From Saccopteryx bilineata (taxonomy: Eukaryota; Chordata; Mammalia; Chiroptera; Emballonuridae), in the NCBI RefSeq assembly GCF_036850765.1, contig NC_089493.1, positions 298,460,349 through 298,524,348 on the forward strand: a stretch of 64,000 nt of DNA, in the 5' to 3' direction. Made by a program: the position numbers and the translations under genes. Each line of letters opens with the position of its first letter. The stretch's first letter is position 1. Shown in pieces: positions 1 to 64,000 of the stretch. The notes beneath the pieces were generated by a model. That model was given only the letters and a program-made list of their open reading frames with translations. It did not search any database and was not told the DNA's origin.

Positions 1-120
1 CCCCCTGGTGGGCAGAGCGTCGCCCCTGGTGGGCGTGCCGGGTGGATCCCGGTCAGGCACATGCAGGAGTCTGTCTGTCTCTCCCCGTTTCCAGCTTCAG
101 AAAAATACAAAAAAAAAAAA
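1..120 (+). repeat. tRNA-derived SINE (type B), 3' part
   Basis: This is the 3' end of the GC-rich SINE subtype that recurs through the window, here called type B (head GCCCTGGCCGGTTGGCTCAG, body with ATTGGAGCAAAGATGGC and CTTCAGAAAAATAC). It is cut by the window edge and ends in a poly(A) run near 107-124. Confidence 0.85.
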
Positions 121-263
121 AAAAGGAAGGAAGAGACAAGGCCATTATGGTTAGAAGGGGTGATGTAATTAATACACTCCTGTGGGGCCCTCTTAGTCAG
201 AGTGCTGTCTCTGAACAAGCAGCAGCCACCTCACCGGGAAGCTTCTAAAAGGTGCAGAACCTC

Positions 264-680
264 GCCTGACCAGGTGGTGGCGCAGTGGATAGAGCGTAGG
301 ACTGGGATGCGGAGGACCCAGGTTCGAGACCCTGAGGTTGCCAGCTAGAGCTCGGGCTCATCTGGTTTGTGCAAATCTCACCAGCTTGGACCCAAGGTCA
401 CTGGTTCGAGCAAGGGGTACCTCGGTCTGCTGAAGGCCCGCGGTCAAGGCACATATGAGAAAGCAATCAATGAACAACTAAGGTGTCCCAATGCGCAACG
501 AAAAACTAATGATTGATGCTTCTCATCTCTCTATTCCTGTCTGTCTGTCCCTGTCTATCCCTCTCTCTGACTCTCTGTCTCTGTAAAAATAAATAAATAA
601 AGATAACCATTATTAAAAAATAAAGATAACCACCATTAACAGTATAATGTACACTCCTTAATTTAAAAAAAAAAAAATTT
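264..680 (+). repeat. tRNA-derived SINE (type A), full length
   Basis: The head reads GCCTGACCAGGTGGTGGCGC with a GGTTCGAGACC B box, followed by the long body and a (AAAT)n/(A)n tail. A 17-base direct repeat beginning AAAAGGTG flanks it at 247-263 and 681-697 with one mismatch, which shows retroposition. This head and body are called type A below. Confidence 0.9.
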
Positions 681-1338
681 AAAAGGTGTAGAACCTCAGG
701 CCCACCAGACCGTCTACATCAGAATTTGCACCTCACAGCAATGGTCTCGGTAGGTAATGAACCAGGACACATAAGCTCCCGGGGTCATCATACTCTGAGG
801 ACAGTGTCAGCAGCTCAGCACAGCCACCTCACCACTGCGGAGCAGTGAATGCCATCTCCTTCCTTTTAGGAGAACGTCTCCCAGTGCCGCGGCCTGGAGT
901 AAGGACAGAGGACAGAGGACGGTGTTGGGGTATGAAGCCATGTTTTTGTTCCTACTGGCCTCTGGACCAGGGGTAACCCTCTGAGCCAAAAGGATCCAAC
1001 CAGTCTCTGCTGAGAACAGAGAGCGACATCCAGAAGGGCCAGTGAGGCTCTGCTCTTCTTCAAATGAGGAAGCTGTGAGGACCCAGGGGCCAGCGGCTAA
1101 GGGACAGTGATGAGCACTTTGGACACATATCCACAGGGAAGCAGAGAAAACCAGCCTTCAAGAGAGTGAGAAAGATGGCAGGTAACAGAACAGAGGCAGT
1201 TGTGTAGGATGAAAGAGACTCTGACTGACCTTTGTCCCTGGTTCCTGGAAAAGAGACTCTTAAGTCCTTGGAGGGGCTGTCATTCGTGAGCCCCCCCACC
1301 CCGATCACACCTGAGTTTATGCTGATAAGATGATAGGG

Positions 1339-1541
1339 GGCCTGGCCAGTTAGCTCAGTCAGTTAAGATTGTTGTCCTGAAACAAACAAGGTTGCAGGTT
1401 TGATCTGGGTCAGGGCACACCAGGAAACAACCAGTGAGTATATGACTGAGTGGAACCAAAAATGATGCTTCCCTTCCCCCTCCCCTCTCTCTTTCTTCCT
1501 CGCCCCTCTCTCTCCCTTCCTGTCTCAGTCTTTAAAAAAAA
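1339..1541 (+). repeat. VES-like SINE
   Basis: A short SINE with a GGCCTGGCCAGTTAGCTCAG head, a degenerate B box (GGTTTGATCTGGG) and a pyrimidine-rich tail ending in A9. It differs from types A and B and is probably older. Confidence 0.75.
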
Positions 1542-1544
1542 ATC

Positions 1545-1684
1545 CCTGGTCTGGTTTGTTGGTTGGATGGAGTGTCATCCCAGAGTGTGGAGGTTGCTGG
1601 TTCAATTCTCTGATCAGGGCACAAACAGGGGCAGCTCCATGTTCCTGCCTCCCTTTCTCTCTCTCCAAAAAAACCCAACAAAAA
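1545..1684 (+). repeat. VES-like SINE, diverged
   Basis: A diverged SINE with head CTGGTCTGGTTTGTTGG and a GGTTCAATTC B box. It ends in an A-rich tail whose last bases form the left target repeat of the next SINE. Confidence 0.6.
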
Positions 1685-1686
1685 CA

Positions 1687-2086
1687 GGCCCTGGCCGGTT
1701 GGCTCAGCGGTAGAGCGTTGGCCTGGCGTGCGGGGGACCCAGGTTCGATTCCTGGCCAGGGCACATAGGAGAAGCGCCCATTTGCTTCTCCACCCCCTCC
1801 CCCTCCTTCCTCTCTGTCTCTGTCTTCCCCTCCTGCAGCCAAGGCTCCACTGGAGCAAAGATGGCCTGAGCGCTGGGGATGGCTCCTTGGCCTCTGCCCC
1901 AGGTGCTAGAGTGGCTCTGGTTGCGGCAGAGCGACGCCCCGGAGGGGCAGAGCATCGCCCCCTGGTGGGCAGAGCGTTGCCCCTGGTGGGCATGCCGGGT
2001 GGATCCCGGTCAGGCGCATGCGGGAGTCTGTCTGACTGTTTCTTCCCCGTTTCCAGCTTCAGAAAATACAAAAAAAAAAAAAAAAA
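1687..2086 (+). repeat. tRNA-derived SINE (type B), full length
   Basis: A complete type B copy with A box TGGCTCAGCGG, B box GGTTCGATTCC and an A16 tail. CCAACAAAAACA occurs on both sides as the target duplication. Long open frames here on both strands are frames through the SINE, not genes. Confidence 0.92.
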
Positions 2087-3392
2087 CCAACAAAAACAAT
2101 GATACGGGATGGGGGTTGGTCACGAGAAAAAACCAACCACTGTATTTAGAGGGTTGGGGCCTTGAGCCAGGTGACATCAGCCTGAGTTCAAGGTGGGGGT
2201 AGGTGGTGGGAGACAGAGATAACGTTCAATCACCTGCCCAAGGAATCAGTGAATTATGTCTACATAGTGAAACTCCAGTAAATATTTTGGACACCAAAAC
2301 TCAGTGGAGCTTCCTAGTTGGTGGACACATGATGTGCTGGGAGGTGATGAACTGATTCCACCGGCAGAGGGCAGAGCAGCTCTGCGTTTAGGAAACCCCC
2401 CAACCTTATCCTGTGTGTGTGTCTCTTAATTTGGCTCGTCCTCATTTGTATCTTTCAAGTGTAAGTGTAGCATATTTCTGAGTTTTGTGAGTTGTTCTAG
2501 CAAATTATCAAAAGGGGGGGCGAGTCTCAGAGAAACCTTGGGTTTGTAGCCAGTTGGTCAGAAGTACAGATGACTTAGGGGTCCCCCAAGTTTGTGGCTG
2601 GTGTCTGATGTGAGAGCAGCCTCATTAAAGACCTTCCTCCTAACCAGTGGGACCGACACTAACCTGGGTGATGGGGCCAAGTGCTTGTCACTGGTTCACA
2701 TTTGTTATCTTGTCTGCTGGACATCTAGTCCTCCCTCTCCCAGGCTCAACAGTCCGAATTTTCTTTGTGAGAGCAGCCCTCCCCCACCAGCTCTCAGCTC
2801 CCACAGGCCTGGTGGGGTGGGCTCTGCTCCCTGGTTCCCAGGGTAGGCACTAGTCCCAACCCCATCAATTAGCATATTCCATATCCTGCTCAGGAGGGTT
2901 GGTTCAGGAAGAACAGATAACCCAACAGGGTAAACAAAACCTGCTGGAGAAGAGATGCCCCCGCTGCTGCATGGTTAAGCCAGATATAAGCTTGGGGCTG
3001 ACGCAGGGACTCTGTCACCACGTGGGGCGAGTTCCTGAGAACAGAACCCACTCTCTGGTGGGTCAGCTGCCCAAGCCCGTGTGGATTTGAGGGGCCATAG
3101 GAGGCCAAAGGTCATCTTGTGACATTCTGCTTAATGTGACCATCTCTGTGTTCTCAGGTCCTCCACTGGAAGAAACTGTATGTCCTTGGTGTCCACTGGC
3201 ATCTGTTTCTCATCATCATCCTCACCCACGATGACGACCGCATAGCTTCAATCACCTGCCAATAAAAGTGCTAACCCAGAAGAGAGGCGTCACTTACATC
3301 TCTTGCCTACTTTTTGTTTTGTTTTAAAACAAATTCACGGATAGACTACGATGTTATTCAGGACAACACCCTATACTGGTAAGTAGAGTGAC
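2087..3392. other. Intergenic stretch, no gene recognised
   Basis: No exon with family similarity was found. The 2590-3290 part has the composition and AATAAA ending (near 3263) of an old LTR, but I cannot assign a family. Confidence 0.4.
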
Positions 3393-3715
3393 TTTTTTTT
3401 TTTTTTTTTTTGTGACAGAGACAGAGAGAGACGGAGAGAGGGACAGACAGATCAGAAGGGAAAGAATGAGAAGCATCAATTCTTCATTGTGGCACCTTAG
3501 TTTCTCATTTGATTGCTTTCTCATATGTACCTTGACCGGGGGGCTACAGCAGACCGAATGGCCCCTTGCTCAAGCCAGTGACCCTGGGCTCAAGCTGGTG
3601 AGCCTTGCTCAAACCAGATGAGCCCACACTCAAGCTGGCAACCTTGGGGTTTTGAACCTGGGTCCTCCACGTCCCAGTCTGACACTCTATGCACAGCACT
3701 ACTGCCTGGTCAGGC
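3393..3715 (-). repeat. tRNA-derived SINE (type A)
   Basis: A minus-strand copy: the poly(T) run at 3393 is its tail, and it ends in the complement of the GCCTGACCAGG head. Confidence 0.88.
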
Positions 3716-3761
3716 AGAGTGATCTTAATATTCCAAACAGGCAATTAAAGAGCAAGATATA

Positions 3762-4118
3762 GCCTGACCAGGCGGTGGCGCAGTGGATAGAGCATTGGAC
3801 TGGGATGCGGAAGACCCAGGTTCGAGACCTTGAGCTTGCCAGCTTGAGCGCGGGTTCATCTGGTTTGAGCAAAAAGCTCACCAGCTTGGACCCAAGGTCG
3901 CTGGCTCCAGCAAGGGGGTTACTCAGTCTGCTAAAGGCCCACGGTCAAGGCACATATGAGAAAGCAATCAATGAACAACTAAGATGTTGCAAAACGCAAT
4001 GAAAAACTAATGATTGATGCTTCTCATCTCTCTGCGTTCCTGTCTGTCCCTGTCTATTCCTCTCTCTGACTCACTCTCTGTCTCTGTAAAAAATAAATAA
4101 AATAAAATAAAATAAAAA
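3762..4118 (+). repeat. tRNA-derived SINE (type A)
   Basis: A full-length copy with head GCCTGACCAGGCGGTGGCGC, B box GGTTCGAGACC and a (AAAAT)n tail. Confidence 0.9.
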
Positions 4119-4233
4119 GTTTTTTAAAAAAAGCAAGATATATTCTGCTTACGCCTCCATCTCAGGAACAAAGTATCCCATACTCATGACAACCTCACTG
4201 ATATGAGAAAAGAAAGAATTAAAATGATGATGA

Positions 4234-4652
4234 GCCCTGGCCGGTTGGCTCAGCGGTAGAGCGTCGGCCTAGCGTGCGGAGGACCCGGGTTCGATTCCCG
4301 GCCAGGGCACACAGGAGAAGCGCCCATTTGCTTCTCCACCCCTCCGCCGCGCTTTCCTCTCTGTCTCTCTCTTCCCCTCCTGCAGCCAAGGCTCCATTGG
4401 AGCAAAGATGGCCCGGGCGCTGGGGATGGCTCTGTGGCCTCTGCCCCAGGCGCTAGAGTGGCTCTGGTCGCAACATGGCGACGCCCAGGATGGGCAGAGC
4501 ATCGCCCCCTGGTGGGCAGAGCATTGCCCCATGGTGGGCGTGCCGGGTGGATCCCGGTCGGGCGCATGCGGGAGTCTGTCTGACTGTCTCTCCCTGTTTC
4601 CAGTTTCAGAAAAATGAAAAAAAATTAAAATAAATAAAATAAAAAAATAAAT
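4234..4652 (+). repeat. tRNA-derived SINE (type B)
   Basis: A full-length copy of the sub-subfamily carrying CAACATGGCGACGCCCAGGA. AAAATGATGA at 4221-4230 and 4653-4662 is the target duplication. Confidence 0.92.
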
Positions 4653-4662
4653 AAAATGATGA

Positions 4663-5937
4663 GGCAAATACCATAAAAAGAAAAAATAGGGCAGGGAACA
4701 AACTGATTGGTTTAAATATGCAAAAGAAGCTACTGCTGGCAAAATGGAAAAGACCAAGGAATACTGCCTGTAATTTTATGAACCAGGGATATCATTTAGA
4801 GAGGCCTTTGACCAAACTTACGGTTATGGGTTTCAGTGGGTGGTAGTCTCCAAATTCCAGTGGCACAGCCTCCAGCCGGCATGTTGCAAATTCAGCCTTG
4901 TAGTTCCTATTCATGGAGTGCCTGGTAAACAGTAAAACCCAAAAACCAATTAGGTGATAGAAATACCTTACATTCTAAAACCTCGTTGTTGAGACTTCCT
5001 CAACGATGGAAGAGTTTACAGATGAACAGTAATTCTACTAAGACCAACCAGAAATGCTAAATAATAAAAAAAATTTTATAAATCAATTTGAAGGTATAAG
5101 GAGCTGCTCAAGACATACAAAACCTGTGATGTCAGATACCAGAACCAAGGGAAGTTCCCTGATGTGAAACCAGCTTCCCCCCACAGGGCACTTGTGTATT
5201 CTTGACATGGACAAGTGGAGCCAGGCAGAGGGCAGCTGCTAGGATGCAGAGCAGCCACAAGGAACGGGCTTGAAGGAATCTTACAGGACTGGAGAGAGAA
5301 ACGAGGGCTCAGAGCTATCAAGACTCTAGCCAGGGCTTGAAGGAAGAGCTTTCGAAAAGAAGAAAGTGCAGAGAAGGGAGAAATCAGACCTGGTTTCCCC
5401 ACAAAGTGTTTGTCAGTTAAGCTATGCAGCAAGATAAAGAAGCCAGCCAGAAAGAATGTGAAGAGCAGACTTTTCATCAGTCTTGTGAGGGTTGACAAGT
5501 GAGGACATTAGTGAGATAAACAATAAAGGGGAGACTGTCTCCACATTGAAGCAGAAAGAGAACAAAAACGGGAAGACGGAAGAGTGTAGAACACGGGTAT
5601 GAAGTGAAGGTCTACATCATACAGTTGGAACGCAACAGAGAAAGCGAGTGGGCAGAGCAGCTTTTACAGAAGAGGCTGAAGTTTCTCTCAGACTAAAGAA
5701 AGACATTCAGCTACAGATTCAAGAAACACCTGTGCCCCAAGTGAGCCTCAAAAACAAAACAGTACAACCATACCTAGAGTCTTCAGAGTAAAATAGCTAA
5801 AAACTAAAGAAACAAGGTTTCTTAAAAGAAAAAAAAATACATTCTTTTCAAAGGACAACAAGATTGGTATATCAGCACATCAATGGGAGCCAGGTGACAA
5901 ATGAACTGATACCTTTAAAAAGAAAATAACTGCCAGG
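4663..5937. other. Intergenic stretch, no gene recognised
   Basis: The longest frame, 140 codons on the minus strand at 5076-5498, has no recognisable domain and no splice or start context that would support it. Confidence 0.45.
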
Positions 5938-6010
5938 ATTGATACTTCTCATCCCTCTCCCTGTCTGTCTTCTGTCTTTCCCTGTCTGTCTGTCTCTCTC
6001 TTTTAAAAAA
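5938..6010 (+). repeat. SINE tail fragment
   Basis: Only the TGATACTTCTCATC...CTCTCTTTTAAA tail section of a type A SINE is present; it is 5' truncated. Confidence 0.6.
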
Positions 6011-6072
6011 AGTATTTGATAAGATATAACATCCATTTATAATTAAAACACTCAATAAAATAAGCATCGAGA

Positions 6073-6464
6073 GTCTGACCAGGGGGTGGCACAGTAGATT
6101 GAGCGTCGGACTGGGACACAGAGGACCCAGGTTGAAATCCCCAAGGTCGCTAGCTTGAGCGTGGGCTCATCTGGCTTGAGTACAGGGTCACCAGATTGAG
6201 CGTGTGGTCGCTGGCTTGAGCGTGAGATCATAGATCATGACTCCATGGTTGCTGGCTTGAGCCCAAAGGTCACTGGCTTGAAACCCAAGGTTGCTGGCTT
6301 GAGCAAGGGGTCACTCGCTCTGCTAGAACCCCCAGCCCCGTCAAGACACATATGAGAAAGCAGTCAATGAACAGTTGATAAGATGCCGCAATGAAGAATT
6401 GATGCTTCTAATCTCTCCCAGCCTGTTTGTCCCTCTCTTTCTAAAAAAAAAAAAAAAAAAAAAA
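6073..6464 (+). repeat. tRNA-derived SINE (type A), long variant
   Basis: The head is GTCTGACCAGGGGGTGGC. The body carries extra reiterated 'GCTGGCTTGAGC' units, making it longer than the other copies. It ends in a long A tract. Confidence 0.85.
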
Positions 6465-6666
6465 GGGAAAATACTCACCCTGAAGTCATGTCAAACCATT
6501 ATATTTTGATTTTTTTCTATCACTTTTTCTATTATCTTCTCCAATTTACTTTCTGCTCCTTGGTGTTTCCTGCAGTCCGAGATACTACAGCATTTTTTTC
6601 AGTGCCTGCATATTTGGTAAAGCGAACAGAGACCTCTAGTCTCAGTTTCACAAAAATCCTTTTCTT

Positions 6667-7056
6667 GGCCCTGGCCGGTTGGCTCGGTGGTAGAGCATCG
6701 GCCTGGCGTGCAGAAGTCCCGGGTTCGATTCCCAGCCAGGGCACACAGGAGAAGCGCCCATCTGCTTCTCCACCCCTCCCCCTCTCCTTCCTCTCTGTCT
6801 CTCTCTTCCCCTCCCGCAGCCGAGGCTCCATTGGAGCAAAGATGGCCCGGGCGCTGGGGATGGTTCCTTGGCCTCTGCCCCAGGCGCTAGAGTGGCTCTG
6901 GTTACAACAGAGCGACGCCCCGGAGGGGCAGAGCATCGCCCCCTGGTGGGCAGAGCATCGCCCCTGGTGGGCGTGCCGGGTGGATCCCGGTCAGGCGCAT
7001 GCTGGAGTCTGTCTGTTTCTCCCCGTTTCCAGCTTCAGAAAAATACAAAAAAAAAA
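6667..7056 (+). repeat. tRNA-derived SINE (type B)
   Basis: A full-length copy. AAAAATCCTTTTCTT lies on both sides (left at 6652-6666) as the target duplication. The 238-codon frame running through it is spurious. Confidence 0.92.
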
Positions 7057-7894
7057 AAAAATCCTTTTCTTTTTCCTGCTAACAGAACTGGTCAACAAAC
7101 CCCCACCCCAAAATCCCAGTCCCCAGAGATTCCTCTCTGGTTCCTTGGCAGTTGCCATAGAAAAAATGCGCACAACTCACACCTCCACTCCTGGCTGCAT
7201 CTAGTCCCAGGCTACTCCATGTACGGTTCCTTAATCTCTAGCAAAGGGAGTGTTGTAGTATCCCAGACTTACAGAATGAGAATCTGCTTTTTAGCAAAAT
7301 CCCAGGTTATTTGCACTAGATGTTGACAAGTCCCTATTTTTTAATTATTTATATCTGAGAATATGAATATGTAGAAATTCTATTACCAGTTACCAAATTT
7401 AACTCCTCATGCTGGAAAGCCAAAATCCACTAAATGCTTTTTGTCAGCTGTTTTAACTCGTCTGTGACTTTTTAAGTTATTAGTGACAATCAGACCACAT
7501 AGTTTGATCTCCCATAATCCCAAACTTCTGCTTCCACCAGTAAAATTTTTAAATGTAGAAATTCTGATTCCAAAGGGTGGCAGTTTTGGGGGTGCTGTTA
7601 CATGAAACAGAAAATATGATGCACAGTGTACTATATATTTATATTTCACACACTAGGCTAGGCCACAGTATATCAGAGATAAAAAAGTTTGTGAAAGGAG
7701 GGAGTCTGAGGAGACCTATGACAACACAGTGGGTCCTGACGAGCACACACCCCAGAAACCTCAATCCAGGATGGAAGGTCCAGCTGACAACAATTGAGTA
7801 AGGTCCCAACCACTGGGCTGAAAACCTCAGCACTCCTTGCAGGCTCTATGACTAAGTGGACTGCCTCATCCATGCTTTTATGTCCTCAGCTGAA

Positions 7895-8110
7895 AAGCAC
7901 GGTTATATGAGAGTTAAATGAGATGCTACATGTTAAGCACTTAGCATAGTGCCTGGCACAAAATAAAGGCTTGACAAGTGTCAAAAACCATGGCGGAAAT
8001 ATGTGTTCTCTGTGGGCCTCAGTTTCCTCATTCATTCTATAAATATTACTAAGCACCTACTATCTGCTAAGCTCCATGCTAGGCACTGGGGATGCAGTGA
8101 TAATTAAAAC
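7895..8110 (+). repeat. MIR/L2-type ancient repeats
   Basis: 'CACTTAGCATAGTGCCTGGCAC' is reminiscent of the MIR core, and 'CCTCAGTTTCCTC' followed by 'GCTAGGCACTGGGGATGCAG' resembles a second ancient MIR/L2 fragment. The assignment is from memory of the consensus. Confidence 0.6.
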
Positions 8111-8282
8111 TCAGTCCCTTTTGCTTAAAAGCAACAAGTCAGGTGGAGAAGCCAAATAATGACTAGGTGCTACAACAGAGAAAAACGTCTAGAGCAGCAC
8201 AGTGAGATGAGGAACTCTGGAGACCCCAGATCATGCTAAAAGGCTAATACCACCTGTTCGTAATTTATTTATTACTATTTTT

Positions 8283-8636
8283 CCCCCAAAGTTAGAAGCG
8301 AGAAGGCAGTCAGACTCCACACATGCACCCGCCCGGGATCCACCCGGCATGCCCACCAGGGGGCAATGCTCTGCCCATCTGGGGCGTTGCTCTGTTGCAA
8401 CCAGAGCCATTCTAGTGCCTGAGGCGGAAGCCATGGAGCCGTCCTCAACGCCCGGGGCCAACTTTGCTCCAATGGAGCCTTGGCTGCAGGAAGGGAAGGG
8501 AGAGACAGAGAGAAAGGAGAGGGGGAAGGGTGGAGAAGCAGATGGGCGCTTCTCCTGTGTGCCCTGGCTGGGAATCAAACCCGGGACTTCCACACACCGG
8601 GCTGACGCTCTACCGCTGAGCCAACCAGCCAAGGCC
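8283..8636 (-). repeat. tRNA-derived SINE (type B)
   Basis: A minus-strand copy ending in the complement of the GGCCTTGGCTGGTTGGCTCAG head at 8636. The 158-codon minus frame is its translation. Confidence 0.88.
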
Positions 8637-9369
8637 ACAGCCTGTTTGTAATTTAAAGTGAAAACAGCAATGGTAAAAACAGTAGGAGACAAAGATGAAA
8701 GTAGCATCTTCCTGAATTTTCTGATGACAACATTCTAGATAATTGAGGCCAAGTGTTTCTCCTGTTTTTGTGCTTAAGCTTTAATGATTCCATAAAAGCT
8801 GGTTCACACGACCAAGTAAAAGAAAACTTGGGTCTAGAAGAGCTCATCGGCATCCACTTTTGCTTCAGTATGTCCAAGCTTTGGAAGGAAGACACAGAAA
8901 TAAAGGGAATACAGGGAAGACAGCTGTGAAGCAGAAAACCAGAAGGTTGTATAGGCAGACCTCATTCTATTGTGTGTGGCTTCACTGTGCTTCATAGATG
9001 TTGCCTTATTTCTTTTTTCTTTCTTTTAAAAAAGAAAGCAAAACCCTCCACTAGTAAATTTTGATTACGGCTCACTCTATTGCATGGTTGGTCTGGAACC
9101 AAACCAGCAAACTATCCAAGGTTTGCCTCTGATTATTTCTAAGGTCTGGGGCTATATATCCTTGCCCTTGTTCATTCACTCATTTAAATGTAACCACATC
9201 ACATCATTTGGAAAGAAAGATCAGAAAGTAATCTTCCTTTCTGAGGCATAAGGGAGAGCTCAACCCCCAAATAATTCCACTATCACCATCACAACTCGCC
9301 TTTTTTGTGTACTCAGCACCCGCTAGGGCCTGAAGTTCCAATCACTACAGCCACAAAAGCTTGGCAACC

Positions 9370-9600
9370 TTCGCAGGAGCCCTTCCCTCCTACTTGATGA
9401 ACTCCTATACATGCCTCAAAGCCCACTTTTAGGCTCTGCCTCTCTGAAGTCTTCCCTGTGCCCGTAGGAGGGGCTGTACCCCATCAAAATGCCTTCTTTA
9501 GATATTCTTCTATTCTGTGAATGTTCTCCATTTAAACTGTCAGTTCCCTTAGGAGTCTGCGGGTTCTGCATCCCCAGCACTCAGCGCGGGGTCCTGCACA
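9370..9600 (-). repeat. L2-like ancient repeat
   Basis: The text 'CTCTGAAGTCTTCCCTG' and 'TGTCAGTTCCCTTAGGAG' has the character of an old L2 3' end. Recognised by eye only, so orientation and extent are uncertain. Confidence 0.4.
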
Positions 9601-9689
9601 GGGTAGGCCGAACGGCAGCGTTTTCACAGATGACAAAAAGCAAGCTCCCTCCAGATGGACTGAGGAGCTCAGGAACAAACAGTTCTCCC

Positions 9690-10850
9690 CGGTTGTGCGG
9701 ACCCGGAGCTGGGTCCGTCGTTCTTTGCATCCAGCGCCCCTGGGACCTGCACCAACTCGGCTGGGAAAGCGGAGAGCGGAGGCTGAGTTTCCTCCAAGGT
9801 TCGGAAACGATGGCGGGAACCCAGATTCCGCGGGCGCGGCCTCAGGGGCGCCTCTGGGCCAAGATAGCGTGGAGGTGGGCGGAGAGACCGGCAGCACCCA
9901 ACAGAGGAGCAGTGCACGCGCGCAAACACGCGCACACACACACACACACACACTCGCACTCGCAGAAACGCACACGGAGGCGGCGACAAGACAGGCAGCG
10001 ACAAACCCTCCCCAAGCCCGAGAGCGGCGCGCGGCTCACCAGGGAAATCCGGCCATCTTCGCAGTCACATGCCCGCTGAGGCGCTGGGTCCTTTCCGCCC
10101 ACTAGACCCCGCCCCGGCCGCCCGCCCTGGGAGGGCCGAGGAGCGCCCGCAGAGCCCGGGCGGCGGCTTCCGCAGCCGCCATGACGGCTACCGGGCGGGG
10201 CGGGGCGGGGCGGGCACAGGGCGGGCACGAAAAGGCGCGGGGCGGGGCGGAGGGAATGACGCGAGACGGGGCGGACAGGACGGAGCGAATGACGCGGGGC
10301 GGGGCCGGCGAAGGGCGGGAACGGCGCGGGGCGGAGCGAATGACGTGAGGCGGGGCGGACTGGGCGGGGCGGAAGGAGCGGGACGGGGACGACACGGGGC
10401 GGAGCGAATGACGCGGGGCGGGGACGGCAAGGGGAACGACAGCGAGGGGCGGGGCCGGCGAAGGGCGGGGACGGCGCGGGGCGGAGCGGAAGGAGCGGGG
10501 CGGAGACGGCACGAGGACGACACGGGGAGGGGCGGGCGGGGTGATTACGGCGCGGGGAGGGACAGCGAGGCGCGGGGAGGAGCGGGGACGACGTGGGGCG
10601 GGGCGGGGGCAGGGCGGGGCCAGCGAGGCGCGCGGACACAAGGTAAAGGAGAGGGAATAGGGATTGCAGACTGAGCCGAGAGTTTCTTACGGCAGACTTT
10701 CTGCGATGTGCAGCGGAGCGCGGGGAGAGGCAGGGACAGGCAGGGACAGCGAGGGGCGGGGACGGGGCGGGACAGGGCGGGGCACAAAGGGGCGCGGAAA
10801 GGGACGGCGAGGGGATGGGACAGCGCAGGGCGGAGCGGATGGCGCGGGGC
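9690..10850. promoter_or_regulatory. CpG island with tandem GC-box/TGACG units
   Basis: This stretch is extremely rich in G, C and CpG. From about 10190 to 10850 it is built of imperfect units combining GGGGCGGGGC (Sp/KLF-type GC boxes) with GCGAATGACG or GGACGGCGCGG. A (CA)n run lies at about 9937-9956. The island has promoter character, but I see no convincing first exon or splice donor linked to a gene on either strand. Frames of 180-265 codons on both strands are a by-product of the composition (few stop codons in G+C-only DNA). It could serve an unannotated transcript or be an expanded minisatellite. Confidence 0.6.
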
Positions 10851-11435
10851 AGGGTATTTCAAACTCATCTCCAAAATCAGGCATCCACGCCCCCTATGCA
10901 ACCCCTCCACGGTTGGGCAAAGTCCACCTGCCATTGTTCCAAGCCAAAGTATCCAGGTGCTGTCACCCCAACTGGACTCACACCCCTGTCACCAGGAACA
11001 CGGGCAGCACCCCCTTTATAGTAAATGTTTCCAGATCTGGAATCCCCGATGCCCTTAGGCCACCGTCCTCTCCCAGTCGGGCTGTCTCCCACTGCCCTGA
11101 AGCCCTCGGTCCCTTGGCCTCACAGCAGCCCCTGACACCCTGCCCTGGTGTACTAACACCTGGGGTGCACCCCCCCACTCACAAGCCTCAGTCTCCTTGT
11201 ATGCAACACTGCGCGCCCCCCACGACCAACCTGCCACCCCGAGGCTCAGAAACAGGCACCCAGTGCCAACTCACACGGAGGGGACTCTTCAACCATGACC
11301 AAGAGGTGGTCTACAGGCCTTGTCTCTCATCTGCCCGAGAAGCAAGTGCCTCAGACCTGAGGACGGCGGGGCCTGTCAGCAGAGAAGCAGGTCCCGGACC
11401 CCGGCCACCCCCATGAGCCTGGAATCTGGTCTCAC

Positions 11436-11489
11436 CTGTGTCTTCTGCCTTGTCCTCCCCATCTTTGTCCTCTCCCAAGGACAGGGCAT
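11436..11489 (-). pseudogene. FGFR3: FGFR3-like acid-box exon (fragment)
   Basis: Read on the minus strand, the 54-base segment is bounded by ...CTGCAG acceptor and CACAG|GTGAG donor dinucleotides and encodes an acidic run containing GEDKDGEDKAEDTG. FGF receptors have an acid box of this form between the first and second Ig domains, and FGFR3 is the closest by memory. It lies about 310 bases downstream of the Ig1-like exon in the right order and strand. The next expected exon (Ig2) was not found toward lower coordinates, so this looks like part of a partial FGFR3 copy rather than the working gene. Two lysines interrupt the usual acidic run. Confidence 0.6.
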
Positions 11490-11800
11490 CTGCAGGGCTG
11501 GAAAGAGGGGACATGGAGGAGAGCCCCCTCCTGGCACCCACAAAGGGGGTGTATGGAAGAGGGGCCATGCTCAGCACCCATACAAGTGGGAACGTGGAGG
11601 AGGACCCATGTCCAGCACCCACGTCCAAGCACGGTCAGCTCCTCCTTTCCTGTTTGTCTCTGGCCTGCCTAGGAGGCCCAGGATGGGGGGAATTGTCCCA
11701 CACACAGTGTCACTGGGAGGTGCCCTCCTCTCCACTTAGACTTAAGTGACCACTCAGATGCTCTGCCCTAGCCCCAGCCCCCCAGGATGCAGGCAGCCAC

Positions 11801-12066
11801 CTGTCATGCGCATGGTGAAGTGGCACAAAGTATGCTGCGTGAGCCTCTGCCGGCAGCTGTAGGCCCCGGAGTCCTCGTGGGAGGCGTTAAGCATTAAGTC
11901 CAAGGCGTTAACCTTGGACTCCGTCCAAGGGTGCCAGCCCTGCCACGTCCTTAACCCAGACAGTGGGTCCTGTGGGACCACCTGCAGGTGAGTGGCAGCT
12001 CAGCTCCACGGTGTCCCCACTGCCAAAGACCAGCTGCTCCTGCTGGCTGGGCTCAGGTCCCGGGAC
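11801..12066 (-). pseudogene. FGFR3: FGFR3-like first Ig-domain exon, frameshifted
   Basis: The minus strand encodes [15 protein letters not shown], then GPTVWVKD, and in another frame [16 protein letters not shown] followed by CHF. These match the two cysteines and the tryptophan strand of the FGFR3 first Ig domain. The exon ends at 11801 with a GT donor and the same phase as FGFR3. Between the two halves (about 11890-11930) the sequence is two bases short of the FGFR3 spacing. The frame is therefore lost and a TAA follows. A perfect 9-base-arm hairpin sits exactly there. The signal-peptide exon was not found upstream. I call it a decayed partial duplicate; a sequencing error is the alternative. 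Confidence 0.65.
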
Positions 12067-13584
12067 CGCCGTGGGCAAGACAGACGACCATGAGGCCAGT
12101 GCCCCCAAACCAAGAACACTGGGTGTTCAAAACGGCAGGAAACACGATAGCACCTCGAGGTTCACAGACACGCCCATGCGGGCTGTGGGGAGGATACCTG
12201 GAGCAGGGGGCTGGGCAGGGGTCCAGGGTGAGTCTGGCTGATGGAAGGATTTGTACCCAGAGTCTGGGGTCCTGCAAACCGCCCTGTAAAGGGCTGGGGC
12301 AGTGTTTTCCACCTTGCCCCAGGGACAACTCTGTCGTTGTAGCACTTACAAATCTAATACATAACGATCAGGTGTGGCTTTGCCCCAAAACTTGACTGAT
12401 AGATACTAAAAATTCAATCTCTGAATATCATAAGTCTTCATGCTTGGGGTTCAGATACATAAAACTATTTAGATACATAAAACCCATTCTTCACTTGGGG
12501 TGAAGTGACCTGGGAACCCCATTTCACAATGACAGCACAGGCTGGGGTGGGGGGTGGAGATGTCCGAGGAGAGGCCCCCAGAGTCAGACCTCAGAGCCCA
12601 CCCCATCACACCAGTGGCAGCCCAGTTCCCAGGAGGCCAAGAAGGCCTGAGACCCAGGGATACACCACTGGACAGGCTGACCACCATCCCCTGTCCACTC
12701 TGCCAGGAACAGACAATGCCCAACACAGGCAGGCAGCCCAGGCTTAGGGCCCAGGACAGGGCTGGGTGGTCCCACTGCACAGGTCTCCTTTCCCACCCAG
12801 CTGGGTCGGCAGCTCTGTTACTTGTCATTCTGCGGACACGTGGCCTAGATTCGAAGGCCCAGCTGCCTCTCGGGCCATACTGATCCCTGGCTCCCCAGAC
12901 AGGCCCAATTCTGCCCACCCACCTCAGGTGTCCTCAGAAGCCCTGTGCCCACTAGAAGGATGTCCGAAGTGTCCAGAGTCTGTGTGTCTCAGAATCCCAC
13001 AGTCTGAGGGTACCTGGCTTGACCAGCCCCCCAGTCCTGGCCACTGTGTCCTGTGGGGACCACCCAAGGCCAGGAGCTGACGGAGGCCGTCCACCAGAAG
13101 GTTGAAAGCAGGCTGGTGCGGCAGCCTGAGCCCCAGGCCCCAGCCCAAGGGCAATACCAGTTGGTTCTGGTTTGGTCTGAGCAGGGAGGCAGGTCAAGCC
13201 ATCAGCACAAGTATTCGCTTCGATCTGGTCCAGCAAGGACCTAAGCCTCCCAACAACCCTTCCATTATCAGTCTTCTTGAACAGGTAAGGAAATCAAGGC
13301 TCCAGGAAGGCACCCACAGCAGATGGGCAGCTGGCAGCCGAGACCTCAAGCAGGCCTGGGAGCCCCCTCCCTTCCCAGCCAGAAGAGCCTCCATTTACAG
13401 CTCATCTACTTGTAAATCACTCAGTCCTGTGTGGTCTGATGGGAGACACCTCCCCAAACCCATGTCCAGGCAGACTGGTCGCACTTCCACAAGGAGGTCC
13501 CTCTTTCTTCTCTAGGTTCAACTGTAAAATGGAATACATAGACGAAAAAAAAAAAAAGCCACATACTAAACCTCACAAGCTCCA
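12067..13584. other. Intergenic/intronic stretch, no gene recognised
   Basis: G+C-rich single-copy-looking DNA. No exon similarity was found beyond the FGFR3-like fragment. 13270-13310 has MIR-like text (ACAGGTAAGGAAATCAAGGC). Confidence 0.4.
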
Positions 13585-14042
13585 GGTTTTATATTTGGAC
13601 AGCGAGGAAACAAACATTTTGCCACACAATTTAGCCAAATCGAGGAGTATTTAATTTAATGCCGGAGACCATGAGAGAATTCACATCCTAAAGAACTCGT
13701 GGCCCTGAATGAACTCAAGGGTTTGCTTTTAAAGGTAAAAAGAAGTGAAGGGAGGGGGGTGAGCACCTATCCAAAGCAGTTTTACAGAAGTGAAACAGGT
13801 TTTCGGTTATTGTTGGAACAATCTAGGGAGAGAGTGCTCGGCGAAGCATTTTACAAAAAGCAAAAGAATGTGCTCGGTTATCTTGGCCTTTTACCGAGGT
13901 GGTTAAGGCAGCATCCTAAGGGCTTTCTGGAATCTAGGCATTAGAGAACATTTCTGGCCTTTACAGAACTCTTTTCATTTACTCATCTGCAAATCTTGCA
14001 AAACTCGCTCTCTGGTCAGGGATATGGTCTTTCTACATTTCA
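13585..14042 (-). repeat. Solo LTR, relative of the 17-24 kb ERV
   Basis: ACAGCGAGGAAACAAAC, TTTTGCCACACAAT, GAGTATTTAATTTAATGCCGG and the end TTTCTACATTTCA parallel the LTRs at 17259-17706 and 24036-24480, at lower identity. Oriented like them, with no internal region attached. No 4-base flanking repeat was visible. Confidence 0.7.
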
Positions 14043-14455
14043 CGGGGAGGACAGGCTCAGTCAGGGACAAAAGGAACCACACAGGGTGGTGGTCTGAATG
14101 TAATAATTCCTAACAAAAAACAGGTCCTGACGGATAGTCATGTCCTAGGCCTGTAGCTTCCTTGACAAAGCTCAGCCTTAACCTCTGTGCATCTAAGATA
14201 ATATACCTTTGAAATATCACAGTGATATTCTTTTCCAGGCCCCTCGAAGGCACATCCAGGGGACCACCCGGTTATGTTGTTGCCGCATGCCATCTCTATG
14301 TGCTGTAAATGTTAACTAAGCCCTGGTCAGCAAACCGTGCAGGCGGTACCTCGATAAGGTATGTACCTACCTATATAGTTAAGTTTTAAAAATTTGGCTC
14401 TCAAAAAAAATTCCAATCGTTGTACTGTTGATATTTGACTGTGTTGACTAATGAG

Positions 14456-14620
14456 TTTGCCAACCACTTAGCTCAGTCGGTGAGAGCAGCGTCCCAAACC
14501 ACCAAGGTTCTGTCTCTGGTCAGGGCACTTATGGGAAGCAACTAACGTATGTACAACTAGAATGGAACAAGAAATGGATGCTTCCTCTGTTTCCCTAAAA
14601 ATCAATTACAAAAAAAAGAC
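14456..14620 (+). repeat. VES-like SINE, diverged
   Basis: A tRNA-like head (CCACTTAGCTCAGTCGG), CTGTCTCTGGTCAGGGCAC, the 'GGATGCTTCC' motif and an A-rich end. Confidence 0.65.
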
Positions 14621-14640
14621 CTTTCAAAGTACAATTCTCT

Positions 14641-14797
14641 TGCCCATGGAGAGAATATCGACCTAGGACGCTGAGGTCCTGGGTTTGAAACCCTGAGGTC
14701 ACCAGCTTGGGCCCAAAAGTTGCTGGCTTAAGCAAGAGATCACTGGCTCAGCTGAAGCCCCACCCACCTCCACAAGGCACATATGAAAAGCAATCTG
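14641..14797 (+). repeat. SINE type A fragment
   Basis: Contains the GGTTTGAAACCCTGAGGTC, CTGGCTTAAGCAAG and GGCACATATGA blocks of type A without head or tail. Confidence 0.65.
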
Positions 14798-14879
14798 CCA
14801 GTTCCTGGAAGGAAGGAGATGAAGGAGGCCACTACCCACCCGCCTGCCGCAGGGGGTCCAGGAGAGGGTCCAGAGCCCC

Positions 14880-16920
14880 TCCTCCGGGGCAGGTTGACAT
14901 TCCCCGGGCCGGGCTGTTGGGACTGATATCTTGATCTGAATGCCAATACAAATGCTAATGCGGGGCTCCCGCGCTGCCGCTTATTCGGCGCCACTGGAAA
15001 AGGGAGCTGCCCGAGCAGGCGCTGAAAGCCGCGCTGACCTCCCGACGGCCTCTGTCACGCCGCTGAATGACACGCACATTCAAGCGCCGGGCCCACTTTC
15101 ATTCATAAGAAAAATGACACTTTTCAGGGAGGCTGCAGCCGCCTCCAGAGAAAGGGGCTCTGGGCCGCAGGGAAGGGAGGGCCGCCATCTGCCTGCGTCC
15201 TGCACGCGGCCGCCGCCTCGCTGGCACTGCGCGCCCACAACCGCTGCGCTCACACCTCCCCGCCAGCCATGTGCGTCTGTGACAGCGCCAAGTGACAAAG
15301 GAGAGGCTGTTCGGTCCTCCCGGGTGGGGCGTGAGTTCAGTGGGCGAAGGCCTCCCTCCGCGCGCGCGGCCGCCGGGCTGGGGGCAGGGTGCACGCAGCC
15401 CCCTCGCTCTTGCCCCGGAGTTGGCTGTCCCCAAGGGTTGGGTTCCCCGTGACCTCCGGCCGGCCACGCGTCCCTGCCCTGCCGCCCGGAGCCTGGCAGC
15501 GCGCGTGCGGGGCGGCGGCACTCGGAGCGCCGAGCCGCGAGCTGCACTTCGAGACCCTCGACATTCTGTCGGACCTTGACCACCAGCCAGAGTACGCGGC
15601 TCCACGTCCCTCGGATATCGCCCTTTCACCTCCGCGCGTCCCGGCCTGGTGTTCGGAGCGTATTTCTCGGGGACAGACACCTTGTCCACTGGGCATAAAA
15701 GCAAGGTGGGCGGACGGAGGCACCAGAAGGTACTGCCGCGTCATAAAGACCACTGAGGAGCAAGGCTGACGCGCCCTGACACCCCCTCCAACGTCCGGTC
15801 ACTCGCTTTGGCCGAAGCTGGCCATGAACCCGAAGGGGGGTTGTGGGAGCAGCACCAACAGTAGAAACTTTCCGTCAGTACAGAACAACAATAGGGATGG
15901 TGGAAACGCAGCTCCCGCGCCCTCCCGACTGCGTCAGGGACGGACTGAACCCCCCTGGGGAAGCGCAGGGGCGGGGGCTGCGGGCGCCACAACAGTGCCC
16001 AGCTCCCGCGGCAGCCTCGCACTTGAGTGGTAGCCCTGCGCCTCCAGGTGTCCCACAAACTGCCGTGCCAGCTCTGGCCACGATCCCTGGGGAAGGTGGG
16101 TGACAGAAACCCAAACACTGTCCCCGCGGTGCCAGTCCACGGCGCGCCCTCGGACCCACGTACATCGTCGTCCCCCACCCACCCAGGCGCCCATTCCCGG
16201 GCCGCGATGCTCCTGCCTCCTGAGGCCCCACGCCCCTCCCCTGTACCCATCGAGTCATTCCTTACCTGTCATTCTCCGCACGACTCGCTGCTCTGCGCCC
16301 GGGGGCCGGACGCGGCGCGGGTCACAACCGCCAAGGCCACGCAGAAAGCTAGAGCCCAAGCGGGGGCGCCCATCGTGGAGGTGGGGGCTACGGCGCCCTC
16401 AGGCGGTGCGCGCCGGCATGCTGCCCCCCATGGTCCGGCTCTGGCACCTGCGGGCGGAGGGCGCCGCTCGGGAGTCTACCGGAGGTGGGCAGCTCATTAC
16501 CAGACCGGCCGGGCGCGCAGGCATGGATTCCGCGGTGGCCGGGTCCTGCGCCCCAGCCCCTCCAACCCCCTCCCGTGCCCACCTCCCGTGCCCGCCCAGC
16601 CCCTGCGCACCGACCTGGAGACCAACGGTGCCCTACTACTTGCGCGTTGCCCTTTCTTCCCCTCGCTGCCCACCGGCCCTGCCCCTGCGCTCCGTTCCTC
16701 CAGCCTTAGGTTAGCAAGTGCATAGGTGCGCGGGCCGAATAGGACCACGCGGCGCCAGCTGCCCGCGTCACTGCCACCTCCGCCACCACGCACTGAGTCC
16801 TGGTGGTCACGAGGCCCGGCCTTTGCTAGGCTATTCCCAGCCCGCCCAGGGCATTAGAGGGGGCGGGCAGGGGGCGCCCCGCGGTCTCGGAGGGCGTGGG
16901 AGCCAAAGGTGCCCAGGTGA
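14880..16920. promoter_or_regulatory. CpG island
   Basis: About 2 kb of CpG-rich DNA with many long but incompatible frames on both strands. None has a recognisable domain. 15060-15150 (around CACGCACATTCAAGCGCCGG and CTTTCATTCATAAG) is less GC-biased and may be a conserved non-coding element. A promoter role is inferred from composition only; the gene it would serve is not identifiable here. Confidence 0.55.
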
Positions 16921-17258
16921 GGTGTGGGAGATTGCAGGTGGCAAAGCCCTTTGCATTTCCAGGCTTAGTTAGCTAAGGGGTAAGTTCTCCCTCTCCCCTC
17001 CATCACCTCCACATTAGCTATAAAGCGAGTAGTTGCACTCATCCCATCCCACTTCACTGGTTTGCTTAAGTTGCTAGGAGCAATTCACAAGCCCTTCCTC
17101 TTACCCCTCCTTTGTTCTAATGTTGGTTGATTTCAGTTATGCAGGGTGGAGGATTTCTGCGCCTGGGAGAATTCTTGGGTTGCCTTGGAGATGTGTGACT
17201 TTGTATCTGTTGTAATGGAACAGCGAAAAATAGATGTCCTGCTATACAATGAAGAAGC

Positions 17259-17706
17259 TGTTGTATCAGAACAGCAAGAAACAAATTCTTGCCACACAAG
17301 CAATTAGACAAATTAGGGAGTCTTTAATTAAAGGGCTGCAGGGTCCCCATGGAGACCTAAGTCGTTCAAATCAATGCAGCAGGAACACTGTTCAGGTCTA
17401 ACTTTTAAAGGGAGAATTACATACTGAGTGAGGATGGGGAGGAGAGGAAGCATAGCAGTAAAACAAAGCAGTGAAACAAGCTTTCTTACAATGTTTATCT
17501 ATAGGGGTAATTCAGGGAGAAACATTCTGAGATCACCTGCAACCTTGCAAAGCTAGCCCAAGGCCACAGTCTGGGAAACCAGCCTCCAGGCCAGGAATAG
17601 GGAATCTTTTCAGGAAAAGTAAGTTCTGCTAAAAGTCTCTTTGTTTTAGAGAAAGTAAGTTTGCCAAAAATTATTCATGTTAAGAGCCTTTCTTTTCTAC
17701 ACTTCA
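17259..17706 (-). repeat. 3' LTR of the tRNA-Thr-type ERV
   Basis: Plus-strand text starts TGTTGTATCAGAACAG and ends CTTTCTTTTCTACACTTCA. Nearly identical in its central 250 bases to the partner at 24036. Confidence 0.9.
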
Positions 17707-18402
17707 TTCCCTACAGGTTTTAATTAAATTTTAATCAAGTCATTGTTTTATTTTCATTGCTATCCTCTTGTATTGTGTATTGATTTCTGATTACTATTAA
17801 TTTAATAGAGTTTATCCTCTCCCAAACAAACTTTGTTATTTAATTAAACATGGTCCTACTATCAGTCAAGTTAAAATTAAAGTAAGAGGACCAATTGCTG
17901 CAGACAAAAGGGTAGTGAGCTATGGTGACTAATTAAACATTCTTTGGAGCTAATTCTCTGATTGTTCCAATTCTTTTTTTCTCTTTTCTATGTTCTCCCT
18001 AACTAAAGATAGGCTTTATTTAATTACACTAGAATTATTAGCATAGAAACAACAAATTTCCCTTAATGCTGTACATAAGCTACCTTGTTGAAGGAAAAGT
18101 AAATCTCAGCCTCTTCTATTTTGTAAAACTAATTCCTCTATACAAATAAACCTGAGACATAACATTTGCTAGAATATATAATAGAGGCTTTTTCTGTTCC
18201 CTAAACCTGTTTTTGTCTTCTTTTTTGTACGAACCGCTTACAACCTGCACAAACCATCTGCAACTTACATAAACCCTTAGCTTTCATGAACTTTCTCATC
18301 CATTCAGAAATGACTAGCTTTCATAACAACTTATTTTTTCCTTTTTTTTCTTAAAAGTACATTTATACCTTGCACCTCCTATTATTAAAACTATCCAATC
18401 CT

Positions 18403-18797
18403 GCCCTGGCCGGTTGGCTCAGCGGTAGAGCGTCGGCCTAGCGTGCGGAGGACCTGGGTTCGATTCCCGGCCAGGGCACACAGGAGAAGCGCCCATTTGC
18501 TTCTCCACCCCTCCGCCGCGCTTTCCTCTCTGTCTCTCTCTTCCCCTCCCGCAGCTGAGGCTCCATTGGAGCAAAGATGGCCCAGGCGCTGGGGATGGCT
18601 CTGTGGCCTCTGCCTCAGGCGCTAGAGTGGCTCTGGTCGCAATATGGCGACGCCCAGGATGGGCAGAGCATCGCCCCCTGGTGGGCAGAGCATGCCCCAT
18701 GGTGGGCGTGCCAGGTGGATCCTGGTCGGGCGCATGCAGGAGTCTGTCTGACTGTCTCTACCTGTTTCCAGCTTCAGAAAAAAAAAAAAAACAAAAA
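18403..18797 (+). repeat. tRNA-derived SINE (type B) inside the ERV
   Basis: A full-length copy flanked by AAAACTATCCAATCC on both sides (left at 18387-18401). It postdates the provirus. Confidence 0.92.
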
Positions 18798-19149
18798 AAA
18801 ACTATCCAATCCCCTTTTTAATCAGACCTCTTAATTTTTAAAGATCTTAAACCTTTAGTAACAAGTTAGCAATAAGCAATTTTCTTTTAAAATATTCTTT
18901 TTTTTTTTTGGAGATGTCCTTCCTCTAAGTAGCTTGTCGGACACATGATTAATATTCATAGGTCACTTTACAGGGTAGCTATGAGTACATATATATTTTT
19001 TATTTATCTTGTAGCTTCTCTCTTAGCGAAGGGACTTATACCCCCTTTCTACATCACCTACGGTGGTACATATGTTAAAATTTAAGATGACTCGCTCTGG
19101 CCTTCCCCTGACCTGAACTCCCCATTTCCCAAAGTTTAATTATAAAAGA

Positions 19150-19760
19150 GTCCTGTGGTGAGGTTCCTCAGGCTTCCGTTCTATGTAGACCAACCAGCTT
19201 CCGGTTTGTGGCTGGAGCAGGGCGTGTTGTCCTTCTTAGGGTCAACTTATAGGGGTTGGTGGGATCTGTTAGCACTCCTAGGGGGTCTTCAAGGGAGCTT
19301 AGGAAGAAGGGGTGTTGCACTGCCTAATACAATTCTATGTGGGGTAAATTTTTCCCAGTATGGGGTATATGTAGCTTCTAGCAAAACTAGGGGGAGCAAG
19401 TCAGCCTAGTTTTCACCAGTTTCTAGAATGAATTTAGTTAGGACTTCTTTCAGAATTTGTTTTATTTGTTTAACTTGTCCCGAGCTCTGAGGCCTGTAAG
19501 CACAATGCAACTTCTAATTAATGTTGAGTGTCTTTCCTACTAGCTGTGAGACCTTAGATAATAAACACAGGCCCATTATCAGACCCAATATTAATGGGCA
19601 AACCAAATCTGGGAATAATTTCATACAGCAATTTCTTAATGACTGTTACTGCGGTCTTATTTCTAGCAGAGAAAGCCTCTACCCATCCTGAACAGGTGTC
19701 AATAAAAACTAATAGATACTTATATCCATGTGTTAGCGGCTTTATCTCAGTAAAATCTAT
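19150..19760 (-). pseudogene. Retroviral integrase region (pol 3' part), decayed
   Basis: On the minus strand, short blocks include [12 protein letters not shown] and GSDNGPVF, which belong to the catalytic core of retroviral integrases (the aspartates are retained). The 19155-19260 stretch corresponds to the C-terminal end of pol. Interrupted frames show it is dead. It is continuous with the reverse transcriptase and RNase H relics at higher coordinates. Confidence 0.75.
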
Positions 19761-20039
19761 CTCCTTATGTTCATCTGGGAAAGCTCCTCTTGTTAGTTAT
19801 AAAGAGGCACCTCCGGCAACAAGCGATCTGGCCAAGTCACTAAGATTTCTAAAGGCCCTACTGGTTTTAAAGTGACTTCTTTGGCTGCCTTATCTGCTGC
19901 CTGATTTCCTTTTGCCTCTATTAAGTCCCCTTCTGGTGTCCTGGCTAATGAATAAGGGCTACAGTTTCTGGCAACTAGTAAATGGCTTCTAGTAAAGCTA
20001 AAATCTCTTCTTTGTTTTTGATGTCCTTACAAGCAGATA

Positions 20040-20330
20040 TCAGGAATCCTCTCTCTTATAGATTGCTGCATGAACATGAGCAGTAGCAAAAGCGTGCCTA
20101 CTGTCCGTGTAAATGTTGACTTTCTTTCTTTTGGCCCACCTCAAGGCCTGGGTGAGAGCGATAAGTTCTGCCCGCTGAGTCGAGGTCCCATGGGCAAGGC
20201 TTGGGCCCATATGGTCTCATCAGGAGTTAATACAGCCACCCCAGCATATCGAACCCCATCTAGGACAAAACTGCTGCCATCAGTGAATAGATATACTTCC
20301 GCATTAAATAGAGGTACATCAGTAAGTTTG
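20040..20330 (-). pseudogene. Retroviral RNase H region, decayed
   Basis: The minus strand contains YTDSR followed by AFATAHVH, the motif around a catalytic aspartate of retroviral RNase H, preceded by a KRKKVN segment. It lies between the reverse transcriptase and integrase relics, as expected for pol. Confidence 0.75.
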
Positions 20331-20817
20331 AACAGAGTCTAACACTTCAGAGCAGCCATGCAAGGGGATGCTTGGTTCTTCGTCAGGCATCAGGCTTGCT
20401 GGGTATAGCCTGCATCTGGACAAACTGAATGTGAGGCTGATCTATGAGCAGGGCTTGATACTGCATGATCCTAGCATTAGATATCTACCTAAGTAAAGTC
20501 TCTACTGCCTGTGGGGCTGTCAAGAACAGTCCTTGCCCCATGGTTAGTATATCTGTCTCCTTCACTAGTATGGCAGTGGCTGTGATGGCTCGGAGACAGT
20601 TTGGCCATCTAGATGCAACAGGGTCTAGCTGCTTAGAGAAATAAACAATAGGCCTACGCTATGGCCCTAAGGTTTGGGTCAAAACCCCTTTTGCTATTAT
20701 TCCCTTGCTTTCATGAACAAAGAGCTGGAAAGCCTTTGTAATGTCTGGCAAAACCAGGGCAGGGGCCTCAGTGAGGGCCTTCTTGAGGGTTTCAAAAGCT
20801 TTTTGTTCCTTAACTGT

Positions 20818-21570
20818 TCAAATTAACTCTTGGGTTCCTGCTGTACAGGAGTATAAAGGCTTGGCTATCTCTGCAAACCTAGGGATCCACAACCAGCAAT
20901 ATCCAACTGCCCTGAGAATTTCTCGAACTTCTCTCTTGCTAGTGGGGGTTGGGATCCGGAGGATTGCCTCTATTTGACTGGAGGAGAGTGTACGCTTTCC
21001 TGCCTCAATGTGGTAGCCTGGATAGGTCACCTTAGAGGTGCAGAGTTGTGTTTTCTTAGCTGACACTCGGTATCCCAGAGTCTGCAGTGTTTTTGGAAAA
21101 GTCCCTCAGTGGCTGTGCAGCAGCTTACCTCCGTTTCCGCAGCTAGAAGCAAATCATCTACGTACTGCAGCAGCGTGCACCCCGGATGTTCCTGGTGGAA
21201 GGCAAGCAGGTCCTGATGTAGTGCCTCATCAAACAGGGTCGGTGAATTCTTGAAGCCCTGTGGTAATCTGGTCCAGGTGAGTTGTCCTGAAATGCCTGCC
21301 TCTGGGTCATTCTACTCGAAGGCAAAGATGGGTTGACTTATAGGGGTTAGGGGAATACCGAAGAAAGCCTTTTTCAAATCTAAGACTAAAATTTCAAGTC
21401 CGGTGACAACAGGTTTAAAAGTGTGTAGGGGTTAGGCACAGTTGGGTTGCATTGTCTCAACCCATTTACCTCCCGTAAGTCCTGGACTGGACGATAGTCT
21501 TTGGTGCCTGGCTTCTGGACAGGCAGTAAGGGAGTATTCCATTGGGATTGGCAAGGAACAAGAATACCAG
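20818..21570 (-). pseudogene. Retroviral reverse transcriptase region, decayed
   Basis: Minus-strand blocks include [17 protein letters not shown] (near 21450-21540) and QYVDDLLL at about 21151-21167, so both active-site aspartates of the YxDD box are still present. 20818-21066 encodes the thumb/connection part (VTYPGYHI, then FAEIAKPLY). Frameshifts separate these blocks. A minus-strand SINE with a 16-base target duplication splits the region at 21587-21790. Confidence 0.82.
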
Positions 21571-21586
21571 CTTCTAACAGTCTTTT

Positions 21587-21790
21587 TTTGTGTGGGGTTT
21601 TTTTTTTTAATTTTATTTATTCATTTTTTTTATTAGAGAGAGAGAGAAGAGAGACAGAGAAAGAGAAGGGGGAGAGGAGCTGGAAGCTTCAACTCCCATA
21701 TGTGCCTTGACCAGGCAAGCCCAGGGTTTTGAACCGGCGACTTCAGTATTCCAGGTCGACGATTTATCCACTGCACCACCACAGGTCAGG
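21587..21790 (-). repeat. SINE inserted in pol
   Basis: CTTCTAACAGTCTTTT at 21571-21586 and 21791-21806 is a perfect 16-base target duplication around a minus-strand VES-like SINE (GAGAGAG block, 'CTTGACCAGGCAAGCCC', head complement). Confidence 0.93.
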
Positions 21791-21899
21791 CTTCTAACAG
21801 TCTTTTACTATGAGTACTTGCTCCCCTGAGAGCAGTCCGAGGAGGGCAGTGAGAACAAAATGAGAAGCTCTAGTGCTAGTGAGGAAATCTACCGGGCAG

Positions 21900-22197
21900 C
21901 CTCCTGCTTGTAAAGGCTCACAGGTGTGGAGCCCTGGCCCCGACAGTCCTCCTTTGGATTAAGAAGTCTTGGCGTCTGCTGTGATTTTCCTTTCAGCTTT
22001 GGACAGTCTTTCTTCTAATGTCCTTCTTTACAATAAGCACACTGATTTCTGCTCAACTTAGGCTTCCTTTTCTTTTTCTTCTGGCGTTCTAAAACAGCTA
22101 CAACTACCTGTGTTATTTTCTTAGTCTGTTTCTTCTTGAGAGTGTCTCTGTTATTATGAATTTTCTGAGATGCTTCTAACAATTGGGAAATTACCAT
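21900..22197 (-). pseudogene. Retroviral nucleocapsid zinc knuckle, interrupted
   Basis: The minus strand gives CAYCKEGH, a stop (TAG), then KKDC. This is a single CCHC knuckle with the right spacing, in which the residue after the histidine has become a stop codon. One CCHC box is typical of gammaretroviral gag. It lies directly upstream of pol in minus orientation. Confidence 0.75.
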
Positions 22198-22293
22198 CCC
22201 CAGAAAGCCTTCTAATTTTTGTAGCTTCTTCCTGATATCTGGAGCGACTGGGACACAAAAGCTAAGTTAGCTGCCCTAGCATTCTCTGGTGCC

Positions 22294-22884
22294 TCAGGGT
22301 CTAGAGGTGTGCAAACCCTGTAAGCTTCGTGCAGTCTCTCTAAGAAAGCTGAGGGAGTTTCCTGGGGGCCCTGGATAACCCCCAACACCTTTCATGGGTT
22401 TCTTAGCATCTCCCCTGATCCAGGCTAACAGAAACTGGTGAAAAGTGTTCAGAGCTTTCCATCCCACATTAGTGTTAGGGTCCCATTTAGGCTGGACAGT
22501 GGGGAACACCTCAAGGTGGTCCCGATTGTCCTCCTCAGAGCCATTTCTCTGCAGCATGACAGCTTTTCTAGCCTCTGACTTGATTCTGTCTTTCTCTTCA
22601 GTAGTAAACGGAGTAACTAAAAGCTGCTGGCCATTGTCCCAGGTGGGGCGGTGTGTATACAGCACAGATTCCAACAGCCCTGTTAGAGCCCGAGGCTTCT
22701 CTAAGGCGGATGGAGCCAATGGAGGAGGAAGATATGGAGGGGACAACCCTGAATCTCCCTGAATAGCTTGTAAAACAGGGACCTTCTTGTCTGATTTTGG
22801 GGCTGTTGCTAACAAAACATGATGACCGGCTCTGATAGCACAGCCTTTCAGCCGGGAAGGGGAATTCTCTACTAGAGCCCTCAC
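22294..22884 (-). pseudogene. Retroviral gag capsid region
   Basis: An open stretch of 196 codons with a proline-rich segment (PPYLPPPLAP, a PPxY-like late-domain context) followed by blocks such as LLESVLYTHRPTWDN and EARKAV. I assign these to the gammaretroviral capsid N-terminal domain. It is followed at lower coordinates by the zinc knuckle. The matrix frame upstream is in a different frame, so gag is broken. Confidence 0.75.
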
Positions 22885-22901
22885 TGATCTATGTATAGAA
22901 A

Positions 22902-23306
22902 CTAGTCTGGGTGGCCCAGTGGCTTAGCTATTACATTCCATACAGCTCTGACATCTCTAGGATCTAATGAGCCTTGTTTTGGCCACTTTACCCTAAAGGA
23001 TGTCCATTCTAGTTCACAAAGAGTTCGAAGTCTCCCCTTGCTTAGTTTTATGCCATAATCATCAGAAAATCCAATTTTAAAATTCTTAAGCATACACTCA
23101 AGAGAAGTTTGACTCTTACTTTGCCCTTCCCCTATTGTTACAAACAGTATGAGAACAAACGAACTTCCCAAGATCACAAAAGGGAGCAAGAACCGAGGTT
23201 TGTGCCAGTTTTCTAAAATGTCCCCTGTTGGATCATATCCTAGAGAACCAAAGGACAGAGAACTTTCAGACAAAAGGGAAGGGGGTGCCTGTGAAGAGCC
23301 ACACAC
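22902..23306 (-). pseudogene. Retroviral gag matrix region
   Basis: An open stretch of 134 codons ending GHPD. It contains CELEWTSFRVKWPKQGSLD, the WP-rich pattern of gammaretroviral matrix proteins. The start Met is not at a gag-like start and the frame does not continue into the capsid frame (a shift between 22885 and 22902). Confidence 0.65.
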
Positions 23307-24011
23307 TGGAAACTCAGGCTCAGGTACCTGAGCTCCTTATTCACACAGTCACTCAGGGGTTTTCAACACAGAGACAATAACAAAACAGAAGTGAAGAACG
23401 AGATCTCGGCAGGAGTAAAATCAGAGAAGCAGCCTTGAAAACAAAGGTCCTCTACCCAGAGAAGGATGCCGTAAGGAGATCCCAATGAGGGACCAAACCA
23501 GGAGATGTCTCTTAGGATGTCCTGTAAAAATAAACAGAAGCGGCAAAACAAGCCGAGGGCAAACGTATGAAAGCAACTCCAAACGTGCTCTGGAAAGTTT
23601 GAGGTTGGACTCAGTCCCAGCAACTGTCCTCCCAAGAGCACACAGATCCCTCTTCCAGATAACTCTCTGCCAACTTCTTGGCCCTGGAGAGCCTGTTGTG
23701 TGAGTTTGATGGTGTCCTATCCTCGATCACAATGGTACAGATGGCTAGCCACAAACAAACCACAGATTGAGCAGATTGCAACTCTGCTCTGCTTACTTCC
23801 AGAGGCTTTCCTGATGACTCCAAGTGGATAGATGGGCAAGCTGATTGTCCGTGGCTGATGGTCGGCCAGACAGAAAAGACCAGCGGGGCCCTGGAACGTC
23901 TCAGGTGGCATCTCCCCTGCTGGGTTTCTGCTTTGGGAAGTCAGGCCAAGGAGGTCAGCTGCCCCGCTTGTGTTGCAAAGACAAAAAGACAAATGAGTCC
24001 AAAGGACTCTT

Positions 24012-24029
24012 ACCTCGCTGGGGCCTCCA
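24012..24029 (-). other. Primer-binding site, tRNA-Thr type
   Basis: The minus strand reads TGGAGGCCCCAGCGAGGT six bases downstream of the 5' LTR end. By memory, 17 of 18 bases match the complement of the 3' end of a vertebrate tRNA-Thr that ends in GGGGCCTCCA. Confidence 0.7.
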
Positions 24030-24035
24030 TTAATA

Positions 24036-24480
24036 TGTTGTATCAGAACAGTGAGAAACAAACGTCTTGCCACACAATCAATTAGCCAAATTAGGGAGTC
24101 TTTAATTAACCGGCTGCATGGACTGCATGGAGACCTAAGTTGTTCAAATCAATTCAGTGGGAGCAGTTTGGGTCTAGCTTTTAAAGGGAGAATTACATAC
24201 TGTCTGAGGAATGGGGAGGAGAGGAAGCATAGCAGTAAAACAATGCAGTGAAACAAGCTTTCTTACAATGTTTATCTATAGGGGTAATTCAGGGAGAAAC
24301 ATTCTGAGAACACCTGCAACCTTGCAAAGCTAGCCCAAGGCCACAGTCTGGGAAACCAGCCTCCAGGCCAAGAATAGGGAGTCTTTTTAGAAAAGTAAGT
24401 CCTGCCAAAAGTTTCTTCGTTTTAGAGACATAAGTTCTGCTCAGTTATTTATGCTAGGTGCCTTTCTTTTCTATATTTCA
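24036..24480 (-). repeat. 5' LTR of the tRNA-Thr-type ERV
   Basis: Partner of the LTR at 17259; TGTTGTATCAG...TATATTTCA on the plus strand. The two differ mainly in the first 150 and last 80 bases. Confidence 0.9.
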
Positions 24481-26248
24481 GTATCAGAGACTTCCTTATT
24501 TGCATATGGCTATATAATAAAAAAAAATCGAGAACTCTTTTGCTCTGGCTAGCTAAAGGCATTGCAGTGGCCTCCCGATCCCATCCTTTTCCTCTTCAAG
24601 TCTATTTTCTTCATTCCACATCATTCTCACTCAGAACCTGGAATTACTAGCTGTGCTGGTTCACAGCAGTGAGGTCTCGAATCACCCTGCTGGGCACACA
24701 GGGAGGCCAGTGCAGTCCTCTATTTGCACAGAGTGCAGTCCAGGTTACCTCTTAGCTGCTGGTCAGGGGCTCAGGGGTGTCTCTGTGGGTGAAGCACGTC
24801 TGAGATGCTTCAAAGACAAGGAGCTACGCAAGCTGAATCCTGAGGAGTGAGCAGCCAATCCTCAGGTGCCGGAGTGCAGGAGCGCGGCATGTGGGGTGCC
24901 GTGTGCAAAGGCCTGGGATGAAGGACAGCTCTGCCTGTTTGCCTGGGGCTGATATGCGAGAGCACTGCACCCCAGACGTTCACTGCTGCATTTACTAAGC
25001 GACTGTGGCACACGTGTAGCTAAGCTGCCTGAGTTCCCTGCCAGGGGGTCATTACTCCCTTCCTCCAGATGACATAAGTTTGGAGACTGGGTGCTTTCCC
25101 TGCATCAGAATGGAGAGCAGTGGTTGGTGTAGAACTCGGTTCTGATGGATGTAACCCAACCCTAGAGCTCTGAGTAAGGACCACCAGGGGAGCCGGTCAG
25201 TGCTGAGGTGTGCCACCTGGGAATGACCCAATGTGACCGTGGCTTCTGTGCCCACCTGCACAAGGAAGAGGACCCTTCTCCCATTTTCAGGCAAACCCAG
25301 GAGGATGGGGGACCTACAGGAGCCAGAGAGGGTATCACCTGCTCAAGGGTTGGCTGCCCCAGCCAAGTGGCTCTGGCCCACCTGGCTGTGGATTCTGGGG
25401 CTCGATTTGCTTATCAGGAAAATGGGCAATGAATCCTCCTCTAAGACTGGCTGCACAGGCTATCCCAGGTCCAGGGGCTGCCTGTGCTGCAATAGGCCAG
25501 CCTGGAGACCGCCGAGCCTGAGGTCAGACTTCAAGGCCCTGGAAGGGCCTCACCCTCAGGGAGTCCTCTGGCCCATCGCTCTGTGGCCCCCTGCCAGATC
25601 AGGCTGCCCTCACTGCCTGCTCTGCTCACACCCATGTCTCCTGGGCTGTCCACACCCCTCCAGTGCACACAGCCCCAGGCCACCTCCACTTAGGTCCTCC
25701 CGCAGGATACAATCCCAGGGGCCAGGTGACACATTCTGTTCTCATCTATTAACCAGTTACTTCAGTAGTTACTTAGTATCTTGGGATGGGTGTGGGTTGC
25801 TGGCCCCTTTGGCCACCTTCCTCAAGGGGGAGGGGCTGGATTTGGCTTGGACCCCTAATTCCTTTTTATTTAATTGGCTCTCCTTTATTCCCTGTGTGCT
25901 CAGAGGAGATGGTTGTGGGAGATGGAGGGCTGTCACGCTTCTGTGTTCTGAAGGTGCTGTAGGTGGGAGGACGTGAAGGGGTTCCACTTCGTTAGGGAAA
26001 GCGATCTCTGTGTTCAGTCTGCTGGTCTTGTCTGTGTCAAGGTGCAGGCTGAGAGGGAATGTCGAGGCTCAATCACTTCCATGTTCACAGAATGTCTTTG
26101 ACATACTATCAATAACTGTTGCTGTATGTTTCCAACTGGACGTGGGGTCACTGCCTCCCCTATGTCTTTATTTATTTATTTATTTATTTATGTGCTGTTC
26201 ACTGAACCATGGGTCTGTGTACAGCAGGAGGATATGAGTGTTCCCCTC
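24481..26248. other. Intergenic stretch, no gene recognised
   Basis: G+C-moderate DNA. A 247-codon plus frame at 25233-25976 has no domain, coding signature or splice context and is likely chance. A (TTTA)n run lies at about 26166-26190. Confidence 0.4.
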
Positions 26249-26440
26249 CAGGGGTCGTCAAACTTTTTATAAAAACCGCCCACTTTTGCAGTGCTGGTCA
26301 ACCTGGTCCCTACCGCCCACTAGTGGGCGGTCCAGCTTTCATGGTGGGCCAATCGCAGCGCTGTTTGGTTGTGCGGTAGGGACCAGGTTGACCAGCACTG
26401 CAAAAGTGGGCGGTTTTTATAAAAAGTTTGAAGACCCCTG
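26249..26440. mobile_element. Foldback MITE, near-perfect palindrome
   Basis: 192 bases beginning CAGGGGTCGTCAAAC and ending with the inverse (GTTTGAAGACCCCTG). The terminal arms of roughly 67 bases are complementary except for about one position, with a short middle containing CCCACTAGTGGG. CAGGGGT ends are of the hAT type. No coding capacity. A clear 8-base flanking duplication is not visible here. Confidence 0.8.
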
Positions 26441-27032
26441 CCAGAGCACCTGGGCAGGCTGTCTGCTTTGCCTCTGCTGCATTGTTGACAGCAGTGGGTT
26501 TTTCCTGCTGGGGACTGTGATGTAAGGTCATCTGTGCATGCTCAGTATGGGTGTTGGATGTCCTAGGTTGCTTTGCTATTGCCTTTGGGTCCCGTGGTTC
26601 AGAGTGTGGTCCATGGATGGTGTAGAACTCAGTTCTGATGGATGTAACCTGCTAAGAAGGGCTTGATGTATGTCTCTGCCATGTTCTATCTTCACTTTAG
26701 GGTTCGTGTCTGGGCACCTGTTTGGGGTTGGATGCTGATGACCTCTGGCTGAGGGTGTGCGTGTGGCTTGCTCACATTGGCCCTGGTGTTGGTTGTGTGT
26801 CACAGCTTGTTCATCGTTTCATAGGACCCAGAGCTGCTGTCACAGGTCTCACTTTATGGTACTGGTGTGATCAATGTGATACGGAGATGCTTCCCGTCAT
26901 GATGTGTGTACCTTTGAAAGAACTTTTCAGTAGAGGCCATCTGGGGGAACAGAAAAGGGGTGCCCCACAGTATGCCAATTGGGGATAGCACTGCTGTCGG
27001 GGAACCTATATTGCGATTTGTTGGTGTTGGGA

Positions 27033-27361
27033 TTTTTTTGTTTTAACAGAGACAGAGAGTCAGAGAGAAGGATAGATAGGGACAGACAGACAGGAATGGA
27101 GAGCGATGAGAAGCATCAATCATCAGTTTTTCGTTGTGAAACCTTAGTTGTTCATTGATTGCTTTCTCATATGTGCCTTGACCAGGGGACTTCAGCAGAC
27201 CGAGTGACCCCTTGCTCGAGCCAGCGACCTTGGGTCCAAGCTGGTCAGCTTTGCTCAAAGCAGATGAGCCCACGCTCAAGCTGACGAGCTCGGGGTCTTG
27301 AACCAGAGTCTTCTGCATCCCAGTCCGATGCTCTATCCACTGTGCTACCGCCTGGTCAGGC
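27033..27361 (-). repeat. tRNA-derived SINE (type A)
   Basis: A minus-strand copy from the GAGACAGAGAG tail to the complement of the GCCTGACCAGGCGGTAGC head. Confidence 0.88.
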
Positions 27362-28403
27362 TCATTAGCGTGTTTTTTGTTTTTTTTTCACTCTATTGGT
27401 GTTGGGTTAGTTGGAGACGTGAGGCTTTCAGAGTTCTCTTTTCATGTTGTTTTTTCACCTGGAGTTCAGAAAGGTTGTTACCAAGGTGGCTGTTTGCAGT
27501 TACGGTCTTGGCTTCACTTGTCAGATTTTTCCTTTGTCTTACTGTTTGCTTGTTTGCTTAAATGTTTACTCTCTGGTGATTGAGGACTCTTTCATATTTT
27601 CTGTAGTTCCGTTCCTGCCTAAGATTTCTGGGGTGCGATGTTTGTCCATTTATTCCACCTGTGCCTAACTTGTCTTGGTCATTGAGGTGGGTTCCCTTAG
27701 TATGAGGGTGTGGGTTTGAGGTCCCATAACCATGTTTAAAATGTGTGTATCAGCCTCTGTTTGCATTGTTGGATGTTATTTCTTTGCCCGGGATGAGCAG
27801 ATAGTGCTTCACTGCATGTGTTCTTTCTACCTTGCTATCGATCAGAGAAGGTGGTGATACAGCATTCGGAATAGAGTTTTGTTGCTGACTTTAGGGTTCC
27901 AGCTGCTGAGTGTCTTGATTCTAGGTGTCTGTTTCTCCCAGCTTTCCTTGAGTGTGGAAGTCAAGGTGTTTTATCACTGTTCTGTGCTGGGTGCTATGGA
28001 GCCCTTCTTCCCCAGTTCAACGTGTCTTTTCTGGGTAAAATGTGCCCAACAGCTCTTGGTTTTTCTGCTATAAGTTACGTTACCACAAGACTTCCTCTCA
28101 TTTTGCTCTTTCCAAATATCGAGGCGTTTGAAGGTCATGTCTTTGATCCCTACTTTGTTGGGCTGTAACCCCTTCATAGTGTACATTGGAGTATGCTGCA
28201 ATAGGCTTTTTAATTATTCCTGTAGTGAGTTTCTTGGTTGCAAGCACCGTTTTCATAAATGCTTGCTCTTGCCTTTGTACAAATAGAGCATGTTGTTGAT
28301 GTTTTATTTTATATCCTAAGAAATTTATACACATCTTGGGGAAATTGACTTCATTCTTTGTAAAACTATTTTTATGAGTCTTCGGTTGATTTAAAAATTA
28401 TTT
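27362..28403. other. Unassigned stretch
   Basis: T-rich on the plus strand with no long frame and no recognised exon. It may be decayed L1 or ERV DNA. Confidence 0.3.
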
Positions 28404-28418
28404 ACTAACTGATTTTTT

Positions 28419-28788
28419 TTTTCCTGTATTTTTCTGAAGCTGGAAACGGGGAGAGACAGTCAGACAGACTCCCGCATGCACCCAACCGGGATCCACCCGG
28501 CACGCCCACCAGGGGCGACGCTCTGCCCCTCCGGGGCATCGCTCTGCCGCGACCAGAGCCACTCTAGCACCTGGGGCAGAGGCCAAGGAGCCATCCCCAG
28601 CGCCCGGGCCATCTTTGCTCCAATGGAGCCTTGGCTGCGGGAGGGGAAGAGAGAGACAGAGAAGAAGGAGGGGGGCAGGGGGTGGAGAAGCAAATGAGTG
28701 CTTCTCCTGTGTGCCCTGGCCGGGAATCGAACCCGGGTCCCCTGCACGCCAGGCCGACGCTCTACCGCTGAGCCAACCGGCCAGGGCC
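28419..28788 (-). repeat. tRNA-derived SINE (type B)
   Basis: A full-length minus-strand copy flanked by ACTAACTGATTTTTT at 28404-28418 and 28789-28803. Confidence 0.93.
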
Positions 28789-29369
28789 ACTAACTGATTT
28801 TTTAATATTTTTAGTGAGTTCATGTCTGGAGGCACGGTGTCCTGAGAATGAGAAAATCTGTAAGTGATATCGTGTCCCCTAGGGTCATCTGAGTGATTTT
28901 CTTTCAGGCACTTGTTCCCCATGTTAAGAAGCGGGTCTGCAGATGGATTTTGGAAAGTAAAAGATTAAGACTGTTGATGATTAGTTACCTTTCAGCACCA
29001 GTAGGAAAGATTGAGTTATAAGGCAAGGACAGCTGTCTACAGAGGTTTCAGTGGGGTGCGGTGTCAGATATGCTGTTCCCCCAGCAGGCAGGGGTTTTTG
29101 GATCTGCCCATCTGACCCACAGGGCAATCCTGCTGTCAGCAGTCAGGGAATGCCCAGGACAGTAGTGTCTAGTCAGGTCATTTGCCAGACACTGCTCGCT
29201 GCTTCAGACAGTCCCGTCCCCAGTTGCCGAGGCAGCGCAGTGCACCTGAGCAGCCTCCCAGGAGGCATCTGTACAGGCACGGAATGTGTGTGAACGCTGT
29301 AGAGAGGAGAAAGTGAGGCAGAAAGAATGTCAGTCATTAAGGGGACGGCAGAGCAATGGCGCTGTACTG

Positions 29370-30240
29370 AAAGTTGTGTTGTTGTTGCTTATACAATATT
29401 TCCTGACAGCTCTAAACAGAGTCTGAAATGTGTTCTCCTACACAACGGTAATGTTTATGCAGCGGTTCCAATTGGTTATTTAACTCATCTGTGAGAATAT
29501 TATAATGACATATAAATTGTCCTCAACTTTCTGAATTATGAGGAGCATAACTGGATCATTTGTGTGGATCTTAAAATGGTAAATTTCCTGCTAGGACAAC
29601 AGAGGGGTTTCACGAAGAATCCTTGCTTTCTGTGTTTGTGGGACAGCCGAGCTGAGGAAAAACACTGGACACAGAAGGAGTGGTCGAAACGTGAAGCTCT
29701 GGAAGTAGGGATGCAAAATATTGTGAATGAATCTGTAGTTAATGGAGACAGGATCATTTTTCCCCCACTTCACATCAAAATTGGCTTAATGAAGCAGTTT
29801 GTTCAGGCTTTGAATAGAGAAAGTGAATGCTTTCAACATATTATTTCTGCTTTTTTCTGCCTTGTCTTTCGAGAAGATAAAAGCAGGTGTATTGGTTTGA
29901 TGGACCTCAAATTTGAACCCTCACATGCGATGAAGAATTTGCAAGGAAGATGAATCAAAAGGAGAAAGCAGCATGGCAGTCTTTTGTGGCAGTTACAAAG
30001 AACTTCTTGGGAACAGAAAAGCAAAAAACTATGAACTTCTGGTTCAAAGGATGCTGTTGGCTTTCCGCAACATTGGATGTAACATGAACATTAAGATTCA
30101 CTTCCTGGACAGTCACCTTGATAAGTTTTCTGAAAATCTTGGAGCTGTTAATGATGAGCAGACTACTGCTGGAGCATCAAACGAGATTGTCCTCAACAAG
30201 TACACAAACACAAGAGCTACAAATGCAAATTTTGCCTGAA
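29370..30240 (+). pseudogene. Relic of a multicopy protein family known from invertebrates
   Basis: A plus-strand coding relic. In one frame: SSKQSLKCVLLHNGN, then YEEHNWIICVDLKMV, LLGQQRGFTKNPCFLCLWDS and PPLHIKIGLMKQFVQAL. After a shift near 29935: KAAWQSFVAVTKNFLGN, then NIGCNMNIKIHFLDSHLD and FSENLGAVNDEQ. I recognise this block order from a large family of uncharacterised, multicopy proteins in arthropod and cnidarian genomes. Their copy number suggests linkage to a mobile element; I cannot name the family. Two in-frame stops lie near 29490-29520 and the C-terminus after NDEQ departs from the family. It is therefore a truncated, dead copy in this genome. The function is unknown. Confidence 0.65.
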
Positions 30241-31044
30241 TAGAATTTAAATAAGTTTTGCGCAAATTTTATGATTAAAATAACTTTTAATATGTTCTAT
30301 TTCAAAATTGTAGACAAATTCTGATGCAATCATATCTTTTAGTGTATTAGTGTATTTACTGCATTATATAAATTATATTTTCACAAAGATGATACCCAAG
30401 AAAAAAGTCTACTTCATTATGTTAAACTAAATGTTGAAAATTTACAATAAGATGAAAACATAAAATCTTGAATTGCAAAAAACTATAGCTTACAGAGAAA
30501 AACTAATGTCAGATTTGAGATCAGCACCCTCGAATTAGGTTAGAACAAGTGTTTTTGTGGATGCAACAAAAATGTTTTTCCCCAGTGTTATCAGTTAATT
30601 GAAGTTATTTTATATTTCCAATTGTGATGCATTTGGGGGGTTATTTAGAAAATGTCATTTATACCTTAAACCATAAGGAGCTCATAGATCCCTCTTATTA
30701 ATATTTTTTAGGTTTATGGCCATGACAGCAAGACACACACTTTATGTTCTTTCAAACCATGAAGCTTGTTGAAGGTTGCTTTCTGTTGCTTTGTGGTCCC
30801 TTTAAATATGTGTGAATATGCTTCTCTGTCACCTTGTGCACATGCCAGTTTCAGAAGAGAACTTAAGTACAATCACCTTAGTGTCAGGCATGAAGACTGC
30901 AAGGAGCAGCTTGTTCACTCCCTTACCTTATTTCTTGTGTCCAATAGATTTTGGGGTTTCCCAACAAAAATAATGTCAGATGTGTTACATGTTCTCAAAT
31001 TAGCTGCATGTTATCCGTGTCACCTTTATGCATCTAAGATTCTG
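30241..31044. other. AT-rich unassigned stretch
   Basis: No frame of interest. 30590-30830 resembles 32880-33120 (blocks CCAATTGTGATGCAT versus CCAATTGCAATGTAT, and GTGGTCCCTTTAAATATGTG versus GTGGTCCCTTTTAAATGTGT). This suggests two copies of one unnamed repeat. Confidence 0.4.
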
Positions 31045-31217
31045 GTCTGACCTGTGGTGATGCAGTGGATGGAGCATTGATTTGGAATGCTGAGGTTGCT
31101 GGTTTGAAACTCGAGGCTTGCTGGGTCAAGGCATATATGAGAGGCAACTCCTCTGAGGTGATGTTTTCACTTCTCTCTTTCTCTGTCTCTTCTGTTTTTT
31201 CTCTAAAATCAATTTCT
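31045..31217 (+). repeat. VES-like SINE
   Basis: Head GGTCTGACCTGTGGTGATGC, GGTTTGAAACTC B box, and a CTCTTTCTCTGTCTC tail. Confidence 0.75.
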
Positions 31218-32675
31218 TCAAAAAATCTTAGATTCTGTAATTCAGTTTTATGAAATGTTCTATACATCCAGTATGATCTCATTGTCTTGTATTCTTGGGA
31301 ATATCAGTTCTCCTTGAGCATTTACTATACAATGAATATCCCTTGTTATCTCACTTGATTATTAGCCCAGCTGCCAGACTTTCAAAGTATAAGGACATTT
31401 TTTTTAAATTTCATTCCAGTGTCAATGAGCCAGGCATGTGACATGAAAGGTTGGGACACTAAGTCCTGGCGAGTTCTGCAGCTGAGATCATGGACGTGTG
31501 TCGGCTAAGGATAACCATTATTTCTGTTCCCCCTGTCAGTTACACTTGGTTTATTTTTGTGGGGGTTGGTAGAATGTGGTATGACTGCTAGTGATGTTTC
31601 TTCTACATTTACATTGGTAGTGAGATATATTAAATATATTTTGATGCTCGCTGCTTGGACTTAGGGAGTCATGAGATGTCCTTTATGGAGTCCTGGCTGT
31701 GTTTGCATTGTGAGTATCAGGTTCAGCTCCTGCATCTGTCATGCAGCAAGTGGGGTCTGTTGTTTGGCTCCATGTCTGAAGTTTGGTTATGGAGTCTTGG
31801 TTACATATCAGGAGCCTGTCTCCAGGGTTTGTCATTGAATCTGTATTCTGCTGTGCACCTGGGGTCCCTTTGCATGTAGCCTCATGTCCCAGTTTCCAGT
31901 GTGGGGCCCATGAGCAGCTCCAGTTCTAGGGCATGACGTATGGACTCTGGTGTCTAAGGTGCCATGTCAGTCTCTGGCATTGGTGTTTCCTAGTCTCAGC
32001 TGGGTCTGTAGACCAGTGTTTGGTGTTCGGTTCCATGTCTTCTTTTTGGTTTGAGTGTTTATCCAGTGCTCATCTTAAGTTGTCTAGGGTCCACAGGGCC
32101 CTGATTCTGTCTAAGCCTAAGGTCTCTGGTGTCTGTTCAGTAGTAGTTGTTGTGTTCATGTTGGCAGAAAGCTAGATATGGATGGGGAAAGAGAGCAAAG
32201 TGAATGGGAGGTTCTATTCTATAAACTCAAAATGTCTGTTCCAGGGAGATGTCTCAAGGTTCCATTAGTCTAATCTGATAGAAGGCTCCAGTATTCATAG
32301 GCTTGATTGTACATTAGAGAAATTCATTTTGTTCTGAGATGTCCATTGTCCCCTCAGCCCTCTGGTTTAGGCTTGGGAGGAGTTTCCCCAAGGCACTCCT
32401 GGTCATGTGTTTTGGGGAAGTGAGAGGGAAATGATTCCATTGTAGGAGAAGAACCATGGGAGTCAGAAATGAACAAAAAACACTGTGAGGTGCAGAATTG
32501 ATATTGTTGATGGTAAAAAAAAGGTAGTCCTTCCTAGGTGAAAAATAGAAAAATGATCCGAAGATAAATCTGAGTTTTTTTCTTTTTTCTTTTTCCTGTT
32601 TTTGCCTTTCTATTAAGAGAAATGCACTAGGCATGTTGTAGGTCTATCACAACTTTTCCATTGGATTTTACATTT
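31218..32675. other. Unassigned stretch
   Basis: T- and G-rich plus strand with scattered chance frames. No recognised gene or repeat family. Confidence 0.3.
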
Positions 32676-32866
32676 TTCACATTGATGAGAGAGAGAGACA
32701 GACAGCCATAGAGAAAGAGAAGCATGAACTTATTTTTTCAAATAGTTGTTCCATTTAGTTGTGAACTCCTTGGTCACTTCTCTTAGGTGCTGAGACCTGT
32801 GACAAAACCCTCAACCTTGGCACACAGGGAGGACACTCCATGCACTGAGCCATCTGGTCAGGGCAC
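32676..32866 (-). repeat. VES-like SINE
   Basis: A minus-strand copy: a GAGAGAGAGACAGACAG tail block, and the end CATCTGGTCAGGGC. Confidence 0.7.
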
Positions 32867-33520
32867 CATAGGTTTTTAAAAATTATTATATTTCAGTTAA
32901 AATTATTTTAGAATTCCAATTGCAATGTATGTTACAGGTTATTTAAAATTGTATTTTATAAGTGTAAGTGTATAGACTTCCTGGTTTATCTGTTACTAAT
33001 GATTTCAAGGTCAACTGTCATGAGAGGAGGAAATGGGTTATGTAATTTCAAATCTTTGAAGTTTGTTGTCACGTGCTTTTATAGTGCAATGTGGTCCCTT
33101 TTAAATGTGTCCTCAGTCTGTGTCTCAGCTTTTTGGTCATGTACATCTTGGGAACAACACCCTGGTGGTGGTCAGGAGGAACAGGGGTGGGTGCAGTGTA
33201 TTCTCTGTCAGTGGTTGTATTGCAGAAATCAAAGGACAAAAACGTCCAGACAACTTGATGAAGAAAGTAGGATTTATTTAGCTGGTGGAGCAGCGTGACC
33301 TCCAATGAGGCAACCAAAGACGTCCTCCCCAAAGTTAGATATACAGGTTTTAATAGAATACAGGTTTTCATGCAAGGAGCTCGTGATCCCTTTGTCTAGA
33401 GGTACATGTCACTCCCAGGACTCCAGGATGGGAGGGTGAGTTTAGGTGGAATCAGAGGATGAGTGTTGGCATTTTTAATTAAGGTATGTAAACATTGTTT
33501 CTTAAAAGCTTTTGAGAAGA

Positions 33521-33868
33521 GCCTGACCAGGTGGTGGCGCAGTGGATATAACGTCTGACTGGGATGCGGCAGACCAAGGTTTGAGACCCTGAGGTCGTCA
33601 GCTTGAGCGCGGGATCATCTGGTTTGAGCAAAGCTCACCAGCTTAGACCCAAGGTCTCTGGCTTGAGCAAGGGGTTACTTGGTCTGCTGTAGCCCCACGG
33701 TCAAGGCACGTATGAGAATGCAATGAATGAACAACTAAAGTGCTACAAATAAAAACTGATGATTGATGCATCTCATCTCTTTGCGTTCCTGTCTGTCTGT
33801 TCCTATCTATCCATCTCTCTGACTCTCAGTCTGTCTCTGTATAAAAATATAAAAACAAAACAAAAAAA
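33521..33868 (+). repeat. tRNA-derived SINE (type A)
   Basis: Full length, GCCTGACCAGGTGGTGGCGC to the A-rich end. Confidence 0.9.
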
Positions 33869-34208
33869 ATCTTTTAAGAAAAGACAAGGGGAAGGTGTTT
33901 TCAGATGAGTCCTATCTTCTTTGCTCTGTGTAGCAAGAGGCCCCAAGCACCCTTTCAGAGAACTGTAGGAAGTAGTTCATCTAGAACTGGCTGACTCAGT
34001 TACCCCTGCTGGCTCCCTTCCCATGCATTCTGCTTTTTTCTTCCTCAGGGAAGAGGGAGCATGCCCCTTTCCTCAGTTGATCCACTTACCTACTTATGTT
34101 GAGTAAGTTTTCTATCTCTGTACTGATTTTCTTTTTTTGTGGTAATCTGTTGGTTTTAAAAGAAGTATTTTCTATCGCTAAAAGAGAGTTGGATGAAACC
34201 CATGGTTA

Positions 34209-34300
34209 TGCCCTGGCCAGGTAGCTTAGTTAGTTAGAACATCATTCTGATACACCAAGGTCATAGGCTCAATCCTCAGTCAGGGGACATCTAAGAATTA
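34209..34300 (+). repeat. VES-like SINE, short
   Basis: Head GCCCTGGCCAGGTAGCTTAG and 'CTCAATCCTCAGTCAGGGGAC' only. Confidence 0.6.
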
Positions 34301-34574
34301 AACAATGAATGCAAGAGAACATTGGTAGTGTCATATTTGGAGTTTAGCAGTTCTAACCAGTATGAGTGCCATACTATAGTAGTCTGAATTTGCCATTTCC
34401 TAACAGAGCTTATTTTTACAAAGTTAGGTACTTGGTCTTGTCGAAATAAGAACCATGAAAACTGGGGAGTTTTAAGGAGTGTATCTGAGCCAAAGTGACT
34501 CCAAACGTTTGGACTGAAGATCTCCAATCCTGCAGACTGACAGTGTAGCAATTTCGATTTTATTTACTTTTTAA

Positions 34575-35064
34575 AATTCATTTAAAAAATGAATTTTAGA
34601 GAGTGAAGAAAGAGAGAAGGGGAGGAACAGAAAGCATCACCTTCCATATATGCCTTTATCAGGAGAGTCCAGTATTTTTATTTCTTTAATTCAATTTAGA
34701 GTGTGGAGAGAAGCAATTTTTTTGTGTGTGCCTGAGACAGAGAGAGGGACACATAGTTACAGACAGGAAGGGAGAGAGATGAGAAGCATCAATTCTTTGT
34801 TGGGGTACCTTAGCTGTTCATTAATTGCTCTCTCATATGTGCCTTGACCAGGAGGGTACAGCAGAGTAACCCCTTGCTAAAGCCACCAACCTTGGGCTTC
34901 AAGCCAGTGACCATGGAGTCATGTCTATGATCCCATGTTCTTGCCTGCAACCCCGCACTCAAGCTGGTGAGCCTGTGCTCAAGCCAGCGACCTTGGGGTT
35001 TTGAACCTGGTTCCTCTGCATCCCAGTCCAATGTACTATGCACTGCACCACTGCCTGGTCAGGC
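34575..35064 (-). repeat. Two minus-strand SINEs, the second inside or against the first
   Basis: 34575-34670 is the tail part of a VES-like SINE. 34713-35064 is a type A copy ending in the CTGCCTGGTCAGGC head complement. Confidence 0.7.
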
Positions 35065-35072
35065 ACCATTCC

Positions 35073-35074
35073 CT

Positions 35075-35113
<39 letters not shown>

Positions 35114-35401
35114 TTACAGAGGCAGAGATAGACAGGGACAAACAGGAACAGAGAGATGAGAAGCATCAATCATTAGTTTTTCATTGCGCGTTGTGACTTC
35201 TTAGTTGTTCATTGATTGCTTTCTCATATGTGCCTTGACCGCGGGCCTTCAGCAGACCGAGCAACCCCTTGTTGGAGCCAGTGACCTTTTTGCTCAAGCC
35301 AGATGAGCCCGCGCTCAAGCTGGCGACCTCGGGTTCTCGAACCTGGGTCCTTCCGCATCCCAGTCCGATGCTCTATCCACTGCGCCACCACCTGGTCAGG
35401 C
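35073..35401 (-). repeat. tRNA-derived SINE (type A) with (TTTA)n tail
   Basis: Begins with a (TTTA)n run at 35073-35115 (the SINE tail) and ends CCACCTGGTCAGGC. Confidence 0.88.
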
Positions 35402-35409
35402 ATCATTCT

Positions 35410-35500
35410 CATTTTATAGATTAAAAAGGCACAGAGAAATTGAGAATATTGCCTTAGGTCGCACAGCTGGTGATGGCAGAACTGAGATTCAAACCCACTG
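35410..35500 (-). repeat. MIR-like ancient repeat
   Basis: 'AAAAGGCACAGAGAAATTGAG' and 'GTCGCACAGCTGG' are typical of the MIR reverse strand. Confidence 0.6.
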
Positions 35501-36194
35501 TGGAATTATCTGGAGTCCATGTGGTGTACACCATAAGATTCTCGCCCTGAAAGGGCAGTGACAGAGTGAGGGAGACCAGGTACCCAGACTGACCCAGGCA
35601 CACAGACATGCACACACACATATTCCTCCCTGGCTTTCACCTCTGATTCAGAGGAAACCAGGACAGGAGCCAAGAGAAGCCAAGGGAGGTGGGTGGTGAG
35701 CCTACTAGGAGAGAAGGCTCCACTCCCTGGCAGTCAAGGAAATCCCTTTCCCTGGTGAGTCGGTCTCAAAACAATCTCCCTGGGCAGTAACCTAAGTAGA
35801 TTGACTCCAGACTTCCATGTTTCCAGGGGTTGAGTTTCTGTGCCTGACAGTGTGAGTTTTCTGTGGCCCTCTGGGAACTCTTTGCTTTCAGTGATGGGGA
35901 GGGGAGAATGAGGTATGTGGGCTTCATAGTTTTATGAAGATAAGATTTATTAGAACAGGAGGCCAAGAGAACATGGAGGAGATTGGTGTTGACATTACCA
36001 TAGAACTTAAGAAACTGTTTCTCTAGCTCATGTCTTGTCATAAAAGTGAAAAACTTGTTTAACCAGTTACTTCTGTACTAATTATAGTCTTGGGAGGGTA
36101 AGGGGTCAGTAGACTTGTTCTGAAGTCCTTTCAGAGCTGGGGTATGACCTGTGTCACAGCTATAGCTGTAAATATGCGATTTAATGCTAATGAC

Positions 36195-37393
36195 TCACTC
36201 ACCCTTCTTGCAAACAGAGGGCTTCTCCCCTGAGTGTGTCCTCTGGTGTGTGCGGAGATGTGACTTCTGTGAAAAGCCTCGGTCACACTCCCTGCAAACA
36301 TAGGGCTTCTCCCCTGAATGTGTTCTCTGGTGTGTGAGGAGATGTGACTTCCGTGTAAAGCCACACTCACACTCCCTGCAAACATAGGGCTTCTCCCCTG
36401 AGTGTGTACTCTGGTGTCTGAGATCTGACTTCTGTGTAAAGCCTTGCTGACACTCCCTGCAAATATAGGGCTTTTCCCCTGAGTGTGTCCTCTGGTGTGT
36501 GATGAGATGTGACTTCTGTGAAAAGCCTCGCTCACACTCCCTGCAAACATAAGGCTTCTCCCCTGAGTGTGTCCTCTGGTGTGTGAGGAGAGTTGACATC
36601 TGTGAAAAGCCTCGCTCACACTCTGTGCAAACGTAGGGCTTCTCTCCTGAGTGTGTCCTCTGGTGTGTGAGGAGATGTGACTTCAGTGAAAAGGCTCGCT
36701 CACACTCCCTGCAAACATAGGGCTTCTCCCCGGAGTGTGTTCTCTGGTGTGTGAGGAGATTTGATTTCTGTGAAAAGTCTCGCTCACACTCCCTGCAAAC
36801 ATAGGGCTTCTCTCCTGAGTGTGTCCTCTGGTGTCTGAGGAGAGATGACTTCTTTGTAAAACTTCGTTCACACTCCCTGCAAACATAGGACTTCTTCCCT
36901 AAGTGTGTCCTCTGGAGTCTGAGATGTGACCCATCATCAATTCCTTGCCCACACTCTCCATACTTGACAGCTACAATTCTTGACATTCCTACTCTCATAG
37001 ACAGTTTTTCTGTGTCCACTAAATTTACTTTCTGGCCTCTGCTGGGCACTTCCTGCATCATTCTCTCTTGCTCACTAGGGCTTCCCAGGTGTCCTTTGGG
37101 AGGTTTGAAAAAGGCCCTTGAAATCCTCCTTGGCCTGGCCCTTTTAAGCAGTTGTTTCCATTTTTCTTTGACTTTTTGACCTTCAGCTTTGTCATCCATG
37201 TTGTGTGTATCAGAATGTTGCTGCTGCTGATTTGGATCCTCTGGGCAGGGATCCTCTGATTGGAGCTGTTTTCTTGTAGATGTTCCTGGGAGAATATCAG
37301 AGAGTTGATTGCGTCCAACATGTTGGCTGAGGAATTTCTGACTGGATAAGGCCAGAGAACATGAGGGACATATGTCTTTCTCTGGCTGTGGTT
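36195..37393 (-). CDS. PRDM9: PRDM9-like last exon: post-SET finger and C2H2 array
   Basis: Acceptor at 37394-37395 (CAG|AACC), stop TGA at 36195-36197, and 399 codons with no break. It starts with a C2H2-like unit (CPSC...QHVGRN) whose last histidine is glutamine. A basic linker follows ([10 protein letters not shown] block as in PRDM9), then a degenerate finger lacking its first His. Eight canonical fingers occupy 36219-36887, joined by THSGEKP. The protein ends SVCKKGE, like the CREDE-type end of other PRDM9 proteins. Residues at helix positions -1, 2, 3 and 6 for fingers 1-8 are: KSSR, QSNT, LSHT, QSTT, QSHT, QSD plus a gap, RSHT, QSHT. Finger 6 is one residue short before its first His. 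Diversity at contact sites is modest for an active PRDM9 array. Confidence 0.92.
36219..36887 (-). repeat. 84-bp coding minisatellite (zinc-finger units)
   Basis: Eight tandem units of 84 bases (one of 81) encode the C2H2 fingers. The units are nearly identical outside the contact codons, so the array can change length by unequal exchange, as in other PRDM9 genes. Confidence 0.9.
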
Positions 37394-37885
37394 CTGCTGA
37401 AAGAGAAAATTTTGGTCAGGACAGATGTTGACAAGGCTGCCTGGGTCATATGTTTTGTTAAGAAGTCATTCTTACGAGGTTGACAGTGTAATCTCTGTCT
37501 CTCACAAAGTGTTTCTTTACAGTCCCTTTTCTCCTTCATTTTTATGTACTATATCTTCTTTAGAAATACAGAAAGCCCATATCAAGGGTGCTTTATATGC
37601 ATTGCCAGACAAGGGACTGTCAAGTAACATCAGGGGCTGTTTCACCCCTCGTATGGGTGGAGCAATGCTGACCTTTCCTATATACATGTAGCTTTTAACA
37701 CAGTTATTTAAAAAGACCACTGGCCCCAACTAGTAATTGCTTCCCTCATAGTTTCCCACAGATAGACTGAAAATATGACCTTCCTCAAACCTCACATCAA
37801 ATATTCATACTTGATTTCATTCAGTGTCACCCTATTTCATATACAATGGGAAGTCCTGTTTCAAAATATTTCCCCAACCATACTT

Positions 37886-38131
37886 TTTAAAAATTGATTG
37901 ATTTTAGAGAGACAAAGAGGAGGAGCAGAAGGAGGAAAAAGAAGAAGAAAGAAGAAAAAGAAGAAGAAGGAAAGAAAGAAAATAAAAAAAAGAGAGAGAG
38001 AGGGAGGGGCATTTATTCATTGTTCTACCTAGACCTGCAGTTATTGGTCATTTCTCGTATGTGCCCTGACCTGGCATCAACCTTGGTATTACAGGATGGT
38101 GCTGTAACCGACTGAGCTAACCAGCCAGGGC
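37886..38131 (-). repeat. VES-like SINE with purine-rich expansion
   Basis: CCCCAACCATACTT at 37872-37885 and 38132-38145 flanks a minus-strand SINE. Its GA-rich tail has grown to about 100 purines (37905-38010). Confidence 0.88.
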
Positions 38132-38349
38132 CCCCAACCATACTTCTTACATGCTTGACTCCTATCTCTCTCCAGCTAATCCACCATCCTCTCTCACTTG
38201 GAGATGAAGTAATCTCTGAGAGGATTTCCCACTGAAGTGGTTTTTACCAAAAATTAACAAAGCCAATCCGAGAGAACAAGCCACCCAGTAGCCAAGAACA
38301 GCACCATCGTCCCACCTCACTCAGGAAGGTCCCCAGTGTCTCAGCTGGG

Positions 38350-38900
38350 ATCACAGCACTGCATTTCCTGGCTGCTGGGCATCTATCCAACCTCTGCTCT
38401 TACCCTGTATGCTAGACAGGAGTGGTCCTCAGAAAAGAGACCCTGGCCAGTTTTCCCAGTGTTGGCCCGGCATGTGGATGTCCCAGGTTTGATCCCCGGT
38501 CAGGGCACATATAAAAAGCGACTATCTGCTTCTCTTCCCCTCCCTCGCCACCCCCCTCTCTCTTCCCCTCCCACAGCCAGAGGCTCGATTGGTTCGAGCA
38601 TCAGCTTCAAAGCTCAGATGGTTCAAGTGTTGACCTCAGTCACTGAGGATTGCTTGGCTAGTCTGAGCATGGACCGCAGACTTGGGTTGCTGGGTGGATC
38701 CTGGTAGGGGCACATGAAGATCACAGCACTGCATTTCCTGGCTGCTGGGCATCTATCCAACCTCTGCTCTTACCCTGTATGCTAGACAGGAGTGACCCTC
38801 AGAAAACAAGACCTGGCCAGTTTTCCCAGTGGATAGTGTTGGCCCGGCATGTGGACGTCCCAGGTCTATCTCCCCTCCTCTCACTTAAAAAAATTAAATC
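38350..38900 (+). repeat. Direct duplication containing a SINE
   Basis: The text from ATCACAGCACTGCATTTCC (38350) through the SINE head recurs at 38720, offset 370 bases, with few differences over about 140 bases. A type B-like SINE (38440-38715) lies between. It sits in the intron before the PRDM9-like zinc-finger exon. Confidence 0.85.
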
Positions 38901-39065
38901 AAAAGTAAAAAATATAAAGATTTTTCCTAAGAATCAAAGGCATATGAAATGAATCCTTAATTTCTGAAGCATCTGATTAGAAATCTTACAGACTTTAGAG
39001 TGTACCATGAAAATTTCTAAGGTGAGTTCTCTCTTCTTTCCATTTTGAAGAACAGTTGTGCCCAC

Positions 39066-39259
39066 CTCTAGCTGCTGAGAGCTCTCTCTTCTTCTTGCTG
39101 CCACACTTGATGCCCAGCTTCTGGCCATACTTGTCACTGTACCCGACCAGCAGCTCAGAGTCTGGCCTGATGACCCGGCAGGTTCGGTAGAAAATCTGCC
39201 TGCGATACTGAAAGGCCACCAGGTTCTGCTCTTCATCATCCTGGGCACAGTTCACATAC
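39066..39259 (-). CDS. PRDM9: PRDM9-like SET exon (C-terminal part)
   Basis: Acceptor CCCAG|GTATG and donor AGAG|GTGGG; 194 bases, in phase with both neighbours. It encodes [18 protein letters not shown], then [10 protein letters not shown] and [18 protein letters not shown] and the catalytic tyrosine after ELLV are kept. The tryptophan that normally precedes that tyrosine is glycine (GGG), the next glycine is serine, and two glutamates are lysine. The conserved tryptophan of the GIKW motif is cysteine. These are unusual changes in the most conserved part of the methyltransferase and fit relaxed selection. Confidence 0.9.
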
Positions 39260-39759
39260 CTGGGATTGAGGCAGGTGAAAGAAAAATCCACAGGCGATGA
39301 GTTCCTATTACCTCTCAGAGTCATGTCTAGCTCTGCACCTGACACTTGGGCTCTGATGTCACCCACTCCCACAGTGCTCCCAGAGAACCTTCTGTTCAAT
39401 GTCTGAGCCTCTCTCAATGTCATACAACTTCCTATCTTCAAGTCCTGCTTACTGTGCTCATCCTGCCTAATACCATTTTCCAAAGACAGTTCCAGATGTA
39501 ACCTCCACCCTGATTGGCCATAAAACCCAGTGACCTCTAGCTTCTCTAAATTAACTCAGTTCCTGTTTTATATCACAGAACTTGCTACTTGATGTTGGAC
39601 TCTGTGTCTAGATTAGTTCACATTATTCAATACTCAGCCCAAGTCCATCTTTTCTTGAGAGGCCTTTCTCCATTCTCCTCACATTTTATTTAGGTAGCAT
39701 TTAATGCCTCACCCAGGATTCCAAAAAAAATCTGGTGGTCTCCACCCCTACACCGAAGT

Positions 39760-40112
39760 GAGAATCTGGGAGACAGACAGACAGACTCCCGCATGTGCCT
39801 GACCAGGATCCACCTGGCATGCCCACTAGGGGGGGATGCTCAGCCCAAGTGGGCTGTTGCTCCACAGTAACCAGAGCCATTCTAGCGCCTGAGGTGGAGG
39901 CGGAGGCCATGGGGCCATCCTCAGCACTGGGGCCAACTTTGCTCCAATGGAGCCTTGGCTGTGGGAGAGAAAGAGAAAGAGAGAGAGAGAGAGAGAAAGG
40001 AGAGGAGGAGGGGTAGAGAAGCAGGTGAGCGCTTCTCTGTGCTCTGGCCAGGAATCAAAACCTGGACTTCCAGTCGAGCTGATGCTCCACCGCTGAGCCA
40101 ACTGACCAGGAC
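39760..40112 (-). repeat. tRNA-derived SINE (type B), diverged
   Basis: A minus-strand copy in a PRDM9-like intron, with a (GA)n expansion at 39965-39998. Confidence 0.85.
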
Positions 40113-40416
40113 TTCAAGGTCTCTTTGTCTTTGCAAAATCATAAAGAATAATAGCTTATTCACATTCTGTAGACCCTGATAAAAGAGCCCCTCAGGGAAG
40201 TGGCCCATGATCATTGCTCTGCAGGCTTCAGAACTCAGTTCTAGTTAGAAGTGAGGCTGGGATAATTGGCTGCCCTCACAGGTTTAGGCTATTCTTGGTT
40301 TAGGTATTCTGGCACTGTGCACTTCTCAAAAAATAGAAAAATTATAGTTAAACATTTCTAAAATCAATTGTTTCAATCTGTCTGCAATTAATCGTCCATA
40401 AGAAGATGGGTTATAT

Positions 40417-40776
40417 CAGGGGTCCCCAAACTTTTTATACATGGGGCCAGTTCACTGTCCCTCAGACTGTTGGAGGGCCGGAATATAAAAAAATTATGAA
40501 CAAATCCCTATGCACACTGCACATATCTTATTTTAAAGTAAAAAAAAACAGGAATAAATACAGTATTTAAAATAAAGAACAAGTACATTTAAATCAACAA
40601 ACTGACCAGTATTTCAATGGGAACTATGGGCCTGCTTTTGGCTAATGAGATGGTCAATGTGCTCCTCTCACTGACCACCAATGAAAGAGGTGTCCCTTCT
40701 GGAAGTGCAGCGGGGGCTGGATAAATGGCCTCAGGGGGCCGCATGCGGCCCACGGGCTGTAATTTGGGGACACCTG
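40417..40776. mobile_element. hAT-type MITE with 8-bp target duplication
   Basis: Starts CAGGGGTCCCCAAACTTTTT and ends GGGGACACCTG. GGTTATAT at 40409-40416 and 40777-40784 is a perfect 8-base duplication, the hallmark of hAT transposons. A second copy in the other orientation is at 59127. No transposase is encoded. Confidence 0.93.
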
Positions 40777-41125
40777 GGTTATATGATTTCTTTAAGTAAT
40801 GAATACCTTCCTCCTAACTGGAATACAGTAAGAGTTTGCTTAAATGTTCATTAGATCAATTAAATAATAATCCAGGACCTCAAAATTTTTTTCCAGTGCC
40901 TAAATTTTGTCTGGCATAGAGATGTATATTTTGAGGACATATGCTATATTATATCTCTTTTTTCCTCTAAATACCTCTTGCTTTGAGAGAGCACCAAATG
41001 GAGATAAGATAAAAGAGGAACACAGGATTGAGGGAGACCACTGAGGGAGGCATGATGAGAAGGAAAGATTTATGGGCCTGAGAGGGATGAGTGTTCTCGT
41101 GACTCCCAGAAACTTGTTGGCCTTA

Positions 41126-41257
<132 letters not shown>

Positions 41258-41576
41258 TTACCCTACTGTCAACAAAGCCTTTTCAGCTTGCATGCATTGC
41301 CACTCGTGACCACATGATATTTTTCTTACTCATCACATCTGAGTTGACCTGTCAACTCAGGGCTGGCAGGAGGCATTTCTTTGTGTCTGTACCACTTTGC
41401 TCCCACTTAACCTGTGATACTTATCAGGAGTTCCATAGTGTGCAAACTCCACTCAATACTCATAACTAAACATATTGTCTCCATCCATGTCCTAGCATGT
41501 AGAAAGACAGGTCCCATCAAGCCATGGGAGGGATGTGGGAAGCCACAAGATAGGGGAAGAGGTAAATACTTCTCAC

Positions 41577-41848
41577 CAGCCAGGAGTATCTGTTGTTGCC
41601 TGCCTCTTCATCTTCTGTGATCTGGCCCTCATAAGGGCCAAAGTGCAGACCCACTGGCAGAGCAGATGCCTCATTCCACACTCCAAGCCCAGCCTCAGGG
41701 ATGCCCGATGCTCTGATTCTCAACCCAGGGGGCAGAGTGAGGGCTGCGTGGTTCGGATGCCCCTTATCCACTGCACAGTCTTTTACAAATGTAGGAGGCC
41801 CATGCACGTCACAACTGTCAATGAAGAAGTTCTGACACTTCTCACAAT
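41577..41848 (-). CDS. PRDM9: PRDM9-like zinc knuckle and SET exon (N-terminal part)
   Basis: CCCCCAG|ATTGTG acceptor and TGGCTG|GTGAGA donor; 272 bases, open. It encodes the zinc knuckle (YCEKCQNFF...CDVHGPPTF) and the start of the PR/SET domain ([20 protein letters not shown], then LHFGPYEG). The Cys/His set of the knuckle is complete. The exon continues in phase from 42051 and into 41194. Confidence 0.93.
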
Positions 41849-42050
41849 CTGGGGGTGAGAGCAACAGGGATTAGGGAAGGTGTAGTGCATGTTTCTGGAC
41901 ATACAGAGCCTCAGAGAGAGCCCAGGAACTCACATCACTGAGCCTCAATTCTGTAGTGCAGGTCCTTAGGGGAACGGAATGCTCTAAGGGCCAAATGACC
42001 AGATGAAATTATTCTATGAAGACATAACATGCTTTGTGAGGGTCACTTAC

Positions 42051-42152
42051 AGAGGTAGTCATCATCCTGGGGCTCGCTGACCTCTTGGTACACATGGCCT
42101 TTTCTTTCTTGTAGGCTATACATCTTTACTTTGGTCTCCTTTCTCCTGAGTT
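42051..42152 (-). CDS. PRDM9: PRDM9-like linker exon after SSXRD
   Basis: TTAG|AACTCAGG acceptor and CTCT|GTAAGT donor. It encodes [20 protein letters not shown] then [11 protein letters not shown], the segment linking the SSXRD and SET parts of PRDM9. ATG at 42121-42123 is the first in-frame Met for an intact downstream frame of 601 residues, though nothing indicates that it is used. Confidence 0.92.
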
Positions 42153-42498
42153 CTAAGTTGGAGAAGAGTGAGTTTGGTAGAGTTTAGAGTGTAAGTCCCT
42201 ATTTTGTCAGAAAACACACAACCTCCTCCCATCAAATTATCACCTGTCCTTCTATATACTCTGGTATTTTCCTTTGTTAACTCTCGGCTCAGAGAGCCTT
42301 TATAACAGTAAGCCTCTACACTGACTACAGATGGACAATTCAGTCTTTGTTTCTAGATCTTCCCATTATGAGTTTTAACTTCCCAACTTTTAGTTATTCA
42401 TAAAATATTTATTAAGGGCACAGTATATGTAAGGTATTGAGGAAAGGCCTGGTATACAACACCAACAGCGTATGGTCGCTATTATCAGAGATGTATTT

Positions 42499-42525
42499 TT
42501 TTTTATTTATTCACTTTAGAGAGGG

Positions 42526-42578
<53 letters not shown>

Positions 42579-42698
42579 GGAGGAGCAGGAAGCATCAACT
42601 CCCATATGTGCCTTGACCAGGCAAGCCAGGGTTTTGAACCGGCAACCTCAGTGTTTCCAGGATGACGCTTTATCCACTGTGCCACCACAGGTCAGGCC
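42499..42698 (-). repeat. VES-like SINE with (GA)n
   Basis: AGAGATGTATTT at 42487-42498 and 42699-42710 flanks a minus-strand SINE containing a 40-base (GA)n run (42529-42573). Confidence 0.92.
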
Positions 42699-42739
42699 AG
42701 AGATGTATTTATTGAACGTGTGTGTGTCAGTTCTTTTAA

Positions 42740-43092
42740 GCCCTAGCCAGTAGCTCAGTGGATAGAGTATCAGCTCAGTGTATGTCCCGGGTTTGATTCC
42801 AGTCAGGGTACATAGGAGATGCAACCATCTCCTTCTCCACCCCTCCCTCTTCCCCTTCTATATCCCTTTCTCTCCCCCTTCTCTCTTTCTTTCTTTCCTG
42901 CAGCCAGTGGCTCAATTGGTTCAAGCATTGGCCCTGGGTGCTGAGGATGATTCGGTTAGCTGGAGTACATCATCCTGAGGTGCTAAAAAACAGCTCAGTA
43001 CTCGAGAATTGGGGTTGCCAGGTAGATCCTGGTAAGGGTGCATATGGGAGTCAGCCTCACTATCTCCCTTCATCTTACCTAAAAAATAAGTA
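42740..43092 (+). repeat. SINE, type B relative
   Basis: CCCTAGCCAGTAGCTCAGTG head, GGTTTGATTCC B box and ACATAGGAGATGC, followed by a diverged type B body. Confidence 0.8.
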
Positions 43093-43332
43093 TATATATA
43101 CACAAATAAATACATTGAATTAAATACTGTCAAAGAATACATGTACAAATTAGCATTGAAGAGCTCAGAGAATTTGTAAGATTTGCCCAAATCTCCAGTG
43201 CTAAATTCACTCTCAGTTTAGTAGAGCTTAAATCCAGGCCTATTCAAAGTCCACCCCACATTCCTAGGCTATACTTATTATCCTTTCTAGAGGACTCAGA
43301 GGAACTGAAATCCACTAATGATTCTCTCTTAC

Positions 43333-43380
43333 CCAATTTTCATCTAGAGAGTTGTCCAGAGGGTCTTGCTTCTTCCGGAT
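43333..43380 (-). pseudogene. PRDM9: PRDM9-like SSXRD exon remnant, TGA and SINE truncation
   Basis: The last 48 bases of the exon are readable on the minus strand as EEARPSGQLSR, stop, KLG before a GTAAGA donor. They match the EAS-SGQ-SR-KLE end of the SSXRD region in PRDM9, in the phase required by the next exon. The TGA stands where other PRDM9 genes have a sense codon. The exon body upstream is missing; a 5'-truncated type A SINE begins at 43381. The SSXRD/SSX-like repression domain is therefore lost here. Confidence 0.8.
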
Positions 43381-43715
43381 GGACTGTGATGCTGAGGACC
43401 CAGGTTTGAAACCCCCAGCTGCCGGCTTCAGTAGGGGCTAATCCGGGTTGAGTGCAGGCTCACCAGCTTGAGCGTGTGATCATAGTCATGACCCCATGGT
43501 TACTGGCTCAAGTCCAAGATAGCTAGCTTGAGCAAGGGGTCACTAACTGTGCTGTAGCCCCCCAGTCAAGGCACATATGAGAAAGCAATCAATGAACAAC
43601 TAAGGAGCTACAGTAAAGGATTCTTCTCATCTCTCCCTTTTAGCCAGTCTGTCCCTGTCTGTCCCTCCCTCTCTATCTCTCACTAAAAGAAAAGAAAAAA
43701 GAAAAAAAATTGGCC
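43381..43715 (+). repeat. SINE type A, 5' truncated
   Basis: Starts abruptly at GGACTGTGATGCTGAGGACC, adjoining the PRDM9-like exon remnant, and continues to an A-rich tail. Confidence 0.85.
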
Positions 43716-43818
43716 ATTCTTGTCAAAAAATATAATAAACGTCACTTAACTGGACAAAAAGTCCATTTCTTTAACATAACACTTCCTCCTTTCTGTCTTT
43801 AAAAAAATTTTTTTTAAT

Positions 43819-43999
43819 TGCCAGACCTATGGTGGCACAGTGGATAAAGCTTTAACCTGGAATAATTAGGTAAACAATTCATAACCCAAGGCTTGGCTGG
43901 TCAAGACACAAACAAGAAGCAACTACAACAATTGATGCTTCCTGTTCCTGTTTGCCTCCCCCTTCTTTCTCACGCCTCTCTATAAAATCAATAAAATTC
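43819..43999 (+). repeat. VES-like SINE
   Basis: CAGACCTATGGTGGCACAGTG head and a TTGATGCTTCCTGTTCC tail block. Confidence 0.75.
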
Positions 44000-44553
44000 T
44001 TTTTATTGATTTAAGAGAGAGAGGAGGGAAGAGAGTGAGAGAGAAACATTGATTTGTTGTTCCACTCATTTATGCATTTAGTGGTTGATTATTCTTTCTT
44101 TTTTCTTTTCTTTTTGTTAGCTAGAGAGACAGGAAGGGAGAGGGATGAGAAACATTAGCTTATAGCTGTGGTACCTTAGTTTTTCATTGATTGCTTTCTC
44201 ATATGTTCCTTGACCAGGGGACTCTAGCTGAGCCCGTGACCCCTTGCTCAATCCTGCAACCTGTGCTCAAGCCAGCAACCTTGGGCTTCAAGCCAGTGAC
44301 CATGGGGTTACATCCACGATCCCACACTCAAGGCAGCGACCCTGCACTCAAGCCGGTGAACCCATCCTCAAGCCCGCAACCTTGGGGTTTGGAACCTGGG
44401 TCCTCATTGTCCCAGGTTGATGCTCTATCCTCTGTGCTACCACCTGGTCAGGCTTCAATGGCTGATTCTTATATGGGCCCTGACTGGACATCAAACCCAC
44501 AACCTTGGTGTATGGGGACGACTCTCTAATAAATTAAGCAACTTGGCCAGGGC
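43998..44553 (-). repeat. Nested SINEs
   Basis: An outer minus-strand VES-like SINE (43998-44093 and 44454-44553) is split by a minus-strand type A SINE (44094-44453, ending ACCTGGTCAGGC). Confidence 0.8.
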
Positions 44554-44559
44554 TCCTTT

Positions 44560-45240
44560 CTGTCTTCTTGTTTCAGAGTGGCCTTGTCCAGTCTAATGGT
44601 AAAGTGACCACCTTGCCTCTTTTCCTTCTTATCCCTTGACCTTTACACATTTGGCCGTCCTTGCCCTTCCTTAATCATCAGAGTCTGCTGTGCTCCAAAC
44701 AGTCTTGGGAACAGAGCCTCAGGTCTGTGGACCACAGAAACCATTTGGGTCAAGTTAGAGATCACACCTGGACTGCAGCTGTGTTTCAGTGCTAGACCCA
44801 TGAACGCAGAAGGACCTTACTGACCACACCCTCATGAAACCAGACACACTGAAGAGATGGCTGACACAAGGCCTGATACAATGGTCCCTACCCTGTCCCA
44901 CACCCCAGCTGCCTTAAGCACCATGATTAATCCCTTCTCGTCTGCAATGTGGCCGGCGCTGCCCAGGGAGCCCTGTCCTGGAGCACTACTCACCGGCCAG
45001 ACCTTCCTCCTCCTCTTGTGATGACAAGTGTTCTGAATGAGTTATTTTTACGTGCTTTTATACTTTTATACCGTTCCTGCTCATTAACACATCTATAAAT
45101 ATGTGTAATCATTTACACATGGAAGCAGTATAGCAAATCGCCGGTTTGCTAAATGCAAGTTCTGTCCCTCGTTAGCCGCTGAGAGGCGGGGACCTGACCC
45201 CAGGTGGGTTTCTAAAGGGCAGCACCCTGTCTGTGGCCCC
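44560..45240. other. PRDM9-like intron, missing-exon interval
   Basis: No segment matching the exon that normally follows the KRAB-linker exon (the KPPWMALRVEQ region) is visible on the minus strand here. Confidence 0.5.
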
Positions 45241-45243
45241 TAC

Positions 45244-45351
45244 CTCGCTGCCTCCGAGTCCATTCTTCATGCGAGTTCTCAGTTTCCTCCGCCGGGGGTC
45301 CGGTGGCCTGACGGCGTTTAACCATGAGAGCGGTCCGAGGGGCTCTGAGGC
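45244..45351 (-). CDS. PRDM9: PRDM9-like linker exon after KRAB
   Basis: CCCCAG|GCCTCAG acceptor and GCGAG|GTAGG donor. It encodes LRAPRTALMVKRRQATG and ENSHEEWTRRQ, matching the KRAB-proximal linker of PRDM9 (the RRQA and EEWT blocks). Open throughout and in phase with the MGDREKAR frame of the previous exon. Confidence 0.85.
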
Positions 45352-45870
45352 CTGGGGAGAAACAAAATCGTGGTCCCGAAAGCGAAGCGGTTGTAGGAGC
45401 AGCCCCGACACAGGCCGGTCCGTGTGCGGCCCGCGGTTCCCGCGCCCCGTCACCTGTGCGCAGCAGCGCGTCCTGGTTCCTCTCCACGTTGCGGCAGCGC
45501 GCCTTCTCCCTGTCGCCCATGGCGGCCACCCCTCCCGGGAGAAGTAGGCGCGGATGTCCCTGAAGGCGCCGGGGTCTGGGGGGAGACGCGGCCACGTGAC
45601 CCGTGTTGCAGCCGGCGGAACCGCCCCTCACTTTGCCGGGCTGCCCCCAGCCCGCCGGCCTGTGCTCACCTGCAGCGAGGCTCACGCCCTGCTCGCCGCT
45701 CCCGCCACCGCCCCGCGGGCCCCCTTCCGCGTCCGTGCTCCGGCCGCCCTGCTCGCCCAGCTCCGACCTGCCTGCGCGGGAGACGGCGCTGAGGCTGACT
45801 GCTTGGCCCACGGGAGCGCAGTCGGGCGCGCGCTCGGGGTGGGACACGTGGGGCCAGCCCCAGGGACACA
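45260..45870. promoter_or_regulatory. CpG island over the 5' part of the PRDM9-like locus
   Basis: A CpG-dense segment covering the KRAB exons and about 300 bases upstream. A segment ending CTGCAG|GTGAGC at 45671 (minus) has a consensus donor and could be an upstream exon, but its product is not recognisable. PRDM9 is not generally CpG-island driven, so the composition itself is notable. Confidence 0.5.
45454..45575 (-). pseudogene. PRDM9: PRDM9-like KRAB exon with one-base frameshift
   Basis: The minus strand starts after a CCCAG acceptor with AFRDIRAYFSREGW, the first half of a KRAB A box. One base is missing relative to the family before the ATG at 45519-45521. The rest (MGDREKARCRNVERN...ALLRTG) therefore reads in another frame, to a CACAG|GTGACG donor. 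The conserved glutamate before the tryptophan is glycine. KRAB is needed for PRDM9 function in meiosis. The ATG lies in a perfect GCCGCCATGG context, so an internal start would skip the shift, but the next exons are damaged. Confidence 0.85.
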
Positions 45871-45889
45871 AGGACGGGCCAGGCCTGGG

Positions 45890-46045
45890 ACTGAAGTCAA
45901 GTCAGTGACCCCCGTGCTCAAGCCAGAGCTGGGCTTTAAACCAGCGACCTTTGGGCTCAACCAGCGACCATGGGGTCATGTCTTATTATCCCGTTCTCAA
46001 GCTAGTCCGTCCGCGCTCAAGCGTGATGAGCTTATTACATTTTCT
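45890..46045 (-). repeat. SINE type A fragment
   Basis: Contains CAGCGACC...GGGCTCAA and CCATGGGGTCATGTC blocks of the type A reverse strand; both ends missing. Confidence 0.65.
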
Positions 46046-46065
46046 TGTTGTTCAAGTGCTCTCTT

Positions 46066-46693
46066 TGTTGTAAGGTACCAAGAAGCTGCAAATTAATATT
46101 GATGTTCTAGGAAGAAAAGATCAGGCTTTCCTGTCCTTTCCTTGGAAAATGGAGGAAAGGAACTTAAAAGTCTCCTGACTTACAAGGATGACTAGGGTCA
46201 TTTGGTTTTAAGTTCTCTGAAAGGATTAAGGTTAACTAAGAAACTTCCCTTTCAATAGGAGGCTGAATTTTCATACCACCTTGCATTGATTGTAGTTCCT
46301 CCCTTTCCTGGAATCTTGAGAGTAAAATACCTCTAGGCTAGTGAAGGAAGAGGAACCCTGAAAGATTTGCAAATGTCCTTGGTTGTGTTACCTTGAGAGT
46401 CTTAATGTTTCTGTGTATCCCCAGACAAATGTTATACTCTTGTTAATAATTGTGCCATAATGTCATGCTCTCTCCCACCCGTGTGTGATCAAGGGTATAT
46501 AAGCAGCTGAACTGTTTTGGGGGCTGCATGCTTTGGGCCTGATGCCCCATGTCAGCCATATGCGGCCGGCATATTTAAAATTTCCTTCTTTAAGAAAACT
46601 CTTCAAAATTCATCTGGACTGGGTGTCTCTATCTGGACTTGATGAAGTGAGGTACAGTGCCTTTCAGAATGTGGGGTGCAGTACTTTATAACA
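46066..46693 (+). repeat. Solo LTR (copy A), plus orientation
   Basis: TGTTGTAAGGTACC...GTACTTTATAACA. TCTT on both sides (46062-46065, 46694-46697) is a 4-base target duplication. Contains AATTCATCTGGACTGGGTGTC, shared with copies B and C on the other strand. Confidence 0.85.
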
Positions 46694-47709
46694 TCTTGAG
46701 TCCTCGATTCTACTCTCAAGTTTATTGAACATCATTATGACTGTTTGCTTTGAATTCTTTATCTGTCCAATTACTCATCTCCATTTCATTACGATATTTC
46801 TCTGGAGTTCTTTTCTTGTTCCTTTATTGGGGGTATATTCTTCTGTCTCCCCATTTTCTTTGACTGTCTGTTTTTGTTCTTTTAAATAGAATGAAATAGT
46901 CATTTCACTCAGTCTTGAAAATGTTGTCTTTGTTACATTGTGTGTTGAACAGTTTCAGCCTGCGGATTGTAGTTGGGGGAGGTGCATGCAGTGCCTGTCA
47001 CTGGCCTGAAAAAGTGGGTTCTGAATGGGCCGCCTGGGGTGTGTGAGCCTTTTTGTCCTTTTAATCTGGGAGGGCTGCCTGGTGTAAAAGGGACTGCGTG
47101 GTGTGTGCTGTGTTCTGTTTTAATTATCTGTTGTCAGAGCACGGTCTGTGCTGGGTTACCTGATTGCTTTCTTGTATCTCACCCCCCATTAGATCCACCC
47201 TTTGTCCTGGTGGGGTAGCCTGGTGCACACACAGCCTTAATTTGTTCACTCTCCACCTTCTCGGGGCTTGGCAGCCCTGTGCACATGCACAACATTGCCC
47301 CCCTCACTCCACACTGGGCCGCAAGGTTTTGCTAGGTTTGTGCTTTCTTTGGGTAGAGCAGCCCGACCAGTGTGAGCAGCAGTGCCCCCTAATCTCTGCA
47401 CTTTCTCTGATCAGGGAGTCCTGTGTGCAGACTATAACCCATTTGCTGGCTCCCCATTTTCCAGGAGGAGTAATGCCAGTAGTGACCCACTATCTCTGCA
47501 CTTTCTCTGGGTCAAATAGTCCTGCAGCCGGTATCAGAGTGTTTGCTAGCTCTGCACTCTCTCTAGGTGGGGGAGCCCCACATGCACATGCAGCTCAGTG
47601 GGCAAAGTGTGGCCTTGCCATACCTACCTGCTGGGTCGATATCCGGGAAGAGGAGCTCTCTTTATACAAGCTACGCTGCCCTCATGATTCTGTTGTATTT
47701 AGCTCCAGG
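46694..47709. other. Unassigned, repeat-like stretch
   Basis: Contains reiterated 'CTCTGCACTTTCTCT' motifs (near 47395, 47495 and 47555) with 60-150 base spacing. Probably a degraded LTR or L1 segment; a 195-codon frame here lacks any known domain. Confidence 0.4.
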
Positions 47710-48935
47710 TGTTGTAAAGTATCTGTACCTCAGTTCCATGGGTTCACATAGAGACACCAAGTCCAGATGAATTTTAAGGACTTTTATTAATGGAGATTTA
47801 TTAAATATGCCGGCTGCATATGACTGATACGGGGCATTTGCAGACCCAAATCGTGCATGCAGGCACAACCCTTGCTGCAGGTTATATACCTTTGCTCACA
47901 CACACACACAGGTTGGCAGGAAAAAGAGGAGGAGGATGGGACACAATTCATTAGCAAGGTTACAACATTTGTCTATAGGATTTATAAAAACATTTCTATA
48001 TATCAAAACTTATAAGGTAACACAATAGCAAAAATGTTATTCTAAATATTAAAAGATATTCCTAAATTTTCTAGTGGTCATTTGCCAATTTTTTTTTTTT
48101 GTATTTTTCTGAAGCTGGAAACGGGGAGGCAGAGACAGACTCCCGCATGCGCCTGACTAGGATCCACCCAGCACGCCCACCAGGGGGAGATGCTCTGTTG
48201 CAACCAGAGCCATTCTAGCGCCTGAGGCAGAGGCCATGGAGCCATCCTCAGCGCCTGGGCCATCTTTGCTCCAATGGAGCCTTGGCTGCAGGAGGGGAAG
48301 AGAGAGACAGGAAGGAGACGGGGAGGGGTGAAGAAGCAGATGGGTACTTCTCCTGTGTTCCCTGGCTGGGAATCAAACTCAGGACTTCCGCACGCCAGGC
48401 TGACACTCAACCACTGAGCCAACTGGCCAGGGCCCATTTGCCATTTTTTGTTTTGTTTTGAGATATATACATTAATTATACATTTTCAGGAGGGGAGGAG
48501 TAGTTTTCCTGCTGCCAGGTGATTAATGCCTGCAAATGGCTCATCAAATAGGAAAATGTTTTCTTAATCCCTCTCTTCCTGCACCTGGCTAACTATTTAC
48601 CTGTTTGCTTAGAGGTGGGGGGAAGGGAGGGAATCCAAATCTCCTTCCCCTCTTTATTTACAATACAATGCTATTGGCCATCCTGAGTTGGTGTAAATCA
48701 CACAAGTATAAAAATTATTTTTACAAAATGTCTCTGTATGCCTAGCCCAAATTATTAAAATGCCCTTTAAGCTTCTTAGTAGAAGGGAGTTTCCTACACA
48801 GTATGTTTCTGCAGGCCAGGAAACTTTCATATTTCCTCCCCCTCCCTTCCTCAAAGGAAGGACAGGACAGGAAAGCCTGACCTTTCCTCCTAAAACATTA
48901 ATATTAATATTGCAGCTTTTGGGTACCTTACTGCA
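47710..48935 (-). repeat. Solo LTR (copy B) with SINE
   Basis: Plus-strand text TGTTGTAAAGTATC...GGTACCTTACTGCA. CAGG on both sides (47706-47709, 48936-48939) is the 4-base duplication. A type B SINE (48093-48434, minus) is inserted, with CATTTGCCA(A)TTTTT on both sides. Confidence 0.85.
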
Positions 48936-49473
48936 CAGGAGGGGTGGCTGGGGGCGTGTTGCAGTGCCCTGTGGGTGGCCATAGAGCCTGGATGGAGCTC
49001 CTGTCTTCTATCCACTTGCCCAGGAGGTGTAAACAGTGGTACTCACTGGTCTCTTTGGTCTTGAATTGTTTCTTCACCTCCTGCAGAGCTCTCATGGTTC
49101 TTCAGCCTTCTATATGCTCCCCCACTCTCTCTCTCTCTCTTTCTCTCTATCTCTCACTCGCTTGTTAAGCAGAAGCTATTTAATTTTTTCTCAGTTGTCT
49201 TTCAGGAGGAATTGCTCTAAGTAAAGGGGTACATTAGATAGGATTTTGGGAGGGTGCAAGCTCAGTGTCCACATGTGCCACCATCTCGGACCCACTGGAG
49301 AGTTCTTAAATAAAGTCTGATATTGGCTGCAGCAACAGGCTGCTGCTCTGATATGCTCTTATTTTTTATATTCGAATGTCTATACAATTTTTGAGACATT
49401 GGTTTTTCCTCTGATTTCAATTAGTTGTTGGATCCAGGAGGAATAGTTCATTTTCACCTCGGTTAACTTTTTT
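48936..49473. other. Unassigned, L1-like or LTR-like stretch
   Basis: Contains GCCACCATCTCGGACCCACT and AATAAAG; no gene. The (CT)n run lies at 49120-49158. Confidence 0.35.
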
Positions 49474-49630
49474 TGTTGTAAAGTACCCAATCCACAATTC
49501 TGCGGGTTTTCATAGAGACACCAAGTCCAGATAAATTTTGAAGAGTTTTATTAAAGGAGGAAATTTATTAAATATGTTGGCCGCATATAGCTTACACGGG
49601 GCACCAATCCGAAATCGTGTGCGTCTATAA

Positions 49631-50286
49631 CCGTGATGGTGAATGTTTTTATAAAAACCACCCACTTTTGGCCCTGGCCGGTTGGCTCAACAGTAGAGCG
49701 TCGGCCTGGCGTGCAGGGGACCCGGGTTCGATTCCCGGCCAGGGCACATAGGAGAAGCGCCCATTTGATTCTCCACCCCCCACCCCCCTCCTTCCTCTCT
49801 GTCTCTCTCTTCCCCTCCCGCAGCCTAGACTCCATTGGAGCAAAGATGGGCCGGGCGCTGGGGATGGCTCCTTGGCCTCTGCCCCAGGCGCTAGAGTGGC
49901 TCTGGTCGCGGCAGAGCGACGCCCCGGAGGGGCAGAGCATCGCCCCCTGGTGGGCAGAGCCTGGTGGGCGTGCCGGGTGGATCCTGGTCGGGCGCATGCG
50001 GGAGTCTGTCTGACTGTCTCTCCCCGTCTCCAGCTTCAGAAAAATACAAAAAAAAAAAAAAAGAAAGAAAGAAAAAAACCCACCCACTTTTGCAGTGTTG
50101 GTCAACCTGGCCCCTCCTGCCCACTAGTGGGCATTCCTGTTTTCATGGTGGGCCAATCACAGTGCTGTTTGGTTGCTCTGCTACCACCCACCATGAAAGC
50201 TGGAATGCCCATTAATAGGCAGGAGGGACCAGGTTGACGAGCACTGCAATAGTGGGCAGCTTTTATAAAAAGGTTCACCATCACAG
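49631..50286. mobile_element. hAT-type MITE carrying a SINE
   Basis: GTCTATAA at 49623-49630 and 50287-50294 is an exact 8-base target duplication. The ends GTGATGGTGAA and TTCACCATCAC are inverted repeats, and the inner arms (CCACCCACTTTTGCAGTG) are related to the foldback MITE at 26249. A type B SINE (about 49669-50075) interrupts it. Confidence 0.9.
49669..50075 (+). repeat. tRNA-derived SINE (type B)
   Basis: A full-length copy inside the MITE; CCACCCACTTTT repeats on both sides as the target duplication. Confidence 0.92.
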
Positions 50287-50539
50287 GTCTATAATATTCT
50301 AGTGGCCGGTTATATACCCTTAGTTATACATGAGCTTTGAAAAAGCCTGACATCACGGCATGAGCTCATAACCTTTGTTTTCTCCTATACAGGTTTGGGA
50401 AAAAGATGAAGGGGGGATGGGACACAATTCATTAGCAAGTTTATAACATCTGTCTATAGGATTCATAAAAAGATGCTTCTACACATTAAAACTTACAAGG
50501 CAACACAACGGTAAAAATGTCACTTTACATATTAAAAGA

Positions 50540-50644
<105 letters not shown>

Positions 50645-51020
50645 TTTTTTTTGGATTTTTTTCCCTGAAGTTGGAAATGGGAAGGCAGTCAGACAGACTC
50701 TCACATGCACCCGACCGGGATCCACCTGGCATGCCCACCAGGGGGAAATGCTCTGCCCATTTGGGGTGTTACTCTGTTGTGACCAGAGCCATTCTAGTGC
50801 CTGAGGCAGAGGCCATGGAGCCATCCTCAGTGCCTGGGCCAACTTTGCTCCAATGGAGCCTTGGCTGTGGGAGGGGAAGAGAGAGATAGAGAGGAAGGAG
50901 AGGGGGAGAAAGGAGAGGTGGAGAAGCAGATAGGCACTTCTGTGTGCCCTGGCCAGGAATCAAACCCGGGACTCCTGCATGCCAGGCTGACACTCTACCA
51001 CTGAGCAAACCGACTAGGAC
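50645..51020 (-). repeat. tRNA-derived SINE (type B)
   Basis: A minus-strand copy ending AACCGACTAGGAC, the complement of a diverged head. Confidence 0.88.
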
Positions 51021-51395
51021 AGACATTCCTATATTTTCTACTGTTCATTTGTTATTCCTTTGTCCAAAGACAGTGGAGAGGTAATTTCCATGAGAACAAA
51101 TGCCTGTAAATGGCCCATTAATATAAGAAAAGGTTTATTTTAATTTTTCTCTTTCTACACCTGGCTAGCTATTCACTCGCTTCCTTATAGGTGTGGGGGG
51201 AGGTCAGAGAATCCAGATCTTCTCCCCTCTGCATTTACAACACAATGCTATCGGCCATCCTGGTATGATGCTAATCACACAAGTACAAAGATTATTTACA
51301 AAATCTCTCTGCACACCTAGTCCAAATTAATAAAATGTTCTTTAAGCTTCCTACAATATTAATATTAATTCTGTAGCTTTTGGTACCTTACAGCA

Positions 51396-52445
51396 ATCCC
51401 TACTGGTTTTATTTCCTAAGTCAAATCCTTGACTTAATTTACTGAAGAGCATGAAGCTGTTGTGTAGAAGATGTTAACTTATAACATGTAATAGATATTT
51501 AACAAACAGCATTAATAGCAATACAGTTCACTAAAGAAATAATATTGCTGATTGATTTCCTACCAATTGTACAAACCTTTGCAACTTACATAAAATTAAT
51601 TGGGTTTTATAACAATTTACTTTTAGTCAGAACTTTTTAACCTTTAGTGATAATTAAGTTGACTTTCTTTTTACCCTAGTTTCCCTTTTCCCAAAGTCTG
51701 ATTAAAAGGAAGTCCTTAGTAAGTTTCTTCATGCACTCACCATACATAAACCAACCAGCTTCTGGTTTGTGGTTGGAGTAGGGCATGCCATTTTTCTTTT
51801 TTTTAATTTTTTTAAATTTTTTTTATTTATTCATTTTAGAGAGGAGAGGGAGAGACAGAGAGAGAGAGTGAGAGAGAGAGAGAGAGGGAGGAGAGACAGA
51901 GAGAGAGAAGTGGGGGAGGAGCTGGAAGCATCAACTCCCATATGTGCCTTGACCAGGCAAGCCCAGGGTTTCGAACCGGTATCCTCAGCATTTCCAGGTC
52001 GATGCTTTATTCACTGCGCCACCACAGATCAGGCAAGCACGCCATCTTTCTACCTTAGCAGCAGTGGGAGTGGTCAGGATCACAGTGTGTGGACCAGTCC
52101 TCATGGGAGTCAGTCCTTGGGTGTTGTACTTGATCTCCTGGTAATGCTGGAAGTGCCTCTTGGACAGTCTTAGAACTGTTTGCTGAGTAACCTGTAAATC
52201 CTGCAAGTACTTAGGGAAGGGGTGATTACATTTCTTTTACAATTTGATTCATGCATTTTATTTTTCCTGAACCTTTGGGTACCTGTGGGCACAATGTAAC
52301 TTCTAATTAGTTTCTAATTAATATTGGGTTCCTTTCCTACTAGCTTTGAGACTGTAGACACAAATGCAGGTCCAATACTAGAATGGGCAAGCTAAACCTG
52401 GAAAGAACCATATATAGCAATTTCCTAACAATTGTCAATTATTTT
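51396..52445 (-). mobile_element. ERV internal remnant (pol end)
   Basis: Parallels the 17.7-19.7 kb part of the tRNA-Thr-type ERV (for example ACCAACCAGCTTCTGGTTTG against ACCAACCAGCTTCCGGTTTG). At 52035-52206 the minus strand encodes GPHTVILTTPTAAKV, the C-terminal integrase segment. A VES-like SINE (51797-52034, minus) is inserted. The rest of the provirus is missing or lost near the gap at 52862. Confidence 0.7.
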
Positions 52446-52461
52446 TATTAAAATCTATTTT

Positions 52462-52838
52462 TTGGCCCTGGCTGGTTGGCTCAGCAGTAGAGGTCGGCCT
52501 GGCGTGCGGGGGACCCGGGTTTGATTCCCGGCCAGGGCACATAGGAGAGGCGCCCATTTGCTTCTCCACCACCCCCCTCCTTCCTCTCTGTCTCTCTCTT
52601 CCCCTCCCACAGCCAGGGCTCCATTGGAGCAAAGATGGCCCGGGCGCTGGGGATGGCTCCTTGGCCTCTGCCCCAGGCACTAGAGTGGCTCTGGTTGCGG
52701 CAGAGCAACGCCCAGGAGGGGCAGAGCGTCGCCCCTGGTGGGCGTGCCGGGTGGATCCCAGTCGGGCGCATGCGGGAGTCTGTCTGACTGTCTCTCCCCG
52801 TTTCCAGCTTCAGAAAAATACAAAAAAAAAAAAAAAAA
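52462..52838 (+). repeat. tRNA-derived SINE (type B)
   Basis: Full-length copy, GGCCCTGGCTGGTTGGCTCAG to an A16 tail, one base short in the head (AGAGGTCGG). Confidence 0.9.
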
Positions 52839-52861
52839 GTAAGAGTTTTCTAATTAGTTTC

Positions 52862-52884
52862 NNNNNNNNNNNNNNNNNNNNNNN
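52862..52884. other. Assembly gap (23 N)
   Basis: Run of N; its true length is unknown, so the distance between flanks should not be trusted. Confidence 0.99.
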
Positions 52885-53240
52885 CTTTGAACTAGTTGTT
52901 ATATTACATGAACTTTATAGATGGATTTTTAGATGGAAATGTTAAGAGTCTATGGAAAAAATTTTCACTTGTGTTGTTTTTCTTTTGGGGAACTCTCTGG
53001 GAACTGTCCTTCACCTGAATGGGGGAGCCTTTATCTTCTGCTGAGCTACAAAGTGGTTTTATAACCAGCTGGACAAATATGAGTTTCGCAAGCCTTTGTG
53101 TGAACATAGATTCTGAACTCATTTAGAAAATAATGAGGAGAGTGGGCCCTGCTAGGTATGGCAGCCCAGATCATGTTTGTCACTGTCATCATGTGACAAT
53201 CTTGAAATAAATGCTGAGGACCTCTGGTGATTTTCATATT

Positions 53241-53288
53241 CTCCCTCTCTCCCTCCCTCCCTCCCTCCCTCCCTCCCTCCCTCCCTCC
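53241..53288. repeat. (CCCT)n microsatellite
   Basis: About 12 units of CCCT followed by T-rich simple sequence. Confidence 0.95.
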
Positions 53289-53339
53289 TTTTGTCCTTCC
53301 TCCCTTCCTCATTTGTTTGTTTGTTTCTTTCTTTTTTTC

Positions 53340-53605
53340 TTTTTCTTCCTAGTGAGAGAGCAAGGGAGACAGACTGACAGACAGGAAGGGAGAGAGATGA
53401 GAAGCATCAATTCTTTATTGCAGCATCTTTGTTGTTCATTGATTGCTTTCTCATATGTGCCTTGACCTTGGGTCCCCAGCTGAGTCAGTGACCCCTTGCT
53501 CAAGCCAGCCACCTGGGGCTCAAGCCAGCAAACTTGAGCTCAAGCCAGTGACCATGCGGTCATGTGTATGATCTCATACTGAACCCAATGTCTCCACGCT
53601 CAATT
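53340..53605 (-). repeat. SINE type A, truncated
   Basis: A minus-strand tail and body; the head is missing. Confidence 0.75.
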
Positions 53606-54127
53606 TAAGTCCTCATATAATTGTATCCTTTCTCTAATGTCCTCTGCTGTGGATGCCCCTTGTAACAAGTTTTGTAAAGGTATTTTGCAATTCTTGGGGG
53701 TCCATGTATAAGTGCTCTGATAATCCCTAATGTATTTTTATTTTCCCATGGGTTTTCCAAATCATCCTTATATATACTTAGTAAATGTACTAGCTTTCTT
53801 AACTTTATCTTTAAATGTCCTATTTCCGTTTATCTAGCTGTTATTGTTCCTGATATTAGGTCTATTGTAGGGCATGATGTTTTCCATTCTTTCCTAATCC
53901 AGTCCATAATGATGCTATTCTGTCCGTATTCTTATCCATTAGCAATGCAAGCAGTTGTTTTAATTTTTGAGTTTTTAATTGCATCTATAACTGATTTTTA
54001 ATTTATTTGTACATAGGAAGGTAATATGTCCTTGTTCATAAATTTTCATTAACCAGTCTACATCTGTATTATTTCCCTAAATTAATGTTTTTCTTAAATC
54101 AGCTAGCTCTGTTCGGGTATATGGATT
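53606..54127 (-). mobile_element. AT-rich, possible older retroviral gag remnant
   Basis: Minus-strand text gives stretches such as NLLQGASTAEDIRERI that look like a retroviral gag, and the DNA resembles in style 60739-61134. The two pieces may be halves of one older element split by the ERV at 54128-60738. Weak call. Confidence 0.3.
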
Positions 54128-54804
54128 TGTTGGAATCCATGGGAGTCTGAAAAGTCCAGAGTAACAGGCTTTATTGAAAGGAAGAAAGGGCCTGACCAGG
54201 CGGTGGCACAGTGGAAAGAGCGTCAGACTGGGATGCAGAGGACCTAGGTTCAAGACCCTGAGGTTGCCAGCTTGAGCATGGGCTCATCTGGTTTGAGCAA
54301 AAGCCCACCAGCTTGGACCCAAGGTTGCTGGCTCTAACAAGGGGCTACTCGGTCTGCTGAAGGCCCACAGTCAAAGCACATATGAGAAAGCAATCAATGA
54401 ACAACTAAGGTGTTGCAACGCGCAATGAAAAACTAATGATTGATGCTTCTCATCTCTTTCCGTTCCTGTCTGTCTGTCCCTGTCTATCCCTCTCTCTGAC
54501 TCACTCTCTGTCTCTGTAAAAAAAATTAAAAAAAAATTAGAAAGGAAAAAGGAACCTGCCAGGCACTTATCTGGGGAGAAGGGCACTTGTACTGTCTAGG
54601 GGAGTGAATTTTATAGGGCTTGGGAGAGCCTGAGGGGATACAGAGTCAAAAGGTCTGGTATGTTCCCTTTTACAGTTTTAGGATTTCAGCTTTTTGGAAT
54701 GCTCCTCCTTGGTTGATCAGCTTTCTGGAACTCTTCTGCCTCAGGAGTGATTGTCTAGTAAGTAAGGGTGAGATCAGGCAGCCAGGTGGAATGACCAAAG
54801 GGCA
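54128..54804 (-). repeat. 3' LTR of tRNA-Phe-type ERV copy 1
   Basis: TGTTGGAATCCATGGGAGTC...GACCAAAGGGCA on the plus strand. A plus-strand type A SINE lies inside (about 54191-54540). AATAAAGCC (minus) is the polyadenylation signal. Confidence 0.9.
54191..54540 (+). repeat. tRNA-derived SINE (type A)
   Basis: GCCTGACCAGGCGGTGGCAC to an A-rich tail; GAAAGGAAGAAA-like text on both sides. Confidence 0.9.
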
Positions 54805-54943
54805 GTTGAGAAATCTATCATTTCTCAACTCTGTGGTATGATAAAAATAGGAAAAGAGGTGGGGAGAAGGAGAGGGTATGGGGTTCAGGAAGGAGGTTTT
54901 TCTCAGACCAGCGGTCTTCTGAAACTACTTCCTGCTGTTATCC

Positions 54944-55160
54944 CTATTGGGGGCCTTCCTCGTTAACCCTTCCCTGGGGCAGTTGGAGTAGAGGTTGTAA
55001 AAGCATTTGATTGTAGGTAATCCTGGAGAATTCTTTCATTAGAGCCTGCAGGAACTTGATAAAGAAAGGGGCAAGCATTAATATCAGGCATAAAATTAGG
55101 AGTGGTCTTATAATTGATACTAGTATGGAGAACAAGGGATTTTTCCACCATTGTTCAAAG
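54944..55160 (-). pseudogene. Retroviral envelope C-terminus remnant
   Basis: The minus strand encodes a hydrophobic segment (PLLILCLILMLAPFFI) followed by a polar tail (QALMKEFSRI), the membrane anchor and cytoplasmic tail pattern of gamma-type transmembrane envelope proteins. It lies just upstream of the 3' LTR. Only this end is recognisable. Confidence 0.6.
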
Positions 55161-56309
55161 TAGGAGTGAATTTATAGGGTTCCAGATTTTTCTGTTTCGT
55201 GATGGCAGGTTTCAGGGTTGATGTGTAGGGTTAGGTAGATTTTTCCAATTTTCTAATTGGTGAAGGTTTGCATGCGGTTCTGTAAGAAACTAGTAAACAA
55301 ACTTAAGAGGCAGAATCAAAAGTTAGAAAAATATATAGGAGAGTGAGTGGACTAATGAAAGGCAATAGTCAAGACACCCAGCTTGTGTGAAACCACTGAT
55401 TCCATGTTTACAAATTCACTGGGCTTCAGAGAAAGAAAGAGAGAATAGGACAGGGCAATGGCCAGTACCCCAGCCCCTAGACCTACTTCTATAGAAATTT
55501 TTAAAGCAACAAGAAAAGGAATTACCTGTATAACTCATTTGGTCCTCAGATTGACAGGTAGTGTATTAGGAACTGGAAGAGGCTAATGGGATGGGATTAG
55601 GTTGATATTTGTGGTGAGATAGATTAGGGTACAAGTTTCTGTCCAAATACTAGGGAGACACATATAGGTGTGGGTCCCACATGAGTAGAAAGCTTCTGAT
55701 TGGCTGAGGCAGGCTGAGAGGTGAATAGAGAATAGGACAAGGGATCAGATTAGTTTCTCTGTTTCTGAGCTCCAGATGGTCAGGGTGGAGGAAAGGATCA
55801 CCCTTAGCAGCAGGGGGAGTTGTCAGGATTATGGGATGTGACCTGTCCCTGTGAAAGTCAGTCCTTGGGTGATGTACTGCTTGAAATGCGTCTTGGACAG
55901 TCTTTGAACAGTTTGCTGAGTAACTTGTAAATTCTGAAAGTACTTAGGGAAAGGGTGGTTACATTTCTACACTTTGCAGCTAGAGTTTAAGTCCTAGTGA
56001 CCACTGCTTGTAGCTGGAATTAGCAGGTCCAACCTACAATAGGCATGGAGCATTGAGACAAGAGGAATAAAGTAGATACTATATATTAAATAAACAATAA
56101 AATCAGACTGTCAATACCCACAGTAGAGATTTTTGAGGGATAAATAAAACTGAAATATTCAAGCAGGTCATAGTAGATGGCCCTCATATTCATAAGAAAT
56201 GAGATCAGTTTATCTGCTAAATGGAAGAAATACCTTAGGCTCGTTGTAAAGCCAGCAGCCACAGCCATCATCACAGCTGCCTGGCCCATGCAGGTTCGCA
56301 TTGGATTTG

Positions 56310-56873
56310 GACAGTTGGTAAAGAAACAATGGAGCCAAAAACTGATGGGCCATCATCTTTAATCCTAGCTTGCACCCAGCAGGCAAGTAAAAACACACAC
56401 TGGGCTCCAAAACCCACTCACATTAGTGCTCACAAAGCTACTGACTTATCCGAGTTTTCTAGAATCAAAGGTTTCTAGCTCACCAGACTTTATTCACGTC
56501 TGTTCCCCATCTCCTTCCTTCTCCCTGCACAAACTCTGCACAAACTGGCCTCTCACTCAACACTCCGCCATCTTGGCTGTTTCTTCTGGCCTCCTCCACA
56601 TGGCCTCTCTCTGCTCTCCTCTCTGCTCTCTCCTCTAATGCTAATCTCAGGAACCAAGAGAACAAGCTCCTATTCTACCCCCTATACATTTTATAGTCTA
56701 GAAATCAAAACCTTTAATCCAGTATACAAAATAGGGAAATCTCTAATACAAAGTCACTTTCTGAGGCATGATAGGATTGTACCACCCCACATCAAAAAGG
56801 GTGGGAAAGGCTTAGTTCTAAAACCAAGCCCCAGGCTACAAGGATCCTACCAGCCCACAGCCTGTCCCCAACA
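56310..56873 (-). repeat. Probable solo LTR of another family
   Basis: On the minus strand starts TGTTGGGGACAGGCTGTGG, contains AATAAAGTCTGGTGAGC and ends near a CA. It lies between the pol and env remnants of copy 1. Boundaries are approximate. Confidence 0.45.
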
Positions 56874-57299
56874 CACATTAATATCACCTGGGTGATGGCT
56901 TCCACATGGGCAGCGCCATCTTTAACAAAGTGAGCATAATATATATATTTTTTTTCTGCCCAACACTCGTGAACGATGTCCTTGGGCCTTCAGGGGCAAT
57001 TGCCAGCATCCAGGGCAAGGTCAGGTCACAGGTAGCTGGAGCAGGGCTAGAAGAGACTGAACCCTCCCTCCATGGAGCAAGGGAACAGCTCAGCTTACCT
57101 TCTCGTGTCCTTCTTTCCACAGCAAAGGTGTGCCAACCGGTGGGGCTGAAAAGCCTGGCAGGCTTCAGTTCAATGACATTTCTTTCCATGCTGGAGTAGG
57201 GCCCTGATGGAATTCTATGAAGACATTTAGGGTGCTGGAGCCTTAAGAGTGTATGCCAAAAGCTTATATTTCCTGATTTCCTTTGGGCCTTATTTGCCT

Positions 57300-57950
57300 T
57301 TTTTGTTACTCTTTTGGCCATTATACACCTTAAAAGCCATGCTCAGAACAGCTCACTGAGGGGCTTGACTAAGAGAGCAAAATTGGGAACCCAGTGTCTA
57401 AAGAAGCCTATTAGACCAAGGAAAGAAAGAATCTGATCAGCGGTAGTAGGTGCTTGGAGACTGTGGAGGGTCTGAGTTCAATCTAGGCTGAGACCTCAGG
57501 TGGTGAGTGTTAAGGTGATATTCAAATAGAGTACAGACTGAGAGTGAAATTGAGCCTTAGCAGAGAAGACATGACATCCCTTCATGGTGAGGAAGTTAAG
57601 AAGGGTGGCGGTGGTGTGTCTCCTTGAGTCAGGCAGGGAGGGGCTGCAGAGGAGTAGGTTATTTACATATTGTATGAGAGTACTAGTTTTGAGATTGCAT
57701 GCTTCTAAATCTTGAATTAGTGCCTGCTGAAACAGATGTGGGCTGTTTCTGAACCCCTGGGGTAAGACAGTCCATGTTCGTTGCTGGGCTGTATTAGTGT
57801 CCAGGTCAGTCCACATAAAGGCAAACAGAAAGGAAGAGTCAGGGTGTAGAGGAATGGTAAGGAAGGCATTCTTGAGGTCTAGGACTGTGAAGTGAGTGGT
57901 GTTTGAGGGAATGTGTGACAGTAACCTGTAGAGATTAGGGGGGAACTACC
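57300..57950 (-). pseudogene. Retroviral reverse transcriptase remnant (copy 1)
   Basis: Minus-strand blocks include TVLPQGFRNSPHLFQQAL, QYVNNLLLCSPS (QYVNN at 57658-57672) and, after a break, FRHWVPNFALLVKPL near 57370. This is the palm-to-connection part. Both active-site aspartates of the YxDD box are asparagine. Confidence 0.8.
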
Positions 57951-58642
57951 ATCTCATTGATTAGGCATAAGTCTTGTATGAGGTGATAAGCCCCTGAAGG
58001 TTATTGAACAGAAAGAATTGCTGTATTGCAGGGAGAGTTTGTGGTGATGAGTAAGCCTTGATTTAGAAGTGGGTAATTATTGGTTTAAGGCCTTAGAAAG
58101 AGAGACAGTTAGACATTACACAAAGATTTTACATACAAATATTGAAATAGAAAATTGAAATTAGTGCGCTTTACTTGTTTCAATTCAAATTATACTAGTG
58201 ATATTTATACTAGTGACAAACAAAGAGACAAAACAGATAACTTACACAGCTTAAGATTTTTGTGATGACGGAGTTGTCAGCGTAGAGAGGAGGAAGAGAG
58301 AAAGCAGATGGATGGACAGCGTGAGAAGCTGGAAAGGAGTGTCAGAATCTACAGGAGGAGGAGAGAAGGCTGAAGTGCTGGTTGTGGTTCCACATAGTTA
58401 GAGGAGTCAAAAAGATTTAGAGCTATGAAAAGAGGGGAGAGGATGAGGGGAAGAAGCTTATAGCTGTAGCCAAAGCCATTAGGGAGAGGGGAGAGAGTCA
58501 ACAAAGAAAAAGTGGCAGAGCCGCCCTTCTGTAAGGGGGGAGGAGGGGTTTAAGAACACAGTGGAGAAGGGAGGGGCCCCTGGCCAGCAGGGGAAGAGAA
58601 TGAAAGGGAGACTGGTATTTGTAAGTGAATGAGAAAGAGGAT

Positions 58643-59126
58643 TCAGTGAAGAGAGGGGAGAGGGTTTTCTGGACGGAAGAGATTCAAGCAGAAGAGATCT
58701 GCAGAGGGATCAGAGAGGGGCACCGAGAGAGGGGTACTCCTGGTGGCCAGGCAGGAGGGGAGAGAGTTGGGACTCCGCAAAGGAAAGATTAGGAGCAGAG
58801 GTTTTAGGTGAGGTTTCTCTGGCCAAAAACTTTCTTCGTGTAGACCAAATGGTACAGAAATTAATGACAGGAGCAGAGAGAAGAAAGCCTGCACATACGG
58901 GATTTCTGTTACCTTCCCCGTCTGGTGGCAGAAGTTCTCAAGATCTCTCAGAATATTGTAATCAAATGTCCCATTTTCAGGCCAGTGGAAGTCACTGTCT
59001 AATTTGTATTGGGGCCACACCATGTTACAGAAGAAAATGAGATTTTTTGGCTTAAGGTCAGAGAGGCTCAACTTAGTGAGGTTTTTTATGAGACACCCTA
59101 GAGGGGTCTGGTCAGAAGGCTTAGAT
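58643..59126 (-). pseudogene. Retroviral gag remnant (copy 1)
   Basis: 142 open codons: WPQYKLDSDFHWPENGTFDY, then a proline/serine-rich region. This is the matrix-to-p12-like part of a gamma-type gag. Copy 2 has the matching segment at 62296-62898. The upstream end is cut by the MITE at 59127. Confidence 0.75.
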
Positions 59127-59490
59127 GAGGGGTCCCCAAACTATGGCTCGCGGGCCACATGCGGTACCCTGAGGCCATTTATCCGGCCTCTGCTGCACTT
59201 CCGGAAGGGGCACCTCTTTCTTTCGTGGTCAATGAGAGGAGCACATTGACCATCTCATTAGCCAAAAGCAGGCTCATAGTTCCCATTGAAACACTGGTCA
59301 GTTTGTTAATTTCAATTTACTTGTTCTTTATTTTAAATATTGTATTTGTTCTCATTTTGTTGTTTTACTTTAAAATAAGATATGTGCAGTGTGCATAGGG
59401 ATTTGTTCATAGTCTTTTTTATAGTCCGGCCCTCCAACGGTCTGAGGGACAGTGAACTGGTCCCCTGTGTAAAAAGTTTGGGGACCCCTG
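59127..59490. mobile_element. hAT-type MITE in gag of copy 1
   Basis: Ends GAGGGGTCCCCAAACT and GTTTGGGGACCCCTG; GCTTAGAT (59119-59126) and GCTTAGAC (59491-59498) form the 8-base duplication. Same family as 40417, inverted. Confidence 0.92.
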
Positions 59491-59967
59491 GCTTAGACTC
59501 TGAAGAGCTGTAGAGACAGATGAGCAAGAGGGGGCGTCCCCTTCTTTTTTCACTGTTCCAAGAGGAGAACATCTCTGTGTGGAGGAGTTGTCCATGATAG
59601 AGGTCATCACCACCGGTCAGGGAGTTCTGAGAGAGAGAGTGGAGAGGATTGGCTAGACGCCTAGTCTTCCGTGCAGTCTACTGAAACTGAAAGTCAAACC
59701 CCTCAAAATGTGAGGCGTGTCAGAGAAAACCTTCTAACCAGAGAAAATTTTGTGGAAAAGAGAAGCCAACCGGGGAAGGGGAAGGGAGAAACTCCTTACC
59801 TTTCTGGTCAGCAGGAGCTCAGGACAGGGACCGATTGCTGGCCAATCACCCTACAATTACAGGTCCGAACAAAATCAGGGATTAAGCCTGGGATGAGCTG
59901 CCACTGCCCATTGCTTCCCTGGTTGTAAGTTTGGACGGCAAAGAGGGATTGTCCAGTCAATACCCTG

Positions 59968-59985
59968 TCCCGGGTTTCGGCACCA
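59968..59985 (-). other. Primer-binding site, tRNA-Phe type (copy 1)
   Basis: The minus strand reads TGGTGCCGAAACCCGGGA, complementary to the tRNA-Phe 3' end by memory, two bases after the 5' LTR. Confidence 0.85.
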
Positions 59986-59987
59986 AA

Positions 59988-60738
59988 TGTTGGAATCCAT
60001 GGGAGTCCAAAAAGACCAAAGTAACAGGCTTTATTGAAAGGAAGGAAGGAACCCAGCTGGGCTCTTCTCCAGGGAGAAGGGCACTGGTACAGACAAAGAG
60101 GGGGTGAATTTTATAGGGCTTGGGAGAGCCTGAGGGGATACTGAGTCAAAAGTTCTGGTATGGCCCTGGCCGGTTGGCTCAGCGGTAGAGCGTCGGCCTA
60201 GCGTGCGGAGGACCCGGGTTCGATTCCCGGCCAGGGCACATAGGAGAAGTGCCCATTTGCTTCTCCACCCCTCCGCCGCGCCTTCCTCTCTGTCTCTCTC
60301 TTCCCCTCCCGCAGCCAAGGCTCCATTGGAGCAAAGATGGCCTGGGCGCTGGGGATGGCTCTGTGGCCTCTGCCCCAGGCGCTAGAGTGGCTCTGGTCGC
60401 AACATGGCGACACCCAGGAGGGTCGCAACATGGCGACGCCCAGGATGGGCAGAGCATCGCCCCCTGGTGGGCAGAGCGTCGCCCCCTGGTGGGCGTGCTG
60501 GGTGGATCCCGGTCGGGCGCATGCGGGAGTCTGTCTGACTGTCTCTTCCTGTTTCCGGCTTCAGAAAATTGAAAAAAAAAAAAAAAAAAAAAAAAAAAGT
60601 TCTGGTATGCACCCTTTTATGGTTTTAGGATTTCAGCTTTCTGGAATGCTCCTTCTTGGTTGATCAGCTTCCTGGAACTCTCCTGCCTCAGGGACGATTA
60701 TCCAGTAAGTAAGGGTGAGGTTAGGCAGCCAAAAGGCA
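59988..60738 (-). repeat. 5' LTR of tRNA-Phe-type ERV copy 1
   Basis: TGTTGGAATCCATGGGAGTC...AAAAGGCA on the plus strand; contains a type B SINE at about 60164-60598. Confidence 0.9.
60164..60595 (+). repeat. tRNA-derived SINE (type B) in LTR
   Basis: AGTTCTGGTATG on both sides. The body has a tandem duplication of the GTCGCAACATGGCGAC unit (about 60396 and 60422). Confidence 0.93.
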
Positions 60739-61134
60739 GTTTGGTCATTCAGGATTAAATTCAATAGTTTCCTTATTGTTAGCATCTTCTTGTTTAATTG
60801 TTTTCTTTCTTATTACTTCTGGGTCTTTCTAATACTTTCCCTGGTAATTCCTTGCTTTTATGTCTATCTGCTTCTATTTGTTTGACAGTTTAGGGGACAA
60901 TTCCTGTAACTTCCTTTCCTTCCGCCCTCTCTATAATAGGGTTTAAGTAGCTTGGGTTTTTAAGGTCGCATGAGATATTTTCTGTGACTGGAACCTTAAA
61001 CCTTTTCCTTAAGGAGTCCTCCATCATCCTCCAAGGACTTTCTGAAGGGGTGTTATAGGGTCCTTTTCTTTCTTAAAGATTTTTCTAAAGAAAGTTCTAA
61101 TTGATGGATATATGAATTCATCAGAAATTCCAAC
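60739..61134 (-). mobile_element. Spacer between two ERVs, possible older gag remnant
   Basis: Minus-strand text includes LMNSYIHQLELSLEKSLRKK and NPSYLNPIIERAEGKEV, retroviral-looking but unassigned. It separates two divergently placed 5' LTRs. Confidence 0.3.
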
Positions 61135-61762
61135 TGTTCTTTGGTCGTCCCACCTGGCTGCCTGACCTCACCCTTACTTACTGGATAATCGCTCCTGAGG
61201 CAGAAGAGTTCCAGAAAGCTGATCAACTGCCCCAAGGAAGAGTGTTCCAGGAAGCCGAAACCGTAAAAGGAAACATACTAAAACTTCTGACTCAGTATCC
61301 CCTCAGGCTCTCCCAAGCCCTATAAAATTTGCCCCCTAGTCTGTACCGGTGCCCTTTTCCCCAGGAAGTGCCCGACTGGGTTCCCTTCTTTCTTTTTGTG
61401 TGTGGCAGAGACAGAGATTCAGAGATAGGGACAGACAGGAAGGGAGAGAGATGAGAAACATTAATTCGTCGTTGCGATTCCTTAGTTGTCCACTGATTGA
61501 TTTCTCATATGTGTCTTGACCTTCGGGCTACAGCAGACCAAGTAACCCTTTGCTCAAGCCAGCGACCTTGGGCTTAAGCTGATGAGCCTTGTTCAAACCC
61601 GATGAGCCCGTGCTCAAGGTGGCAATTTTGGTTTCTTGAACCTGGATCCTCCAAGTCCCAGTCTGACGCTCTATCCACTGTGCCACCGCCTGGTCAGACT
61701 CCTTTCTTGCTTTCAATAAAGCCTGTTACTCTGGTCTTTTCTGACTCCCATGGATTCCAACA
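61135..61762 (+). repeat. 5' LTR of tRNA-Phe-type ERV copy 2
   Basis: TGTTCTTTGGTCGTCCCACC...CATGGATTCCAACA. AATAAAGCCTGTTACTC is the polyadenylation signal. A minus-strand type A SINE lies at 61388-61701. Confidence 0.9.
61388..61701 (-). repeat. tRNA-derived SINE (type A) in LTR
   Basis: GTGTGGCAGAGACAGAGATTC tail to ACCGCCTGGTCAGAC; TTCCCTTCTTTCTTT-like text flanks it. Confidence 0.88.
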
Positions 61763-62295
61763 TTTGGTGCCGAAACCCGGGCAGGGTACTAGCCTGGACG
61801 ATCCCTCTTTGCCGTCCAAACTTTCAACGAGGGAAGAACTGGACATTGGCAGCTCATCCCAGGCTTACTCCCTGATTCTGTTTGGATGTGTAATTGTAGG
61901 TTGATTGGCCAGCAATCTGTTTCTGTCCTGAACCCCTGCTGGACCAGAAAGGTAAGGATTTTTTTCTCCTCTTCCCCAGTTGGCCTCCAAATTTCTCTCT
62001 AATATAACCCTTTCTTGGTCAGATGGTTTTTGACTTCAGACCCCATATCTACAAGTGGTCTGCCTCTACTTTTTTACTGGACATCTACAAAAGTCTAGGT
62101 GTGCCTGTCCAAGCCTCTCTTCTACGTCCCGGGATCTTGGCATTGGGGTGACGACCTCCTGTCTGAGACTCTCTTTCAACGGCGATTTTCTCCTCTCAGA
62201 ACTGAGCCTGAAGGCGGGGATGCCCCTTCTCTCACCAGTCTCCTCTACTGTGGGCTCCTCTCAGTCCAAACCATCCAGCCTGACTCCCCTCGGCT

Positions 62296-62898
62296 GTGTC
62301 ACCAAATATCTCACCAAACTTGGCCTATCTGACCTCAAACCAAAAAAAACCCCAACTCATCATCCTATGTAATACAGCCTGGCCACAATATAAATTAGAT
62401 AATGACTCCCATTGGCCAGAGATAGGAACCTTTGATTGCAATATCCTAAGAAATCTTGACGATTTTGCCACCGTACTGGGAAGGTCTCAGAGATTCCTTA
62501 TGTGCTGGCTTTCTTCTCCTTTTGCTCCTGTCCTTAATTTCTGTGCTACTTTTTCTACACACAGGCCTTTTTTAGCCAAAGAAACCTCACCTAAGACCTC
62601 TGCTCCTAATCTTTCCTTCTCCTCGGACTCCCAAGGACCTGACCCCCTGCCTGACCCCCAGGGGCACCCCTCTCTTGGGACCCCTCTCTGGTCCCTCTGC
62701 AAGTCTCTTCCACTTGAGTCTCTTCCCTCCAGAAAGCCCCCTCCACTCTTCACTGAATCCTGTTTTCTTATTCTCCTGCAAATACCAGTCTCTCTTTCTC
62801 TTCCCCTGCTGGCTAGGGGCCCCTCCCTTCTCCACTGTGTTCTTAAACCCCTCCTATCCACTTGCAGAAGGGCAGGTTTGTCTATTTTTCTTCTTTGA
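62296..62898 (+). pseudogene. Retroviral gag remnant (copy 2)
   Basis: 200 open codons: WPQYKLDNDSHWPEIGTFDC, then a frame-shifted matrix C-terminus and a Ser/Pro-rich part. Compared with copy 1 it loses the matching frame after NILRNLDDF. Confidence 0.75.
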
Positions 62899-63299
62899 CT
62901 CTCCTCGCTCTCCACTAGTTCTGGATACATCTATCCTCTCCTCCCCCGCGTCCTGTCCCCTCCCTTCAGAGCTCTAAATATTTTTGACACGTCTGACCAC
63001 GTGGTGCCACGTCCAGCACTTCATCCTCCTCCTCCTCCTCCTCCTGCAAATTCTGACTCTCCTTCTTTTCCATCCAGCTGTTCATGCTGTCCACTCGTCT
63101 CTTTCTCTATCCTCCCTTTATGCTGACAACTCCCTACCATCTCGAAAAACTTAAAAAGGCAGAGTTGTCTATTTAGCTGTGTAAGTAATCTGTTTAGTCT
63201 CTTTGTTTGTCAGAAAATATCTTTAATATAATATGAATTGAAACAAGTAAAGCGCGCTCATTTAAATTTCTTAATTTTAATGTGTGACTGTGTCTGTTT

Positions 63300-64000
63300 C
63301 TTAGTCCTTAAACCAATAATTACCCGCCGCTTAAATCAAGGCTTACTCATTCCAATGGACTCTCCCTGCAATACCTCTATCCCTCCTTTTTGAAAACCTT
63401 CAGGGACTTATAACCTCAAACAAGCCTTTCACCTAATTAATGAGTCAGTAATTCCCCTCCATCCAGTAGTTCCTAATCTCTACAGGTTACTGACACACAT
63501 TCCCTCAAACACCACTCACCTCTCGGTCCTAGATTTCAAGAATGCCTTCCTTACCACCCTGACTCTTACTTTTTGTTTGCATTCACCTGGACTGACCAGG
63601 ACACTAATACAACCCAGCAGCTTCCATGGACTGTCTTACCCCAGGGGTTCAGAAACTGCCCTCACCTGTTTGGGCAGGCACTAACTCAGGATTTAGCAGA
63701 ACGCAATCTCAAAACTAGTACTCTCACAATATGTAAATAACCTACTCCTCTGCAGCCCCACCCTGCCAGCCTCAAGGAGACACATCGCCACCCTTTACCA
63801 TGAAGGGATATCATGTCTTCTATGCTAAGGTTCAACTTCACGCCTAGTTCATAGTCTATCTGGGCATCCCCTTAACCCCCACCACCTGAGATCTCACCCT
63901 AGTTTGAATTCAGACCCTCTGCTGTCTCCAACCACCTACCACTGAAAATCAAATTCTTTCTTTCTTTGGTCTAATAGGCTTCTTTAGACACTGGATTCTC
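63300..64000 (+). pseudogene. Retroviral reverse transcriptase remnant (copy 2)
   Basis: Starts with KPIITRRLNQGLL-like text, then VLDFKNAFL near 63530, LPQGFRNCPHLF near 63640 and QYVNNLLLCSP at 63727. Several stops interrupt it. The same double aspartate-to-asparagine change as copy 1 is present. Confidence 0.78.

Follow-up and report, generated by a model that had tools for sequence, protein, structure and literature searches.

The 64,000-nucleotide window of Saccopteryx bilineata, that is the whole stretch of DNA analysed here, carries a PRDM9-like gene that is very likely a secondary, KRAB-truncated PRDM9 paralog from a large family spread as DNA; by the same reading a complete PRDM9 gene on contig C8 very probably places recombination hotspots, a role that the window copy most likely lacks. 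The sequence-only reading of this locus had left open either a recent loss of hotspot targeting or an additional copy next to an intact gene. The second is borne out by the complete gene, the window copy being one among many.

The window copy keeps an open C-terminal part

Five exons on the minus strand (42152 to 36195) join, as first read from the letters, into a single frame of 610 codons with zero internal stops, with AG acceptors and GT donors wherever these are required. The first of them is an intact SSXRD exon (42051..42152; PF09514, E 1.6e-18, 31 of 31 positions). It is followed on the same strand by three open PR/SET exons (41577..41848, PF21549, E 8.5e-11; 41127..41194, placed by the in-phase joined frame; and 39066..39259, PF21549, E 4.6e-20, where the WYG at the catalytic tyrosine reads GYS) and by a last exon (36195..37393, from Pfam and the joined frame), which contains the pre-finger region and the tandem C2H2 fingers and ends in KKGE and a stop. 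In the open product the SSXRD domain scored 60.7 bits (cut-off 23) and PR/SET (PF21549, recognised in two exons) 161.3 bits; C2H2 fingers (PF00096) were found in a tandem array of seven stretches, with one more finger short of a residue. The PR/SET part matched human PRDM9 (4ijd) with an E value of 1.9e-118, so the resemblance is not due to chance. In human numbering, Y276, Y341 and Y357 are kept and W356 and G358 are altered.

The window copy has kept its introns and is thus not a processed pseudogene; introns are absent from the L001 copy on C13. When the linker exon (described below) is skipped, seven exons beginning at the KRAB-exon ATG at 45520 join in phase into 669 codons with no internal stop, and the openness of this frame was counted against our main reading. 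A family retrocopy records that such a skip did happen in one transcript of the PRDM9 copies. If transcribed, the window copy would give at most an SSXRD-PR/SET-finger protein of 669 aa or shorter.

The KRAB lesion is shared by many copies

Upstream on the minus strand, the first coding exon remains as a remnant (45655..45789; 73.7% identity to the first exon of the C8 gene by blastn) in which the triplet aligned with the start codon is not ATG. Aligned to the intact C8 gene, the KRAB-A exon (45454..45575) proved to be missing a single base after its EGW codons. This exon, whose ATG at 45520 is in good context, is frameshifted, and the open product contains no PF01352. The second KRAB-side exon (45244..45351) is open with AG/GT borders, as judged from the alignment of copies and the joined frame. 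Between these exons and the SSXRD exon lies an exon remnant (43333..43400) lacking its 5' part and interrupted by an in-frame stop, identified as the KRAB-SSXRD linker by aligning the copies with the human exon. The proposed dead N-terminal half therefore holds for the KRAB frameshift and fails for the SSXRD exon: the exon described as a truncated SSXRD with a stop is the linker, and the real SSXRD heads the five open exons.

The linker stop recurs identically in 13 other copies, and the KRAB deletion is common to all 18 copies aligned, which lie on several contigs. A frameshift shared in this way is not of recent origin, nor is it an error of the assembly. Public protein models of S. leptura and Rhynchonycteris naso begin at, or pass through, the same internal point as the KRAB lesion.

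A complete PRDM9 gene lies near the start of contig C8

A search of the assembly for another PRDM9, which had been suggested from the sequence alone, revealed a complete gene at C8:35824-44582, 36 kb from the start of the contig. It comprises 10 exons and 921 codons, and all of its introns (9/9) have GT/AG borders. KRAB (22.3 bits, Pfam cut-off 20.4), SSXRD (63.1), PR (168.8) and 13 fingers before the stop were found in one frame. The stop falls within a would-be 14th finger and further finger sequence lies beyond it, which was counted against our main reading. The linker exon is intact (C8:37990-38146) and was the sole match of the linker search (1 match; all 10 candidates scored), and a full KRAB-A exon in a single frame at high identity was found on C8 only (13 matches; 150 of 163 candidates scored). 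The contact residues -1, 2, 3 and 6 account for 0.62 of the amino-acid diversity of the C8 fingers (14 fingers, one of them past the stop), for 0.39 in the other copies (92 fingers) and for 0.23 in the window, where only 4 fingers were caught by the pattern. Judged from its sequence, this gene at the C8 tip very probably continues to direct where recombination hotspots lie, and it would be expressed and working.

A search for a second complete PRDM9 led to two candidates, C13:74.05 Mb and C29:93783. The former, a decayed copy, has an unbroken KRAB-A (79%) free of the deletion and no PR/SET in its 3 kb; the latter has an open but diverged KRAB frame (65%). Both KRAB frames were counted against our main reading. 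When KRAB-bearing queries were compared with protein models, no emballonurid appeared among the 110 matches listed in one search, nor among the best 120 of 291 in another. A loss of PRDM9 in the emballonurid clade, which this would suggest, was rejected on the full KRAB exon on C8; protein models alone can thus suggest a false loss of a gene that is present in the assembly.

Copy number, position and spread of the family

The assembly contains 83 SSXRD exons (all 134 candidates scored), of which 79 are followed downstream by a PR/SET exon; these totals include the complete gene as well as processed copies. On large contigs, 32 of 40 SSXRD exons lie within 6 Mb of a contig end versus 2.4 expected, a count in which tandem copies are not independent. 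The smaller contigs (C14 and up) hold 43 of the 83; this share and the dependence of the tandem copies were also counted against our main reading. A flank of the window copy (47200..48100) was found by flank search near many other copies as part of a shared duplicated unit, with 32 of the 39 places listed at most 10 kb from a KRAB-side exon. In the tree, copies of three emballonurid species from two genera (S. leptura, Rhynchonycteris naso and Saccopteryx bilineata) interleave. The locus from which the PRDM9-hAT retrocopy derives was found neither in the stretches read nor among the best 40 of 1336 candidates. In S. leptura a PRDM9-like model is joined to PDILT-like exons, but the loci examined here contain no such exons.

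The founder of the family was very likely a PRDM9 copy already carrying the KRAB exon deletion. Because introns are retained and the flank is common to many copies, the family appears to have spread as DNA segments, often from chromosome end to chromosome end, and probably by exchange between such ends. Hotspot placement by the window copy is most unlikely, because the N-terminal KRAB required by PRDM9 is gone; truncation of KRAB abolished the function of mouse PRDM9 (PMC5688218; PMC8892340).

Selection on the copies and alternative explanations

The window copy with its KRAB frameshift and linker stop could be taken as a recent loss of PRDM9-directed recombination in this bat. This explanation is very improbable given the complete frame on C8, the sharing of the KRAB lesion and the models of the two other species; the interleaving of the species' copies likewise speaks against the recent loss that had been considered from the sequence alone. 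An intact locus in the animal, with lesions produced by faulty assembly, is less credible still, as the same base is absent in 18 copies over several contigs and the models of S. leptura and R. naso point to the same place.

More weight is due to the possibility, which we regard as unlikely though appreciable, that the truncated copies arose as in our main reading but function differently, as working KRAB-less PRDM9-like methyltransferases that are translated from internal starts and serve to mark chromatin in contexts other than recombination, or else form mixed multimers altering the site use of the complete PRDM9. Selection was assessed with a codon model and on close pairs of copies. The SSXRD and SET regions of the copies are under weak purifying selection: in a GY codon model lnL was -3175.4 with omega free versus -3188.8 at omega 1 (best of four kappas tried), and in 11 disjoint closest pairs N was 194 versus 333 expected, with 6 nonsense changes versus 20.7 expected (kappa 4). 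Moreover, finger codes differ among copies, and in cell culture PRDM9 variants heteromerise, a stronger binder redirecting its partner (PMC4569383). However, after removal of CpG sites omega over all pairs was 0.73 (p 0.007), and in the C4 group including the window the constraint was not significant (p 0.14); several close C4 pairs had ratios >1. Stops or frameshifts interrupt SSXRD or SET in 6 of 22 copies, a one-base deletion lies close to the SSXRD exon start in nine, and replacements in the pre-finger region are neutral (omega about 1.1). The WYG motif is lost in the window, L025, L010-L016 and L018, reads WHD in L017 and is kept in L009. The apparent constraint could also be mimicked if the intact gene converts the copies. 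The SSXRD and SET omega of about 0.45 to 0.73 and the nonsense below expectation, unlike plain decay, were counted against our main reading. It is a speculative and rather improbable idea that, alongside the one complete PRDM9, some eighty paralogs without KRAB, many of them at chromosome ends, remain under selection on SSXRD and SET, and that they jointly steer the choice of hotspots or dilute it. They would do so in mixed multimers or as H3K4 methyltransferases in their own right, bearing many different finger arrays, and perhaps at the chromosome ends where they are located.

Comparison with known systems

PRDM9 is usually a single gene with fast-changing fingers. A bat that combines one complete PRDM9 with scores of truncated copies, often close to the tips of chromosomes, allows the influence of PRDM9 without KRAB on the choice of hotspots to be tested in nature. 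In one survey, complete PRDM9 losses among mammals were inferred for platypus and canids only (PMC8892340).

The expansion in phyllostomids also concerns bats with extra PRDM9 copies, many without KRAB; PMC10510315 gives five additional PRDM9 genes and calls the phyllostomid number the highest. The emballonurid described here differs by one complete gene and by 79 SSXRD exons followed by PR/SET; where these are on large contigs, most lie close to a contig end. Primate PRDM7 likewise originated as a second copy of PRDM9 and sits at the 16q end in human (PMC7943923). It has lost its finger array (PMC5519329), whereas the window copy retains fingers and has lost KRAB; some PRDM7 models retain KRAB (gorilla P0080), and PRDM7 is one copy versus scores in Saccopteryx bilineata. 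The ruminant PRDM9 copies (PMC5351255) are similar in being interchromosomal duplicates, with one lineage without fingers and KRAB stops in three sequences, but their lineages number three and are located on chromosomes 1 and X. The partial PRDM9 orthologs of other vertebrates resemble the copies described here in that SET is under purifying selection after N-terminal loss; in those groups the partial gene was found alone (PMC5519329), whereas in this bat a complete gene coexists with the truncated copies.

An open C-terminal PRDM9 half in the window copy

The window carries, on its minus strand, five exons (42152 to 36195) that have AG/GT borders and, joined in phase, give a frame of 610 codons uninterrupted by any stop. 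Pfam matched SSXRD (E 1.6e-18, 31/31 positions), PR/SET across two exons and C2H2 fingers in the product, and human PRDM9 (4ijd) aligned with its PR/SET from end to end (E 1.9e-118). Because of this open frame, these domains and this alignment, the C-terminal half is real and is PRDM9, as the sequence-only reading had held. The same reading had described a dead SSXRD exon upstream; since the SSXRD exon is the first of the five open exons, it is intact. The truncated exon with a stop that had been assigned to SSXRD does carry these lesions (43400-43333, minus strand, 5' part missing), but it is the remnant of the linker exon between KRAB and SSXRD, and its stop is common to 13 other copies. The KRAB frameshift was confirmed, the KRAB-A exon (45575-45454, minus strand) being one base short.

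The triplet aligned with the start codon was not ATG in any of the three copies aligned there, window included. When the linker is skipped, an ATG at 45520 within the KRAB exon opens a 669-codon frame through seven exons, and such a skip is recorded in a transcript of the family: the retrocopy L001 on contig C13 joins the second KRAB-side exon directly to SSXRD. A public protein model of 279 aa (P0038) agrees with the window product across the SSXRD-SET part and is probably the model of this locus. The window also contains three retroviral gag-like open frames, at 22297-22923 (minus strand, Gag_p30, E 1.9e-22), 58646-59140 (minus strand, Gag_MA match below threshold) and 62284-62895 (plus strand, no family match).

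A complete PRDM9 gene on contig C8

The sequence-only reading had allowed for an intact PRDM9 elsewhere in the assembly, and a complete gene was found on a contig of 99.5 Mb, at C8:35824-44582, which places it some 36 kb from the contig start. Its ten exons encode 921 codons with KRAB, linker, SSXRD, PR/SET with WYGDEYGQELGIKWGSK and 13 fingers, and all nine introns are GT/AG. The product scored 22.3 for KRAB (cut-off 20.4), 63.1 for SSXRD and 168.8 for PR in Pfam. Contact residues differ among the 13 fingers; the frame ends within a would-be 14th finger, and about two more lie beyond the stop. The contact positions held a 0.62 share of finger amino-acid diversity in the C8 gene (14 fingers, including one past the stop), 0.39 in the other copies (92 fingers) and 0.23 in the window (4 fingers caught by the pattern).

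Among the best 150 of 365 candidates for a KRAB query, the sole high-identity whole KRAB-A in one frame was C8:36006-36131. The C8 KRAB exon as query gave 13 matches among the best 150 of 163 candidates, with C8 alone full-length at high identity; the others included C13:74.05 Mb (79% over 1-38), C29:93783 (65% over 2-39, known from the search alignment alone), C132 (52%) and two C2 places (42 to 44%), and the window match began only at residue 19. The linker query matched C8 alone (10/10 candidates scored). No emballonurid protein appeared among 110 matches listed for KRAB-bearing queries, nor among the best 120 of 291, so the C8 gene seems to be absent from or partial in public emballonurid protein models.

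Copy number, position and spread of the copies

In the assembly (2.61 Gb, 256 contigs), where the window occupies C4:298460349-298524348, 83 SSXRD exons scored above the curated cut-off (134/134 candidates scored), among them the complete gene as well as two processed copies, at C13:128.65 Mb and at C4:227.57 Mb, where a KRAB-side exon abuts SSXRD. Among the PR/SET matches listed, at least 79 of the 83 are followed on their own strand by a PR/SET exon no more than 12 kb downstream, and at least 26 PR/SET places have no SSXRD match; 143 of 150 listed rows were used, and seven (one retrocopy and places taken as other PRDM genes) were dropped. The 13 large contigs carry 40 SSXRD exons and the smaller ones (C14 and up) 43. 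On the large contigs, 11/40 exons lie less than 0.1 Mb from an end (0.04 expected), 25/40 less than 2 Mb (0.81 expected) and 32/40 less than 6 Mb (2.42 expected), the last set occupying 13 of the 26 ends and 12 of the 13 contigs. Tandem copies are not independent: the 32 near-end exons fall into 13 groups at ends, and the eight in the interior into seven, of which two are processed copies. Interior copies with no evident sign of processing (C1:207.42M, C2:166.94M, C3:255.51M, C4:249.95-249.98M and C7:58.15M) possibly mark old chromosome fusions.

Of the 39 other main places listed for the window flank 47200-48100 (40 of 5738 candidates scored, three small pieces excluded), 32 are no farther than 10 kb from a KRAB-side exon, and the truncated copies keep introns. 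This common flank and the retained introns indicate that the copies spread as DNA segments. The tip of C9 carries both a degraded PRDM9 copy (L044, C9:1-8400) and a GAS domain at 82-85 kb (C9:82265-84779), which we take to be GAS8; on the assumption of a GAS8-PRDM7 neighbourhood in other mammals, this tip is presumably the ancestral PRDM9 place. Since C9 holds a degraded copy and C8 the intact gene, the functional gene may have moved from one chromosome end to another.

Age of the truncated family

The same KRAB base is missing in all 18 aligned copies (the window, the retrocopy L001 and the 16 that bear KRAB-A out of 20 ten-kb loci read), three of which have extra deletions there. Outside this set, the decayed copy L045 at 74.05 Mb (C13:74048900-74051900) has an unbroken KRAB-A without the common deletion and may predate it; the end of its finger exon is present, and PR/SET was not found within the 3 kb read. 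The KRAB lesion was also followed into related bats, and models of S. leptura and R. naso fit the same break: the S. leptura model P0002 continues through the frameshifted KRAB, and the internal ATG is the start of three R. naso models (P0005, P0009, P0023). In an SSXRD+SET protein tree with 17 of 18 public models (one was too short; five were outgroups), copies from the three species interleave, and the window, the copy L025 and two S. leptura models cluster with support 0.91; several inner nodes are absent from those printed with support above 0.8. The C8 gene and the R. naso model P0007 fall outside the truncated copies. An open linker is present in P0007, so R. naso is likely to have a complete PRDM9 gene of its own. 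The lesion and start common to the species' models, together with the interleaved tree, indicate that the truncated family probably predates the divergence of the two genera.

Selection on the copies

Selection was assessed in 22 copies (twenty 10-kb loci of the C4 and C1 clusters, the window and the C9 copy). SSXRD+SET is free of stops and frameshifts in 16/22; outside this count, nine copies have a one-base deletion near the SSXRD exon start that would break the join to the preceding exon. The second KRAB-side exon (108 bases) is broken in 11/19 copies (retrocopy excluded). The C-terminal part is thus better kept than the front.

For SSXRD+SET, mean pairwise dN/dS was 0.45 and the GY codon model gave lnL -3175.4 with omega free versus -3188.8 at omega 1 (the best among four kappas). 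Across the 11 disjoint closest pairs, N was 194 versus 333 expected and nonsense changes 6 versus 20.7 (kappa 4). Some of this apparent constraint, and of the better C-terminal preservation, could stem from gene conversion by C8 and from selection that predates duplication. With CpG sites excluded, omega was 0.73 (p 0.007) with 7 nonsense changes versus 14.5 expected, and for the C4 group that includes the window, taken by itself, p was 0.14; several close C4 pairs had ratios above 1. In the pre-finger region replacements were neutral (omega ~1.1) and stops scarce (2 versus 12.2 expected).

Processed copies and fused models

In L001 (C13:128647235-128650594, minus strand), a processed copy, the reading frame passes by splicing from the last PR/SET exon into a transposase which we take to be hAT-like: the exon's exact splice end meets the base after the TTATTTCTTATAG acceptor in copies of this transposon. 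Pfam matched only DUF659 in the transposon part, below its cut-off; the transposon has many genomic copies at about 96% identity (best 40 of 1336 candidates). This junction shows that a PRDM9-transposase transcript was once spliced and retroposed. L001 has decayed beyond the fusion, and its source locus was not found among the best 40 of 1336 transposon candidates.

Three further PRDM9 copies (L033, C1:300213371-300216547, with an open frame of 372 codons; L034; L036) have the two KRAB-side exons fused and are therefore probably processed. In the S. bilineata public PRDM9-like models P0011 and P0012, the finger exon runs, by eye, into retroviral pol-like residues, probably a model artefact. 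The S. leptura model P0043 joins a protein disulfide isomerase-like N-terminus, presumably PDILT, to SSXRD-SET; none of the S. bilineata loci examined showed such an N-terminus.

Expected function and comparison with known systems

The window copy keeps the three catalytic tyrosines; because the WYG around Y357 reads GYS, its methyltransferase activity is doubtful. Truncation of KRAB is reported to abolish PRDM9 function in mice (PMC5688218), and recombination in swordtail fish and KRAB-deleted mice is described at promoter-like sites (PMC8892340). Because PRDM9 needs KRAB, the window copy, which lacks it, should not be expected to place hotspots. Its fingers, if translated, might retain DNA binding or associate with other PRDM9 molecules; PRDM9 variants are reported to form heteromers in cell culture (PMC4569383).

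Literature searches for PRDM9 with Saccopteryx found nothing, and with Emballonuridae a review alone. Relative to the literature found, the copy number and the chromosome-end position beside one complete gene are new. The kind of phenomenon is known: extra KRAB-less PRDM9 copies, as in S. bilineata, have already been reported for phyllostomid bats (PMC10510315).
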